From Promethearchaeota archaeon (GTDB lineage Archaea > Asgardarchaeota > Lokiarchaeia > Sigyniarchaeales > SOKP01): DNA of 64,000 bases. The notes beneath the pieces are model-generated. The model did no database searches. It saw only the letters and a program-made list of their open reading frames with translations, and was not told where the DNA came from. Positions 1 to 64,000 of the stretch are shown piece after piece (position 1 is the stretch's first letter; every line of letters starts with the position of its first letter). Made by a program: the position numbers and the translations under genes. The stretch spans positions 62,001 to 126,000 of the forward strand of contig JAHLWP010000001.1 in NCBI GenBank assembly GCA_019057865.1, given 5' to 3'.

Positions 1-897
1 AAAATTAGCATCTGAAGGTAGTACAGAAATTCCAGGATATTTATTTAGTTCCTCAGTTAATCTCTCTCTTTCTTCTATAATCTTTTCATTTTGTTCATAT
101 ATTTTATTTCTATGCTTAATACATGATAATGCTGCAACTTGTCCTAAATAATTTGTATTATAAGGTAATTTAACTCTATTCATTTCTTTAATGATATTAG
201 GATCTGCTAAAGCATATCCAATTCTTAAAGATGCAAGTGAGAAACTTTTTGAAAAGGTACGATTAACTATTAAATTTTTAACTTTTTTTAACAATGGTAA
301 GCATGTTTCATCTGAGAAATCAGCATAGGCTTCATCTACAACAACGATACCTGGAAAACTCCCACAGAGTTTTAATATTGTCGCATTACCAAATGATTTA
401 CCATTAGGATTGTTAGGTGAATTAATAAATAATAATTTTCCTTTTGCTGAAAAAGCAGATTCTGGTATTGAAAAATCATTATTTAATTTTATTTCATTAA
501 TTTTTGCATTATAAAGCGTAGCTAATACCTTATATAACCCATATGTTGGATAAAAAATAACAATTTCATCACCAGGGTCAAGAAATACCTTAAAAATAAC
601 ATCTAAAATCTCATCAGAACCATTACCAATAAAAATTGAATTTCTATTTGTTAAAGTATCTTTATCACTTAATAACACAGATAAAACCATCTTTCGAAGT
701 TCAAATGATGTTGGATCGGGATAAAGTCTGATATTTTCATTTATAGATTTTTTAATATCATCTAAAATTTCCGGAAGAGGTGGATAGGGGTTTTCATTTG
801 TATTTAATATAACCCAACCGTCATCAGTGGGTTGGTCTTCGGTTTCATAAGCAGAATAATTCTTAAGATTCGTTCTTACTAATTCATTTAAATCCAT
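1..897 (-). CDS. hisC: Histidinol-phosphate aminotransferase, C-terminus cut by window edge
   Basis: Manual reverse-strand translation from ATG at 897: MDLNELVRTNLKNYSAYETEDQPTDDGWVILNTNENPYPPLPE...RLYPDP...GNGSDEILD...VVDEAYADFS...NRTFSKSFSLASLRIGYA; class I/II aminotransferase HisC pattern with PLP lysine in TFSKSF. Confidence 0.88.
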   Translation of the reverse strand, partial: MDLNELVRTNLKNYSAYETEDQPTDDGWVILNTNENPYPPLPEILDDIKKSINENIRLYPDPTSFELRKMVLSVLLSDKDTLTNRNSIFIGNGSDEILDVIFKVFLDPGDEIVIFYPTYGLYKVLATLYNAKINEIKLNNDFSIPESAFSAKGKLLFINSPNNPNGKSFGNATILKLCGSFPGIVVVDEAYADFSDETCLPLLKKVKNLIVNRTFSKSFSLASLRIGYALADPNIIKEMNRVKLPYNTNYLGQVAALSCIKHRNKIYEQNEKIIEERERLTEELNKYPGISVLPSDANF

Positions 898-1009
898 ATT
901 TATTACCCTTTGAAAATTTTGATTTCTTTTGAGAATATCTTAATAATTCAATAATTTATGCAAGAGAATAATATAATTTAATTTTTGTCTTTTGTTCTCT
1001 CTTAATCTT

Positions 1010-1975
1010 TCATTCAAAATATTCTTCTATTTTGTCATCCATGTTTAATATCAGAGCAATAGTTTGAGAAAGTTCATTATCAGAAATGTTGTCTTTATTA
1101 GATAATTTTCTCGCAAGTTCTTGATATTTTTTTTTTATTAAGGGAGATGATAAATTAGTGAGTTTTTGAGTAAAAGAATAAAGATTTAAATAAGCTTCAT
1201 TATAATCTCCTTCTTTTAGAGATTTATTTCCTAATTGATTTACTGCTTCTGTTAATAGTGTTTTAACTTTATTTAAGAAAAAATTTAACTTGATTTTTGT
1301 GTCTTCTATTTTTTTTCTTAAAATTTTCGCTTCATTCCTATACTTGATGGATCCATCATTATCTTTAACATTTTCAGAAATTTCAATTAATTTTTCAATT
1401 ATAGTTAATTTTTGAAAATAATTATTTACCCTTTTTAATCTGGAAATTAAATAGGCTCTCTCTTTGATCAAATTTAGTTTTGACTGTTCAGATGCTTCTC
1501 TTTTTTGTGAGGAGATCGACTTTAAAATTTTTTTAATACTAAAATCTTTGATTGATCCCGAACCAGATTCTCCTAGTAATTGTTTTTTTGAATGAATTAG
1601 ATCGGTTAACGGCTGATCTAAAATTAAAAACTCATTTACATCAGCACGCCATTCAATAAATAATTCTTTATGGTTTAGAATGATCTTAATAATCTTTGGA
1701 AAAAGTCTTTTTAGGAGTTTGTAATCTTCTTTGTTGGCAATTATTACTAAGTCTGAATTTGTCTCTGGAACTAATAATGTAAATATAATATAATCTCCTA
1801 ATTCAATCGTTCTTAATTCTTTTGAGCCCTCAAGTAAAATTTCTGAAATATATGATTTTATTGCAGAAAAGAAAGCACCGAACATTTCCATCTTTCCATC
1901 ACTAACATCTTGAAAGGTTTTATTATAAAGAACTAGCCCAGACTCTCTTTGATAAAGAATTAAGGAATAAATCAC
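1010..1975 (-). CDS. Longin/roadblock-like N-terminal domain protein with helical C-terminus (Asgard-type)
   Basis: N-terminus MIYSLILYQRESGLVLYNKTF...MFGAFFSAIKSYISEIL...LRTIELGDYIIFTLLVPETNSDLVIIANKEDYKLLKRLFPKI resembles small-GTPase-associated longin-like domains common in Lokiarchaeota. Confidence 0.5.
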   Translation of the reverse strand: MIYSLILYQRESGLVLYNKTFQDVSDGKMEMFGAFFSAIKSYISEILLEGSKELRTIELGDYIIFTLLVPETNSDLVIIANKEDYKLLKRLFPKIIKIILNHKELFIEWRADVNEFLILDQPLTDLIHSKKQLLGESGSGSIKDFSIKKILKSISSQKREASEQSKLNLIKERAYLISRLKRVNNYFQKLTIIEKLIEISENVKDNDGSIKYRNEAKILRKKIEDTKIKLNFFLNKVKTLLTEAVNQLGNKSLKEGDYNEAYLNLYSFTQKLTNLSSPLIKKKYQELARKLSNKDNISDNELSQTIALILNMDDKIEEYFE

Positions 1976-2243
1976 GCTTAGATTTAAATGAAAATATAAA
2001 TAAAAATTTTTTTAAATTAGTTTTTGTTTTATATACGACAAAAGAATTGAATTTTAAGATTTCTTTCGCTTCTAAATTAGATTAGTAAAAACTTAGAAAA
2101 ATTGAAAAAAAAAACATTTTAAAATTTATATTTCTTAATTATGATTGAAAATTCGCTTAATGAAAACTCAATTTTTAAATTTATTAAAACTATTAATTTT
2201 ATATTAAGATAGTAACAACTAAAATACCTATAATTAAAGAGAG

Positions 2244-3095
2244 GTGTTCGCGGCGCCAAGTTTTGGGCTAATGTTCAACGTAGAGGAGGGAGGGGTAAGC
2301 ACTCCTATTGAATGGTCAAAAGAAAGTCTTACAGATGATCGTTCTGTTATAGTTTTAGACGAATCAAGTCAAGCGATTTGGTTATGGCATGGAGCAAAAC
2401 AAGGATTAGTAGCACGCCGAACTGCTTTAAGACAAGCTGAATCACTTAAGGGTCATGGTTATACAATGGGAAAAATCATTCTTGGACGAGACATAAAAAA
2501 TATATATGAAATCGATCAAAGGAAAATTGGTAGGGATCCAGATACAGACAAATTAAATACAGAATTTCAGAATGTATTTAATAGAAAATACAGGGAATTG
2601 GATAATTTTGTTGTATCTTTTGATATGAAAGAAGTGATAATGCCTGCTCTAAAACCAGCAGTAAAAGAAGAAATTAAACCAAAAGCTGTCCCAAAACCTA
2701 AACCTGAGCCTATTATCGCACCAGCAGTTTCAAAGCCCACTACTCCAGAGAGAAAAATTCAAGTGGCTTCCGAGTATGCTGCAGAAGAGGCAATGCCTTC
2801 TATAAAACCAAAAGAAAAATTAGAACCTACTGAGTTAGTTTCAAAAATGCAACTTGTAACTGATGCCAAAGTCGCATTTGTAATTAGTGGAATAATTGAT
2901 CATTTTGCTGATGTTTGGATTTCAAAAAAAGAGGATGGTAGTTTCGCAGTTGAGGAGATGAATGGACCTATTTGTAATTTTGCCATAAGAGAAGGAGGTA
3001 AAATTAATTTCAAGTCTGGTAGTTTTTCTGGAATTGATCTAAAAGTAAAAACCGCAATTCAAAGGAAATTTATAGAACTTACAAAACTATTATAA
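2244..3095 (+). CDS. Gelsolin-like domain protein with Pro-rich linker (GTG start; alternative ATG at 2271)
   Basis: VIVLDESSQAIWLWHGAKQGLVARRTALRQAESLKGHGY resembles the gelsolin motif (W-G-x...A...A..lk); linker PALKPAVKEEIKPKAVPKPKPEPIIAPAV; separate C-terminal domain. Confidence 0.5.
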   Translation: MFAAPSFGLMFNVEEGGVSTPIEWSKESLTDDRSVIVLDESSQAIWLWHGAKQGLVARRTALRQAESLKGHGYTMGKIILGRDIKNIYEIDQRKIGRDPDTDKLNTEFQNVFNRKYRELDNFVVSFDMKEVIMPALKPAVKEEIKPKAVPKPKPEPIIAPAVSKPTTPERKIQVASEYAAEEAMPSIKPKEKLEPTELVSKMQLVTDAKVAFVISGIIDHFADVWISKKEDGSFAVEEMNGPICNFAIREGGKINFKSGSFSGIDLKVKTAIQRKFIELTKLL

Positions 3096-3192
3096 TTTTT
3101 TTATTATTATTTTTTTTATATAGGATTTAATACCAGTTTTTATTCTTAATTCCAATTATTTAACTATAAAATAAATCTAAAATGAATTAAAT

Positions 3193-4950
3193 ATGAAATT
3201 CAATAGGCTAGCCCAGTTATTTTCAAAATTAGAAGGTACAACAAAAAGACTTGAAATGATAGATATTCTATCAGATTTTTTCAATGAAATTAAGGAAAAG
3301 AAAGATTTTGAAGATTTAGACAAAATTATATATCTATTACAAGGACAATTGGCTCCAAATATAAAGCAGTTTCCTAAAATAGGGCTTGCAGAAAAGATGA
3401 TTAACGAAGCAGTTTCATTGCATTCAGGTATAGATAAGAAAAAAGTTAAAGAAATTTTAATTAAGAAAGGAGATGTTGGAGCTACAGCCGAATTTATTTT
3501 ATCTAAAAAGAGGACACAAAAGTCTTTATTTGATTTTGAAAGTGAAAGTACAGACTTAAAGTCTTCTTTAGAGATTTCTGAACTATATTCATCTTTAAAA
3601 AAGATTGCATTAACTGAAGGTGCCGGTTCGCATGATATAAAACTAGGAATATTAAGAGGATTAATGAGAAAATGTTCTCCATTAGAAACTAAATATTTAT
3701 TGCGAATTATCACGTCTACATTGAGAGTGGGGGTTCAATCACCTACAATAATCGAAGGTTTAGCACTTGCTTTTACAAATCTGAAAGAAAATAAAGATTT
3801 CATTGAAAGAGCTTACACATTACATCCAGATCTAGGTGAGATCTCAAAAATATTGGCAGAGAAAGGTTTAGAAGAAGTAAAAAAGATTAATATAGAATAC
3901 GGAACGCCTATTCTTAGTATGCTTGCCTCACGGGAAATCTATACTGAATTCATTAATAGATTAGGAGTCCCGTTTGTTGCTGAACACAAATTGGATGGAG
4001 AGAGACTTCAAATCCATAAAACTGGTATGAATGTAATATTATTTTCCCGACGCTTATTAGATATTTCAGAACAATATCCTGATGTCTCTGAAGTCATTAG
4101 AGAAAATATTAAAACTGAAAATGTAATAATCGAAGGAGAAGTTGTAGCAATGGATATTTTTTATGAAAAAATGCTCCCTTTTCAAGTTTTAAGCCAAAGA
4201 AGACGAAAGTATGATATTGAAAATATCGCTAAAGAAGTTCCAGTATGTTTATTTATATTTGATCTTTTAAAATTTGGTGATGAATCATATGTTGATAAAC
4301 CTCTTCCAGAACGTAGGAAAAAACTTGAAGAAATTGTTGAAGAAAGAGATGAATTAAGGCTAGTTGAATCTATACTGATAAATTCAACTGATGAATTACT
4401 CGAATTCTTTAATAAAGCTAGAGAAGAAGGAACAGAAGGAATAATGGCAAAATCAATTAAGGAAGATTCCATTTATCAAGCAGGAAATCGTGGTTATAAA
4501 TGGCTTAAGTTAAAAAGTTTAGAAGGAGGGAAATTAAAAGATACTATTGATCTAGTCCTAATTGGTGCTTTTTATGGTAAGGGTCGAAGAACAGGGGTAT
4601 ATGGAACTTATATTGGTGCAGTTTATAACCCTGAGCATGATACTTTTATAGCTTTTACTCGTTTCTTTTCAGGAATAACTGATGAGTTATCTAAATTTTT
4701 AACAAGAGATATGGAAAAATACAAGGTTGAAAAAAAACCAAAAAATGTCATTTGTGAAGATAAACCTGATGTATGGTTAAAACCAGAAGTAGTAATGGAG
4801 ATAACTGGTGATGAGATAACGATTAGTGATAAATTTGCTACTTTAGGGTATTCTATGAGATTTCCAGTTTTTGAAAGAATGCGTCCTGAGAAAGGTCCAA
4901 AAGATATAACTACCGTGAATGAGATCAAAGAATTATATGAAACGCAATAA
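3193..4950 (+). CDS. lig: ATP-dependent DNA ligase
   Basis: 585 aa; EHKLDGERLQIHK adenylation motif (KxDGxR), EGEVVAMD, GTEGIMAKS, YKWLKLK motifs. Confidence 0.95.
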   Translation: MKFNRLAQLFSKLEGTTKRLEMIDILSDFFNEIKEKKDFEDLDKIIYLLQGQLAPNIKQFPKIGLAEKMINEAVSLHSGIDKKKVKEILIKKGDVGATAEFILSKKRTQKSLFDFESESTDLKSSLEISELYSSLKKIALTEGAGSHDIKLGILRGLMRKCSPLETKYLLRIITSTLRVGVQSPTIIEGLALAFTNLKENKDFIERAYTLHPDLGEISKILAEKGLEEVKKINIEYGTPILSMLASREIYTEFINRLGVPFVAEHKLDGERLQIHKTGMNVILFSRRLLDISEQYPDVSEVIRENIKTENVIIEGEVVAMDIFYEKMLPFQVLSQRRRKYDIENIAKEVPVCLFIFDLLKFGDESYVDKPLPERRKKLEEIVEERDELRLVESILINSTDELLEFFNKAREEGTEGIMAKSIKEDSIYQAGNRGYKWLKLKSLEGGKLKDTIDLVLIGAFYGKGRRTGVYGTYIGAVYNPEHDTFIAFTRFFSGITDELSKFLTRDMEKYKVEKKPKNVICEDKPDVWLKPEVVMEITGDEITISDKFATLGYSMRFPVFERMRPEKGPKDITTVNEIKELYETQ

Positions 4951-4975
4951 TTTCATTATCATAATATTGAAATTT

Positions 4976-6322
4976 TTAAAAATAGATTTTAGCCCCTTTT
5001 TCTTCAAGTTTATTTAATAATATTAAGGATTTAGTTAGATTATTTTCTGATAAATACAATTCTTTTAATTTAGTGAGATATTTAAGTGATTCTGGTAAAT
5101 TATTCAATCTATTTCTAGATAAATATAAATATTGTAGAGAAGTGAGATTTCCAATTTTATCTGGAATGCTATTTAATTTATTATCACTTAAGTTCAATAC
5201 TTTTAAAGATTTTAGGGAAGTAATTTCCTCAGGAATAGCTGTTAATTCATTTTTTTCTAAATCTAATACCTTAAGAGCAGTAAGTTTTCCTATTGAACTT
5301 GGAAGGTCTCTTATTTCATTCCAACTTAAGTTAAGGTCCTCTAATGATTTGAGACAACTTAATGTTTCTGGAAGATAATGCAATTTATTATCATGTAAAT
5401 TAAATTTTCTAAGTGAAGATAGATTACCAATAGTATCTGGCAATGCTTCTATCTGATTAAGTCTTAAGTTTATTCTTTCTAATTTAGAGAGAGAACCAAT
5501 ATTTTTAGGGAGCGTCCTAAGTTCATTTTTCCAGAGTAAAAACTCCTTTAGAGAAATAAGTGATCCTATTGCTTCTGGTAACATTTTAATATTATTTACA
5601 TTTAGATTTAAACTTTCAAGTGAAGTTAAATTACCAATCCATTCTGGAAGAGCTGTTAATTGATTATATCTAAAGATTAAGGTTTTTAATGATGAAAGAT
5701 ATTTAATAGGTTCTGGAATTTCAGTTAAACCTTTAAAAATGAAATCAAGTTCGATAAATTTACAATTTTCTATTTTAAATTTAAGCCGCCAGTAGGTTTT
5801 TTTTAATAATGACAATGTAAAATAGTTGATTAAAATTTCAGCTAACTCTTTACTAGTGAAATTTTCTATTGAGTTTACTTTAGATAATTGTTCAAGGCTA
5901 ATTCTAAATTCTCTTTCTCTAATTTTTTTAACTTCACTAAGTAATATTTGCTGATTATTTTCTACCATATTTTTTATGATTTTTATTAGAGTTGTATGGA
6001 TTATGTTTAAACAAGAAGGGGATTCTTCATGAATGAGTGCCCATTTCATTGGTTCTAATGCTCTATCGATATATAGATTTTTCAATATCAATGCAGCTGA
6101 ATTTCGTACTTTTTCGCTAGAATCAGAAATTAATAAATTTTCTAAGAATCTAAAAGATTTGTTATCATCAATTTTAATTTTTTCGAGCCCTTGTATACTC
6201 TCAACTCTTAATTTATCACTTTCACTGTTGTCTATTAAAGAAATTAATAATTTGGCAGCAGAGTGCTTATCTAAATTATTTTTTAGATATTCTTTGTGAA
6301 TTTTTGAGGGAGTTAATTCCAT
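4976..6322 (-). CDS. HEAT-like N-terminus plus leucine-rich repeat protein
   Basis: About ten LRRs of the type LxxLxxLxLxxNxLxxLPxxIGNLTSL; N-terminal helical repeats. Confidence 0.85.
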   Translation of the reverse strand: MELTPSKIHKEYLKNNLDKHSAAKLLISLIDNSESDKLRVESIQGLEKIKIDDNKSFRFLENLLISDSSEKVRNSAALILKNLYIDRALEPMKWALIHEESPSCLNIIHTTLIKIIKNMVENNQQILLSEVKKIREREFRISLEQLSKVNSIENFTSKELAEILINYFTLSLLKKTYWRLKFKIENCKFIELDFIFKGLTEIPEPIKYLSSLKTLIFRYNQLTALPEWIGNLTSLESLNLNVNNIKMLPEAIGSLISLKEFLLWKNELRTLPKNIGSLSKLERINLRLNQIEALPDTIGNLSSLRKFNLHDNKLHYLPETLSCLKSLEDLNLSWNEIRDLPSSIGKLTALKVLDLEKNELTAIPEEITSLKSLKVLNLSDNKLNSIPDKIGNLTSLQYLYLSRNRLNNLPESLKYLTKLKELYLSENNLTKSLILLNKLEEKGAKIYF

Positions 6323-6394
6323 TTTGAATTGAAAAATGAATAATTTTTTTTTATAAAATCATTTTAAGTATACTTAGAACTTTATCTATATACC

Positions 6395-8296
6395 TCAGAG
6401 ATACATCTCTAAAGACAGTTCTTTAATTTTTTCTTGCATAGGGATTCCTCTTATTTTATCCCATCCACGCTCATCATAGTAATCATCAAGTAATTGATTT
6501 GCAACTTCAGGTGTTATTATTGTTTCACCAAAAAAATCTTGGAATTTAAGGATATTTTCTCCAAATTTTAAAGGTTTAAACCATTCTTCTGGGAATTTAT
6601 CATCTTTTCGTGAAAATCCTTCTTTAATATTCATAATTTTTAATAAATTCCATGTTCTTTCAGCAGCTATTCTCAAATCATCTAATTGCATATTAAATCC
6701 AGTTACTGCATTATAAATATCGGTAACTAATTCTAAACCATAAAATCGATTCATCTGGGCTCTTGCACATAATCCTAAAGAGGTTAATACCGTGTACCAA
6801 TCTTCGGAATATCTTGTTAATCTTCCTACATTTACCACCATTTTTTTTAAGGGAGGAGTAAATAACCTTCCTATAGCAGAGTTAGGAACTCCCATTCGAT
6901 CAAAATGCATTTTAAATTTTCCTATTGACCCTCCAGCACCAAGATAGGTTGGAGAGCCCCCAGATGCAACATGAGCTCCTTTAGGGTTCACAACTTGTTC
7001 AAATTCCATAGTTCCAAGACGTAAAAGGCGAGGTTCGAAAATAATATCCAAGCCTTTTACAGTTAACATTTCGTTTTCAACTGATTTATATGTTTCAGCT
7101 AATCTTTTCCACCCATCAGCTAAGATATTTCCAAATCCTTTTCTATATACTATCATTTCTATTAATTGAACTAACGTTCGGTAATCGCTTTTCCACTCTA
7201 TTCCCGTATTCTCTTTTGTTAATATTCCTTTCTCATATAAATGAGTGCAAAACTTTAAGAGAGAGGTTATTGTTAATGAGTCTAATCCATATCTACTCAC
7301 TAAATCAAATGACTTTATAGCTTCATCATAAGTATTTAAATCATCAAGTGTGAACATTAAAAAAGGATTAATAACTGATGACGTATAATTTATCAAACCT
7401 TTAAAATTGCCTTCTTGGAGTTCAAGAATATCTTTATCACCCATAGGACATGAAGGGCATGCTATACGACGTTTCTTTAATTTTTTAAGATAAATTCTCT
7501 CACTACATTGTCTTGCCTTTTTATGCTGCCCTGAAGCCTTTAAGATCATTCCAACGGGCAAACTTCTTAACATTCCTAATTCATGCCATGATTCTCTTTG
7601 AGGATATTTCCTAATTCGTTCAAAAAGTTTTCTATATAATTGATTAAATTCTTTAGGATTTGCTATAGAAATCCCCCTACTTCCCTTCGTAACTATTGCT
7701 TTTAAATTTTTAGAACCCATAACTGCTCCAAGACCACCTCTACCAAAAGTAGATGTTTTATCAATTAAAGCCAAAGAACCATAAACTAAATTTTCACCTG
7801 CTTGGCCAATTGCTATAACTCCAGATTCAGAGTACTTCTTTTGCAAAAAATTAGTAGATTCTACGATATCTTTTCCCCAAATGTCACTCGCATCAATAAG
7901 TTCTATATGTTCGTTTAATATCACTAAATATACAAGGTCTTCAGCTTTACCAGAGATAATTATATGATCAAATCCAGAATGTTTTAAATTAAATCCAAAA
8001 CTCATACTTCCGCATGAATAGGCGATTGCCCCTGTTGTTGGGAACTTAGTTGAAGCAACTGTTCTGGAGGCACCTGGAGTGATTGTCCCAACTAAGGGAC
8101 CTGCTCCAATTATTATTACATTTTCAGACGATAATGGATCAATTTTGGGTTTAATTAAATCAGCTACGAGTTTAGTATTTATTCCAAGTCCTCCAATAAA
8201 TTGTTTAATATCATCAACATTTTGTTTAATAATAGATATTTTATCTACAGTTAAATCTATCTTAAGAATATTACCAGTATACCCTTTCCAGTCCAT
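6395..8296 (-). CDS. Aldehyde ferredoxin oxidoreductase family (tungstopterin enzyme)
   Basis: MDWKGYTGNILKIDLT, GAGPLVGTITPGASRTVASTKFPTTGAIAYSCGSMSFG, GRGGLGAVMGSKNLKAIV, CPSCPMGD, LGLCARAQMNRF. Confidence 0.9.
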   Translation of the reverse strand: MDWKGYTGNILKIDLTVDKISIIKQNVDDIKQFIGGLGINTKLVADLIKPKIDPLSSENVIIIGAGPLVGTITPGASRTVASTKFPTTGAIAYSCGSMSFGFNLKHSGFDHIIISGKAEDLVYLVILNEHIELIDASDIWGKDIVESTNFLQKKYSESGVIAIGQAGENLVYGSLALIDKTSTFGRGGLGAVMGSKNLKAIVTKGSRGISIANPKEFNQLYRKLFERIRKYPQRESWHELGMLRSLPVGMILKASGQHKKARQCSERIYLKKLKKRRIACPSCPMGDKDILELQEGNFKGLINYTSSVINPFLMFTLDDLNTYDEAIKSFDLVSRYGLDSLTITSLLKFCTHLYEKGILTKENTGIEWKSDYRTLVQLIEMIVYRKGFGNILADGWKRLAETYKSVENEMLTVKGLDIIFEPRLLRLGTMEFEQVVNPKGAHVASGGSPTYLGAGGSIGKFKMHFDRMGVPNSAIGRLFTPPLKKMVVNVGRLTRYSEDWYTVLTSLGLCARAQMNRFYGLELVTDIYNAVTGFNMQLDDLRIAAERTWNLLKIMNIKEGFSRKDDKFPEEWFKPLKFGENILKFQDFFGETIITPEVANQLLDDYYDERGWDKIRGIPMQEKIKELSLEMYL

Positions 8297-8541
8297 TAAT
8301 CAACAACCTCCTTATATTCCAATGCACCATAAAGACAATGTTGAGCACACTGCCCACAGTGAAGGCAACTTTCTAAAAAAGAAATTTTTGGAGATAATCC
8401 ATATTTATTTTCAATTATTATATTTGCTTCATAAGGATTAAATTGCTTTTTATTTATATAAGAGCACCATAATTGGCAAATAATACAATCTGTACACCTA
8501 TCCTCATTTACTATAATCTCAACATATTTTTTTTTTACCAA
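8296..8541 (-). CDS. 2[4Fe-4S] ferredoxin, likely AOR partner
   Basis: CTDCIICQLWC and CLHCGQCAQHC; adjoins the AOR start codon. Confidence 0.85.
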   Translation of the reverse strand: MVKKKYVEIIVNEDRCTDCIICQLWCSYINKKQFNPYEANIIIENKYGLSPKISFLESCLHCGQCAQHCLYGALEYKEVVD

Positions 8542-8666
8542 GATGATTCAAATCTTAAAAGGTATTAAGGATTTTATATATTAATTGAAAAAATTGAAAT
8601 AATGAATTATAATTAAATTTTTATGCTTATAAAATTTTATTTTAGCCAATATTTAAGTAAATTAAA

Positions 8667-10157
8667 TTAAATTTTGATTATTAGCCCCCTTTTTCTCTCT
8701 AATCGTCTCAGTGGCTCTGGAATATTTTTAATTTTATTAAAATTTAAATCTAATATTCTAAGTGAAGGGAGTAAGGCAATTGATTCAGTTAATTGTTCAA
8801 GTTGATTTCCCCATAGATTTAATTCTTCTAATGAGGATAATTCTCCAATCCATTCAGGAAGAAAAGTGAAATTGTTCCAACTTAAATTAAGTTTTTTAAG
8901 AGTTTTTAAATTCTGAAATGATTCTGGCAAGCTAGAGAGTTGATTATTCCGTAAAATCAAATTTTCTAATGAAGTCAAGTTCCCTATCGAATCTGGTAGT
9001 TTAGTAATATCATTATCATATAAATGTAAGCTTTTCAGAGATTGAAATGAAGAAATCCAATTAGGAAGTTTCTTTATATTATTTCCACTCATACCTAATT
9101 TTTCTAATAAAGCAAGAGCTTTTATGCTGGTTGGAATTTCAAAAAAGTTATTCCAACCTAAATCAAGTTCGTTAATTGAATCGTTCAACCTAAATTCAAT
9201 TGAATTTAATTTATTTCCATGTAGATCTAAATTCTTAAGTGTTTTAAGAGATGTTATTGATTTAGGGATTTCATTCAGCATATTATTTCTCAAATTTAAT
9301 GTTTGGAGTAGTGATAAATTACATAAAGAATCAGGAAGAAGCCTTAATCTATTTGATTTTAAATTTAATTTTTTTAAGGATTTTAATTTGTTTATAGATT
9401 CTGGAAGTCTAATTAATTTATTATAACTTAAATCTAAAGATATAATTGAATCTGATTCATTTGAGATTTCTGATAGTTTTATTAAATGATTAAACCTTAG
9501 ATCAAGAACCTTAAGTTGCTTAAGAGAAAGTATAGAGTCAAAAAAATTTGTTAAAAAAATACCTTGTGGATCCACATTAGTTAAATCTAATTTAGTAATA
9601 TACCCCAAATTGTTAAATTCAAACTTTATATAACCAAACTTAATTTTTAAAAATGAGATGAAGTAATAATTAATTAATAGTTCTGCAAGATCTTTATGAG
9701 AAAAACTCTCAATCTTTTTTCTTTCAAAAACATCTTTTAAATTATATTTATATTTTTGATTATACAGGTTGTGTAATTTCTCAACTAAAATTGATTTAGA
9801 TTTCTTGTTATTAATTTCAGATAAAGTAGAAATTATTGTTATTAGACACATTAATGATGTTTCATTTTCAAGAGCCCATTTCATCGGTTCTAATGCTCTT
9901 TCTAGAAAAAGAGTTTTTATCAGAGATGCCGCTAAATTTCTTATATTTTCATTTGAATCAGAAATTAACAGATTCTCCAAAAGTTTATAAACTTTATCAT
10001 CCTTCGCCTGAATTTTTTCTAAAATCTTAATGCTCTCTAATCTGGTATCAACATTATCCGTATTATCAATTAAGGTAATTAATATTTCAAGTGCTGAATT
10101 ATAATCTAAATCTTTATTCTTTAAATCCTCATATATTGCTTTTGGAGTTAAAGGCAT
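8667..10157 (-). CDS. HEAT-like N-terminus plus leucine-rich repeat protein (paralogue of 4976-6322)
   Basis: Same N-terminal module (LLENLLISDSNENIRNLAASLIKTLFLERALEPMKWALENE) followed by LRRs. Confidence 0.85.
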   Translation of the reverse strand: MPLTPKAIYEDLKNKDLDYNSALEILITLIDNTDNVDTRLESIKILEKIQAKDDKVYKLLENLLISDSNENIRNLAASLIKTLFLERALEPMKWALENETSLMCLITIISTLSEINNKKSKSILVEKLHNLYNQKYKYNLKDVFERKKIESFSHKDLAELLINYYFISFLKIKFGYIKFEFNNLGYITKLDLTNVDPQGIFLTNFFDSILSLKQLKVLDLRFNHLIKLSEISNESDSIISLDLSYNKLIRLPESINKLKSLKKLNLKSNRLRLLPDSLCNLSLLQTLNLRNNMLNEIPKSITSLKTLKNLDLHGNKLNSIEFRLNDSINELDLGWNNFFEIPTSIKALALLEKLGMSGNNIKKLPNWISSFQSLKSLHLYDNDITKLPDSIGNLTSLENLILRNNQLSSLPESFQNLKTLKKLNLSWNNFTFLPEWIGELSSLEELNLWGNQLEQLTESIALLPSLRILDLNFNKIKNIPEPLRRLERKRGLIIKI

Positions 10158-10205
10158 TTTTTCTAATTTGTAGGTTAGACTAAATTCAAAAATGTAATAA
10201 GAAAA

Positions 10206-11744
10206 TTAAATTCTTTCAATCATCATTCCACCTAATACTATTGGACCACCAGTAGAATTATAAATTTTTTCTGCTCTTTTTAATTTAGATTGATTTTCTG
10301 AATAAATCCTAAAGACTAAATCACCATCTTTTATTCTTGCACCTTGTTTTTTTATAACTTCTATTCCAGAACTTTTTGAAAAGGGACACCCTGCAGCCTT
10401 AGCAATCTGATTAATTAATGCATTATTTATACCAGTTATATGTCCTCCCTTAGTGGCATGAAACTCCTTTATATACGGACCTAACTTGATTTCTTCAGGT
10501 TTTATATTAGGGTCCCCTCCTTGAACTCCTATAATTTTTTTCATTGTATCATAAGCCTTACCAGATTGTAATATTTCTTTAGCCAATTTTTGTCCTATTC
10601 CCTTTTGAGCTTTACCCCCCATTTCAAGAAGAATTCCTGCTAAATCAGTTGCTTTTTCTATTAAAGAATTAGGTCCGGCGGAATAGTCCATTAACAGTGT
10701 AAGCGCCTCCTTAGCTTCTAATGCAGGTCCAACAGCATGGCCAATTGGTTGATGAGCTAGAGTTAACGCGCATTCTGCTTCTACCCCAACATTCTTAGCT
10801 ATTTCTTTGAAAATATAAGCGAAATTTTTTCCGTCATTTGGGGTAGGAAATTTAGTCCCTGGACCAACAGGGATATCTAAAACTAATTTTTTTACTCCCA
10901 TACTTATTTTTTTAGCAAGAATAGATGGAATCATTAAACCTACAGGATCCATATGCAGGGGTCGTTCAATTTCTATTAAGATATTATCTGCAGGAGCTAT
11001 ATCGAGGGCTCCTCCCCAGACTACACAGGCTTTTTCTTCAGATATAATTTTCTTTACTTCTTCTGAATCAAAGATAACCGGGGCTAAAACTTCCATTGAA
11101 TCTGCAGTTCCAGATGGTGATGTTATTGCTCTTGTAGATGTTTTAGGGATTATTAAACCCGCAGTTGCCACTACTGGTACTATAATAAGAGACACTTTAT
11201 TACCTGGAACCCCTCCTGTTGAATGCTTGTCATATACATCTGGACCAAAATCAAATGTTTCTCCACTTCTTGCTTCTGCTAGGGTAAGAGCGGTCATTTC
11301 TTCGTTATCCATCCCCAGAATATTTACACTTGTTATAAAAGCTGCTAGATCAATTCGAGAAAGAAGTCCAGTAGCTGCATCACTAATAATCTTGTTGAGT
11401 TCTTCACTATTTAGTTTATTACCTTTAATTTTCTTTTGAATAAACCTAAAGGAATCTGGTAATTCTGCAGGTTTTATCGATAATACCATATTATCTTTAA
11501 TCTCTCTTTTCTCTTTTAAAATATCCAATGAAATACCAATCTCTCCTGGACTCACAATGGAATTGGAATAATCTATTTGCAGTATACCAATCCAGTATCT
11601 TTCTTCTAATGATTTTGATCCTATATTTTTAACTATTAGGCGATCTCCGGCTTTTTGCCCAAGAACTTGAGCATCCTTTACATTAATAATAATATCCTTC
11701 TTATTTCCTGTTTCATAATTGATTTTTTTTACCTTTAGCTTCAT
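10206..11744 (-). CDS. AMP phosphorylase (archaeal thymidine phosphorylase family)
   Basis: DVYDKHSTGGVPGNKVSLIIVPVVATAGLIIPKTSTRAITSPSGTADSMEVL; long archaeal N-terminal domain (512 aa). Confidence 0.9.
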   Translation of the reverse strand: MKLKVKKINYETGNKKDIIINVKDAQVLGQKAGDRLIVKNIGSKSLEERYWIGILQIDYSNSIVSPGEIGISLDILKEKREIKDNMVLSIKPAELPDSFRFIQKKIKGNKLNSEELNKIISDAATGLLSRIDLAAFITSVNILGMDNEEMTALTLAEARSGETFDFGPDVYDKHSTGGVPGNKVSLIIVPVVATAGLIIPKTSTRAITSPSGTADSMEVLAPVIFDSEEVKKIISEEKACVVWGGALDIAPADNILIEIERPLHMDPVGLMIPSILAKKISMGVKKLVLDIPVGPGTKFPTPNDGKNFAYIFKEIAKNVGVEAECALTLAHQPIGHAVGPALEAKEALTLLMDYSAGPNSLIEKATDLAGILLEMGGKAQKGIGQKLAKEILQSGKAYDTMKKIIGVQGGDPNIKPEEIKLGPYIKEFHATKGGHITGINNALINQIAKAAGCPFSKSSGIEVIKKQGARIKDGDLVFRIYSENQSKLKRAEKIYNSTGGPIVLGGMMIERI

Positions 11745-11900
11745 AATTTTAAATTTTATTTAATTATGTATTATTTAGAAAATTTAACTAAATAAATTTA
11801 TTTATGAGCTTAGTATTTCTATTGCCTATTTTATTATATTAGAGGTTAGAAGGTTTTAATTCAAGAAAAAATGAATAATTAAAAATAAAAAAAAAGGTAA

Positions 11901-14201
11901 TTAAGCTGGAGAAATCTTATCTTCTGCGGCTCTTATGATTTCGAGATAGTAATCAGTATAATATTTGTTTACAATTGTTCGATATCTAGAAAGAAAATCT
12001 GTGATTTCTCGCATCAATGATATAATTTTATTAGGTTCAATTAAAGTTTCAAGTCTTTCTCTGAATTCAGTGAGTTTTGCTCTTACTCCTCGTATAACTT
12101 GTTCTTCTACATCAATAGGAAAGTATTTAGTTACAATTATTTCGGCTTCTTTAAAGAGAGTTGTTTCTCCTTTCCAAGATTTTAGATGTGTACCAAAGCG
12201 ATCTTCAAATGCCTCTGAAAACTTTCGAATACGTTTATGTATTATTGGTAGATCCTTTTCTCCTAATAATGCTGTTGTAGTATAATTTCCATGAAAGAGT
12301 AGTACTTTTTTATCTTCTTGATCTACAGTACGAAGCGCTTTTTTACTACCTGTAGCTTCTCGTACAAAATTAGTAAGTGCTGCAATCATTCCAGATATAA
12401 GAGCAGGATCTTGAATTTCAATTCCAAAAGAATACTCATACAGACTTAAACCGTCTTTTGTTAAAATAAATAAATTTCTCAATGACTTCTGCCAATTTCT
12501 TTGCATGATATATCTGCGGGACACAAAGGCAACAGGAATAGCAGCAAGAGCTATACCTGTTATTAATGCTACATAAAATAATATATCAACTGGTTCTTCT
12601 ATTACAAATGTTGTTGAAAAGTAGGCGATTTCTTCACCATTTGTCCAGAAAATGGTAACTTCATAAGATCCTTTCTTAAATCCTGAACCTAATTTAATCT
12701 CTGAACTACTCATGGTTCCGTTAATTGCAGTCAAACCAGTTTCATTATGAAGTATTTGACCTGAAGAGGATCTTATAATAATCTGTCCAGTTCCTCCCGT
12801 CATTGGTTCATTAAGAGAATTAAATATTTCTGCATCAAGTCTAATTGTCTGGCCTGTTTCAAAAGTGATTTTATCTATAAAATCTCCTCCTTTTTTAAGT
12901 TTAGTACTTATAGTATGACAGTAGTTGGGGGAATGGAAGATTCCCGTATAAGTACCTCGTTCTAAAGGTGGTCCAAAAAGTGTAGTAATTCCATAGTAAG
13001 AATGATTATAAAGATTTATTGGACCAAAAAAGATTTGTTCTACCTCATATCCATAAGGATTATAGAATCCCATAAAATCCCAATCCCTCTCAAATAAAAA
13101 GAAATAACCAAAAGTGAGAATTTCGTATGGATATTCAATAGTCCATTCTATTTTATTTTCATCAACATAGTAAGTTCCAGTTGCATTAATAAGATGAATG
13201 TAAAAAGCTTCAATATAAACTTGGCAAGACTCGATTGTCTGGTTAGTAACTACTGTAATATTAAAATCGGTGGTTACTGGTGCATCGAGAGCGATAGAAT
13301 AATATGCTTCATATCCCATAAATCCCCATGAGCTTGGTTGATAAATTGGATCAATAATTTCATCGTTAATTATATACTTAAGGCCTATATCCGCTGGATT
13401 AACTAATGTTGAATAAGTAAATTTACATAACATATCAACAGTGTCATCATTAGGGATAGGTAACAAATTTACCCCATCAAAACTTCTGGTAATACCTTTA
13501 TTAAAAGTTGAATTTTTATATTGTTCTGCTTTCCAAAAATCGTTAGGGAAAGGAATAGAAGCTTCTCCCGATATAATAATAAAGAGAAAATTATATTTTT
13601 TACCCGGCTCAAAAATATTAGGATGGGGATCGAAAGAAACCCATTCTTGTCTATCCCATTTATGATCTTCTTGATACATCCAATCAATTTCTTCGGTGAA
13701 ATCCTCATTAAAAATTTGAAGGAGCATGTAATACCAATCAAATGGTTCTACTATTAAACTATAATTTAAATAAATTGATATTTCATCTATCGCAATTAAA
13801 TCATCCACCGTAAACTCTTGTGTATATGCTATTGCTGGTGCTAGGCTTATTTGATTAGATATATTGTCTGCTATAATAAATTCCCCCAAATATGATTCAT
13901 TTATAAGATTATCTGTCCAGATTTCCAAATTATTTATTTTATATTCAACACCATTAAAAGATGCATTGTGACGGACGATATTAGTGCTAGATTTTTGATC
14001 CGACCAAAAAGAAAAAGAAGAATTGCGTTCATAATATAGTATTGAGATATCTCCATCATAATCTCCTGTAAATGTATCACCATTTGCAAGATGCAAGCCA
14101 TTTGATGTTTTTAATTGTTCATTTGTAGTATTATATCCTAGATATATAATCGAAAATATAACTAAACAACTAATAACTAAAACTTTTGAGTTTTTAGACA
14201 T
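11901..14201 (-). CDS. Membrane-anchored protein: signal/TM, large extracellular region, TM, cytosolic longin-like domain
   Basis: N-terminal hydrophobic VLVISCLVIFSIIYLGY; TM ILFYVALITGIALAAIPVAFV; tail LRNLFILTKDGLSLYEYSFGIEIQDPALISGMIAALTNFVREATG is longin-like. Confidence 0.55.
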   Translation of the reverse strand: MSKNSKVLVISCLVIFSIIYLGYNTTNEQLKTSNGLHLANGDTFTGDYDGDISILYYERNSSFSFWSDQKSSTNIVRHNASFNGVEYKINNLEIWTDNLINESYLGEFIIADNISNQISLAPAIAYTQEFTVDDLIAIDEISIYLNYSLIVEPFDWYYMLLQIFNEDFTEEIDWMYQEDHKWDRQEWVSFDPHPNIFEPGKKYNFLFIIISGEASIPFPNDFWKAEQYKNSTFNKGITRSFDGVNLLPIPNDDTVDMLCKFTYSTLVNPADIGLKYIINDEIIDPIYQPSSWGFMGYEAYYSIALDAPVTTDFNITVVTNQTIESCQVYIEAFYIHLINATGTYYVDENKIEWTIEYPYEILTFGYFFLFERDWDFMGFYNPYGYEVEQIFFGPINLYNHSYYGITTLFGPPLERGTYTGIFHSPNYCHTISTKLKKGGDFIDKITFETGQTIRLDAEIFNSLNEPMTGGTGQIIIRSSSGQILHNETGLTAINGTMSSSEIKLGSGFKKGSYEVTIFWTNGEEIAYFSTTFVIEEPVDILFYVALITGIALAAIPVAFVSRRYIMQRNWQKSLRNLFILTKDGLSLYEYSFGIEIQDPALISGMIAALTNFVREATGSKKALRTVDQEDKKVLLFHGNYTTTALLGEKDLPIIHKRIRKFSEAFEDRFGTHLKSWKGETTLFKEAEIIVTKYFPIDVEEQVIRGVRAKLTEFRERLETLIEPNKIISLMREITDFLSRYRTIVNKYYTDYYLEIIRAAEDKISPA

Positions 14202-14550
14202 AATTTAAACCCCATGTAGTACAAAAATTTAATTTAATTATAAAATTAATAAAAATTTCTATATATATAACTAACTTTTAACAAGAATATGTATTCTTTA
14301 TTCTCGTAAGATTCTAACTCTATATTACAAATTTAAATATAGTTTTATAAAACGATCTGGTAAATTTTTGAATTAAAAAATCTTTAAAACACAAATCTTC
14401 GTTCAAATTGTAAAGTCATCAATTATGGTAAATTTTTAAGTATGTAGTTAATATTGTACTGTACCAATTTTATTGGTTTTCAATAATAATCCTAGAATTT
14501 GAAAAAGTGAACTAAGATCCCTTACTTTTTAAGTATTAGAAAGATGGAAC

Positions 14551-15855
14551 TTATAATTTTATTGAAAACGGGAATTCTTTGGTTTCTGTTATTTGGTTTG
14601 AATCGGGATCTTTAAAAGTGGTGTCAATTTTAATGGTATAATCTCCGGCTTCTAAAGGTTTAAGATTAATTTCCCACTTTATATCTTCGTTTGGCTTAAG
14701 AGAATATATTTGTTTCTTTAATGTTCCTCTCATTACTTTCATTTCATCTGGAAAGTCAACTTCCACATTAAGATCTAAGGCCTCTCCTTCACTTTTATTC
14801 TCTAGTAAAATTTCTAATGGAAAAGTTTTGTCAATGAGGGGTGGTCTTAAATTTTTTATTGATACGTCTAATGAGGGAGGAGGAGATATTAGATTTGGGG
14901 TTAAATGTTGAGATGTTGTGTGATAAAAAATCAATTTACCATCCAATTCTGAAGTTAATATAATTGGTCCTATGAAGGGCTTTTCTAATTGAAAATGAGG
15001 CTTAATTTTGAATATCAATTTATTAATTTGTCCTGGTTTTAATATAATGGGCAATTCTGGTTTCTCTTGAGTAGTAAAATTATCAGAAATCTTTATTCCT
15101 ATTTTTGTGATTATTAATTCATTTATTTGATAATTGTAGAATACATAGTCTGAGATTTCTAATAGAGGTTTAGTATTAATTTCTAAAGTCAAAGTTATCA
15201 ATTCATTTGTGGTATATACCTCTTTATCTAGACTTAAATTTGTTTTTAATGAGTTGTAAGTGTTTACCAAAACTAATGCCTTTTTCGCAAGTATTTTTTC
15301 AGGCTCTCGAAAATTAAATTTCTGAAAATCATGCTCTATCTTTTCTAAATACTTAATTTTTTTATCATTTATTGCGATAGTTAAATCTTTGACTAGTCTT
15401 ATTAAACTATTTTCTTTAAAATACCTGTCATCAACATAATTTTTAAATTTTTTAACTAAATTCAAACCCTCTTCCTGTCTTCCTTTAATAAGTAAACATA
15501 AATATGATAAACATGAAAATAATAAGAAATTATAATATCGATCGTTAGAATTTTTTAAATTTGGTACATAATCTAATGCTGTTTTATAGAAATCAAATGC
15601 TTCAATAAAATTATTATTAAAAAGAGATGTCCCCCCGGCATTTCTTAAGGAATCTATACTTTGAAAGAATTTTTCAATTTCTAAATAAGATTTTGCTGCA
15701 TTTAAAAAACATACTTTTGCCGTTTCATAATCCCCTAAATTTACATAAGAATTTCCCAAAGATGTAAAAATTTTTGCAGCTTTTTTATACTGCATTGCAT
15801 TATATAATCGATTAGCTCGATTTAACAATTTTTCAATGTCTTTTCCCATTTTCAA
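14551..15855 (-). CDS. TPR-like helical repeat protein with C-terminal Ig/CARDB-like beta domains
   Basis: AKIFTSLGNSYVNLGDYETAKVCFLNAAKSYLEIEKFFQSIDSLRNAG repeats; C-terminal VEVDFPDEMKVMRGTLKKQIYSLKPNEDIKWEINLKPLEAGDYTIKI. Confidence 0.55.
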   Translation of the reverse strand: MKMGKDIEKLLNRANRLYNAMQYKKAAKIFTSLGNSYVNLGDYETAKVCFLNAAKSYLEIEKFFQSIDSLRNAGGTSLFNNNFIEAFDFYKTALDYVPNLKNSNDRYYNFLLFSCLSYLCLLIKGRQEEGLNLVKKFKNYVDDRYFKENSLIRLVKDLTIAINDKKIKYLEKIEHDFQKFNFREPEKILAKKALVLVNTYNSLKTNLSLDKEVYTTNELITLTLEINTKPLLEISDYVFYNYQINELIITKIGIKISDNFTTQEKPELPIILKPGQINKLIFKIKPHFQLEKPFIGPIILTSELDGKLIFYHTTSQHLTPNLISPPPSLDVSIKNLRPPLIDKTFPLEILLENKSEGEALDLNVEVDFPDEMKVMRGTLKKQIYSLKPNEDIKWEINLKPLEAGDYTIKIDTTFKDPDSNQITETKEFPFSIKL

Positions 15856-15886
15856 CTCACTTTAATAAAGAATTAATTATTATTTT

Positions 15887-15955
15887 ATGTGTTAATGGTG
15901 CAACCATTTCTTCAACTGAGTTCTCATTTTTCTAACTCAGAATCATTAGACACAT
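15887..15955 (-). promoter_or_regulatory. Candidate eukaryote-like SECIS element downstream of mvhD
   Basis: Minus-strand RNA AUGUGU-C-UA-AUGA-UU-CUGAGUU-[AGAAAAAUGAG]-AACUCAG-UU-GAAGAAAUGGUUGCAC-CAUUA-ACACAU: 7-bp helix capped by an A-rich loop, AUGA/GA quartet at its base, lower closing pairs AUGUGU/ACACAU. Confidence 0.62.
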
Positions 15956-15963
15956 TTTTCATT

Positions 15964-16443
15964 CTATTCGGTTTTTTTCTTTTTTTGTCCATTTGAATCC
16001 TTATTTTTTTCTAATAATAAAGATTCCTTTATAGGGTTGCTGCCTAAATTCTCAATGATCTCTGAAATTCTAATCATTTCTTCTTGAAATATCTGACCCT
16101 CTGCAGAGCTGCAATGAAACATTACGATTCTATCTGGTGATAGTCCAGTAGTCTTTAAAATTTCTTTAGCATAATTTACATTTCTTTCTGCTATAAGATT
16201 TCCAGTCTCATAGTCACATTCTCCTTCATATCATCCAGCCACTATAACACCATCAGCACCCTTTCCAATCGCTCGCATCAATAAACTTGGAGTTACTCGA
16301 CCTGTGCAATTTATTCTTACCGGTCTTATTGTTGCAGGATATTGAGCTCGAATTGTCCCTGCCATGTCAGCCCCTCCATATCCTCATTTCCAACAGAGAA
16401 AAGCTAATATTTTTTTATCTCTACTTTCTGTTATTTTTATCAC
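15964..16443 (-). CDS. MvhD/VhuD-like hydrogenase-heterodisulfide reductase linking subunit; selenoprotein with two in-frame UGA codons (16384-16386, 16231-16233)
   Basis: Readthrough translation from GTG 16443: VIKITESRDKKILAFLCWKUGYGGADMAGTIRAQYPATIRPVRINCTGRVTPSLLMRAIGKGADGVIVAGUYEGECDYETGNLIAERNVNYAKEILKTTGLSPDRIVMFHCSSAEGQIF...KKTE, stop TAG at 15964. Both UGAs sit where MvhD family members have Cys. Confidence 0.88.
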
Positions 16444-16447
16444 CTCT

Positions 16448-18430
16448 TTATATTTCCTCTAATATTGCATCAATTTGCTTTTCATATTGAGGTTCTCGAT
16501 AATATCTTAAAGTTATTGCTTCTGAAGGGCAATTAGCTAAACAAGATCCACAACCTCTGCATAATATCTCGTTTACTTCCGCTCCATCATCCATTAACTG
16601 TATTGCGTCATAAGGACAATTTAACTCACACAGGCCACACTTCGCGCATTTTTCTTTATCAACTGTAGCACGTATTAATCTTATTCTATAAATTTCTTTC
16701 CCCATTAATCTTGAAAGTGATGATGCCGCCGCTCTACCTTGAACAATTGACTCAGCTATAGATTTAGGGCCTTGAGATACTCCTGCAAGCACAATACCTG
16801 GAATTTTTGTATCTATAGGATTTAATCTTGAATGAAACTCTTTAAAAAATCCATCTTGGCTGGTTTCAAGTTTTAGGATCTTCTGAAGCTTATCGTTACC
16901 TTTTGTTGGAACCATTGATGCTGATAAAACTACTAAATCATATTCGAGTTCTTTTATTCCTAATGATTCTCTAAGAGTATTTTGGATAATGACCTTAATA
17001 TTATGAGTATCAGGATCTTCTTTTAACTTAGAAATATTAGTTCTGATGTATCGAATACCTTCCTTTCGTGATGCAGTAAAATATTCTTCATAACCTTTAC
17101 CAGCAGCTCTTATATCCATATAAGCTACATCAATCTGAGTATCAGGATAATGTTGTTTAATTAATTTCGAGTTCTTAATTGCTATCATACAACAAACACC
17201 TGAACTACAATATGTATTTTTGTTTAAATCTCTTGAACCTACACATTGAATAAATAAAACATTTTTCGGTATTTTACCGTCAGAGGGTCTTACAAGATGC
17301 CCAAGTGTGGGTCCATTAGGAGCTAAAATTCTTTCTAGTTTCAATTCTGTAATTACATTTGGATATATATTATATCCAAGGTAGCCTGTTTCGGGTTCGT
17401 ATTCATCCCACCCTGTTGCTACAAGAACCGATCCTACTTTTAAAGTAACAAGTTCATCTTGTTGATCAAAATTAATTGCATCTAATTCACAGGCTTTCTG
17501 GCATAATCCACATTTAATACATTGGTTCATATCTATTTGAGCTATAGAAGGGACTGCTTGAGCAAAGGAAACATAGATAGCCTTTCTTGGGTTTAATCCT
17601 TCATTGAATTCATCATAACCATAAACAGGGCAAGGTTCGATACATGCTCCACACCCATTACATTCGTTTGTAACATATCGTGCTTTTTTCCTGATTGTTA
17701 CATCAAAGTTTCCCACAAATCCAGATATATCCTCCATTTCACTATAAGTATAAAGATTCAACCCAGGAGTTCTTGTCGCTTGAAGCATGACTGGTCCTAG
17801 AATTCATATACTACAATCATCAGTAGGAAATGTTCGGTCTAACAATGCCATTTTTCCACCTATAGTGGGACTCTTCTCAACTAGATGGACTTCAAATCCT
17901 TGTTCTGCTAAGTCAATAGCAGCAGTTAAACCAGCGACACCCCCACCAATTATTAATGCTTTTTGAGTTATATCTACTTCTTTAATTAAAATTTTCTCTA
18001 AAACAGCAGCTCTAGCGACTCCGGATCTAATGGCATCTTCTGCTACTTTTTGGGCACCAGGTTTATCATCTCGATGTACAAAACTAGCATGTTCTCTAAT
18101 ATTTACAAATTCTAAGTATGAAGGATCTAATCCCATCGACTCTAAAACGCTTTGAAACACAGGTTCATGAGTTATAGGGGTGCATGATGCTACAATTAAT
18201 CTATTTGCATTACTTTCATTCATATTTTCTTTTATAAATTCAGCTCCAGGCTCTGTACAGAGACTAATATAATCAGAAGCTCCAACTACATTAGGTAATG
18301 CTTTTGAAAATTCAACTAGTGCTCTGCAATCAATTATTTCAGCAATATTAATACCTCACTGACAGACAGCAACATAAATTTTCGGTATTTCTCCGATATC
18401 TTTAATTTCTTCGTGTTTGGTTTCTACCAT
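16448..18430 (-). CDS. hdrA: Heterodisulfide reductase subunit A (HdrA) selenoprotein with two in-frame UGA codons (18356-18358, 17804-17806)
   Basis: ORF-track pieces 17804-18223 and 16448-17788 are one frame: MVETKHEEIKDIGEIPKIYVAVCQUGINIAEIID...VASCTPITHEPVFQ...[62 protein letters not shown]...; C-terminal ferredoxin motifs CAKCGLCELNCP and CRGCGSCLANCP. Confidence 0.92.
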
Positions 18431-18548
18431 TGCATATCATTCCATTATGTAATTTTTGTTTGTCCTCCAAAAATTCGTATTTTTTTTAATTATAAATCTA
18501 AATATTATATTTTAATTAAATAAATTTAAATCAAAAATGTTTGTATAT

Positions 18549-18588
18549 AAAAATAAGCTTAAAAATTATTTTAAAAATAAGCTTAAAA
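18549..18588. repeat. Two direct copies of aaaaataagcttaaaa (18549-18564 and 18573-18588)
   Basis: Identical 16-mers 24 bp apart in the hdrA/18614 divergent intergenic region. Confidence 0.75.
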
Positions 18589-18613
18589 CTTTAAAATTAA
18601 TTTTATTGGAAAA

Positions 18614-19042
18614 ATGATGCTAATGATATTCCAAGATGAACCTCCCTTAATTGAGGAATATATACCACTCATTGCGATAGCAGTATTATTAGTTGCTGAT
18701 ATTTTTATTCTAAAGATTGGTTTAATGATGACTAAAGCACAATCAAAACGAAATTTAAAATGGGTTGCTATAAGTTTTTTAATTCAATTTGGAGTCATTT
18801 TCTTTATTAGTTTACCAACATTTTTAATGGGTATGACTGGAGCATACGATGAAGGTCCAGATCCAGGTATTATTATCCCAATTATATTACTCTCATTATT
18901 TATAGACATAAATATAATTAATGTATTACATAAAATTGGCATTAAACGATCAGTAATTGTTGCATTCTTAATTTTGGTTCCAATTATTTTAGCAATGGTC
19001 ATTTTAGGGGATTTCATGTCACCTGCACCAAATGGTGCTTAA
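18614..19042 (+). CDS. Small multi-TM membrane protein
   Basis: 142 aa with about four hydrophobic helices. Confidence 0.6.
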   Translation: MMLMIFQDEPPLIEEYIPLIAIAVLLVADIFILKIGLMMTKAQSKRNLKWVAISFLIQFGVIFFISLPTFLMGMTGAYDEGPDPGIIIPIILLSLFIDINIINVLHKIGIKRSVIVAFLILVPIILAMVILGDFMSPAPNGA

Positions 19043-19048
19043 AGATTT

Positions 19049-19972
19049 CTAAAATCCAATTTCTTTATTGATAGTCTTGTTCATATAAACAATTTCATCT
19101 CTAGCAGCTTTACTAAATCTTTCTGGAGCACATTTTCTATCTTTATTATATGCAAACATCACTCCACGAGAAGAATTAACAATCCCTCCTAAACCATTTT
19201 TTTTAAATCCATATTTTATATCGATTGCCTGAGCACCCTGTGCTCCATAGCCAGGGATTAATATAAAAGAATTTTCCACTATTTCTCTAATTCTTTTTAG
19301 CTCATTTGGATAAGTAGCACCAACTACAACCCCTAAATTATGAAAATCAGAACGCTTTCTTTCAAGGTTTAATCCCCAATTATATACTAACCTTGCCATT
19401 TTGATATAATTTCTTTCTAATTTAATAGATTCAATTTCAATTTCTGTCTGTGAATTTGGAATGTTTTCAATCTTAGCAGAAAACAAATCTTGAAAATTAT
19501 GACTGCTTGGATTTGAAGTTTTTACAATAATAAATAGTCCTTTTTCTTTATAATCCAAAAATGGTTTAACTCCATCGATTCCAAAATATGCATTTATAGT
19601 ACATGCATCTGCTTTATAGATATTGTATGTAGCATCTGCATAAGCTTTTGAGGTTGTTCCAATATCATTACGTTTTGAATCTAATATTACTAATAAATCA
19701 TTTTTATGAGCAAATTTAATAGTTTCCTTTAAAGCATTTAAAGCTTCATATTTTTCATAAAAAGCAATCTGTGGTTTAATTACTGGAATTAAATCATAAG
19801 TATTTTCAATTAATTCTTTATTAAATTCTAAAATAATTTTATCAGGGTGTTTATATTCTTCAATTAAATATTTGGGTATTTCTCCTTCGTTATCCATTCT
19901 GGGATCGAGTCCCATAGAAACAACGCTTCTCTTTTCCTTTATTAATTGAATTAATTGTTCAATAAAATGCAT
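19049..19972 (-). CDS. pyrF: Orotidine 5'-phosphate decarboxylase (type 2)
   Basis: SMGLDPRMD, LVILDSKRNDIGTTSKAYADA, FILIPGYGAQGAQ, GGIVNSSRGVMFAY. Confidence 0.93.
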   Translation of the reverse strand: MHFIEQLIQLIKEKRSVVSMGLDPRMDNEGEIPKYLIEEYKHPDKIILEFNKELIENTYDLIPVIKPQIAFYEKYEALNALKETIKFAHKNDLLVILDSKRNDIGTTSKAYADATYNIYKADACTINAYFGIDGVKPFLDYKEKGLFIIVKTSNPSSHNFQDLFSAKIENIPNSQTEIEIESIKLERNYIKMARLVYNWGLNLERKRSDFHNLGVVVGATYPNELKRIREIVENSFILIPGYGAQGAQAIDIKYGFKKNGLGGIVNSSRGVMFAYNKDRKCAPERFSKAARDEIVYMNKTINKEIGF

Positions 19973-20197
19973 AATGAGAATAGATTCATGAGTATTTTAA
20001 ATAATCTTGGCAATGCATTTAATAATTATTGATAAATGAATGACAAAATTTTAGAAATTTTTGACAATGATATTAAATTATTCAATCTCGTAAAATTTTT
20101 CGTCTAAATATAAATAGGAAGTGGTTTCTAAAAAAATTAGCGATGGGAGTTGACTTTTTTAATAATTATTGGGAATGAATCTAATAATATTTAGGAA

Positions 20198-21082
20198 TCA
20201 TTTGATTTTTTCAGTTATACAGTCTTTTATTTCCTCCACGATCCAACTGTATCGAGCAGGATTCGAAATGCCCTTAATAAGTTTTTCGACTTTTTCTTTT
20301 GGATAATTGATTAATAAATAATCATATAAAATCTGTAATCCTTCTCTCACTTTATTTCACAATATTTTCATTTCAGTTTTATTTTTGTATTCTTGATTCA
20401 AATTTTTAATAAATTCTTGCAACTCATTATTGAACATGGTTCTTTTTTCAGGAGCAATACAATTTATAAAGGAAAGAATGTGAATGATTCCTGATACTTC
20501 TTTATCGCAAGTATGACCAAAGCGAGGGGCTCTACATTCATGACATACTGTTAAAGCATAATCCTGAAAATTTTTTTTACTTAACTTTTTATTTAACATG
20601 AAATTTGCTCCCACAGCTGAGGAGCCGCATGGGGATGATCTTAAAACCGTTACATTTAAAATTTTCGTCTCCTTGTCTAAATTTAATTCAAAAAGAGGTT
20701 TTCCAAAATATTTTGCGAAAGTATCAATCTCTGGAATTCCTGTATTCGGTTCTAAAGAACACATGGTTCGAGGACCAACTACTTTAGGATTAATATTTCT
20801 AGCTTGCTTTAATAAGCCAAGACCAGGTGTTATGCCTAAGATTAATGGTTTTTGGAGTCCAGCTAGTTCCAAAATGATATCTGGATGCCGAACATATGAT
20901 AAATAAAGCTCGCACTCCGGTATATCAAGATAAATATCATCATCTAACATAACTGTTGGAGGGATATCTGGAACTAATATCCATTCTACATCAAAATGCT
21001 TTTTAGTGTTTTCAAAAGCTCTTTCACCATATTTTCCATCAGATACAATACCAATCTTAATTTTGCTTTTATCCTTTTCCAT
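20198..21082 (-). CDS. DUF166-like protein; possible UGA readthrough at 20357-20359 (ORF track stops at 20357)
   Basis: Core 20357-21082 resembles DUF166 (Cys-rich VCHECRAPRFGHTCDKEV). Reading through UGA adds NKVREGLQILYDYLLINYPKEKVEKLIKGISNPARYSWIVEEIKDCITEKIK before the next stop. DUF166 is from memory; the extension is tentative. Confidence 0.5.
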
Positions 21083-21122
21083 TTAAATACTTTATGATAT
21101 TTTAATTTTTATCAATTCATTA

Positions 21123-21542
21123 TTATTTACTTTGAAATAATTCATCCACTTTTTTCGCTATTTCTTCAGCAATTATTTCAGCAAGTTTCATACCATCCTT
21201 TCCTAAATCTTCGCGGGATTTTGGCTTTAGTTCTGGATGTGTTCCGGCAATCTCTTGAATATATATGGTTGCTGCAGGCTTACCACTATATTTATCAACA
21301 GCAATTTTAGCACATTCCTCTTCACATCCTTCTATTGTTATCGTTGGATTATTTTTTGCAAAGTCCCTCTCCTGTTGCCCACCATGCCTTTCTAACCCAC
21401 CTGCCATAAATAAGGGTTGACATAAAATAATCGTATTATTTGGTCGTAATTTTTCAACAACTATTCTCGCAGCTGCGCGACTTAAAGTGCCTCCAACTAA
21501 TTTTTCACCACTACAAGCAATAATTCCAACCTTTTTTTTCAT
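21123..21542 (-). CDS. DGC-domain (putative zinc-binding) protein
   Basis: IIACSGEKLVGGTLSRAAARIVVEKL...TIEGCEEECAKI. Confidence 0.72.
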   Translation of the reverse strand: MKKKVGIIACSGEKLVGGTLSRAAARIVVEKLRPNNTIILCQPLFMAGGLERHGGQQERDFAKNNPTITIEGCEEECAKIAVDKYSGKPAATIYIQEIAGTHPELKPKSREDLGKDGMKLAEIIAEEIAKKVDELFQSK

Positions 21543-21965
21543 TTAATCGTCCCTCTCCATGTTTTTTTCTAATAATTTATCAACTTCAGCAGCCACCTTT
21601 TCTGCTAATTTTATCGACAATTGCTTAGTATTTTCTCCAACCGGAATAATTGAAGGTTCTGGTTTTAAATCCCTATTTTCCTTTACAATATCAGTAGTCA
21701 AAAAATGAGCATCCACTTTTCCAACAGCTTCCATTAAATCATTATAAGAACATTTTAGGGGGCATCCATCTAAGGCGATTACTTTATTTTCCTTTATTGC
21801 CTCAATGACTTCCTTTTTACCTTTTACTATTAAAGGTAAGCATTCTAAATTGGTCTTATCCTTCGCTAATTCGTTAACGACTATATATGCTGTTTTTCTG
21901 CCAATGCTTCCAAAAACTTTTCCAATTCCGCTACACGGAATAATATAAACTTTCTTTTCACTCAT
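21543..21965 (-). CDS. DGC-domain protein
   Basis: IIPCSGIGKVFGSIGRKTAYIVVNEL...VIALDGCPLKCSYNDL. Confidence 0.75.
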   Translation of the reverse strand: MSEKKVYIIPCSGIGKVFGSIGRKTAYIVVNELAKDKTNLECLPLIVKGKKEVIEAIKENKVIALDGCPLKCSYNDLMEAVGKVDAHFLTTDIVKENRDLKPEPSIIPVGENTKQLSIKLAEKVAAEVDKLLEKNMERDD

Positions 21966-21966
21966 C

Positions 21967-22851
21967 TTAATCCTCTTTTTCTTTATCTAATAATTCCTTT
22001 TCCTTTAATATTTTTTCTTTCATATATTCAAAATATTCTGGACCATCCATAAGTAATTCTTTATCCTCCTCAAAATCTTTTAACTCTAATTCTGCAAACC
22101 ATCCTTGTTGATAACAATCTTGATTCATCCATTCAGGATGTTCTTCTAACGCTTTATTGACAGCAATAATTTTTCCTGAACCAGGAGATATTAATTGCAA
22201 TACTGTTTTAACAGATTCAAAAGAACCAACATCATCGAATTGTTCAATTTCTTGACCAATTTCGGGTAATTCTACAAACATTATATCACTTGACTGATTT
22301 TGCAGATAATCTGTAATACCAATTAGAGCTCTATCACCATCTGGTTTGATCCAACAATCATTTTCATTGAAGAAATATCCCTCTTTAGGAACTTGAAAAT
22401 AGAATTTATCCACAGTAATATCAAAAAAATCCATCCTTTCTGTCTTAGCTACGATAACAATATCTTCTTTTTCGCTTACTTTTAGTTCCTCTAAAAACCC
22501 CTTAGCAATCATTTCAGCTAATTTCTTGGCATTTTCACTCAATTTTAAACTCGTCCCAGGTTTTATTTTTAACTTTTTTAACATATCGGGGATAAATATT
22601 CGTTTGTAAATTTTTTGATTTCGCTCTTCGATTAATTTTGTAGCACATCTTGTCATACAACCATCTATTACAATAGTTCTAGATTCTCTTAAATTAGATT
22701 CATATTTCTCATCGCCCGTATTCAGCAAAACTGGACAAATTAAATTCAAAGCAGGTTTTTTTTCAATTAGATTAAGTGCTACTACTCTCGCAATTACCCC
22801 TAGTGATTTATCTAGACCGTTGCAAGGTAAAACACATAACTGTTTATCCAT
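21967..22851 (-). CDS. DGC domain fused to GcvH-like (lipoyl carrier) domain
   Basis: N-term VLPCNGLDKSLGVIARVVALNL...VIDGCMTRCATK; C-term DRALIGITDYLQ...FVELPEIGQEI...SFESVKTVLQLISPGSGKIIAVNKALEEHPEWMNQDCYQQGWFAELEL (GcvH pattern, candidate lipoyl Lys in ESVKT). Confidence 0.8.
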   Translation of the reverse strand: MDKQLCVLPCNGLDKSLGVIARVVALNLIEKKPALNLICPVLLNTGDEKYESNLRESRTIVIDGCMTRCATKLIEERNQKIYKRIFIPDMLKKLKIKPGTSLKLSENAKKLAEMIAKGFLEELKVSEKEDIVIVAKTERMDFFDITVDKFYFQVPKEGYFFNENDCWIKPDGDRALIGITDYLQNQSSDIMFVELPEIGQEIEQFDDVGSFESVKTVLQLISPGSGKIIAVNKALEEHPEWMNQDCYQQGWFAELELKDFEEDKELLMDGPEYFEYMKEKILKEKELLDKEKED

Positions 22852-22863
22852 TATGCATCACAT

Positions 22864-23175
22864 CTACTTATTTTCACTTCTAAGCTTCTTTATTAGATTA
22901 GTCGTTTCCCGCTTATCTGGGAATGATAAAGCATCAGGAGCGCAAGTTTTAGCGCACGCACGACAAAATACTACACAATTATATGGATTTTTAACAATTA
23001 ATTTTTTTTTCTCGTCATTAGTACGGGCATAAACATTATGTGGACAAAATTTATCACATTCCATGCAAAAATCACATTTCTCGTAATTAATTGTTGGCCA
23101 CCATGGGATTTGCTTTCTTGGAATTCCCATAAATGTTTCTTTTTCAGCATCATAACTCTTACTCATTTTTAACAT
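22864..23175 (-). CDS. 4Fe-4S dicluster ferredoxin-like protein
   Basis: CDFCMECDKFCP and CVVFCRACAKTCAPDAL. Confidence 0.82.
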   Translation of the reverse strand: MLKMSKSYDAEKETFMGIPRKQIPWWPTINYEKCDFCMECDKFCPHNVYARTNDEKKKLIVKNPYNCVVFCRACAKTCAPDALSFPDKRETTNLIKKLRSENK

Positions 23176-23545
23176 CCTCCTCTAATTTTTCCAAAGTCTT
23201 TTCAACTAAATTAACAGCTTCATCTGTAGTCATTTCGCGAATATCCAAGGGAATTAAATCTGTTTTTTCATCTAATCCTGCTTTTTTAAAAGCGTCTCTA
23301 AATAACTTATATTGCATGTTTGGAGCACATCCAGCCACCATATATTTTCGACCAGTGCGTAAATAATCATCTAAAAATCTATCGCCATCTTCTTCACACA
23401 ATTGAGGATGAATAAATCCATATTCTACAGGAAGTTCAATTCTTACACGATTAATAAAATCCCATATATCCATTGTGGCAAATCCAGGGCATTTTCCAGT
23501 ACAAACACACATAATGAATCCAATTTCTTTTTTTGTATTGTTCAA
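23159..23545 (-). CDS. Stand-alone HdrA N-terminal-like domain protein
   Basis: IMCVCTGKCPGF...HPQLCEEDG...KYMVAGCAPNMQYKLFRDAFKKAGLD parallels the N-terminal domain of HdrA (VCQUGINI... LCTEPG... ASCTPITHEPVFQ). Confidence 0.65.
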   Translation of the reverse strand: MNNTKKEIGFIMCVCTGKCPGFATMDIWDFINRVRIELPVEYGFIHPQLCEEDGDRFLDDYLRTGRKYMVAGCAPNMQYKLFRDAFKKAGLDEKTDLIPLDIREMTTDEAVNLVEKTLEKLEEDVKNE

Positions 23546-23665
23546 TTTATTAGCACCACCTATTAATCTCGAATTTGTTATCTTAATTTTAATAAAATTT
23601 AATTATTATTAACACAAGATTTAAATATAAAATTCGTTTATAAGTATATGTATTATTACGCATAA

Positions 23666-24001
23666 ATGCATAAAACAGATATGAAACTTGAAAATTTAAG
23701 ATTGGATTTATTAAGAGCTCTTTCCGATGAAACTAGATTAAAACTTTTAGAGTTTCTAAGGCATGGAAATGAGATTTGTGTTTGCGACATTGAAAAAGTG
23801 TTTGATAAAACTCAATCTACATTATCTAGACATTTAAAAACTCTTACTGAAGCAGACATCCTTGAAAGTAGAAGGGAAGGGAATAAAAAATTGTTTAAAG
23901 TAAAAGATACCCAAATTTTCAAGTTATTGGCAATAGTAGATAATTTAATTAAAAGAAATGAAAAATTTAAAAAAATTGTAGAACTCCAGCAAAAAATATA
24001 A
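23666..24001 (+). CDS. ArsR-family transcriptional regulator
   Basis: LLRALSDETRLKLLEFL...EICVCDIEKVFDKTQSTLSRHLKTL; CVC metalloid motif. Confidence 0.9.
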   Translation: MHKTDMKLENLRLDLLRALSDETRLKLLEFLRHGNEICVCDIEKVFDKTQSTLSRHLKTLTEADILESRREGNKKLFKVKDTQIFKLLAIVDNLIKRNEKFKKIVELQQKI

Positions 24002-24016
24002 AATGAAGGTGTTAAA

Positions 24017-24310
24017 ATGGTTCAACAAGAGAGTGAACTTCAAAAAGAAAATAAACTTAAAGTAGAAATTTATGTGCCTTTAAATGTATGCGCTTGCCAA
24101 TGGGAAAGATTTATGAATCTCGTTTTTCAGGTAATTACACCTTATAATAAGTATATAACATTCGATACAAAGAATTTAGATTCTGAAGAAGCAAGAAAAT
24201 TGAATTTGCATGGTAATAGTGTAGTTATTGATGGAAATGAAATCGTTACGACATCATTTGCTCTGAAGAAAAAGCTACCAGAAATATTGAAGTCAAAAGG
24301 TTTGATTTAA
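24017..24310 (+). CDS. Small thioredoxin-fold-like protein
   Basis: KVEIYVPLNVCACQWERFMNLVFQV...LNLHGNSVVIDGNEIV; CxC in the redox position. Confidence 0.5.
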   Translation: MVQQESELQKENKLKVEIYVPLNVCACQWERFMNLVFQVITPYNKYITFDTKNLDSEEARKLNLHGNSVVIDGNEIVTTSFALKKKLPEILKSKGLI

Positions 24311-24311
24311 T

Positions 24312-24788
24312 TTGAGTAAAAAAGATATCCACGCAGAAAACATTGTCTTAATACCATGTTCAGGTTCAGAATATCATGGTGAATTAGCACGACAGGTAGC
24401 AATACGATTGGCGGAGAAAAGTAAAATAGCTTCTATTAGCTCATTGACATGCTCCACTATTTTTCTTAAAAATGTATTATTAGAAAAAGAACAATTAGTT
24501 GAAATTACCAAAAATCATCTCAAACATTCCTTTATTATTATTATTAACGGATGTAACACAGCCTGTGTAAGTGTAATTTATAAACATCTTGATATTGTAC
24601 CAGATTTGATTATTTCCGTCCAAGCTATCATCCCTAAGCAACGTATGAATTTAAATGATCTAAATACTTTTAAGAATCTACCTAAATTAAGCGAAATTAA
24701 AGAGGAGGATATAAGAAAGGTACTTGAGTATATTCTTCAAGAAATACAGAAACAAGGGCTTAATATTGATAAATTCGATGAAAATTAA
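24312..24788 (+). CDS. DGC-domain protein
   Basis: LIPCSGSEYHGELARQVAIRLAEK...IIINGCNTACVS. Confidence 0.68.
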   Translation: MSKKDIHAENIVLIPCSGSEYHGELARQVAIRLAEKSKIASISSLTCSTIFLKNVLLEKEQLVEITKNHLKHSFIIIINGCNTACVSVIYKHLDIVPDLIISVQAIIPKQRMNLNDLNTFKNLPKLSEIKEEDIRKVLEYILQEIQKQGLNIDKFDEN

Positions 24789-24869
24789 TATTTGATTTTA
24801 AAAATTTTTATCTTAACAAGAAGTAATTATAACGTAATTAATAAAAAACTAAAAACTGCTATAAGAAAT

Positions 24870-25208
24870 TTACTTTCGTCGAAAATATTTGGAAATATAA
24901 TTTACAAAATTACTCCCAAAATCATAATCTTTAAAATCTGTAGTTGAGCAAGTTGATTTAGATTCTTTATCAAAAAATATCCTACTGAAACCTAGACGAT
25001 CATAATGTGCTCTTCGTTCTGGGTCACATAAGGTTTCATATGCTTCATGAATCTCTATAAACTTTTCTTTTGCTTTTAGATCTTTTTTATTCTTATCAGG
25101 ATGATATTTTTTTGCCAACCGTCGATATGCTAATTTGATCTGGATTTTGGAAGCATCTCGGCCTAAACCAAGTAACTCATAATAATCTCGGTTTTTGAAT
25201 GAATTCAT
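24870..25208 (-). CDS. J-domain (DnaJ-like) protein
   Basis: [33 protein letters not shown]...[24 protein letters not shown]. Confidence 0.9.
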
Positions 25209-25332
25209 TTTAAAATAGAATTTATTTGATGATTCTAGACAAGTAAAATATACTAATTCTAAATTTAAACCTTGTTTTAAAATTATTTATATTATTAAAT
25301 GCTAGGAATTATAGATTTTAATAAAAATTTTT

Positions 25333-26244
25333 TCATAAACCCGGATCATATGTGTTAAAGGGATTTCCATAGAGTATAAGACTGATTTTTTTCTTATATT
25401 TATCACATTTACTTATATCTGGTATGTTATTTAGGGTTAAATCAAGAGATTTCAAATTTACAAAATTATCTAAATCATTTATCTCAGAAATTAAATTTTT
25501 TGATAAATTAATAGTTTCTACTGATTGAAGCTGAATTAAACCTTTGAATTCTTTAATCTTATTGTGCATAAGGTTTAGGTTTTTTAATTTTTTTTGATTA
25601 GTTAAACCTTCTATTTTCTCAGTTTTATTAAATCCTAAATTTATTGAATTTAACTCAATAAGATCTTCAAGATTTTTAATTTTTGTTATTTTGTTATGAG
25701 ATAGGTTTAAATTCCGCAATTTTAATAAACCATTTAGCCCATTAATTTCAGAGATATCATTAAAGCTTAGATTTAAATCCTCTAAATGTTTTAGCAAATC
25801 TAATCCTTCAATATTTTTAATGTTCTTTATTTTGTAATTTGTAAGTGCTAACTTTTTTATTTTTCCCTCCTGTATTATAACAGTTTTATTCTCTTTATTT
25901 AGATTTGGAAAAATTATTATTAAATTATTTAAAACTTTATAATTCAAGAATCTTTCAATCAAATCATCAAGATTATGATTATAAAATATAAACTTTGCTA
26001 GTTTTGATTGATATCTTTTATACTTACTCATATAATGCTTGATTTCATTGATTAAAAAAAGATTAAGGAATGTTTCATTATAATCTTTTATTATTTCTAT
26101 ATATTTTATAACACAGTTTAGAGAATTATCAATTTGTAATGCCCATTTAATCGGGTGTAGTGCTTTTAATGACTTATACCTCTTATTTTCATCATTACTA
26201 TTCTCGATTATATAGATTAAAGATTTATTTTGAATTTCTTTCAT
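25333..26244 (-). CDS. SDS22-like leucine-rich repeat protein
   Basis: LEDLNLSFNDISEINGLNGLLKLRNLNLSHNKITKIKNLEDLIELNSINLGFN repeats. Confidence 0.82.
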   Translation of the reverse strand: MKEIQNKSLIYIIENSNDENKRYKSLKALHPIKWALQIDNSLNCVIKYIEIIKDYNETFLNLFLINEIKHYMSKYKRYQSKLAKFIFYNHNLDDLIERFLNYKVLNNLIIIFPNLNKENKTVIIQEGKIKKLALTNYKIKNIKNIEGLDLLKHLEDLNLSFNDISEINGLNGLLKLRNLNLSHNKITKIKNLEDLIELNSINLGFNKTEKIEGLTNQKKLKNLNLMHNKIKEFKGLIQLQSVETINLSKNLISEINDLDNFVNLKSLDLTLNNIPDISKCDKYKKKISLILYGNPFNTYDPGL

Positions 26245-26310
26245 CTAATCATAATAATTTATGGATTTTAAAAATTGTAAAATATTTTGGAATATATAGG
26301 ACGCAATCCT

Positions 26311-26355
26311 ATTGTCAATCTTTTACTAGTATTTTTTTAAAAGATTTCATTCAAT
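26311..26355 (-). promoter_or_regulatory. Candidate eukaryote-like SECIS element downstream of the C-U-U gene
   Basis: Minus-strand RNA AUUG-A-AUGA-AAUCUUUU-[AAAAAAAUACUAGU]-AAAAGAUU-GA-CAAU: perfect 8-bp helix, A-rich loop, AUGA/GA quartet and AUUG/CAAU lower stem; starts a few nt after the TAA at 26360-26362. Confidence 0.6.
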
Positions 26356-26359
26356 TTTT

Positions 26360-26896
26360 TTACATATTCCTTTTTAATTTAAAATAATGGGCAAATATCT
26401 CATTATCTTTCCCATATCTTTTTCGAATGGTTGCTTTAAACCGTCCTATATCCAATCTATTTCTCACTTTTTCTCATCAACATCCCGAATCTGGTTGTAT
26501 ATCGATAATGCTATTTGGATATAGATTAAAATCTATATCTTCTCTTAATGGCATAAAATTCCTTGGGTTTCCCTCTTCATCTGGACCATATGGCATTAAT
26601 CCAATATCATCATAAATTTCATTTTGTTTAGGGTTCCACACGAGTTGCAGATAGTTATGGATATAATCCTTAAATATTGGGAAAATCGAATCTTGGGGGT
26701 GTTCAAAAATATATTTATCAACCATGGCTAAAGCTTGTACAAATGTGGCATTATCATCTACCTCAACAGTAAATTCCTTTCCTTTTGATAATCCCGTTAG
26801 TGGTATACTTATCTTAAACGTAATTTTCTTAATTTTTGTTATCACCTCTAATTTTATATTAAAATATACAATAAAATAAAGATATAAAAAATTCAT
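26360..26896 (-). CDS. Beta-grasp-like protein, candidate selenoprotein with tandem UGA (26477-26479, 26474-26476); GTG alternative start near 26847
   Basis: ORF-track part ends ...REDIDFNLYPNSIIDIQPDSGC; readthrough gives UUEKVRNRLDIGRFKATIRKRYGKDNEIFAHYFKLKRNM then TAA. SECIS-like hairpin directly downstream. Confidence 0.55.
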
Positions 26897-26911
26897 GAAT
26901 TAATTCTATTA

Positions 26912-27976
26912 TTATTTGTATTTACTGTTTGTCTCTTGATATCCTTTCCAGAAACCATGTCTACCTAAATATCTCCCTAAATAAACCAAGGATAACATTA
27001 CAGGAATTTCCCAGAATAACCCCATTGTAGTCCCTAAAGCGGCAATCGAACCTACACCATACATCGTTACAGCAACGGCAATCGCAATTTCGAAATGACT
27101 TGAAGACCCTATAAGTACCGTTATAATTGCTTGGCTATATTTCACTTTTAATACTTTAGTAACTATTATATTATACCCCACAACAATTGCAAATCCGACT
27201 AATAGGGGTACCGTAATTAAAAGCAATAAATCGGGGTTATCTATAAGCACTTGACCATTCAAGGAAAATAACACCATTAATGTCATTAATAAGGCAACTA
27301 TGGCTATAGTGGAAACAACCGGTCGGTATTTATTATGGAACCAATCTTCACCTTTGGATTTCACTAACGTTTTTTTACTAATTACGCCAAATAAGAGCGG
27401 AAGTCCGATAAATACTCCTAATGAAATCAATAACATGATTGGATCTAAAGGAATTTTCTTTTCTAAAGTAATATTTGCTATACTTACCAGAAGTGTCATT
27501 ACAGGTATATACAAAATAATTATTGTTATTGTATTTAAGCTGGTTGTAATAACATTTTGTTCTTGGTTTCCTTTTGCTAACCACCCCCATACCAAAACCA
27601 TTGCAGTACAAGGGCTACTACTTAGCAAGATAACTGCAAGTATAAGTTGCTGATTTCCTCCTAAAAATAAAAGTGCCATTCCGAGCCCTACAAATGGCGC
27701 GACAATCCAATTCGAAAAAAGTGTCAGTATGATAGGTTTTGGATTTTTTCCAAGCTTTTTTAACTCTGAGGCTTGAAGATTTAACATTGCCGGATACATC
27801 ATAAGAAATAAACAAACACCAATTGGTATAGAAATTCCGGCAATTTGCCAAGAATCAATTACTTCACTTATGCCTGGGACATACTGAGAGATAAGGATTC
27901 CGATAATAATGCATAACGCTATCCAAACTGGTAGCAATTTATCAAATACTCCAAGTTTTTTTTCTTCGTCACTCAT
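26912..27976 (-). CDS. ACR3-family arsenite efflux transporter
   Basis: VCLFLMMYPAMLNLQASEL, LLSSSPCTAMVLVWGWLAKGNQEQNVITTSLNTITII; about ten TM helices. Confidence 0.92.
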   Translation of the reverse strand: MSDEEKKLGVFDKLLPVWIALCIIIGILISQYVPGISEVIDSWQIAGISIPIGVCLFLMMYPAMLNLQASELKKLGKNPKPIILTLFSNWIVAPFVGLGMALLFLGGNQQLILAVILLSSSPCTAMVLVWGWLAKGNQEQNVITTSLNTITIIILYIPVMTLLVSIANITLEKKIPLDPIMLLISLGVFIGLPLLFGVISKKTLVKSKGEDWFHNKYRPVVSTIAIVALLMTLMVLFSLNGQVLIDNPDLLLLITVPLLVGFAIVVGYNIIVTKVLKVKYSQAIITVLIGSSSHFEIAIAVAVTMYGVGSIAALGTTMGLFWEIPVMLSLVYLGRYLGRHGFWKGYQETNSKYK

Positions 27977-28126
27977 CGTTTTTCATGATTAATTTTTTCC
28001 GATTTTTATTATAAATTTAAAATGATTATTTAAATTTAAATACTTCGATTTATTTTGACTAAATTCAATTTAAATACATTTTTATAGATTTGTTCATTAT
28101 AAATATTTAATACGATATGTAAAATT

Positions 28127-28549
28127 TTGAAAGTGATACAAATTAAAAGTGAAAGAAAAGCTGAAATAATTAATAGTCTGAAACTATGTTTTGATCTTCA
28201 AGATCAAGATATAGAACCTTATTTTAATACCTTAAGAGAAATTGGTATTAAATTAAATAAAAATAAAAGTTTAATAGATCTTACGAAATTCTCCAATGTT
28301 TTAGGAAATGAAACCCGTTTTAAAATTGTACAGTTGTTAAATGATAAAGATTATTGTGTATGTGAATTGGAAGCAATAATAGATAAAGCGCAATCCTCAA
28401 TTTCTCATCATTTAAAAATACTTGAACGCATGAAAATAATAAGAGGTATAAAAAGAGGTTATTTTACTCATTATGAATTAATTAAAGAACAATTTCAGAA
28501 ATATGTACAGAATTTTGAGAAATATTTTGAATTATTTAATTTTTCATAA
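28127..28549 (+). CDS. ArsR-family regulator
   Basis: FSNVLGNETRFKIVQLLNDKDYCVCELEAIIDKAQSSISHHLKIL. Confidence 0.9.
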   Translation: MKVIQIKSERKAEIINSLKLCFDLQDQDIEPYFNTLREIGIKLNKNKSLIDLTKFSNVLGNETRFKIVQLLNDKDYCVCELEAIIDKAQSSISHHLKILERMKIIRGIKRGYFTHYELIKEQFQKYVQNFEKYFELFNFS

Positions 28550-28713
28550 CAATTGATATCTAAAAAATACAATATACAAAAAATGAAAAAAGTTATTAGC
28601 ATAGATGAATGAAGAGATTTGGTAAAATAAAATAATAGATTGCACATATAAATAGAATATTTTTATGTAATCTATACTTTTAACCATTTAAAAAACAATT
28701 TTGATATTTTAAT

Positions 28714-29079
28714 ATGCATCTAAAGAATAAAGAAAAAATAGAAAGGTTAATTAAATTTTTTGGAATAGATAGAGATATTAATGAATATCTTGAAGATTTA
28801 GAAAGAAAAAAAGATGAGATCTTATCTAAAAGTAATTTTAATGAAAAAGTTAATTATTTTTATGCACTAGGAAATAGCGTAAGATTTTTAATTTATAACT
28901 TAATAGGAAAAAAAGAAATGTGTGTATGTGAGTTGACAGCAATTTTAAATGTATCTCAATCCACAATATCTCATCATATAAATAAATTAAAACAAGCAGG
29001 ATTAGTTTTTGGTGTTAAGAAAGGAAAATTCACCTATTATGAAATATATAAAAATATAGAGAAAAAATACCTAATTTGA
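28714..29079 (+). CDS. ArsR-family regulator
   Basis: YALGNSVRFLIYNLIGKKEMCVCELTAILNVSQSTISHHINKLKQAG. Confidence 0.88.
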   Translation: MHLKNKEKIERLIKFFGIDRDINEYLEDLERKKDEILSKSNFNEKVNYFYALGNSVRFLIYNLIGKKEMCVCELTAILNVSQSTISHHINKLKQAGLVFGVKKGKFTYYEIYKNIEKKYLI

Positions 29080-29166
29080 GAACTAATTTTAGAAAGAAAT
29101 CTAAAACTTTTTTTGGAGAAAAACAAAATTATGATCAAATTTTTCTTTAATTTTAATAGAAATTTC

Positions 29167-29995
29167 TCATTCAATACAACAGCTTATAACAGATATATCT
29201 CGTTTAAAGGATTGAGCTGTAAGTTTAATCGCTTCTGACAATGTAGGAAAAACATGTATTGTGTTAATAACATCATCAAGTGTCATATGATTTTTAATAA
29301 TCATAACACCTTCATGAATTAGATCAGCCGCATTACGAGATAAAATATGAATACCTAATATTTTTTCAGTTTTCCTATTAATAACAATTTTTAATACTCC
29401 TCTATCATCATTAATGATTTTTGCTTTAGGGACAAAACTAATTGGATAGTATTGCATCTGCAAACAAATCCCTTTTGATTTACTGTAAGTTCAGTTAAAC
29501 CTATACTCCCAACTTGAGGGTCGGTAAAAATCGCGTGGGGAACCACTTTGTAATCCATTCTAATCTTTTCATTTGATAAAGTATTATTTGCAGCAATCAT
29601 ACCTTCTCTAGCAGCAATGGTTTCTAACATTGGTTCGCCTATTACATCCCCAGCAGTCCATATATTATCCATAACATTCATAAATTCGTCGACAATGATT
29701 TCTCCTTTCTTTCCTAAAGTTATTCCAATCCAAGATTTTTAGTATTTGCTCTCCTTCCCGTTGCAATTAAGAGTTGTTCTGCTTTAAAAGATAATTCATT
29801 ATTATTAAAAATTACATTTAATTTTATTTCAGAACCTTCTTTTTCAATTTTATTTATTTTAGCATTGGTGTATATTTCGAACCTCTCATCTTGCAGATAT
29901 TCTTTCAGATAATGAGATATTTCAGGTTCTTCATTTGGTACTATGTTATCTAATATTTCAAAAAGATATACCTTTGTACCAAATCGAGAAAACAA
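29167..29995 (-). pseudogene. merA: Frameshifted, N-terminally truncated mercuric reductase-like flavoprotein
   Basis: Three ORF-track fragments in different frames form one protein: LLIATGRRANTKNLGLE / ITLGKKGEIIVDEFMNVMDNIWTAGDVIG...HAIFTDPQVGSIGLTELTVNQKG / QMQYYPISFVPKAKIINDDRGVLKIVI...FPTLSEAIKLTAQSFKRDISVISCCIE; C-terminal vicinal CC typical of MerA; N-terminal FAD-binding part missing. Confidence 0.82.
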
Positions 29996-30015
29996 TTGAG
30001 TAAAGATATTCCTTT

Positions 30016-31365
30016 TTATTCTCCAAATTGTTCTATAATATTATAAATTTCTTCAATAAGATAAGTTAATTTAATAGTTTTTTGATCTTCAGTCTTCATA
30101 TTTCTAATTGTAACTTCATTTTTTTCCACTTCTTGAGGTCCCACGATTAATGTGATCAATACTCCAAGCTCGTTTGCTCTGCTTAATTGATTTTTTAAAT
30201 TTTTGAATCTGTAATCAATTAGACATGGAATTTCCTCATTACGCACAACTTCAGCTATTTTAAAGGAGTATATGAATACTTCTTCATTAATAGATGCAAT
30301 ATAAATTGTATCAGTATAATCTTTCTCTCTAACTTCTTCTGGAATTAAGTTATATGTTTTCAAGAATAAAGATAACATTAAAATACCCATCCCAAATCCA
30401 GTACCAGTTATTTTTTCATCTGAAAATAGTGATAATAAATCATCATATCGACCTCCTCCGAAAATACTTCTTATATTTTCCTTTCCTGTATCGAATACTT
30501 CATAGATAATTCCTGTATAGTAATCTAAACCTCTCACAGTACCAGAAGAAAAAGTACAATAATCTGAAATTTCTACTTCAGATAGTAATCTTTCAAAATC
30601 AATTAGTTCAAGATAACCTATAGAGTCATAAAATTCTTTAGGTATATTATCAAATTTCTCTAATAATTCGTTTACACTTTTCGAATCTTTTATTTTGAAT
30701 ATACCTTGTATAATCACTTCGTTCTTAAATGTATCAATTACATATTTCTCAAACTCATTCTCTTCCATTTTGTCTGATTTATCTAATACCTTGTAAACAA
30801 TTGGTATTTTATCTTCACTTATTTTAAGTATAAATTTAGAAAGTGAATCCATGAATCGTCGACTATTATAATAAATTTGAAATTGCTCTGATGTGGCTCC
30901 AAATTCAGTAAATATATCTACAATTATATTAAATATTTCAAGATCAGCGTAAAGGCTCTTTTCGCCAAGAATATCGAAATTGGGTTGTTTAAAGGACCTT
31001 TTCCTGCCTTTTTGAGGTCTTTCATAACGATAACAAGTTGGAACTGAAAACCATCTTATTGGTTTTTTTAGCTCTTGACTTTTTTTCGCTACCATTCGTG
31101 CCAAGGATGGTGTAAGCTCTGGAATCAGTATTAGTCTCTCTCCTTTTTTCTTTTCAACAATAAAAGATTGTTCGTTAACTAGTTCATCAGAAGATTTAGC
31201 AGCAAAAATTTCAATCGGTTCTAATAGTGGAGTTTCAAATTCTTCATAGCAATATCTCTCGGCCACATCTCTTATTGTTTCAATTATCCAATTAACTTCA
31301 CGTAAGTCAGACGGATAATAGTCTTCCATTCCACGAATTGGCTGTGTACTGAACTTTTTGGACAT
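30016..31365 (-). CDS. hisS: Histidyl-tRNA synthetase
   Basis: PIRGMEDYYPSDLREVNWI...ELTPSLARMVA...RWFSVPTCYRYERPQKGRKRSFKQPNFDILG...RGLDYYTGIIYEVFD. Confidence 0.96.
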   Translation of the reverse strand: MSKKFSTQPIRGMEDYYPSDLREVNWIIETIRDVAERYCYEEFETPLLEPIEIFAAKSSDELVNEQSFIVEKKKGERLILIPELTPSLARMVAKKSQELKKPIRWFSVPTCYRYERPQKGRKRSFKQPNFDILGEKSLYADLEIFNIIVDIFTEFGATSEQFQIYYNSRRFMDSLSKFILKISEDKIPIVYKVLDKSDKMEENEFEKYVIDTFKNEVIIQGIFKIKDSKSVNELLEKFDNIPKEFYDSIGYLELIDFERLLSEVEISDYCTFSSGTVRGLDYYTGIIYEVFDTGKENIRSIFGGGRYDDLLSLFSDEKITGTGFGMGILMLSLFLKTYNLIPEEVREKDYTDTIYIASINEEVFIYSFKIAEVVRNEEIPCLIDYRFKNLKNQLSRANELGVLITLIVGPQEVEKNEVTIRNMKTEDQKTIKLTYLIEEIYNIIEQFGE

Positions 31366-31542
31366 CCAATCACTTAAACTAAGATTGTTTAGAATTAAAT
31401 TTAAAAAAGAACCTTCTCAAATATTTTTTTCGATTTATCAGTAATATTTTTCTTATTTTTTATATGTAATTTACTAAGCTTTTAATTATTATAAATAAAA
31501 TTTTTAAATAAATGAATAAATTACTGTTTAGGAGATATTATA

Positions 31543-32190
31543 ATGTCCCAAGAGGAAACCTATACAGAAATATGCTATGCTATTGTTAATTTAGATGAGG
31601 AAAAAGCTATAAATCTAGCCAAAAAGGCAGTTAATGAAGAGATAGATTTACTTAAAGTCATTGAGAATGGATATGCAGCTGGGATTCGACGAGTAGGAGA
31701 GTTATGGGAAGAAGGAGAATTTTTCTTACCAGAATTAATGAAGGGAGCACAGATTATGCAAAATTGCATGGACATCATTATTCCCCATCTCCAGAAGGGT
31801 TCAGAAAGAGTAAATCTTGGAACTGTGGTAATCGCAACGATTGAAGGTGATATCCATTCAATTGGGAAAACTATTGTTGCTACAATGTTAAGAGCTTATG
31901 GTTTTGAAGTTTTTGATTTAGGGGCAGATGTTTCAGCTGAAAAAATTATTGATATTGCGATTGAAAAGAATGCAGATATTATTGGTGTTTCAGCGCTCTT
32001 AACAACAACGATGATTGGTCAGAAAAAAATTATTGATCTTTTAAAGGAAAAAAATTTAACAGATAAGTTCAAGGTAATTTTTGGTGGCGCTCCAGTAACA
32101 ACTACATGGGTAGAAGAATGTAACGCTGACGGATTTGCTGACAATGCTATTGAAGCTGTCAAATTAGTTAAATCTCTTTTAAATAAATAA
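31543..32190 (+). CDS. Cobalamin-binding corrinoid protein (methyltransferase cognate)
   Basis: GVGELWEEGEFFLPELM-type N-term cap; GTVVIATIEGDIHSIGKTIVATMLRAYGFEVFDLGADV. Confidence 0.93.
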   Translation: MSQEETYTEICYAIVNLDEEKAINLAKKAVNEEIDLLKVIENGYAAGIRRVGELWEEGEFFLPELMKGAQIMQNCMDIIIPHLQKGSERVNLGTVVIATIEGDIHSIGKTIVATMLRAYGFEVFDLGADVSAEKIIDIAIEKNADIIGVSALLTTTMIGQKKIIDLLKEKNLTDKFKVIFGGAPVTTTWVEECNADGFADNAIEAVKLVKSLLNK

Positions 32191-32220
32191 AAATTGAAGT
32201 TTTTAGAGAGTTAGATAAAA

Positions 32221-33099
32221 TTGTTATTTAATGAATGGTTAAAAGACAATTCTAAAATTATTCTATTTAATGGTGCTATGGGTACTGAATTAATTAAAAG
32301 AGGACTAACGCCTGGAAAAATCCCAGATTTAATGAACATCGAAAATCCTGATATGATTAATGATGTTCATAGATCCTATTATAAGGCAGGCTCTGATATG
32401 TGCCAAACGAATACTTTTGGTTCAACACCAATGAATTTGAAGCGATATAATCTAGAAGAGCGAATTGAAGAAATCGTTAAAAATGCATTAGAAAATATAA
32501 AAAAAGCATGCCCTGAAGGTCATTTAATTGTTGCAGATATTGGTCCTACTGGTGAATTTAGACCACCTGTAGGAAGTGCTACTCCTGAACAGTGGTATTC
32601 TAGTTTTTCTACTCAAGCAAAATTGTTAGAGAAAGGAGTTGATCTTTGGCATATTGAAACAATTTCCGATATTGAAGAGATGATAACAGCGATTGAAGCA
32701 ATTAGAGGTGTATCTCAAAAACCAATAATCGCTTCAATGACATATACAAAGACAAAAAGAGGATTTTTTACAATAATGGGTGATTCTTTGGAAAAATGCA
32801 TTCAATTATTAGAAAATGAAAAAATAGATGTGATTGGAGCGAATTGCACCAATGGTTCTAAAGAAATGGTTGAATTATTTAAAATTGCTGTTAATCTAAC
32901 TAATAAGCCGTTTTCAGTAAAACCTAATGCTGGACAACCAAGAATAAAGGGGGCAAGAACATACTATGAACAACTAATTGAGGATTTTGCCAAAGATATT
33001 TATGAAATGATACAGAACGGTGCTAAAATAGTAGGAGGATGTTGTGGGACATCTCCTCAAACAATTAAAGAACTTCGAAAAATTATTGATTCAATTTGA
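32221..33099 (+). CDS. Homocysteine S-methyltransferase family protein
   Basis: ILFNGAMGTELIKRG, QTNTFGS, IGANCTNG, IVGGCCGTSPQTI zinc motif. Confidence 0.9.
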   Translation: MLFNEWLKDNSKIILFNGAMGTELIKRGLTPGKIPDLMNIENPDMINDVHRSYYKAGSDMCQTNTFGSTPMNLKRYNLEERIEEIVKNALENIKKACPEGHLIVADIGPTGEFRPPVGSATPEQWYSSFSTQAKLLEKGVDLWHIETISDIEEMITAIEAIRGVSQKPIIASMTYTKTKRGFFTIMGDSLEKCIQLLENEKIDVIGANCTNGSKEMVELFKIAVNLTNKPFSVKPNAGQPRIKGARTYYEQLIEDFAKDIYEMIQNGAKIVGGCCGTSPQTIKELRKIIDSI

Positions 33100-33128
33100 A
33101 ATTAACCTGAGGAGGAGAAAATTTTATA

Positions 33129-34556
33129 ATGCCGATTATTAGACCAAAAATTAATCTATTAGATAATGAACATAAGAAATCAATTTTTACTGAAGCTAAA
33201 TTGATATTAGAGACTCAAGGTGTATTCCTTGAAAATCGAGAGGCAAAGGAGTTATTTAACCAGCATGAAATTGATTTTAAAGGTTCACGCTATTTTATTC
33301 CGCATGATTTAGTAGATAAATGTTTAGCCTCTGTACCTAGAGAAATAAGTTTATACGATAGAGAAGGGAATGAGCATATTCAATTAAAGAATGATCAAGT
33401 TCATTTTGATCCAGGTTCTGCTGCGATATTTATTCTTGATGAGAATACTGGAAAAATTAGAGAAGCCTTGTCGAGAGATTTTGTTCGCTTTTCAAAAGTG
33501 GTTGAGCATTTAAAATTTATTGAAGCTCAAAGTACGGCTTTAATTTATAAAGATGTTCCTAATGTAGCTCAGGACTGGCATCGATTATATATAGCTTTAT
33601 CTAATTGTTATAAACCGGTAGTAACCGGAACATTTCGTAAAGAAAGCTTTTCAATCATGCGGGAAATACTATTAGCCTGCAGACTATCTGAAGATGATTT
33701 AGCAAAAAAACCACTAGCTATCTTTGATGCATGCCCAAGTCCTCCTTTGAAGTGGTCTGATCTTACAACTCAATCTTTAATTGATGCAGCTAAAAGTATG
33801 ATACCATCTGAGTTTGTCTCGATGCCCTTAGCAGGTGCGAGCGCACCCATAACATTAATAGGATCCATCACACAACATTGTGCGGAATGTCTTGCTGGTG
33901 TTGTAATTGCTCAATTAACAAAGTATGGTGCACCCTTAGTATGGGGAGGTTCTCCGGCTGTATTTGATATGAAACAAGGAACAACTCCAATGGGTGCAAT
34001 CGAGACGATGATGATAAACATTGGAGATATTGAAATGGGAAAATTCTTGAATATGCCTACTCATGCATATATGGGTTTAAGTGATTCAAAAGTTCCTGAT
34101 AGCCAAGCAGGTTTTGAAGCAGGAATGGGAGCCCTTTTAGCAGCACTTGCTGGAAATAATATGGTTTCTGGTCCTGGGATGTTAGATTTTGAATCTACGC
34201 AAAGTATAGAAAAATTAATAATTGACAATGAAATTGTAGGAATGGTAAAACGTTTTATCCAAGGTATAGAGGATTATGGTTCTCCTTTTGCAGCCGAAAT
34301 TATAAAAGATTATGAAGAAACACAAGAATTATTATCTCATCCAACGACTTTAAAATATTTTAGAAAAGAACTCTTCTTACCAAGTCCTATTATAGATAGA
34401 ACAACTCGTGATACGTGGAAAGCATTAGGATCTAAATCTGCAAGAAAAAGAGCAAGAGAAGAAGCAGCTAAATTAGTAAAGAAAACACCAATAAAACCTA
34501 TTGATGATTCTCTTATTAAAGATTTAGATAAAATAGTAAAGAATGCATTAAAATAA
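33129..34556 (+). CDS. Trimethylamine methyltransferase (MttB) superfamily, non-pyrrolysine type
   Basis: 475 aa uninterrupted; GVFLENREAKELF...MPTHAYMGLSDSKVPDSQAGFEAGMGALLAALAGNNMVSGPGML. Confidence 0.88.
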   Translation: MPIIRPKINLLDNEHKKSIFTEAKLILETQGVFLENREAKELFNQHEIDFKGSRYFIPHDLVDKCLASVPREISLYDREGNEHIQLKNDQVHFDPGSAAIFILDENTGKIREALSRDFVRFSKVVEHLKFIEAQSTALIYKDVPNVAQDWHRLYIALSNCYKPVVTGTFRKESFSIMREILLACRLSEDDLAKKPLAIFDACPSPPLKWSDLTTQSLIDAAKSMIPSEFVSMPLAGASAPITLIGSITQHCAECLAGVVIAQLTKYGAPLVWGGSPAVFDMKQGTTPMGAIETMMINIGDIEMGKFLNMPTHAYMGLSDSKVPDSQAGFEAGMGALLAALAGNNMVSGPGMLDFESTQSIEKLIIDNEIVGMVKRFIQGIEDYGSPFAAEIIKDYEETQELLSHPTTLKYFRKELFLPSPIIDRTTRDTWKALGSKSARKRAREEAAKLVKKTPIKPIDDSLIKDLDKIVKNALK

Positions 34557-34600
34557 CCTAATCTCGCTCATTTTTTACCGGAAACTTTAAAAGATGAGTG

Positions 34601-35320
34601 TTATTTAGAAATTCGAGCTAAATAATTTCCATTTTCTCCTTTATAGAGTATTTCACAGGACCAACCTGTATCCTGAGCACAATCTTTAAGAGTCTGAGGA
34701 TCAATATGTAGAAGTCTGAATTTTTCTCCTAAAACTCCTTTATATTCCATTTGAAGTCCAATTTCACCAAAATAACGCCCTAATTGACGGTTTCTCTCAT
34801 GATAAGCTAGGTGATCAGGATTAGTGGTCATTCGGACATCTAATGAATCTAATAAGACATGACCATCAGGATTTAGCAAAATCTTACAATAATTTAAAAA
34901 ATTTTTTAAACCTGATGGATCCTCAACAAACCCAATAGCTCGTCCCATTAGAAGGATGGTATCAAAAAATTTTTCATCCAGATCATAAACTGAGGTGCAT
35001 TTAACATTTTTGACCCCTCTCTTTTTCATAATTTCACAGGCATGAGGGGATATATCAATTGCTAATACTTTCAATCCTAAAGTTTGGAGTTCAAGGCTAT
35101 CTGGTCCTACTCCTGCACCTATATCTAATACTTTACCATTACATAACTCTAATGCATGGTGTTCAAGGGGGGAGAACTCTTTTCCGTTTCTAAAACAATG
35201 AGATACAAAATAATCATGTTTTAATCCATCATCTCGGTGGAATATTATTTTTGCATCTATTTTTCCTTCAAAATAATCTTTTAAAGCTAAACCAAAAGGT
35301 TCCATTGATTTGTTAGACAT
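34601..35320 (-). CDS. Class I SAM-dependent methyltransferase
   Basis: GKVLDIGAGVGPDSLELQTLGLKVLAIDISPHACEIMKKRGV. Confidence 0.88.
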   Translation of the reverse strand: MSNKSMEPFGLALKDYFEGKIDAKIIFHRDDGLKHDYFVSHCFRNGKEFSPLEHHALELCNGKVLDIGAGVGPDSLELQTLGLKVLAIDISPHACEIMKKRGVKNVKCTSVYDLDEKFFDTILLMGRAIGFVEDPSGLKNFLNYCKILLNPDGHVLLDSLDVRMTTNPDHLAYHERNRQLGRYFGEIGLQMEYKGVLGEKFRLLHIDPQTLKDCAQDTGWSCEILYKGENGNYLARISK

Positions 35321-35478
35321 AATATCATTTTTACCTCTAATAAATTAAAACATTCTAATTGCTATAATTTATTTTTTTTATCGGGAAAATTTTAGAAACA
35401 CTTAAAATAATTTAAATTGAAATTTATAACTATTAATATATTAGTTTATATAAATTAATTAATCGGTAAAATGAAAAA

Positions 35479-35751
35479 ATGCCAAAATTAATAGAGAATA
35501 AAGAGAAAAAGTTCACTCTTTTCTTAAATAAAGATAGATGTGGTGGTTGTAGAGCATGCATAGCTATATGTCCCACAGGCATTTTAGAACTTAGCGATGA
35601 ATTGAACTACAGGATTGCTTACGTTCCAAAAGTTAAAGAAGGCAAAGCAAAGTATTGTACAGGATGCAGAAGGTGTGAATATTGTTGTCCTGATTGGTGT
35701 ATCTATGTTTTAGAAGAAGAGGAAATTCTAGCTGAAAGAGCTAAGACTTAA
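35479..35751 (+). CDS. korD: 2-oxoacid:ferredoxin oxidoreductase delta (ferredoxin) subunit
   Basis: CGGCRACIAICPTGIL and CTGCRRCEYCCPDWCIYV; first gene of kor cluster. Confidence 0.87.
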   Translation: MPKLIENKEKKFTLFLNKDRCGGCRACIAICPTGILELSDELNYRIAYVPKVKEGKAKYCTGCRRCEYCCPDWCIYVLEEEEILAERAKT

Positions 35752-35755
35752 AGAG

Positions 35756-36937
35756 GTGAATAAAACGAATATAAGAAATAATAAAAGATATTTACCAGAA
35801 GGTAAATATGTAATGATGGGAAATGTTGCAATGGCAGAAGGCGCATTAGCTGCTGGGCTGAGTTTTTTTGGAGGTTATCCTATAACTCCTTCAACTGAGG
35901 TCATAGAACATCTTTCCAAGCGGTTGTTAGAGGTTGGAGGAAGTTGTATGCAAATGGAAGATGAATTGGGATCAATAAACGCTGTCATCGGGGCTTCTTT
36001 AGTAGGAGCAAAAGCAATGACTGCTACTTCTGGACCAGGTCTTTCTTTGATGGTTGAAACAATTTCTATGGCAGCAAATCTTGAAATTCCATTTGTTTTA
36101 TGTGATGTTCAGCGAATTGGTCCCGGTAGTCACGGACCCGTAACTGCTCCACATCACAATGATTTAGGACTGATACGCTTTGCTGGTCATGGGGAATTTC
36201 AAGTTATTGCATTAGCACCAATGAACTGCCAAGAACTCTTTGATTTAACAATAGAAGCTTTTAATTTGGCTGAAACTTATCGATGTCCTGTTTTTATTCT
36301 CTCTGATGCCTATTTAGGACATCTTCATGAACCTATTTATATTCCACCAAAAGAAGAAATAATAACAAGAGTTATTAATCGTGAATTACCTCAAGATTAT
36401 ACTAAAAAGTTCTCTTACAAGGATGATAGTACTGGGGAATATATTATCCCAAAACCTCCAATAATCGGTACAGATTATTTTCCACTAATGACTCTTCATC
36501 TACCTCATAATTCTGAAGGTCTTCCAGGAGTTAGTGCATTACAATTCATGGAAATGCTCATTGAAAAGATTAAAACTAATATAGATAAGATTTCTATAAC
36601 CGATGAATATAAATTAGACGATGTAGATATAGTTATCATTGCATATGGTCTACCAGTAAGAGCATGTTATCATGCAGTTGATATAGCCCGGAAGGAAGGA
36701 ATAAAAGTTGGAATATTTAGATTAGTAACAGTATGGCCATTTCCAGATGAAAAAGTAAAGAATGTAGTCAAAAATGCCAGAGCAGTTATTGTGCCAGAGT
36801 TAAATTACACAGGATTCATTGCTGAACAAGTAGAAAGAGTAACTAAACTTGAAACTCCAATAATAAAAATTCCCAAAGTAGGTGTATTACACCATCCAGA
36901 TGATATATTGAAAGTTATAAGAGAGGTGTCAAAATAA
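35756..36937 (+). CDS. korA: 2-oxoacid:ferredoxin oxidoreductase alpha subunit
   Basis: GNVAMAEGALAAGLSFFGGYPITPSTEVIEHLS...SGPGLSLMVETISMAANLEIPFV. Confidence 0.93.
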   Translation: MNKTNIRNNKRYLPEGKYVMMGNVAMAEGALAAGLSFFGGYPITPSTEVIEHLSKRLLEVGGSCMQMEDELGSINAVIGASLVGAKAMTATSGPGLSLMVETISMAANLEIPFVLCDVQRIGPGSHGPVTAPHHNDLGLIRFAGHGEFQVIALAPMNCQELFDLTIEAFNLAETYRCPVFILSDAYLGHLHEPIYIPPKEEIITRVINRELPQDYTKKFSYKDDSTGEYIIPKPPIIGTDYFPLMTLHLPHNSEGLPGVSALQFMEMLIEKIKTNIDKISITDEYKLDDVDIVIIAYGLPVRACYHAVDIARKEGIKVGIFRLVTVWPFPDEKVKNVVKNARAVIVPELNYTGFIAEQVERVTKLETPIIKIPKVGVLHHPDDILKVIREVSK

Positions 36938-37854
36938 TGTCAGGTATGGGTCCAATGTATCCAAAAGAAAAACCTGATCATCCTTATGTCCAATTCTCCA
37001 CGGGAGGATATCTTTTTGGTAATTATAACTCTCTTTTTTGTGCAGGATGTGGTTATGGTATTATAGGGCATATTTTTACTCGTGTATTTGAAGATGAAAA
37101 AATAGAACCAAAATTATTCCCATTAATTATTGGAATTGGTTGTTATACTCAATTAGTAACATTAGTACATCATACTTCTCAAAAATTTTTTGCACTTCAT
37201 GGTCGAGCACCAGCAGTAGCTACAGGGATGAAAATGGCGAATCCTAAATTAAAACCTATTATATTTTCTGGTGATGGAGATTGTTTCGGAATTGGTGGAA
37301 ACCATTTTATCCATATTTGTCGTAGAAATCTTGATTGTGTTATATTTATTTTTAATAATAGTATTTATGGTATGACTGGAGGTCAAGCTGCTCCAACAAC
37401 CTTGTATGGTGCAGAAAGCACAACTACACCATATAAGATGTTTGAAAACAGAACTGATGGTGTAAAACTAGCTTTAGCTGCTGGTGCAACATATATTGCA
37501 AGAACAACGGTAGCACATCCACGAACACTTATGAAATATTTTAGAAAAGCCTTAAAACATAAAGGTACTTCTGTAATTGAAGTAATAACTCCGTGTGTTA
37601 CTTACTTTGGAAGGAAAAATTTAGATCGTTTAGGAGTTGAATATTTAGATATAATAGGTGAAAAAATGGATAATACAGGAAGAATGCTAGATTGGATAAA
37701 AAGGATCAGTGTACGTATCAATCAAGCAAAATTCATGACAGAAGAAGAATTATTCAATAATTATATTATTGGAGAATTCAGATATGACCCTAATAAACCA
37801 GAATATTCTGAAGAATATGCTAAAATTCAAAAAATCGCAATGGAGGAAAAGTAA
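36937..37854 (+). CDS. korB: 2-oxoacid:ferredoxin oxidoreductase beta subunit (TPP-binding)
   Basis: FCAGCGYGIIGHIF; GDGDCFGIGGNHFIHICRRNLDCVIFIFNNSIYGMTGGQ. Confidence 0.93.
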   Translation: MSGMGPMYPKEKPDHPYVQFSTGGYLFGNYNSLFCAGCGYGIIGHIFTRVFEDEKIEPKLFPLIIGIGCYTQLVTLVHHTSQKFFALHGRAPAVATGMKMANPKLKPIIFSGDGDCFGIGGNHFIHICRRNLDCVIFIFNNSIYGMTGGQAAPTTLYGAESTTTPYKMFENRTDGVKLALAAGATYIARTTVAHPRTLMKYFRKALKHKGTSVIEVITPCVTYFGRKNLDRLGVEYLDIIGEKMDNTGRMLDWIKRISVRINQAKFMTEEELFNNYIIGEFRYDPNKPEYSEEYAKIQKIAMEEK

Positions 37855-37857
37855 AAA

Positions 37858-38457
37858 GTGACTCGATATGAAGTCCGAATTTCTGGTTTTGGAGGTCAAG
37901 GTGTCATCACTCTTAGTAAGATGATAATTACAGCAAGTTCTTTATATGAAAATCTAGCAGCAACTCAAACAGAGGCTTATTCTTCTTCAGCTCGAGGAGG
38001 AAGATGCTGGGCAGAGGTAGTAATTGATTTAGATAAAGAAGTTAAAATAATTAATTACCCTAAAGCCTTAAAACCATATGATTTTCTAATAATTCTCTCT
38101 GAAGAATCCGCTAATCTCATTAAACCAGAACATATTAAAAAAGACGAAAGTACAGGATTTTTAATATGGGACCCATCAACAATCAAAAAATTTAGAGCTG
38201 TAAGAAGGATCGATAAAGCATTAAGTATTCCAGCTCAGAAGATAGCGGTTGAGAATTTTGGAAATATCGTTTTTGGAAATTCTATTCTTTTTGGGGCATT
38301 TACTATCCTTTCTGGATTTATTTCTGAAGAATCTGCTATTGAAACTATTAAAAATTTCGTGCCAAGTTCTACATTAGATAAAAATTTGGAAGCATTTGAA
38401 TTGGGGAAAAAAGAAGCTCAAGATTTTTTAAAACAATTAAAAGAGGGTAATGATTAA
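37858..38457 (+). CDS. korC: 2-oxoacid:ferredoxin oxidoreductase gamma subunit
   Basis: RISGFGGQGVITLSKMI...QTEAYSSSARGGRCWAEVVI. Confidence 0.93.
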   Translation: MTRYEVRISGFGGQGVITLSKMIITASSLYENLAATQTEAYSSSARGGRCWAEVVIDLDKEVKIINYPKALKPYDFLIILSEESANLIKPEHIKKDESTGFLIWDPSTIKKFRAVRRIDKALSIPAQKIAVENFGNIVFGNSILFGAFTILSGFISEESAIETIKNFVPSSTLDKNLEAFELGKKEAQDFLKQLKEGND

Positions 38458-40276
38458 AATGTTCATTGAGAAATTCCAAAAAGGGTGGCAAGAATTAGAT
38501 TCTGAAATTATAAAATCAGGTAAATGCCTATATTGTGGGGCTTGTGGAGCATTTTGTAGTAATATAAAATTTGATAGTGAAAAAGAAATACCTGTTGAAG
38601 ATGGTTCTTGTAAAGATGTAAGTACCTGTCGGGATGGTTTTGGACTATGTTATAATATATGTCCTAAAACTGGAACTGATCAGATTCCATTATCATTATT
38701 AGATAAATGGGTATTTGCAAAAGAACAAGAGAAAATTCTAGGGCACTATATTGAAATTTTTTCTTCAAGAATAACAGATTCAGCGCGCGAGAAAATGCCT
38801 ATGGAAGCTGGACCATTAACAGCATTATTATGGATTGCAATGGAGAATAAACTAATAGATTCAGCAATTATTACTGATAAGGATGAAAATTTTAACCCTT
38901 TTCCTATTATTGCTTCGAATCAAAATGAGTTATTTAAGGGAATTGGGTATAAACCAAGCCAGAATCCAATACTTTCATTAATAGGCGAAGCGATAAATAA
39001 AGAATTTATAGATATTGCTGTTGTAGGAACTCCATGTCAGATTCAAGGTTTAAAAAAATTACAAAATCATCCAAGATTTGATTATGAAGCATATGATTTG
39101 ATTTCATTAGCAATTGGAACTTTTTGTTTTGGCACATTTCATAATCAAAAATTATTAGAATATTATAAGGAGTTTAATATAAATTCAAGTGAAATCCAAA
39201 GGATTTTTACTGATAGAAATAATTTCAAATTGAAGATTAGGACAAATTCAAAAACCTATGAAATTCCTTATAATCATTTATATGATAAAGCTATAAGAAA
39301 TGCTTGTTTTGCTTGTTCTGATTATACTGCCTCATTTGCAGATATTTCTGTAGGTGAAATAGGTAGTGAAAGTGAATGGAAAACCGTTATAATTAGAACC
39401 CCAAGGGGAAAAGAAATTTTTGATCTTGCTGTTAACCATGGAATTCTTGAAGTAAAACCTCTGGAAAAAGATAATGAAGAATTGATAATAGATTTAACTA
39501 GGAATAAAACAGAAATTGTAACTATTGAATCAATAATAGAGCACTCTTCTGAGATTAAGAGTTTTTATTTTAGGAATCCTAGAATTGCTACAGCTTATAG
39601 ACCAGGAAATTTTGTTATTCTCTGGTTACCTGATGTCGACTTTTTGCCAATGTCAATCTCTAATGTTGATGGTAACTTAATTGAAATAACCGTACAAAAA
39701 ATTGGAGAAGGAACATCTAAATTATTTGAAAAAAATATAGGTGATAAGATTGGTATAAGAGGTCCATTTGGCAATTCATGGAATTATGAAGATGCTTCGA
39801 ATATACTTATAGTTGGTGGAGGTATGGGAATTGCTGCTCTTACTTCATTGATTGAACCATTAAAACAAAATAAGAAAAATATTTTTGTGGCAATTGGAGC
39901 GAAAGATGAACCTTCCTTAATTCTTGTTGATAGGTTAATTGATCTAATTCCTAATACTTTATGCAGTACTGATGATGGATCAGTAGGAAGAAAATGTTTT
40001 GTCACTGATACAATCGAAGAGATCATTAAGAAAGAAAAGATCGATTTAATTTTAACATGTGGTCCAGAAGTTATGATGAAACGAGTACTTGAGATTGCAG
40101 AATCTTATAATGTTGAGATTCAAGCATCATTAGAGAGAAAAATGAAATGTGGAATTGGTTTATGCGGTTCATGTTGTCTTGGCACAGATAATAATATTTC
40201 TGTTTGTAAAGACGGTCCAATATTTAATTCAAAACAATTGAAAGAATTTTTTAGGTTTGGAACGTATATTAAGTGA
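38450..40276 (+). CDS. Fusion: FrhB-like (F420 hydrogenase beta) domain plus PyrK/ferredoxin-NAD(P) reductase-like domain
   Basis: N-term CLYCGACGAFCSNI...GTPCQIQGLKKLQ...CFACSDYTASFADISVGEIG; C-term RPGNFVILWLPDVDFLPMSIS...ILIVGGGMGIAALTSLIEPL...LTCGPEVMMKRVLE...LERKMKCGIGLCGSCCLG...VCKDGPIF. Confidence 0.88.
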   Translation: MIKMFIEKFQKGWQELDSEIIKSGKCLYCGACGAFCSNIKFDSEKEIPVEDGSCKDVSTCRDGFGLCYNICPKTGTDQIPLSLLDKWVFAKEQEKILGHYIEIFSSRITDSAREKMPMEAGPLTALLWIAMENKLIDSAIITDKDENFNPFPIIASNQNELFKGIGYKPSQNPILSLIGEAINKEFIDIAVVGTPCQIQGLKKLQNHPRFDYEAYDLISLAIGTFCFGTFHNQKLLEYYKEFNINSSEIQRIFTDRNNFKLKIRTNSKTYEIPYNHLYDKAIRNACFACSDYTASFADISVGEIGSESEWKTVIIRTPRGKEIFDLAVNHGILEVKPLEKDNEELIIDLTRNKTEIVTIESIIEHSSEIKSFYFRNPRIATAYRPGNFVILWLPDVDFLPMSISNVDGNLIEITVQKIGEGTSKLFEKNIGDKIGIRGPFGNSWNYEDASNILIVGGGMGIAALTSLIEPLKQNKKNIFVAIGAKDEPSLILVDRLIDLIPNTLCSTDDGSVGRKCFVTDTIEEIIKKEKIDLILTCGPEVMMKRVLEIAESYNVEIQASLERKMKCGIGLCGSCCLGTDNNISVCKDGPIFNSKQLKEFFRFGTYIK

Positions 40277-40318
40277 CTAAAAATAAGATAAATCGAACTT
40301 ATTTGGAAATTCTTTTTT

Positions 40319-41914
40319 TTATTCAATCTTACTTATTTTTTTAATCCCAAAAAACAATAAGGGAACAGCAATTCCAGCCGAAAGTAATAACATTGGACTT
40401 AGAAAGTAAAATTTTACTAATTCTGGAGATGATGGTGGAGTAAACATGATTATTAGAAACATAAAAAGAAATTGGAAGGGAACCATTTGAAGAACCATTA
40501 AAATAAGATTATTAGTTGTCATTGTACGACCTTTCTCCTCAAATGAAGGAGAAAAACACTGAATACCAACTGCTTGAGATATAACTACTTGACAATAAAT
40601 TAGATAAAAACAAAAGAAAAAGATAATCGTAAAAACATCAAATTCAAAAAAGATAGTGAAAAAAATTGTTAGACCAATAGTCATAAATACATTAAAAATT
40701 AACATTGCTAACATATAAGAATAAACTAGTGAATGAATGTTTCGAGGGCTTCTTTTATAGACCCAAATAAGATCTTTTGAACCAACAAAAATGTAACTAC
40801 CGAAAAGTAAGCCATACATCATACCGCCACTATAAATTAACATTACAACTATTAATGATTCACCAATTATTTCTGTACCCATAGTAAAAGAAAAAACAAC
40901 TCCCAATACACCTACTAGTCCAGATGCATAAGCAATTTTCATAATAGTTTCTCTTCTTCTTAAAAATTCTTTTAACTGAGTAATTATTAATCCTTCCCAT
41001 TTATGTCCTGTGAATTTCCTGATTAATAAATAAAATTTATTTTCTCTTTCAATTATGGTAGTCATTTTTTCTATACCTCCCTCTACAGTAAAGAATTTAT
41101 TAGCCCTTTTATATGATAGGTATAGAATAATGAGGGGAACAAATATAGCAAGAGCGCTACTATACCATATATTCAAAAAGTATCTATTTGTCAAATTATA
41201 GTCTATAAAGTATAGTATAATATTAGAAAACCATAAAGAAGGATAAAGAATTAGCCAATTTCTTAATTGTGGGTTATTAATAAGGTAATTAAACAAAAAT
41301 TGTAAAGAATAGATTATAGCCACCATTGCTATTGAAAGGAGAAATATTAAAACCTTTCCTAAATCTCTTGCACGCTCACTTTTCGCAATCTTATGTTCAA
41401 GCCAGGACGAAACAATTGAACCTAGAAGAGCAGCAAATATTACCATCCCAAAAATACATATGTAGATTATAATATATTGAATAGGAGTAAGGGCTATAAT
41501 TGGATTTAACATTCCTATTATTATTGGGCCTATCAATAAAATAATAGCTGAATAGATAGGAAATTTTCCAATAAATTCTCCTAAAAAAATATCTCCAGAT
41601 GTAGCAGGAGACGCTAATAAAATCTCTTTAAAGCCAATTTCAGTCCTTCTATAAACAGTATTTAATGGATATATAAAAATAAAGAGAAAGAAAGTCATCA
41701 TACCATACTCAATAATAAGAGCAACAGCTAATAGAATTTCAGGAATTTGATCAATTAAAGTTGGCATAAAGAGATTAAAAATGGCTGGACATAAAAAGAA
41801 TGCCCATATTGCTAACAAAGAGTATAATGTTATGAAAAATAGCACTCTATGCTTTCGAAAAAGGCTTGTTCTCAGCCTAAGTTCATTTTTAGCTATTACT
41901 TTCCAGAGGACCAT
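40319..41914 (-). CDS. ABC-2 type transporter permease
   Basis: 531 aa with many TM helices; downstream of ABC ATPase. Confidence 0.8.
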   Translation of the reverse strand: MVLWKVIAKNELRLRTSLFRKHRVLFFITLYSLLAIWAFFLCPAIFNLFMPTLIDQIPEILLAVALIIEYGMMTFFLFIFIYPLNTVYRRTEIGFKEILLASPATSGDIFLGEFIGKFPIYSAIILLIGPIIIGMLNPIIALTPIQYIIIYICIFGMVIFAALLGSIVSSWLEHKIAKSERARDLGKVLIFLLSIAMVAIIYSLQFLFNYLINNPQLRNWLILYPSLWFSNIILYFIDYNLTNRYFLNIWYSSALAIFVPLIILYLSYKRANKFFTVEGGIEKMTTIIERENKFYLLIRKFTGHKWEGLIITQLKEFLRRRETIMKIAYASGLVGVLGVVFSFTMGTEIIGESLIVVMLIYSGGMMYGLLFGSYIFVGSKDLIWVYKRSPRNIHSLVYSYMLAMLIFNVFMTIGLTIFFTIFFEFDVFTIIFFFCFYLIYCQVVISQAVGIQCFSPSFEEKGRTMTTNNLILMVLQMVPFQFLFMFLIIMFTPPSSPELVKFYFLSPMLLLSAGIAVPLLFFGIKKISKIE

Positions 41915-41923
41915 TATTATCTT

Positions 41924-42667
41924 CTATCTTCTTTTCTTCCTTTTCTTTTTTATATCTTTTTCGCTATTATTTGGAGCTTTCTCCCTCCAAGCTAATAAAT
42001 CTTCGATACGAGTGGCACCCATAATTTTTAAATATGCATCTTCTAAATCTTCTGCGTTTGCAGAATCAATAATTTCTTTTGGACTTCCCTCAACTTTTAA
42101 AACTCCTTTATCAATAATCCCTATTAGGTCACATAATTCTTCAGCAGCATCAAGAAGATGAGTACAGATGAAAATAGTCTTATCAGCTTTTTTAGCAAGA
42201 TCAGATATAAGATCTTTTACCATTCTAGTTGCTGCGGGATCTAAGTTTGAAGTGGGTTCATCCAAAAATATTATTTTAGGATCTTGAATCAAGGCAGCAC
42301 ATAAACATACCTTTTGTTTCATACCTCTTGAATAACCTTCTAAAAGATCATTTTCACGCCCTTCTAAATCAAAGAGATCTAAAAATTCTTCAATACGGGA
42401 GGAGATAACTTCCTTAGGTAAATAATATAATTCTCCAACAAATTCTAAGAATTCTTTAGCTGTTAATTTTTGATATAAACCAGGAGATTCTGGTAAAAAA
42501 CCACAATTTATTTTAACTTGTTGGCTTTCAGTTATAATATCATAACCTACAACTTTAGCCGTCCCTGAAGTAGGAGAAATTATTGAATTTAACATTCGGA
42601 CGGTAGTAGTTTTCCCAGCTCCATTAGGACCTAATAATCCATAGGTTATACCATAGCGTATTTTCAA
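41924..42667 (-). CDS. ABC transporter ATP-binding protein; coding similarity continues upstream in frame to about 42763
   Basis: GLLGPNGAGKTTTVRMLNSI, GYSRGMKQKVCLCAALIQDPKIIFLDEPTSNLD; upstream in-frame IEKAIYISDDYAITTQNLTKDFGSVVAVKDLNL is normal ABC N-terminus. Confidence 0.9.
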   Translation of the reverse strand: MKIRYGITYGLLGPNGAGKTTTVRMLNSIISPTSGTAKVVGYDIITESQQVKINCGFLPESPGLYQKLTAKEFLEFVGELYYLPKEVISSRIEEFLDLFDLEGRENDLLEGYSRGMKQKVCLCAALIQDPKIIFLDEPTSNLDPAATRMVKDLISDLAKKADKTIFICTHLLDAAEELCDLIGIIDKGVLKVEGSPKEIIDSANAEDLEDAYLKIMGATRIEDLLAWREKAPNNSEKDIKKKRKKRR

Positions 42668-42915
42668 ATTAAGATCTTTTACAGCAACTACACTCCCAAA
42701 ATCCTTTGTAAGGTTTTGAGTTGTGATTGCATAATCATCTGAAATATATATCGCCTTTTCAATTCATTTATTAATTTTATATTTCAAAATCTTCTTTTAC
42801 AAATAAATCTTATTTGAGGGATTTAGAAAGAATTATTTCCATCCATTTCAATTTCTTTTAATGAAAAGATTCAATTCAATTAATTTTAATATTTCTCGAC
42901 TTTTACATATTTATC

Positions 42916-43875
42916 TTGCAGAGTGAAAATTTAAAAAAAGGCTTAATTTTTGGAACCATTGGAGTTGTTTTTGTTGGTTTACAACCAATTGTCGCAATAT
43001 TAAGACCTTCTGCCATGGATGCATTTCTATTTGCAGCTATGACCTGTTTAGTTGAAACAGCTATATTTTTCCCTTTAATGTTAATAGAGATTAAAAAAAG
43101 AAATTCAAATAAAAAAAATGAAGTTGATGATATAGAATTGGGGATCTCTATTTTAAAGGGTTGGAAAAATAATCTTTGGCTTTTAGTTTTTATAGGGATT
43201 ATCTTTGGAATTAACCAAGTTTTGTTTTTTATAGGGTACGAACTAGCAGGAGCTATAAATGGATCACTAACCCAAAAAACTACCGTCTTTTTTTCATTAA
43301 TTTTTGGATATATAATCTTGAGTGAAAGAATCACAAAATTACAAATAATATTCTCATTTGTCTTATTTTTAGGATTGAGTATAGGCATAACACAATTTTT
43401 TACTCTTTTTGAAATTAATATTACTATATTATATGGTGTGTTAATCTTATTGTTAATAAGTTGTTTATGGATGTTTGGGCATACTATGACTAAACCAATC
43501 TTTAACAGGAATGAAGTTACTCCTATTCAAATGGTTTTCCTTAGAAATAGTCTCTCAGGTCTAATTTTAATTCTTACTTATCTATTAATCTTTCCAATAG
43601 AAAACTTTAAAGTATTATCAGATTTCGACAATCAGGTTTCCTTTATTCTCATGGGAGCAGTCTATGGATCAGGACTTTTTTGTTGGTATAAAACGCTCTC
43701 GTATCTTGATGTGTCTAAAGCGAGTATAGTTTTTGCTCCTACTCCTGTTACCTCTGCTATATTTGCAACAATTATTCTGGGAGAAGTTTTTACGATACCT
43801 CACTTATTTGGGACTATCCTTGTTATAGTATCTATTATAATAATCGTAAGACAAAAAAGAAGTCAAGAAGCCTAA
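42916..43875 (+). CDS. EamA/DMT-family permease
   Basis: Ten-TM pattern; ELAGAINGSLTQKTTVFFSLIFGYIILSERIT; SKASIVFAPTPVTSAIFATIILGE. Confidence 0.85.
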   Translation: MQSENLKKGLIFGTIGVVFVGLQPIVAILRPSAMDAFLFAAMTCLVETAIFFPLMLIEIKKRNSNKKNEVDDIELGISILKGWKNNLWLLVFIGIIFGINQVLFFIGYELAGAINGSLTQKTTVFFSLIFGYIILSERITKLQIIFSFVLFLGLSIGITQFFTLFEINITILYGVLILLLISCLWMFGHTMTKPIFNRNEVTPIQMVFLRNSLSGLILILTYLLIFPIENFKVLSDFDNQVSFILMGAVYGSGLFCWYKTLSYLDVSKASIVFAPTPVTSAIFATIILGEVFTIPHLFGTILVIVSIIIIVRQKRSQEA

Positions 43876-44074
43876 ATATATGAGATAATTCTTAAATTTA
43901 TATAATAAAAATAATATATATATTTTTATATATAGATTAAATTAGATTTCAACTTGAAAATTGAATATTTTTTCATATTCAAAAAGTAATCATAATATTT
44001 AAATATAGAATTATATAGAATTATATGAAGAAATATATTCCTTAATAACATATAGAATAAAATATTCTTTTATT

Positions 44075-44878
44075 ATGATTAGGATGTTAAATAATGAAGT
44101 AGTTGTTGTTAAGAATTTAAAAAAGTTTTTTGGTGAAACTAAGGCTGTAAATGGAATTTCCTTTAATGTTCATCAAGGAGAGATTTTTGGTCTCTTAGGT
44201 CCTAATGGTGCTGGTAAGACTACCACTATCAAATTATTATTAGGTTTACTAGAACCTAATGAGGGAGAAATGAGCATTTTTGGATTAAATCCTGAAAGAG
44301 AAGAAGTCCAAATTAAACGTAGAATTGGATATGTTTCAGAAGAACCCCTTATTTTCAAATCACTCACACCAAAAGATCTATTTAACTTTATAGCATCCAT
44401 CCGTGGATTAGAAGAAGAAGCAACCACTGAACGTGCCAGAGAGTATTTAGAAAGTCTAGATGCCATTGAATATTATGATCAATTAATTGCTACTTTATCA
44501 CACGGGAATAAGCAAAAATTGCAAATTGTTGCTGCAATATTACATGAGCCTGATTTACTTATTTTAGATGAGCCCATCGCTGGTCTTGACGCTAAATCTG
44601 TTAGAGTAGTCAAAGAGGTACTGGATCTACATGTTGAAAATGGTGGTTCGGTTCTATTTTCAACTCATATAATGGAAATCGCTCAAAATCTATGTGATCG
44701 AATAGCTATCATAAATAAGGGTAAAATTGTAGGAATTGGTACTTTTGAAGAACTGCGTCATCAAGCTAATAAAGTTGGAGCGAGTTTAGAAGATGTATTT
44801 TTACGTCTTACTGAACAAGATACTTCAGTAAATGAGATTGTTAAAAAATTACGGGCATCGGCTAAGAAGAAAAAATAG
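44075..44878 (+). CDS. ABC transporter ATP-binding protein
   Basis: GLLGPNGAGKTTTIKLLLGLL, LSHGNKQKLQIVAAILHEPDLLILDEPIAGLD. Confidence 0.94.
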   Translation: MIRMLNNEVVVVKNLKKFFGETKAVNGISFNVHQGEIFGLLGPNGAGKTTTIKLLLGLLEPNEGEMSIFGLNPEREEVQIKRRIGYVSEEPLIFKSLTPKDLFNFIASIRGLEEEATTERAREYLESLDAIEYYDQLIATLSHGNKQKLQIVAAILHEPDLLILDEPIAGLDAKSVRVVKEVLDLHVENGGSVLFSTHIMEIAQNLCDRIAIINKGKIVGIGTFEELRHQANKVGASLEDVFLRLTEQDTSVNEIVKKLRASAKKKK

Positions 44879-44892
44879 CAGGGAAACTAAAG

Positions 44893-47463
44893 ATGGAAGA
44901 GAAAAAGTTGAAATATTATCGTTTAGCAAAATATCCCACTTATGAAATTTTAATGGATGGACAACTAGCAAGTGCAGGCGCTCATCAAGCAAGACTTATT
45001 GAGAAATTTAAGAAAAATAAAAAGTATATTAAAAATCAATTTTTAGCTCTTAAATTTATTTTTGCATTTCTCCTTTTATTTATACCTATTTTGCCATTAG
45101 CCACATATTTAGAGATCTTAGGTCATATTGGAGATGGTACATATACAATAAATACGATCTTATTTATGTCCAGTTTTATTTTTGGAATATATTTTGCCAT
45201 GACATTCTTATACATGATATTGTTCGGTATGATTTCAACAAGCTCATTCATGTCAGGCAACTCATTCAAATGGTTACAGACTCTTCCCTTTTCTAAAAAG
45301 GATTTGAAAAAAATAGGATTGATGACCCTTTTTCGCAATTTTGATGTTCCACTTATAATATTAGTCTTAGGATTTCCAATAATAATGTTAATTGGAACTC
45401 AAAACTTCTTAATTTTCATTTCATCGCTATTAGTTTCTTTTCTAAATGTTGTTTTTAGCTTTAGCTTACTTATTATTTTGGGAGAAAAATTAAGTTATCT
45501 TTTCTCAGAATCAAAGGATAAATCAAAAAAAGTGAATATAGTTAGAATTGTAACTATGCTTGGTTATTTCATTATTGCTTTTGGATCTGGATTAGTTATG
45601 AGCTGGGGATTTAGTTCTATTGATACGTTTTTAGAGATTTTCGCCACTAACGAGCCTTCTATAACAATAAACATAATTTTAAGCTTAATTTTGTTCCCAT
45701 TTACTCTTGGATATTTCCTATCATTAAGTATCAAGCCAAATCAGGTTCCTTTAGGGATATTATTAAGCACACTCATTGGTTTTGCTTTATTCATATTAGT
45801 AACATGGGCTTTATTTCGAACTGCAAGACGAGCTCTACGGAGCACAATTTCTACTGAAATAAAAGTTGAAAAAGTAGAGAAGAAAGAGGTTCAAGTCGAA
45901 ATAAAACCTTTATCTGCTATTCGTGCATATGTACGGAAAGATTTAGTATCAAGTACACGTGATATGCAATCTTTTATGTTTATCTTTTTCCCCATTTTCT
46001 ATCCTATAATATTAGTTTTAACACTACAAGGGCCAATTATTAATGAGATTGCAACTATAGAAGGTCTATTAATCTTATGGTCAATGGTGCTTATGGTTTA
46101 TCTTTTTATTCCACCAATGTTAATTGCAGGTTTTCTAAACCTTGAAGAATCAGGTTCATCAACAATATCATCATTACCAATTATCCCTCGCGATCAAGCA
46201 AAGGCTAAAATTATTTTGATGTTTTCTATCCAGGGTATATCGCTCATATTTATATCTATTATGCTCACAATACTAACTAATTCAATACTGGTATTACTCT
46301 TATTCTTAGTTACATTACCTTTTGCTTGGATTTTATTGTTATTCGTGTTTGAAATGAAGATTAAGCTGTTTGGTCGAATGAAATATAAGTATATTTTAGA
46401 AGAATTACAAAGAGAGCATAAGATAACAAAATGGATCAGTATGATACTTTCTGAATTTGCTATTTATTTTGTGATTTTAACAACAGGAACAATTCTGTTT
46501 ATTAGTTTTGATATAATTCCCACACTCATCACACTATTTATTATTGGCGTTAGTGGATTATCAATTTTAGTATTTATTTTTACAAGGATGTTTCCAAAAG
46601 CAGAAAAAATGGCAGAATACAAAACAGGAGGATTATTAAGAGAACATATAAATGTTGGAACTCTTGTATTATTGATATTATATTTTATTTTCCTTTTTCT
46701 TCCAGGTTTTGTAATACTACCCCTATCACCATTCTTACTTGATATACCCACGGTATCTGCTCTATTTATTGAATTTTTCATAATAGTTGGATTTTTAATT
46801 CTATTATGGCAGATAATAGTTCCATACGGGTTAAAGCTTCCAAATGGAGAAATGACTTTTATAGAACATGCTCGATCGATCGGTTTAAGTAGAATGAGAC
46901 CATTATGGAGAAATTTGGTGATTGGATTAGGTAGTATTGCATTATTTGGATTATCAACAGTGCTTTTAGGAGAATTATTAGGCACATATTATTTTATTCC
47001 TGAAGTGTTATTTTTTGGATTTAATTGGTTTTTATTTGTAATCATGTTAATACCTGGAATTTGGGAAGAAGTAGCCTTTAGAGGAGTAATTTTAAACTTA
47101 CAACTGCGTAAATACAGTAAATTAACAGTTGTCTTTCTTAACGGGATAATATTTGGATTATTCCATTTTGTTAATTTACTTGGGCAAAATCTCTTTTTAA
47201 CGGTTTTACAAGTGATATATGCTTCTTGTTTAGGTATTTCATTTGCCTATATGTTCATTAAGACAAATAGTTTATTACCAAGTATATTAGTTCATTATTT
47301 AATCAATTCTGTTGGTCAATTTTTCTTAACAATCGAGATACAAAATAAAGTAAATTTAGCTTTATTTGCTGTATTCGGAGTTGGAGTTATTCCCATGATA
47401 CTAATCATGATTTTAGTTAAATTAGTGGTTAAAAGCGATACTCGGCAGATAAGTCCAATATAA
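44893..47463 (+). CDS. ABC-2 permease fused to C-terminal CPBP (CAAX-protease-like) domain
   Basis: 856 aa; C-term GIWEEVAFRGVIL, GIIFGLFHFVNL, SILVHYLINSVGQF match the EExxxR / FxxxH / HxxxN motifs. Confidence 0.85.
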   Translation: MEEKKLKYYRLAKYPTYEILMDGQLASAGAHQARLIEKFKKNKKYIKNQFLALKFIFAFLLLFIPILPLATYLEILGHIGDGTYTINTILFMSSFIFGIYFAMTFLYMILFGMISTSSFMSGNSFKWLQTLPFSKKDLKKIGLMTLFRNFDVPLIILVLGFPIIMLIGTQNFLIFISSLLVSFLNVVFSFSLLIILGEKLSYLFSESKDKSKKVNIVRIVTMLGYFIIAFGSGLVMSWGFSSIDTFLEIFATNEPSITINIILSLILFPFTLGYFLSLSIKPNQVPLGILLSTLIGFALFILVTWALFRTARRALRSTISTEIKVEKVEKKEVQVEIKPLSAIRAYVRKDLVSSTRDMQSFMFIFFPIFYPIILVLTLQGPIINEIATIEGLLILWSMVLMVYLFIPPMLIAGFLNLEESGSSTISSLPIIPRDQAKAKIILMFSIQGISLIFISIMLTILTNSILVLLLFLVTLPFAWILLLFVFEMKIKLFGRMKYKYILEELQREHKITKWISMILSEFAIYFVILTTGTILFISFDIIPTLITLFIIGVSGLSILVFIFTRMFPKAEKMAEYKTGGLLREHINVGTLVLLILYFIFLFLPGFVILPLSPFLLDIPTVSALFIEFFIIVGFLILLWQIIVPYGLKLPNGEMTFIEHARSIGLSRMRPLWRNLVIGLGSIALFGLSTVLLGELLGTYYFIPEVLFFGFNWFLFVIMLIPGIWEEVAFRGVILNLQLRKYSKLTVVFLNGIIFGLFHFVNLLGQNLFLTVLQVIYASCLGISFAYMFIKTNSLLPSILVHYLINSVGQFFLTIEIQNKVNLALFAVFGVGVIPMILIMILVKLVVKSDTRQISPI

Positions 47464-47566
47464 ATAATTTTATTTATTTTTTATTATTCCATTATTCTCT
47501 TTATTGAAATTCGTTAATTTTTATGATTATAAACATAAGGTAACAGATTCGAGAATTTAATATCTG

Positions 47567-49243
47567 TTGAAAAACTTTATATATCAAAAGAAATTAGGGA
47601 CTTTTATTTTGAAGGAAAAAAAATTAATTTTAAAAAGTACTTTAATCAAGAATGGAAGAATAATTGATGGAACAGGAAATCCTTGGTTTAAAGCCGATTT
47701 ATTAATCGAGAATGGAAGAATTAAAGAAATTGCTCGAAAAATTAAAGCCAAAGATGGTAATGAAGTAATTGATGCATCAAGACTAATAGTTTCACCAGGT
47801 TTAATTGACATTCATACTCATTCAGATCAGACAATTTTTTCAAGCCTAGGTGAGAATGTATTAACTCAAGGTGTGACTACTCACGTAGTTGGTAACTGTG
47901 GATTTTCTATAACTCCTATAGATCCTGAATCAATTAATGATGAAATCTATGATATGGTTAAATCTATGCTTGAATTCGGGAAGGATTATAGACTATACCG
48001 ACATCTGAATAAATATTTAGAAGATTTAGAAAAAAATAGGATCCCAATTAATATTGTTCCATTAATAGGTCATTCTATGATAAGAATCATGGTCTTGGGA
48101 GTAGAAAAAAGAGAACCTAATCCTGAAGAATTACAAAAAATGAAAGACATTCTAAGAGAAGAAATGGAATTAGGAGCATTCGGCTTGTCTACAGGGTTAG
48201 ATTATCCTCCGGGTTCTTTTGCTAAAACAGATGAAATTATTGAGCTTTGTAAAGTTGTTTCTGAATTCGATGGAATTTTTACTACTCATTTTCGGGGATT
48301 TGGAAGCGGATTGGTTAGAGCTACGAAAGAAGCAGTCAAAATTGCAAGATCAGGAATACCAGTAGAAATTTCTCATTTTAAACCGTTTGGATTTTGGCCG
48401 GGAGATATAAGAAAAGCATGCAAGATAGTCGAAAAAGCTCGTGAAGAAGGTTTAGATGTCACTTTTGACGTTTTTCCTCACGCATCAAATTATACCTTCT
48501 TATTTGCAATAGTACCACCATGGGTTTATCTTTCAAAAGATAGATTAGACATTCCCCGTGCGATTGATATACTAAAAAAAAGCAGAACTGATAATAATTT
48601 AAAAAATAAGATACTTCAAGAAATGAGCACGATAGTGGGTAGTTTTTTGAATATTAAAGACGATAAAGATTGGGTGAAGGTATACATAAATGCTCCAAAA
48701 AGCAAAGAATATAATGGTAAACACGTTTACCAAATTTCATTAGAGAAAAATATCGATCCAAGAGAAGCTATTATTGATATTTTAATTAATCAGAATGGGA
48801 CTGTAAATGCATCATATCTTTCAATTACTGCTGAAGATAATATTGTAACAATTGTACATCCACTCTCTATGATAGCCTCTGATGGGCTCATTATACCAGA
48901 AAAGTCTGATGTTTTTCCAAATCCTTATTGTAATGGTACATTTACTCAAGTGTTAGGAAAATATGTCCGTAAAGAAAAACTTCTTACTTTACATGATGCA
49001 ATTAGAAAGATGACTTCATTTCCAGCCCAAAAATTGGGTTTAAAAAATCGAGGTTTACTTAAAGAAGGATATTGGGCAGATGTAACCATATTTGATGCAG
49101 ATAAAATAATTGATAAGGCAACTTACGAAAATCCGCGATTATATTCCGAAGGAGTTGTATATGTTTTTGTAAATGGAGTGCTTGCTTATAATAAGGGAGT
49201 CTTTACAGAGAGTTTGTCTGGAATGCCTTTAAGAAGAAGTTAA
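47567..49243 (+). CDS. N-acyl-D-amino-acid deacylase / D-aminoacylase family amidohydrolase
   Basis: LIKNGRIIDGTGNPWFKADLLIENGRI...VSPGLIDIHTHSDQT...GVTTHVVGNCGFS...TGLDYPPGSFA. Confidence 0.92.
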   Translation: MKNFIYQKKLGTFILKEKKLILKSTLIKNGRIIDGTGNPWFKADLLIENGRIKEIARKIKAKDGNEVIDASRLIVSPGLIDIHTHSDQTIFSSLGENVLTQGVTTHVVGNCGFSITPIDPESINDEIYDMVKSMLEFGKDYRLYRHLNKYLEDLEKNRIPINIVPLIGHSMIRIMVLGVEKREPNPEELQKMKDILREEMELGAFGLSTGLDYPPGSFAKTDEIIELCKVVSEFDGIFTTHFRGFGSGLVRATKEAVKIARSGIPVEISHFKPFGFWPGDIRKACKIVEKAREEGLDVTFDVFPHASNYTFLFAIVPPWVYLSKDRLDIPRAIDILKKSRTDNNLKNKILQEMSTIVGSFLNIKDDKDWVKVYINAPKSKEYNGKHVYQISLEKNIDPREAIIDILINQNGTVNASYLSITAEDNIVTIVHPLSMIASDGLIIPEKSDVFPNPYCNGTFTQVLGKYVRKEKLLTLHDAIRKMTSFPAQKLGLKNRGLLKEGYWADVTIFDADKIIDKATYENPRLYSEGVVYVFVNGVLAYNKGVFTESLSGMPLRRS

Positions 49244-49249
49244 TTGTAT

Positions 49250-50539
49250 TTATTTATTAAAAACATGTTTTTCATTCAATAGAAAAGCAATACAAATTCG
49301 TAAGGCAACTTCTAAGGTTTCAGGCTTAATTTTATCTATTGTGTCTGTAGATTGATGGTAATATCGTGAACGAGTTTTCCAATCCGCAGAATTCAGAAAT
49401 CCTGCTTTAATACCTGCTTTTGAAAATGCAGCTGCATCAGAACCCCCACTTAGGCGTCCTAAGGTTTTTTCTAATTTTCCTGCTCCAAATCGTTTAGCTT
49501 CAACACCCACATTTTCAGCTGCTTTTAAAAGTTTTTGAATCACCTCTTCTGAGTGCCAAGTTCTTGTTGTAGGTTCGAATTCTATTATATAAAATCCATC
49601 TGGGGTTTCAAGACCATCCATATTCACTATATAGGCGTCATACTTCTGTAATTCTTCTAAATGGGTTGCTGCATATCTAAATGCACCCCGTAAACCACTT
49701 TCTTCACAACCAAAACTTATAAGTCTTATTTCTGTATTATCTGGTATTATATCTCTATGATTTTTTAAATATCGCCCTAGTCCTTGGACAACTGAACAGC
49801 TACTTAGGTTATCTACAGCTCCTGGAACAACATTTCCCTTATCCCCTAAAGGTACAAAGAAAAAAAGCCCAATAAAACATGGACTTCCGATTATTAGCGT
49901 CCAAACCACCACGTTAAAAAATAAGGATTTAAGCTTAATCAATCCAACTATTATAAATATTAAATTCAAGCAGGAAAGGACTAGCCACATCAACATTATT
50001 AATATTGCTCCAAAAGCAAGTGGTATAAAACCCCAACCCAAAAGTTTCAATAATTTAAATTCAATTGCTGAATCCATGTGACTTGAAAAAATGATGATTT
50101 TTTTAAGTTCTTCTTTTGTTTTAAAGCTTCCTATTACATTTTGAGAAGTTTTTTTACGAAAAATGGGATCAATAAACTCTTTATAATTAAAGAATTCTTC
50201 CCACATTATTAAAAATGGTAATAATATCGATAAAAATGAACATATCGATAAAATCAAAAACCAGATATATTCAGTAAACAATTGAATCAAAAAGTAAAGA
50301 AAAAATGACACAACCACTAATACCATATCAAGTTTAATCCAACCCAAAAAAGCTTTAGGATGGCATGTAAACGACTCTATAACGGCTTTATCACAGGATT
50401 TTTCAAATTCTCTTTTAATTATTTCTGCAGCTTTAGCTTCTTGCGGACTGCATGGCATTCTTGGTCCAACTTCCTCGATAATCCCCTGAACAAAACCATA
50501 CATATATTTTGAATCTTCTTCTGTAATATCAATATTCAT
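49250..50539 (-). CDS. M28-family metallopeptidase with TM segments
   Basis: IIFSSHMDSAIEF, VVPGAVDNLSSCSVVQGLGRYL, RLISFGCEESGLRGAFRYA, SGGSDAAAFSKAGI. Confidence 0.87.
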   Translation of the reverse strand: MNIDITEEDSKYMYGFVQGIIEEVGPRMPCSPQEAKAAEIIKREFEKSCDKAVIESFTCHPKAFLGWIKLDMVLVVVSFFLYFLIQLFTEYIWFLILSICSFLSILLPFLIMWEEFFNYKEFIDPIFRKKTSQNVIGSFKTKEELKKIIIFSSHMDSAIEFKLLKLLGWGFIPLAFGAILIMLMWLVLSCLNLIFIIVGLIKLKSLFFNVVVWTLIIGSPCFIGLFFFVPLGDKGNVVPGAVDNLSSCSVVQGLGRYLKNHRDIIPDNTEIRLISFGCEESGLRGAFRYAATHLEELQKYDAYIVNMDGLETPDGFYIIEFEPTTRTWHSEEVIQKLLKAAENVGVEAKRFGAGKLEKTLGRLSGGSDAAAFSKAGIKAGFLNSADWKTRSRYYHQSTDTIDKIKPETLEVALRICIAFLLNEKHVFNK

Positions 50540-50706
50540 AGAGCTGCCCTAAATCCTTTTTTTATAGAATTATACTTAATAACAATTAAGATATAGTATG
50601 AAAAACTTAAGGATTAATCTAAATTAAAATTATTCACTCAAAACAGAAAGAGAATTTAACAATCCTTTTATAGATTCAGACCATTGATATAATTAAGTGC
50701 AAAGCT

Positions 50707-51432
50707 ATGGTCGATATGGCAGAGCAATATGTATGTAAGGTATGTGGTTTCAATATAATAGGGTACTATCCAGAATTCTGTCCATTTTGTGGAGCTTCAA
50801 ATGATCATTTTATTACCGCAGAAGAATGTTCTCAAAGATATAAGATTATTACCACTAAAGTAAATAATGAAGTGACACGGTTAAATTCCTTACCACCTTT
50901 AGGACTTGAACATGCTGCTTACAGTATTGAAATAAATGGAAAATTTATTTGGATTGATTGCCCTTCTACATTTAGTAAGGACCTTGAATCGATGGATAAA
51001 ATATTATTTACGCATCACCATTTTCTTGGTGCATCAAATCTTTTTAGAGATTATTATACAACATTTATTTGGATTCATAAGAAAGATTCAGAGCATGCAC
51101 TTGCTAAAAGACACCCCTTCGACAAAAAATTTAAACAAAATTTCGAGTTAACCGGAATTAAAGCATTTCATATAGATGGACACACACCAGGGTTCACTTT
51201 TTATGTATTCGAAGATGTTCTTTTTATTTGTGATTATTTTTTTCTTAAGAATAAAGAAATAATATATAATCCTTACGGTCCTTCAAAAGCCACTAGAGCA
51301 GGTGCCACCAAACTAAAGAATTTTCTTAGAACACATGAAATAAATATAGTTTGTGGTTATAATTATGTATTAGATTTTAAAGACTGGAAAATGAGATTTG
51401 ATAACCTTTTAAATTCAGAAAAAGGAAAGTAA
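50707..51432 (+). CDS. Rubredoxin-like zinc/iron ribbon fused to metallo-beta-lactamase-fold domain
   Basis: YVCKVCGFNIIGYYPEFCPFCGA; FTHHHFLGASN, HIDGHTPGFTFYV, FICDYFF. Confidence 0.75.
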   Translation: MVDMAEQYVCKVCGFNIIGYYPEFCPFCGASNDHFITAEECSQRYKIITTKVNNEVTRLNSLPPLGLEHAAYSIEINGKFIWIDCPSTFSKDLESMDKILFTHHHFLGASNLFRDYYTTFIWIHKKDSEHALAKRHPFDKKFKQNFELTGIKAFHIDGHTPGFTFYVFEDVLFICDYFFLKNKEIIYNPYGPSKATRAGATKLKNFLRTHEINIVCGYNYVLDFKDWKMRFDNLLNSEKGK

Positions 51433-51446
51433 TGTCACTTTGTTTA

Positions 51447-51647
51447 TCATTTTACTAATATTGCATTCGTTGGACAAATTTCTATACAGCATTCGCATTC
51501 ACTGCAATTTCCATTTGGATCCTCAAAAATTACTTGTCTATGATCCCCCACCTTGGTAGGGGGCTTATAAAATAAGTCGAGTGGGCATATTTCGACGCAT
51601 TCTACACATTTAATACATTTATCGTTATCTATTCCTATTACTCTCAA
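51447..51647 (-). CDS. 2[4Fe-4S] ferredoxin
   Basis: CIKCVECVEICPLDL and CSECECCIEICPTNAI. Confidence 0.88.
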   Translation of the reverse strand: MRVIGIDNDKCIKCVECVEICPLDLFYKPPTKVGDHRQVIFEDPNGNCSECECCIEICPTNAILVK

Positions 51648-51746
51648 GATTCGGCACTTAAGGAATTTAATTATAAAAAGAGGAAAAATAATTTAAAATA
51701 AGAGGTAATGTAATATAATTAGTAGAAAAAACTTTTTATTATTAAC

Positions 51747-52598
51747 ATGCTGGAATCTTTCAAGGAAATTGAAGTAGTTTGTCCAACATGTGGAGAAACT
51801 AAGAGTATTAACATACCAGAATCATTATTCTCCCAAAAAAAGTTTGGTACAATTAAAATACAAGTACCCGTTAATGCTGTATGCCCAAAACACCAATTTA
51901 TAGTATTTCTAGATACTAAAGGTATGGTGAGGGGTTATGAGAAAATAGATATCGCAATGTTAGTGACTCCTGCTGAAACTAAAAAGGAAGCAGCAGGAAT
52001 ATTAACCCTTCGAAAATTAATCCAGCTTTTTGGAACATATGGAATTCTTAGTTTGATGCATGCTAAAATTTTTAATTATCCGTCATATATCATAAAAGAT
52101 GAGGCTTTTGAACCCACTGAAGAACTATTGAATTTAATTAGTAATAGAATATTACCAGAAAAATACAGAGGACATAATAGCATTTATTTGCTAGAAGAAA
52201 GTAATTATAGCAAAATAAAACTTAAAGAAAAAAAAGCTCTTTTAATAGATTCTCTCACAAAAAACATCTTACAGACTCCATGGAAAGAAAAATTAAAATT
52301 TGAAGAAGAAATCGTAAAAAGAGCGTTAGAAATCATAAATGAAGAAGATCAATTACTCCTTCTACAACAGAGAATTGCTATATTTATAAAAGAAGCTGAA
52401 CAGGCTAAAGATATTCTTGAAAATGTTAATGAGATTTATGAGGAGGACCTAATTGAACAAGTTTCTAGAGAAGTTTTAATGCCAAGAATGAATCAAAATC
52501 GATTAATTTTAATTAAAGAATTTATTAAGCATAACTTTTCTCAAAAATTGGTATCAAGAATAAAAAGTAGAGTTGACGAATTTTTGTCTTCTCTTTAA
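51747..52598 (+). CDS. Uncharacterised protein with N-terminal zinc-ribbon-like region
   Basis: VVCPTCGETKSINIP...KIQVPVNAVCPKHQFIVFLDTKGMVRGYEKID. Confidence 0.55.
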   Translation: MLESFKEIEVVCPTCGETKSINIPESLFSQKKFGTIKIQVPVNAVCPKHQFIVFLDTKGMVRGYEKIDIAMLVTPAETKKEAAGILTLRKLIQLFGTYGILSLMHAKIFNYPSYIIKDEAFEPTEELLNLISNRILPEKYRGHNSIYLLEESNYSKIKLKEKKALLIDSLTKNILQTPWKEKLKFEEEIVKRALEIINEEDQLLLLQQRIAIFIKEAEQAKDILENVNEIYEEDLIEQVSREVLMPRMNQNRLILIKEFIKHNFSQKLVSRIKSRVDEFLSSL

Positions 52599-52700
52599 TT
52601 CTTCAAACACTCTTTCTAAGAATTATTTTTATATCGAAAAAGTAAAATAAAGATCATTAATTAATAAAATTAATTTGAAACCTAAAGAAAAGCATAAAAA

Positions 52701-53492
52701 GTGAATAAAATGGATTGGGGAATGCAAAACAGATTATCAAGAATAATAAAACCGAAAAGTGGACACTGTGTAATGTTAGCGGTGGATCATGGATATTTTG
52801 GGAATGTACCAGGATCATTAAAATGTTTTGGTGATTTAGATCCCTTATTTCAATATGCAGATGCTCTAATGCTTACTCGTGGTATGTTAAGAAGCTGTGT
52901 TTCACCAAATTTTGATATTCCTATTGTTTTACGAGTTTCAGCAGGAGCAAGCATGTTAAAAGAGCTCTCCAATGAAGATATTAATGTAACAATTGAAGAT
53001 GCTATTAGATTAAATGTATCAGCCATAACTTGCTCGATTTTTGTCGGTGGAGAATTTGAAAAGCAAACTATCATGAATTTATCTAAACTTGTTAATTGGG
53101 GTCAAGAATTTGGGATACCCGTATTAGCAGTTACTGCAGTAGGACGAGAGATGGTTAGAGATGCACGCTATTTAGGAATGGCAAGTAGATTAGCCGCTGA
53201 AATGGGAGCTACCTTTGTAAAAACATATTATTGTGAAAATTTTGAGGAAGTAACTAGTATTTGTCCTGTTCCAGTAGTAATTGCAGGAGGTAAAAAAATA
53301 CCAGAAAGAGATGCTTTACAAATGGCTAAAAACTCAATTGACGCAGGAGCCGTTGGAGTAGATATGGGGAGGAATATCTTTCAATCTGATAAACCTATTG
53401 GAATGATCCAGGCTGTTCGTGCAATTGTTCATGAGAATGCTTCTGTTGATGAGGCATTTGAAATCTATAAAAATGGTCCAGTTGGTTTATAA
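52701..53492 (+). CDS. Class I aldolase/thiolase of the DhnA/LsrF family
   Basis: MLAVDHGYFGNVPG, GATFVKTYYCENFEEV, VVIAGGKKIPERDALQMAKNSIDAGAVGVDMGRNIFQ. Confidence 0.87.
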   Translation: MNKMDWGMQNRLSRIIKPKSGHCVMLAVDHGYFGNVPGSLKCFGDLDPLFQYADALMLTRGMLRSCVSPNFDIPIVLRVSAGASMLKELSNEDINVTIEDAIRLNVSAITCSIFVGGEFEKQTIMNLSKLVNWGQEFGIPVLAVTAVGREMVRDARYLGMASRLAAEMGATFVKTYYCENFEEVTSICPVPVVIAGGKKIPERDALQMAKNSIDAGAVGVDMGRNIFQSDKPIGMIQAVRAIVHENASVDEAFEIYKNGPVGL

Positions 53493-53641
53493 ATTTTTAT
53501 TTTCTTTTTTACTCTTAAGGATTAAATATATATAATGAGTTATTTCTCGAAGTTTTATAAAAATTAAAAAAAAAAAATAAAATTCATATCTAATATATTC
53601 AAAATCATTCTGAAAAATTTCTTAATAAGGGTGAGATTAAA

Positions 53642-54718
53642 ATGTTGACTATTTTAGGGTGGCTAAATGGTTTCACTGCATTTTGTGTTGTTTTCTGTGG
53701 TTGTCTATTCGGAATTTTTTTTATTTATAAAGGAATTAAAATAAAAGCGAAACTGCTTTCTTATGCAGGTTTAATGATAATTTTGACAGGATTATTATAT
53801 TTGGGTCCCTGCGTAGATTATTTTACAATTCTATCTATAAATCACAATTTGGATAATTCGTATGGATTATATGGAATATTAAGTTATATTTGGATAACTC
53901 CTGGAATTGTTGTTATGATGTATATTGGTTTTGAACTTGTTTTACCTAAGATTAGAAATATAGTGATAATTATATATTCATTTTTAGGGCTTATTTTTCT
54001 ATACCATATTCTTTTTAATACGATGGATACATTTGATTTTAAATATCCTGGAAATTCTGGAAGTGATATTATTGATTCTAATTTTGCTCAAGGATCCATA
54101 GCTTACATTTTAATAATATCTTTTGTAATTTCCATCATTGGTTTTAATGTTATAGGATCCTTAATTCGGAGTTTCCAATCATCTGGAATAATACAAAGAA
54201 AATTTATATATTTGTCGCTTGGATTTTTAATATTTGCGATTATGGGAACATTTGATACTCTCTTTTCTCCTGGTTTTGTATTATTTATTGTTCGAATTAT
54301 AATGTTAAGTAGCTGGTGGTTTTATTTTTTTGGTTTAAAAGAAGCTCCAACTAAAAAAGAAAGAAGACTTCATGAAAGAATAAAAAATTTAGAAAAAATT
54401 GAATTTTCATTATTAGAAATGCTTTTAAAAGATAATCCTCCAGAAATTGTGAAAGAACAGATTGTATATCATATTGAAAATAGAATTTGTCTAATCTGTA
54501 AAAGTAATGTTGGTGGATTTAATACTTATCTTTGTGTTAAATGTGGTGTTTTATATTGTATAAAATGTGCTCGTGCTTTATCTGAATTAGAAAATTTATG
54601 TTGGGTTTGTAAAAATCCAATTGATATATCTAAACCAACACGAAAAATAGCTATTGAAGAGATTGAAGCACTGGAAAAATCACTAATACAAAAAAGAAAA
54701 TCAAAAATTAAAAGATGA
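53642..54718 (+). CDS. Seven-TM protein with C-terminal cysteine-rich zinc-binding tail
   Basis: Seven hydrophobic segments, then CLICKSNVGGFNTYLCVKCGVLYCIKCARALSELENLCWVC. Confidence 0.7.
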   Translation: MLTILGWLNGFTAFCVVFCGCLFGIFFIYKGIKIKAKLLSYAGLMIILTGLLYLGPCVDYFTILSINHNLDNSYGLYGILSYIWITPGIVVMMYIGFELVLPKIRNIVIIIYSFLGLIFLYHILFNTMDTFDFKYPGNSGSDIIDSNFAQGSIAYILIISFVISIIGFNVIGSLIRSFQSSGIIQRKFIYLSLGFLIFAIMGTFDTLFSPGFVLFIVRIIMLSSWWFYFFGLKEAPTKKERRLHERIKNLEKIEFSLLEMLLKDNPPEIVKEQIVYHIENRICLICKSNVGGFNTYLCVKCGVLYCIKCARALSELENLCWVCKNPIDISKPTRKIAIEEIEALEKSLIQKRKSKIKR

Positions 54719-54856
54719 AAACAAAAATACAATTATTAGAATTATACTTCCTTTTATTTTACAATTTATTATTAAGTTAATTAAATAAGAATAAATTGAT
54801 AAAATTATAATTTTCATTTTCTTTTTTTATTCTTACAAGATTAGAAAAGAAACTTC

Positions 54857-55825
54857 ATGGTTATGAGTGCCCCGCTAATTAATAATCTGGAAATTAAAAA
54901 TGTAACCAATGATATTTTACTAGTTCATCAGATAAAAGCAAAAGGCAATTTTTCCACTTGTGATGGTTTGATTATTCTACCAAAGGGTGGTAGAAATTCT
55001 AAAACAATAGTTCTCGATGTTAATATTGAACCTAAATATATAAACGAACTAAATAATATTTATGGTCCTATTTCAAATTATGTTTGTACTCATGGACACA
55101 TAGATCATTCCTCTCATGTTTATGAATGGGAACAACTTGGAGCTATTGTGTATGCTCCAAATCCTGAAGCATCATTTTTATTAGATCTTCATAATTTTTT
55201 TGAAGGTTTTGGATTTAATGAAGCAATGGATTATTCAGATGTAGAGAAATTTGGTGAATTAAATGGTTTTCATGAATGTAATAATGTAAATCCTTTTGAA
55301 CCAGGGGATTCATTAAAATTTGAAAATTTTATTATTGAGACAATCTCATTTCCATGTCATTCAAAAGCACATGTAGGGTTATTTTTACCCAATGAAAAAA
55401 TATTACATGTAAGTTGCCTAGGATTTGATCAACCAAAACCGGATGTAGATGGTTTTGGACCTTGGTATGGTTTTAAGGAATGCTCTATTGAACAATACCT
55501 GAGTGATATTAATTATGCGGAAGAACTCTACATTAAAAAAGTAGAATTTTTAACTTCTAGCCATTCTTATATTGCTAAGAATCCAGATAGAAGTCCATTT
55601 AATTATATGAGAAAAAAGATTAATGATAATCAGAATAAAGTTGATGAGGCTCTAAAATCTTTGGATTTTCAATTGAATTTTGAAGAAAAACTCAAAAAGA
55701 TGCTAGAGTTAGATATTTTCTTTCCAAAAAAGAAAATGGAAGGTTTTTTATTAAACATTTATACCTTATGGGAATCTTGGATAATAAGAAAACATCTTGA
55801 AAGAAGCAAAATTATAAATAAATAA
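54857..55825 (+). CDS. Metallo-beta-lactamase-fold hydrolase
   Basis: YVCTHGHIDHSSHVYEW; FPCHSKAHVGLFL. Confidence 0.82.
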   Translation: MVMSAPLINNLEIKNVTNDILLVHQIKAKGNFSTCDGLIILPKGGRNSKTIVLDVNIEPKYINELNNIYGPISNYVCTHGHIDHSSHVYEWEQLGAIVYAPNPEASFLLDLHNFFEGFGFNEAMDYSDVEKFGELNGFHECNNVNPFEPGDSLKFENFIIETISFPCHSKAHVGLFLPNEKILHVSCLGFDQPKPDVDGFGPWYGFKECSIEQYLSDINYAEELYIKKVEFLTSSHSYIAKNPDRSPFNYMRKKINDNQNKVDEALKSLDFQLNFEEKLKKMLELDIFFPKKKMEGFLLNIYTLWESWIIRKHLERSKIINK

Positions 55826-55835
55826 TTTTTTCTGT

Positions 55836-56885
55836 TTAGTTATTATCTAGTTCTAAAATCACCTTTAAAGATTCGCCAGCTTCACATACTACTTTAAATG
55901 CTTCTCCAACTTTGCTTAGTGGGAATCGATGTGTGATAATATCAATGACATTAATTTTTTTTGAAAGTATCCAATTATATGCTTCATCGAGGTCTTCAGG
56001 TGCAGCACCATAGGAGGTCATAATTGTTATTTCATTTCTCCAGTATTCATTTATTGGAACTTCAAGCTTTATTCTTGGTTTTGGAACCGCAAAGAAAATG
56101 ATTTTACTTCCTGGAGCTGCGCATTCTAAAGCTTGTTTTGCCGCCGATAAAGCACCAGCACAAACAATTACTATATCCGCTAACCTACCTTCATTAACTC
56201 TTTTTAATTCAGTTGCGATATCCTCTTTTGCATGAAATACAACATCTGCTCCAAACTTTTTCGCCATCTGTAATCTGAATTCATTTATATCAGTTGCAAT
56301 TATTTTTTTTGCACCTCTTAATTTTGCCAATTGAATATGTAATATACCAGATACACCACTTCCCAATATCAGAACAGTAAAACCTTTTTTAACATTAGCT
56401 AATCTTTGAGCACGACACACACATCCAAGAGGTTCAATAAATACAGCTTCTTCATATGACACGCTTTTATCTAAAATATACACGCCTTTTTTTTCTATGT
56501 TAACTTTTGGGACTCGAACATATTCTGCAAAGCCGCCAGGATCAAAATTTGTGTTATGTAGTAAATCACAAGCAGTATGATGTCCTTGTTTACAATAATG
56601 ACATTCAAAGCATGGGACATGATGAGACACAAAAACACGATCTCCCACTTTAAGGTGTTTTATAGTATTGCTTATCTCAACAATATCTCCTGCAATTTCA
56701 TGACCCAATACCAAAGAATTTACACTTAATTTTTTCATTTTAGCAAAGCGATAATATTCGAGGATATCAGAACCACAAATTCCAGACTTTTTCACCTTAA
56801 CTAAGAATTCTCCTGTTCCAATAATTGGTTTTAACATTTCATCTACTCGAACATCATCATTGCTATAATATCTTGCGATCTTCAT
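55836..56885 (-). CDS. Zinc-dependent medium-chain alcohol/polyol dehydrogenase
   Basis: KSGICGSDILEYY, LGHEIAGDIVEI, CFECHYCKQGHHTAC, VLILGSGVSGILHIQLAKLRGAKKIIATD. Confidence 0.92.
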   Translation of the reverse strand: MKIARYYSNDDVRVDEMLKPIIGTGEFLVKVKKSGICGSDILEYYRFAKMKKLSVNSLVLGHEIAGDIVEISNTIKHLKVGDRVFVSHHVPCFECHYCKQGHHTACDLLHNTNFDPGGFAEYVRVPKVNIEKKGVYILDKSVSYEEAVFIEPLGCVCRAQRLANVKKGFTVLILGSGVSGILHIQLAKLRGAKKIIATDINEFRLQMAKKFGADVVFHAKEDIATELKRVNEGRLADIVIVCAGALSAAKQALECAAPGSKIIFFAVPKPRIKLEVPINEYWRNEITIMTSYGAAPEDLDEAYNWILSKKINVIDIITHRFPLSKVGEAFKVVCEAGESLKVILELDNN

Positions 56886-56904
56886 TTTTTACTCATAAAA
56901 TTCT

Positions 56905-57843
56905 TTATTTTAATGATAAAATCTTATTCAAATCTTCTTTTTTTAACTTTAATAGCTCTACTTCAGGCAATCTTTCTGTGAGTAACCGCCAATTATTATC
57001 TTTCTTAAATACGTCTTTAAATATTTGTAATGCAGCATCAAGTTTTTGACTATTAGCCAAAGATACTGCAGTCCAATATTTCATTTCAAGATTGTCTGGA
57101 AACATTTGCATGGCAGTTTTATATTCTTTAAGAGCTTCATTAACATCACCTTTATCAAATGCTTGGTCTCCATAATCCATATGCTCATAAGCTCTATATA
57201 ATTTTAACAATCTGCTAAGCTCCTCTAATGGTTCTTTATGATCTTCTACCCTGAGATCGATAAGGGGATCTTCCCATTTATCTTCTATTAGCTCACCTCT
57301 GACTATCAATAGAGCAGCAGATTGCATTCCCCTAATATCACCACCAACTGACTCTGCTGCTTCTAAAGTTTTGATTATACGCTCAGGTAGAGGGAGATCC
57401 TTATTACTTTCATAAGTTTCTGCCATTTTAGGCCAGACCTTATCTGATAACATCAAATTTGCCTGAACTGAAAAATTATCTCCTTTTATATGACCTGCAT
57501 GTTTTATACACTTTGAACCCGTATGAGTTGCAACACTATCTTGAACATTTAAAATAGCAACTTGCCTTACATCCTTATCATCATCATCAGAAAGCAAAAT
57601 GCTTAATGTTTCTTCTGGAGATTTTCCCTGTTTTAATAATTCAAGACCTCGTAGCCCAAAAGATTTGTTCAAAAAAGATTGTGTTGCTACAACTCCTACG
57701 CCTGATTCTCCCCATGCTACAACAGAAACATTGAAATAATGACTTTGTACTCCCACACCCATTTCTCTAGTTTCAGGATCTCTTGCCACAATAGAATAAG
57801 TATGAGCAATTGGATGGATTCTATTATATCTTGTATTTCTCAT
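56905..57843 (-). CDS. DUF1028 (Ntn-hydrolase-like) protein with C-terminal TPR-like region
   Basis: THTYSIVARDPETREMGVGVQSHYFNVSVVAWGESGVGVVATQSFLNKSFGLRGLELL; C-term GDVNEALKEYKTAMQMFPDNLEMKYWTAVSLA. Confidence 0.82.
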   Translation of the reverse strand: MRNTRYNRIHPIAHTYSIVARDPETREMGVGVQSHYFNVSVVAWGESGVGVVATQSFLNKSFGLRGLELLKQGKSPEETLSILLSDDDDKDVRQVAILNVQDSVATHTGSKCIKHAGHIKGDNFSVQANLMLSDKVWPKMAETYESNKDLPLPERIIKTLEAAESVGGDIRGMQSAALLIVRGELIEDKWEDPLIDLRVEDHKEPLEELSRLLKLYRAYEHMDYGDQAFDKGDVNEALKEYKTAMQMFPDNLEMKYWTAVSLANSQKLDAALQIFKDVFKKDNNWRLLTERLPEVELLKLKKEDLNKILSLK

Positions 57844-57974
57844 AAACCTTTTTCCTAAAAATAGTGATTAGAATAGAATTTATTTATGAGTATTTATCTT
57901 TAGATAAATTTTTATCCATTTAATAAAAAAATTGAGATTTAAAAATAAAAAAAAACGAATAAAAATTGGATTCG

Positions 57975-58613
57975 TTATCTTGTTTTCCTACGGGTTAATA
58001 GTTTAAATGCTATATCTGTTCCCATCCCTTGTTTGTAAGCTAATTCAATCCAAAGCATAGCAAGAGGTTCTATAAGTCTAGCATTTATTAATGGTCCTGC
58101 ATCTATAACATCAAACCCAAGATCGATTCCTAATTGCTTCACTTTTGATTTTGCTTCTAAATTATCTCCACAAATAAATATATTTGCTTGTTGGGAGCCA
58201 AATTGTAATTTATTTAAACTTTCTACTCCAACAGTATGAACTGCCTTTATCACTTTAGCCCCTACTGCCCACTTTGCGATTTTTTCTGCTGCAGAGGTAG
58301 TAGGTCCTATTGATACACCTCCCAAATGGGGTGCTGCTGTAGTAGTAGAATCTACAAGAATCTTTCCATCTAAAACTCCTGCTGTCTTGATTGATTCTTT
58401 TGCTCCTGACCATGGAACGGCAAGAACGATAATATCAGCAAATTTTGCAGCTTCTTCATATGTTCCACCACTTGCACCACTTCCAATTGAATTGGCTAGC
58501 TTTTTTGCTTTCTGAGGATCGCGAGAACCAAACATAATCGTATGATCCTTTTCTGCCCACATTTTTCCTAGAGTACTCCCCAACCTTCCTGTCCCTATAA
58601 TTGCAATTTTCAT
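57975..58613 (-). CDS. NADPH-dependent F420 reductase-like protein
   Basis: MKIAIIGTGRLGSTLGKMWAEKDHTIMFGSRDPQKAKKLA; ADIIVLAVPWSGAKESI. Confidence 0.8.
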   Translation of the reverse strand: MKIAIIGTGRLGSTLGKMWAEKDHTIMFGSRDPQKAKKLANSIGSGASGGTYEEAAKFADIIVLAVPWSGAKESIKTAGVLDGKILVDSTTTAAPHLGGVSIGPTTSAAEKIAKWAVGAKVIKAVHTVGVESLNKLQFGSQQANIFICGDNLEAKSKVKQLGIDLGFDVIDAGPLINARLIEPLAMLWIELAYKQGMGTDIAFKLLTRRKTR

Positions 58614-58743
58614 TAATTTTACCTTTGGATTAATTTTTGTTAGATGAATATAATTTCTGAACTGCTTTTTTTCTAATTGAAAATAAATCAGTTGACTATT
58701 TATATCTTGAGTTATGTATCAGATATATTAAAAATTAAGAGAT

Positions 58744-59328
58744 TTATTCAACTAAAGTATTGAGTATTTGAACCGCTCTTGAGAGATTGAAAATTCCACA
58801 AACACATGGTCTTGTTAATTTCTTTACTGCTTCTTTCACTGAAATTTTTCCATTTTTAATTAATTGAACATAGTACTCAACAGATTGGCTGGAGATACAA
58901 TGATGCCCACACATAGTTGTAATTTCTAAAATTTTTTCAGAAGGTAATAACTCTTTTTTCCCAAATGTACCTAAGGAAAGATGAACAGTATGTATGCTTA
59001 ATCCAACATCTTCAGTAGTTTTTTTAATATCAGAAAGTAATCCACTTATGACTATAGAAACTCCTAAATTTTCTTTTTTAAGAACTTTTAGAACTTTTTT
59101 CACTGATTTAATATTGGAGAATGTAGCAGTTATAATAGGAGAAATCCTCCAAAGCTTTTTTGGCATAATATTTATAGGGTTATGTTCATTTAGAATTTCA
59201 CCAATCCTTATTAATTTTTTACGTGAATCGGGATATTTATCATTTATCCCTGCTGCAAGCATAGCTAAAATAACATAATCTCTCTTAAGATCTTCTATAT
59301 TTCCTTTTCGATGTAAAGAGTGAGTCAT
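58744..59328 (-). CDS. Conserved hypothetical protein with Cys/His-rich C-terminus
   Basis: ITTMCGHHCISSQSVEYYV...LTRPCVCGIFNLSRAVQIL. Confidence 0.55.
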   Translation of the reverse strand: MTHSLHRKGNIEDLKRDYVILAMLAAGINDKYPDSRKKLIRIGEILNEHNPINIMPKKLWRISPIITATFSNIKSVKKVLKVLKKENLGVSIVISGLLSDIKKTTEDVGLSIHTVHLSLGTFGKKELLPSEKILEITTMCGHHCISSQSVEYYVQLIKNGKISVKEAVKKLTRPCVCGIFNLSRAVQILNTLVE

Positions 59329-59349
59329 TAACTTATATACCTCCCATGC

Positions 59350-60051
59350 TTAAGCTCTACCTAATCCCACATTGGCTTTAATATTTTTCCTAACCTTAAA
59401 ACCTTCTTCGGATAATAAATTTATAATTGGTATATCACCGTTTTCCATTATTCTAGTAATTATACCGACCGAAAATACAGTATCAATTTTCTTTTCAACT
59501 TCTCTTATAACGTTTAACACATCAGTGATTTTGCTATTATGAACCTTAAATTCAATTGTTGCCGAGAGAACTTTTTCATTTTTTATATCTTCTTTAATAT
59601 GTCCTTTATCATCAATTATAATTGCTGTAACAGGACTCTCTTTTTCATATTCTACTCCAATTTTTGATAGTTTTGTGGTGAATAATTCGATATTTCTGAG
59701 GTATGAGCCTACTCCAGGACGTCCTATTTCTATAGAGATTCCAATTTCACCGAGACTATAGCGATTAGTTACATCATTAGTTTTCATTTCTTCAGTCCCT
59801 CTCCCAGGTATTCCTGTTACTTTATGTGTAGTAATTACATTACTAAATGGACTACGTATAATACGAGGCCATTTTAGTCGTTTAGATCTTATTGCTTTGA
59901 CGGGACACTCAGCATCTCGATAACAAACAGCACATTCAACGCATTGATCTTGATTTATTACAGCTTTATTATCTATTAATTCTATAGCATGAACAGGACA
60001 AACAATAATACATTGTCCGCAACCTGTACAAACCTCTGTTTTTATCTCCAT
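59350..60051 (-). CDS. 4Fe-4S ferredoxin domain with uncharacterised C-terminal domain
   Basis: CTGCGQCIIVCPVHAIEL, CVECAVCYRDAECPVKAI; then THKVTGIPGRGTEEMKTNDVTNRYSLGEIGISIEIGRPGVGSYLRNIE. Confidence 0.72.
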   Translation of the reverse strand: MEIKTEVCTGCGQCIIVCPVHAIELIDNKAVINQDQCVECAVCYRDAECPVKAIRSKRLKWPRIIRSPFSNVITTHKVTGIPGRGTEEMKTNDVTNRYSLGEIGISIEIGRPGVGSYLRNIELFTTKLSKIGVEYEKESPVTAIIIDDKGHIKEDIKNEKVLSATIEFKVHNSKITDVLNVIREVEKKIDTVFSVGIITRIMENGDIPIINLLSEEGFKVRKNIKANVGLGRA

Positions 60052-60078
60052 AACTGTATCCTACAATAAGCCAATTTT

Positions 60079-61347
60079 TTAAGATTTCATAGATTTAATA
60101 TTTTCTATATCACGTGGAAGAAATTTTAAAATTGGAATTAGTAATAAAATACATGATAAAGCCATTATAGATAAAATAAAATATCCTGGACTATAATGAT
60201 TATTAAAAATTAAAAAGAATTGTCCAAGCAATAATAAACTTATACTTCGCCCAAATGTAATGGTTGCTAAGTAATTCAAAGAATAAATCGTTGATCTAAT
60301 TTGAGGAGGATTAATTTCTCCTAATGTTGCCTGAGTGAGAGGGTCAATTCCACCGAATAAGAATGCACCTACAAATGAAAGGGCTAAAAAAACAATAGCA
60401 ATCGATATTTCGTTTGATATAAAGTATAATGAATAGGCTATTATATAGAAAACGGATCCGCCTATGAGACAATATAAAACGATCTTTATCCTTCCATTTT
60501 TGTCTATTTCATATTTCTTATCTCCAAGTTTGCCAAATAATGGACCAGAAGGAACTTGACTTCCAAATACTAAAATCATGAAGAAGGTTGCTAATGTAGA
60601 GCTAAGATCATAATCTTTCTTAAGCATTGATATAAAGAATGAAGAAATTGCTCCAATAGATATGAACATGGCAAAATTAAATACCAATATCCAAAATGTT
60701 GTTTTAATTTTCCAAATTTGTTTGAAATCTTTTAATTTGACTTTATATCCTAATCCTAAAGCACTCTCATCAATTGTTTTATAAAGCTTATCCTTTGCTC
60801 CTCTTACTGGTTCTTTAACTAAAAATAATAAACCTGTGCATACAAAACCAAATATAGAAACAATTAATAGAGGCGTTTGCCATGTATAGTAATCAATCAA
60901 AAATCCTGAGAGCATTTGACCTAAACCATTGCCTAAAACATAAACAGCGCTTAAAACTCCAAATTTTTTACCCCGACTTTCAGCATCAACTAAATCAACA
61001 ATTAAAGAAAACACTAAAGGTAAAGCAGCACCAAATCCGATTGCTGCGATTATTTGAAATATTAATAATGAAAGAAAATCAGTTGATAATATTGTTAATA
61101 AGGTAAGAATTGACCATTCTAAGGTGCTTATAATAAGTAAATTCTTTCGTGAAAATTTATCCCCCAATAAAGCCCAAAAAAGTGAACTAATTGCCCCAAC
61201 CATTAAAAATATTGAATTTATAAAAACTACTTGGTTTTCCTCGAAATGTAGAGCACTTGAAATTTCTTCTGCCATTGGAGTTATAATGCTAAAAAGAGCA
61301 CTACTAAACAGCGTTAATAAAATTAAAATTTGAGTATTTTTCGGCAT
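60079..61347 (-). CDS. MFS transporter
   Basis: 12-TM pattern; GALWALLGDKFSRKNLL-like motif (FWALLGDKFSRKNLLIIS). Confidence 0.87.
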   Translation of the reverse strand: MPKNTQILILLTLFSSALFSIITPMAEEISSALHFEENQVVFINSIFLMVGAISSLFWALLGDKFSRKNLLIISTLEWSILTLLTILSTDFLSLLIFQIIAAIGFGAALPLVFSLIVDLVDAESRGKKFGVLSAVYVLGNGLGQMLSGFLIDYYTWQTPLLIVSIFGFVCTGLLFLVKEPVRGAKDKLYKTIDESALGLGYKVKLKDFKQIWKIKTTFWILVFNFAMFISIGAISSFFISMLKKDYDLSSTLATFFMILVFGSQVPSGPLFGKLGDKKYEIDKNGRIKIVLYCLIGGSVFYIIAYSLYFISNEISIAIVFLALSFVGAFLFGGIDPLTQATLGEINPPQIRSTIYSLNYLATITFGRSISLLLLGQFFLIFNNHYSPGYFILSIMALSCILLLIPILKFLPRDIENIKSMKS

Positions 61348-61500
61348 TTTTATAAAATAACTTATTTATTAAATTGTAATTTTAATTATGTGATTTCTAT
61401 ATTTAATATTTTAATTAATTTAGATTGAAAACTTTATTTTCTTGAACAAAATAACCATAATTACTAAACAATGGTTATAAAAATAAATAAAAAAAGTAAT

Positions 61501-61713
61501 TTATGTTCTTTTATTTGATTTGCTTCTCATTAGCATTTTAAAGCTACTTTCATCGAGATCTTTATACATCTTCAACTCATTTGCTAAAAAATTATGGAGA
61601 GCAATTCTTATCGCTTCACTCCTCGAAGGATATACGCCAAGATCATTGAGAATCTGAATAGCATCAAGATATTTTTCTGGTAAATTTATAGTTATGATCT
61701 TCATTTCTAACAA
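61501..61713 (-). CDS. Ribbon-helix-helix DNA-binding protein
   Basis: KIITINLPEKYLDAIQILNDLGVYPSRSEAIRIALHNFL. Confidence 0.85.
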   Translation of the reverse strand: MLEMKIITINLPEKYLDAIQILNDLGVYPSRSEAIRIALHNFLANELKMYKDLDESSFKMLMRSKSNKRT

Positions 61714-61955
61714 CCCTTAATATCAAATTAATAAAAAATTGGAATTATAAATAATTAGTTAATAATTAATTTTGTCGAATTATTTATAAATCAAGAGTAT
61801 TAATCCTTTAATGTATTAATTGTTTAATGGCTAACGAATATAATTATATCTTTCCTTTAATAAATGCTGTCAATTATTAACGTATTAATATTAGAAGCTT
61901 TTTAACTCTAATGTTAAAAAAAGATTAAAACAAGAAAAAAGTAACTTAAAATCGA

Positions 61956-62714
61956 TTAAGGTTCATTTAGCGATTTAACATGTAAGATTAATGAGAATGA
62001 GGATTTATACAACTCTGCATGACCAACTTCTTTAATATCCTGCAAATAATTTATTGTATAATCCTCTTCCCGTTTTAAATATGTTTTGTCTTTAGTTTTG
62101 TGATCCTTATCCAAGAATACATCGATTTTTAAAACTTTTTGATCCAAACGGCTTGGCATCTCCGGCATCAAATTAAAAGTAAAAATTAAGTCAGGATCAG
62201 AAATATTTTTTGCATCGATAACAAAAAGTAAGTTTGGCTCAGATACAGCAAGGAAACTCTCTAATGAATGAAATAAGTCATCAATTTTTATATTTATCTT
62301 ATTTTTTCTATCATCATTAAAAGCACTACAATCACTAATCTTAGGAAGGAGAAATTTTTCTTTACCGCGAAATGCAAGGCTAACCTCATTAGGATTCAAA
62401 TAATTCTTAATAATTGAATCATCTTTTTCCAAAATAAAATTATTTGAAATTGGATCAGTTTTAACATAAATTATTAATGACCCTGCTGAGATTAAATTAA
62501 TTTTTTGATAATAAATTTTAAAAATTGGATTGTAAGGTAAATTAATTATTTCTTTAGTACCACCAAGACCAATTTGGGCTAAAATATTTGATGGTACTTG
62601 GCTTGTTAATGTGAATAACAAAAAGGGTCTGAAATTTTCTAATTCTATGAAATTTGTAAAATCTTTTAAATACTCGCTTACTAAATTGATTTTATCTAAA
62701 AGTTCTTCACTCAT
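61956..62714 (-). CDS. Hypothetical protein
   Basis: 252 aa ORF, no family recognised. Confidence 0.5.
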   Translation of the reverse strand: MSEELLDKINLVSEYLKDFTNFIELENFRPFLLFTLTSQVPSNILAQIGLGGTKEIINLPYNPIFKIYYQKINLISAGSLIIYVKTDPISNNFILEKDDSIIKNYLNPNEVSLAFRGKEKFLLPKISDCSAFNDDRKNKINIKIDDLFHSLESFLAVSEPNLLFVIDAKNISDPDLIFTFNLMPEMPSRLDQKVLKIDVFLDKDHKTKDKTYLKREEDYTINYLQDIKEVGHAELYKSSFSLILHVKSLNEP

Positions 62715-62778
62715 ATTTACTCAATTGAAAAATCCATTTAAAGTTGATAAATCAAAGAATTAAGAATTACAATTAAAT

Positions 62779-63195
62779 TTATCCCAAATAGTTTGATAAA
62801 AATTTCTTTAAAGAATTTTTAACATCTGTAGAAATATGATGTTCAATTTCACACGAGATTTTTTCAACTAAATCCATATCATCAATCTTTAAAACTTTTT
62901 CAAAAAAGGCATATAGTAGATCATGAGTTTCATTCAACTGGATAGCTATTCTTTTTCCTTTTTCAGTTAATCTGATAGCTCTTCTAGGTTTCCATAAAAT
63001 TAAACCTGCTCGTTGAAGTTTCTCAAGCATGCCAGTAACACTTGCCGGTTTTACATTTAAATTTTCAGCGAGCTCTTTATTAGAAACCCAACCACCTCGT
63101 TTTTTATGTGATATAATGTATATCTCATCTAGATATCGTTGATAGCTTTCAGGGATATCTGATATATTTATATCATCTTTGCTATTGTTCGCCAT
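62779..63195 (-). CDS. DtxR/MntR-family metal-dependent regulator
   Basis: YLDEIYIISHKKRGGWVSNKELAENLNVKPASVTGMLEKLQRAGLI...LTEKGKRIAIQLNETHDLLYAFFEKVL...EKISCEIEHHIS. Confidence 0.9.
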   Translation of the reverse strand: MANNSKDDINISDIPESYQRYLDEIYIISHKKRGGWVSNKELAENLNVKPASVTGMLEKLQRAGLILWKPRRAIRLTEKGKRIAIQLNETHDLLYAFFEKVLKIDDMDLVEKISCEIEHHISTDVKNSLKKFLSNYLG

Positions 63196-63311
63196 ATTAT
63201 TTTAAAATTACTAAATGATTGTAATTATGCAAGAATGATAACATAAAATATTCATAAAAATCTTTTCAATATTACATCTAAAGAATTTTATAAATATAAT
63301 TATATATATTA

Positions 63312-63330
63312 GTTTTAATAGTACTAAAAC
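63312..63330. promoter_or_regulatory. Inverted repeat gttttaatagtactaaaac, possible operator
   Basis: 6-bp arms GTTTTA/TAAAAC around 7 nt between the divergent DtxR-like gene and the kinase gene. Confidence 0.35.
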
Positions 63331-63349
63331 GAATTATTTTTAAATAAAA

Positions 63350-63925
63350 ATGGTAAAAAATTTTCCAGGTACATTAATTTTAGTCGTTGGAAATTCTGGA
63401 TCTGGGAAAGATTCAATTATTAATGGAGTATCAGAAAAATATCCTTTAGATTTAAAGAAAATTTATATTGTAAAAAGGTACATTACTAGACCACCCTCTG
63501 AAACTGAGAATAATTACTTGATAGGTTCAGAAGAATTTAATGAGATGAGTAAACAAGGAGAATTTGCTTTACAGTGGCATATTTATGGATTAGATTATGG
63601 TGTCCCTATAGAAATAGAAGAATGGCTTAAAAAGGGACATATAGTAATAGTCAATGTTAGCAGAACAATCATTAATGACGCAAGAAAAAAATATAAGAAC
63701 CTCAAGGTTGTATTTATAGAAGTTCCTTTTGAAACTACTCTCCAACGTTTAAAAAGTAGAGAAAGAGAAAGCGAACAAGGATTGAAGGAAAGAATAGAAA
63801 GAGCCAGAAACAATCAAAAATTTCTTGAAGCAGACTTTGAAATTGATAATTCTGGGGATCTTGATGAAGCCATCAATCAATTTTTAAATTATGTTATAAG
63901 TATAGTAAAAGACAATAAACATTAA
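63350..63925 (+). CDS. Guanylate-kinase-like; ribose 1,5-bisphosphokinase (PhnN)-like
   Basis: GTLILVVGNSGSGKDSIINGV, RYITRPPSETENNYLIGSEEFNEMSKQGEFALQWHIYGLDYGVP. Confidence 0.75.
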   Translation: MVKNFPGTLILVVGNSGSGKDSIINGVSEKYPLDLKKIYIVKRYITRPPSETENNYLIGSEEFNEMSKQGEFALQWHIYGLDYGVPIEIEEWLKKGHIVIVNVSRTIINDARKKYKNLKVVFIEVPFETTLQRLKSRERESEQGLKERIERARNNQKFLEADFEIDNSGDLDEAINQFLNYVISIVKDNKH

Positions 63926-63928
63926 ATA

Positions 63929-64000
63929 ATGAATAAAATTTTTTTAGAAGGAAATACTATCAATATTACTTTTTTATCCTCTTTTAAACATTGGCCGGGT
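63929..64000 (+). CDS. Partial CDS truncated by window end
   Basis: ATG at 63929: MNKIFLEGNTINITFLSSFKHWPG; too short to identify. Confidence 0.4.
   Translation, partial: MNKIFLEGNTINITFLSSFKHWPG

Follow-up and report, generated by a model that had tools for sequence, protein, structure and literature searches.

The analysed window comprises 64,000 nucleotides of a Promethearchaeota archaeon genome (GCA_019057865.1, contig JAHLWP010000001.1, positions 62,001 to 126,000). On its minus strand, the frame running from 26845 to 26360 is open if UGA is read through: 122 codons are followed by TGA TGA, 37 further codons and TAA. The N-terminal domain of 122 aa (26480..26845, minus strand) starts with the GTG at 26845 and ends in ...DIQPDSGC; it was matched in 46 of 61 related genomes, and the same start is found in 46 of 61 relatives. 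An ATG at 26896 was considered as the start as well and was dropped for the GTG, where the homology begins. The tandem in-frame UGA UGA (26474..26479, minus strand) would be read as Sec-Sec, giving Gly-Cys-Sec-Sec. It is followed in the same frame by a conserved tail of 37 residues (26363..26473, minus strand), which starts with EKVRNRLDIGRFKATIRKRYGKDNEIFAHYF and is kept in all homologues; in the window copy its codons are EKVRNRLDIGRFKATIRKRYGKDNEIFAHYFKLKRNM. Translation ends at a TAA (26360..26362, minus strand), and 5 nt 3' of this stop codon a hairpin begins (26311..26355, minus strand).

Directly upstream of the gene lies an ACR3 arsenite efflux transporter (26912..27976, minus strand; TIGR00832, 293 bits, cut-off 282.8), its probable operon partner. 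ArsR-like genes are found beyond ACR3, upstream in the window, including a divergent ArsR-like regulator taken from the ORF list (28127..28549, plus strand), for which a homologous member of the neighbour cluster matches PF01022 ArsR. On the other side a small CxC protein (PLNVCACQW) of thioredoxin fold is encoded (24017..24310, plus strand).

Conservation of the UGA pair and of the tail

The profile of the whole protein gave matches in 68 of 232 Asgard genomes, all in one class except two marginal ones. In the scan of 85,488 species genomes 57 loci were found, all labelled Lokiarchaeota or Lokiarchaeia except for a short contig labelled Bathyarchaeota (L125); this contig carries a truncated family member together with its Lokiarchaeial neighbour and is probably mis-binned. 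Both UGAs were present in 83 of 83 distinct full-length members, and the three copies without the pair are cut by contig ends. The members with UGA-UGA span several families of the class, with identities down to about 25-30%. TGATGA was invariant (80/80 copies), while the preceding codon varies between TGT, TGC, GAT and GGN. A Cys at either UGA was found in none of the 83 full-length members from the 232 Asgard genomes and the one scan of 85,488 species genomes. Such homologues lend support to a selenoprotein gene where they exist, but its definition does not call for them.

The family occurs as GC-UU (with a few QC, EC and MC variants), as a second paralogue with HAD-UU, which is also encoded in the genome of the window (G000:C57:15397), and as SSA-U-G-UU (AUGUU) with three UGAs. 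Neighbouring tandem-UGA paralogues, GCUU together with HADUU or AUGUU, were seen at eight loci (L002, L013, L014, L016, L074, L076, L077 and L086); at L002 the upstream paralogue seemingly lacks a SECIS of its own and may share that of the downstream copy.

The tail and the domain had uncorrected pN/pS values of 0.40 and 0.47, respectively (209 pairs), and third positions accounted for 54% and 57% of their changes. The tail is thus translated in frame with the domain. A selenoprotein gene is expected to have conserved coding sequence both before and after an in-frame UGA, and this arrangement is observed here. The terminal stop codons of 78 members were TAA in 48, TGA in 21 and TAG in 9 cases.

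The SECIS element

The original prediction described the minus strand from 26355 to 26311 as AUUG-A-AUGA-AAUCUUUU-[AAAAAAAUACUAGU]-AAAAGAUU-GA-CAAU, a SECIS-like hairpin with an upper helix of 8 bp and a lower stem of 4 bp following a UGA-containing ORF. This sequence is correct letter for letter, and both helices form when a stretch of 91 nt around the hairpin is folded with RNAfold (-11.7 kcal/mol, z = -2.1; equally stable folds in 6 of 200 shuffles of the stretch). The AUGA/GA core is at 26350-26347 (AUGA) and 26316-26315 (GA) of the minus strand, the 8-bp upper stem closes an A-rich apical loop of 14 nt, and the AUGA is separated from the second UGA by 123 nt. The hairpin thus carries the 5'-AUGA...GA-3' quartet of the Asgard type I eSECIS-like elements, and falls within the other limits set for them: an upper stem of 7-15 bp that contains no more than 2 mismatches, an apical loop of 8-20 nt, a position from -30 to +600 nt relative to the 3' end of the gene, and an energy below -5 kcal/mol. 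A covariance model built from the family scores it at 83 bits.

The original prediction had warned that an AU-rich helix might fold by chance, and rightly so: the window contains 3 bare type I motifs of this strength, and the counts in four dinucleotide-shuffled versions of it were 1, 3, 3 and 2. Since it is no commoner in the window than in the shuffles, the proof of the SECIS has to be comparative. The argument that this hairpin and a similar one after mvhD support each other is weak by itself for the same reason, as shuffled windows yield as many motifs. The mvhD element is nevertheless real as well: the family covariance model finds it (15886..15956, minus strand; 28.2 bits, E = 0.0012), and it has the same layout. 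The genes that precede this element in the window (15964-18445, minus strand) are HdrA- and MvhD-like, contain several in-frame UGAs and encode known Lokiarchaeial selenoproteins.

The control with shuffled sequences that had been proposed gave a clear difference at the level of the family: 64 of 74 homologues have a SECIS-like motif of type I no more than 300 nt from the UGA pair, compared with 61 of 370 shuffles. Strong motifs (score at least 7.5) were found in 51 of 74 members and at 6 of 429 ordinary gene ends of the same loci, the members being mutually related and hence not independent. Of the grounds that the original prediction had named for giving it up, equal frequency in shuffled sequence was seen for the bare motif in the window; for the family as a whole neither this nor equal frequency near ordinary genes was observed.

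The covariance test in homologues, also proposed beforehand, was positive. In an alignment of 50 copies 91.8% of the pair cells are standard and 11 of the 16 pairs are altered on both sides, with 45-55% in slid controls. Covariation was found in all three helices, and in the upper stem 93.1% of the cells are paired, with compensatory changes. Invariant positions are U, G and A in the AUGA core, three adenines of the apical loop and the GU with which this loop ends on its 3' side. Several members have their terminal UGA embedded in the AUGA of the SECIS. The simple type I pattern had no match in 10 of the 74 members; among these, some have AA instead of GA, others use the element of a paralogue located downstream, and two or three distant members have no such explanation.

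A chance AU-rich hairpin, possible if the window alone is considered, is ruled out by this comparison with homologues (shuffles, covariation and ordinary gene ends). The tests for chance, conservation and covariation support the hairpin at 26355-26311 as a real eukaryote-like SECIS, as far as can be judged from sequence comparison, and uphold its assignment to the UGA-containing ORF.

An accessory 3' hairpin, UAGGA-UUGCG-UCCUA (26297..26311, minus strand), lies beyond the predicted element and covaries as well: 92.2% of the cells of its 5 pairs are paired, and 3 pairs are altered on both sides. A similar hairpin follows the window's mvhD SECIS. It was also present after most SECIS found by the covariance model at HdrA, MvhD and other genes in the relatives, although the model includes the hairpin and so favours elements having it. 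Since it is found behind most other SECIS in the relatives, the accessory hairpin may be a general feature of Lokiarchaeial SECIS.

Selenocysteine machinery and other candidate genes

The genome encodes SecS (G000:C41:173829, 390 bits) and EFSec (C41:178485, 245 bits, above the cut-off), and known Lokiarchaeial selenoproteins are present in it. Adjoining SecS is a tRNA-Sec candidate (L145:1501-1660, minus strand, G000:C41) with a UCA anticodon loop, a 9-bp acceptor stem (GGCCCCUAG/CUGGGGGCC) and a GCCA end. It scores 34.6 bits, with an Rfam cut-off of 47, and contains apparent internal insertions (an extra hairpin past the T loop); ARAGORN made no call for this candidate.

Several other genes attracted attention. 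A DUF166/DfsP-like ORF in the window (20159-21082, minus strand) reached 50 bits with the DUF166 selenoprotein model NF041372, short of the cut-off; it has a UGA at codon 242, 52 more open codons and a second UGA, and no nearby SECIS match was found on its strand. Small proteins with a single TM segment end in GGS-Sec-LC, GGG-Sec-PC and TGG-Sec-GC (L141, in the genome of the window at G000:C37:63552, L170 and L176), followed by a similar SECIS, and are possibly a further undescribed selenoprotein family. A protein of 142 aa with TSAI-Sec-GTGG immediately 5' of a match of the SECIS model (L173, G056:C5:241401) is a selenoprotein candidate, and a DsbA-like protein with FI-Sec-PWC ahead of such a match (L162, G056:C3:494659) fits the reported Asgard DsbA-like selenoprotein.

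Decoding of the UGA pair

Taken together, the gene is most probably a member of a previously undescribed Lokiarchaeial selenoprotein family with adjacent Sec-Sec. That Sec is actually inserted at the UGAs is very likely. It is highly probable, if somewhat less so, that both UGAs are decoded as Sec in the main product, and we hold with equal confidence (roughly 0.88) that the SECIS serves a tandem-Sec protein.

That the UGA pair is a plain double stop, the tail a separate small gene or a product of chance and the hairpin an AU-rich terminator-like fold can practically be discarded, for all that stopping at the first UGA would leave a compact protein of 122 aa and the AT-rich window is not short of bare motifs, because the tail is in frame, has no start of its own and is conserved in every homologue under constraint at the protein level, the hairpin covaries, and UAA or UAG never replaces either codon in 80 copies, although the long ORFs of the window end in 27 TAA, 6 TGA and 3 TAG.

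Decoding of UGA as another residue, by near-cognate suppression or a change of the code, is very improbable, slightly less so than the double stop. It would agree with the lack of a Cys homologue that would indicate Sec specifically. However, the terminal TGA in 21 of 78 members means that UGA also functions as a stop within the very same family, a SECIS follows nearly every gene, and the Sec machinery is encoded.

Somewhat better placed, if still improbable, is the reading in which translation mostly terminates at the second UGA, making a protein with the end ...Gly-Cys-Sec the main product and the full-length form a minor one. Two Sec insertions in succession are expected to be inefficient, and bacterial organometal selenoproteins with C-terminal Cys-Sec do exist (SaoC, KCU-star; PMC13188914 Table 1). 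Against this, the second UGA is invariant and never swapped for UAA, and the tail is as constrained as the domain, which argues that the full-length form matters. Insertion of Sec at both positions is retained as the main reading. EFSec with Sec-tRNA-Sec would read both consecutive UGAs under the direction of a single SECIS in the 3' UTR.

Predicted fold

The AlphaFold2 model (51 sequences; pLDDT 86.9, pTM 0.86) has the mixed order of beta and alpha elements seen in beta-grasp proteins: strands 5-12 and 23-30, a helix at 35-48, strands 81-88, 94-97 and 112-118, followed by GC-UU (121-124) and the helical tail. A Foldseek search of the model against the PDB gave nothing below E = 0.001. The top matches, none of them below this value, were mostly of beta-grasp type: the transcobalamin beta domain, PI3K adaptor/Ras-binding regions, HVO_2177, Urm1 and the USP7 UBLs. 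Membership in a known family was rejected, as searches of Pfam, NCBIfam and PDB sequences with the protein returned no match and a Pfam scan of 51 members produced only scattered weak matches. The domain is accordingly predicted to be beta-grasp-like on the basis of the model, and is placed in no family. The product would consist of this beta-grasp-like domain, Gly-Cys-Sec-Sec after its last strand, and the helical tail.

Gene neighbourhood and possible function

The neighbour clusters were named from one representative each. Seven of them are of ars/hgc type, and of the 49 loci that span at least 6 kb, 41 contain one or more of these seven and 36 contain two or more. The clusters are ArsR (31 loci), the CxC thioredoxin-fold protein (35), ACR3 (26), HgcB-like ferredoxin (14), methyltransferase/HgcA-like corrinoid protein (12), ArsC (9) and ArsM (3). 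The CxC protein is near 46 of 77 family loci and in one of them (L096) it is fused to ArsM; its AlphaFold2 model (pLDDT 89.3) has thioredoxin matches in the PDB. The number of ACR3 matches in a genome is 1-3, in most cases one, and the gene usually lies no more than a few kb away from a member of the family.

Lokiarchaeial operons also contain a methyltransferase fused to an HgcA-like corrinoid domain (L091:97-1758, plus strand) and an HgcB-like ferredoxin with a C-terminal CC (L109:4839-5171, plus strand), both with scores short of the HgcA/HgcB cut-offs. Elsewhere in the window (21967-22851, minus strand) is a protein whose N-terminal part resembles zinc-binding DGC-type proteins by eye and whose C-terminal part is a GcvH domain.

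Outside the clade of the window the distant members have aldehyde ferredoxin oxidoreductase and ferredoxins as neighbours (L062, L066, L072), or ACR3 and ArsR (L063). Since the neighbours differ there, the link to arsenic can be relied on in the window's clade but not beyond it, and the arsenic role may not be ancestral. The likeliest role within this clade is that the Cys-Sec-Sec cluster would bind As(III), methylarsenic or another soft metalloid or organometal of this kind, or reduce it, with ACR3, ArsC, ArsM, the CxC thioredoxin-fold protein and the HgcA/B-like proteins as possible partners. Judged from the neighbourhood, the chances of such metalloid handling are about even.

Alternatively, the tandem-Sec protein could be a sulfur/selenium carrier of the MoaD/ThiS type or a cofactor-assembly factor, and no metalloid binder. 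Ubiquitin and MoaD have a C-terminal Gly-Gly, and in the model Cys-Sec-Sec occupies the position of this Gly-Gly of MoaD. Urm1 and HVO_2177, a small protein from an archaeon, are among the beta-grasp matches, and the oxidoreductases adjoining the three distant members mentioned above are tungsten enzymes. However, there is no Gly-Gly end, a tail of 30-40 residues comes after UU, no Pfam match to ThiS, MoaD or Urm1 was found, and the arsenic neighbourhood is dominant in the clade of the window. We regard a carrier role as rather unlikely; together with termination at the second UGA it is the main rival of the favoured reading.

Returning to metalloid handling, the picture may be completed tentatively, with odds somewhat against it in its entirety: the first prokaryotic adjacent Sec-Sec would sit on a beta-grasp, with Cys-Sec-Sec replacing Gly-Gly as a tri-chalcogen site for As(III) or organometals, and the 3' hairpin of the SECIS would perhaps aid processive insertion.

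Significance and comparison with known systems

Sec codons in direct succession probe how far UGA recoding can go, because one SECIS must serve two successive EFSec deliveries. A family which keeps both UGAs in every known copy offers a natural system for the study of double recoding, in the archaeal group closest to eukaryotes. Annotation with the standard code would truncate the protein at ...GC in all genomes, which would explain why it was overlooked before.

Earlier work on Lokiarchaeota, reportedly by Mariotti in 2016, dealt with eSECIS-like elements. Seven Asgard selenoprotein families, namely SelD, FrhA, HdrA, FrhD, Prx-like, AhpF-N and DsbA-like, are listed in a later survey (Huang 2024, PMC11227280). 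The type I eSECIS-like elements described there have in common with the window element the AUGA...GA core, an upper stem of 8-9 bp, an A-rich loop, the location in the 3' UTR and, in some cases, a terminal UGA overlapping AUGA. The window element differs in serving a family outside these seven and in the addition of a covarying 3' hairpin of the GGA-UUGC-UCC type, of which the available part of PMC11227280 contains no description that we found. The present family extends the Asgard selenoproteome past the seven families and points to selenium in the arsenic/organometal chemistry of Asgard archaea.

The 2026 inventory comprises 119 prokaryotic selenoprotein families or subfamilies, 11 of them counted in archaea, and none with adjacent UU (PMC13188914 Table 1). 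Its bacterial organometal and arsenic selenoproteins (SaoC, SaoL, Sec-containing HgcA/HgcB, ArsM fusions) share with our family the use of Sec, in several cases beside Cys, and the link to arsenic or mercury genes, but none of them is listed with adjacent Sec-Sec and none is marked as archaeal in an arsenic or mercury context (PMC13188914 Table 1). With ubiquitin-like proteins, MoaD and Urm1 the family shares the predicted class of fold and a functional end past the last strand; it differs from them by Cys-Sec-Sec (GCUU, HADUU, AUGUU) in place of Gly-Gly, by the extra conserved helical tail and by the lack of a sequence match.

Algal PDI_e, which contains the motif GUGUU, was introduced as the first protein with consecutive Sec residues (PMC7539508). 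It resembles our family in its two consecutive Sec residues, and GUGUU is similar to the AUGUU of the third subfamily. However, PDI_e is a eukaryotic PDI-like protein from a group of mostly thioredoxin-like fold, described without bacterial homologues (PMC7539508), whereas the tandem-UGA family is archaeal and predicted to be beta-grasp-like, with no sign of relation between the two. Within the inventory of PMC13188914 and the available part of PMC11227280, this is the first prokaryotic Sec-Sec family found, the earlier Sec-Sec being that of algal PDI_e only. The type of hairpin was already known, and it is the gene family that is new.
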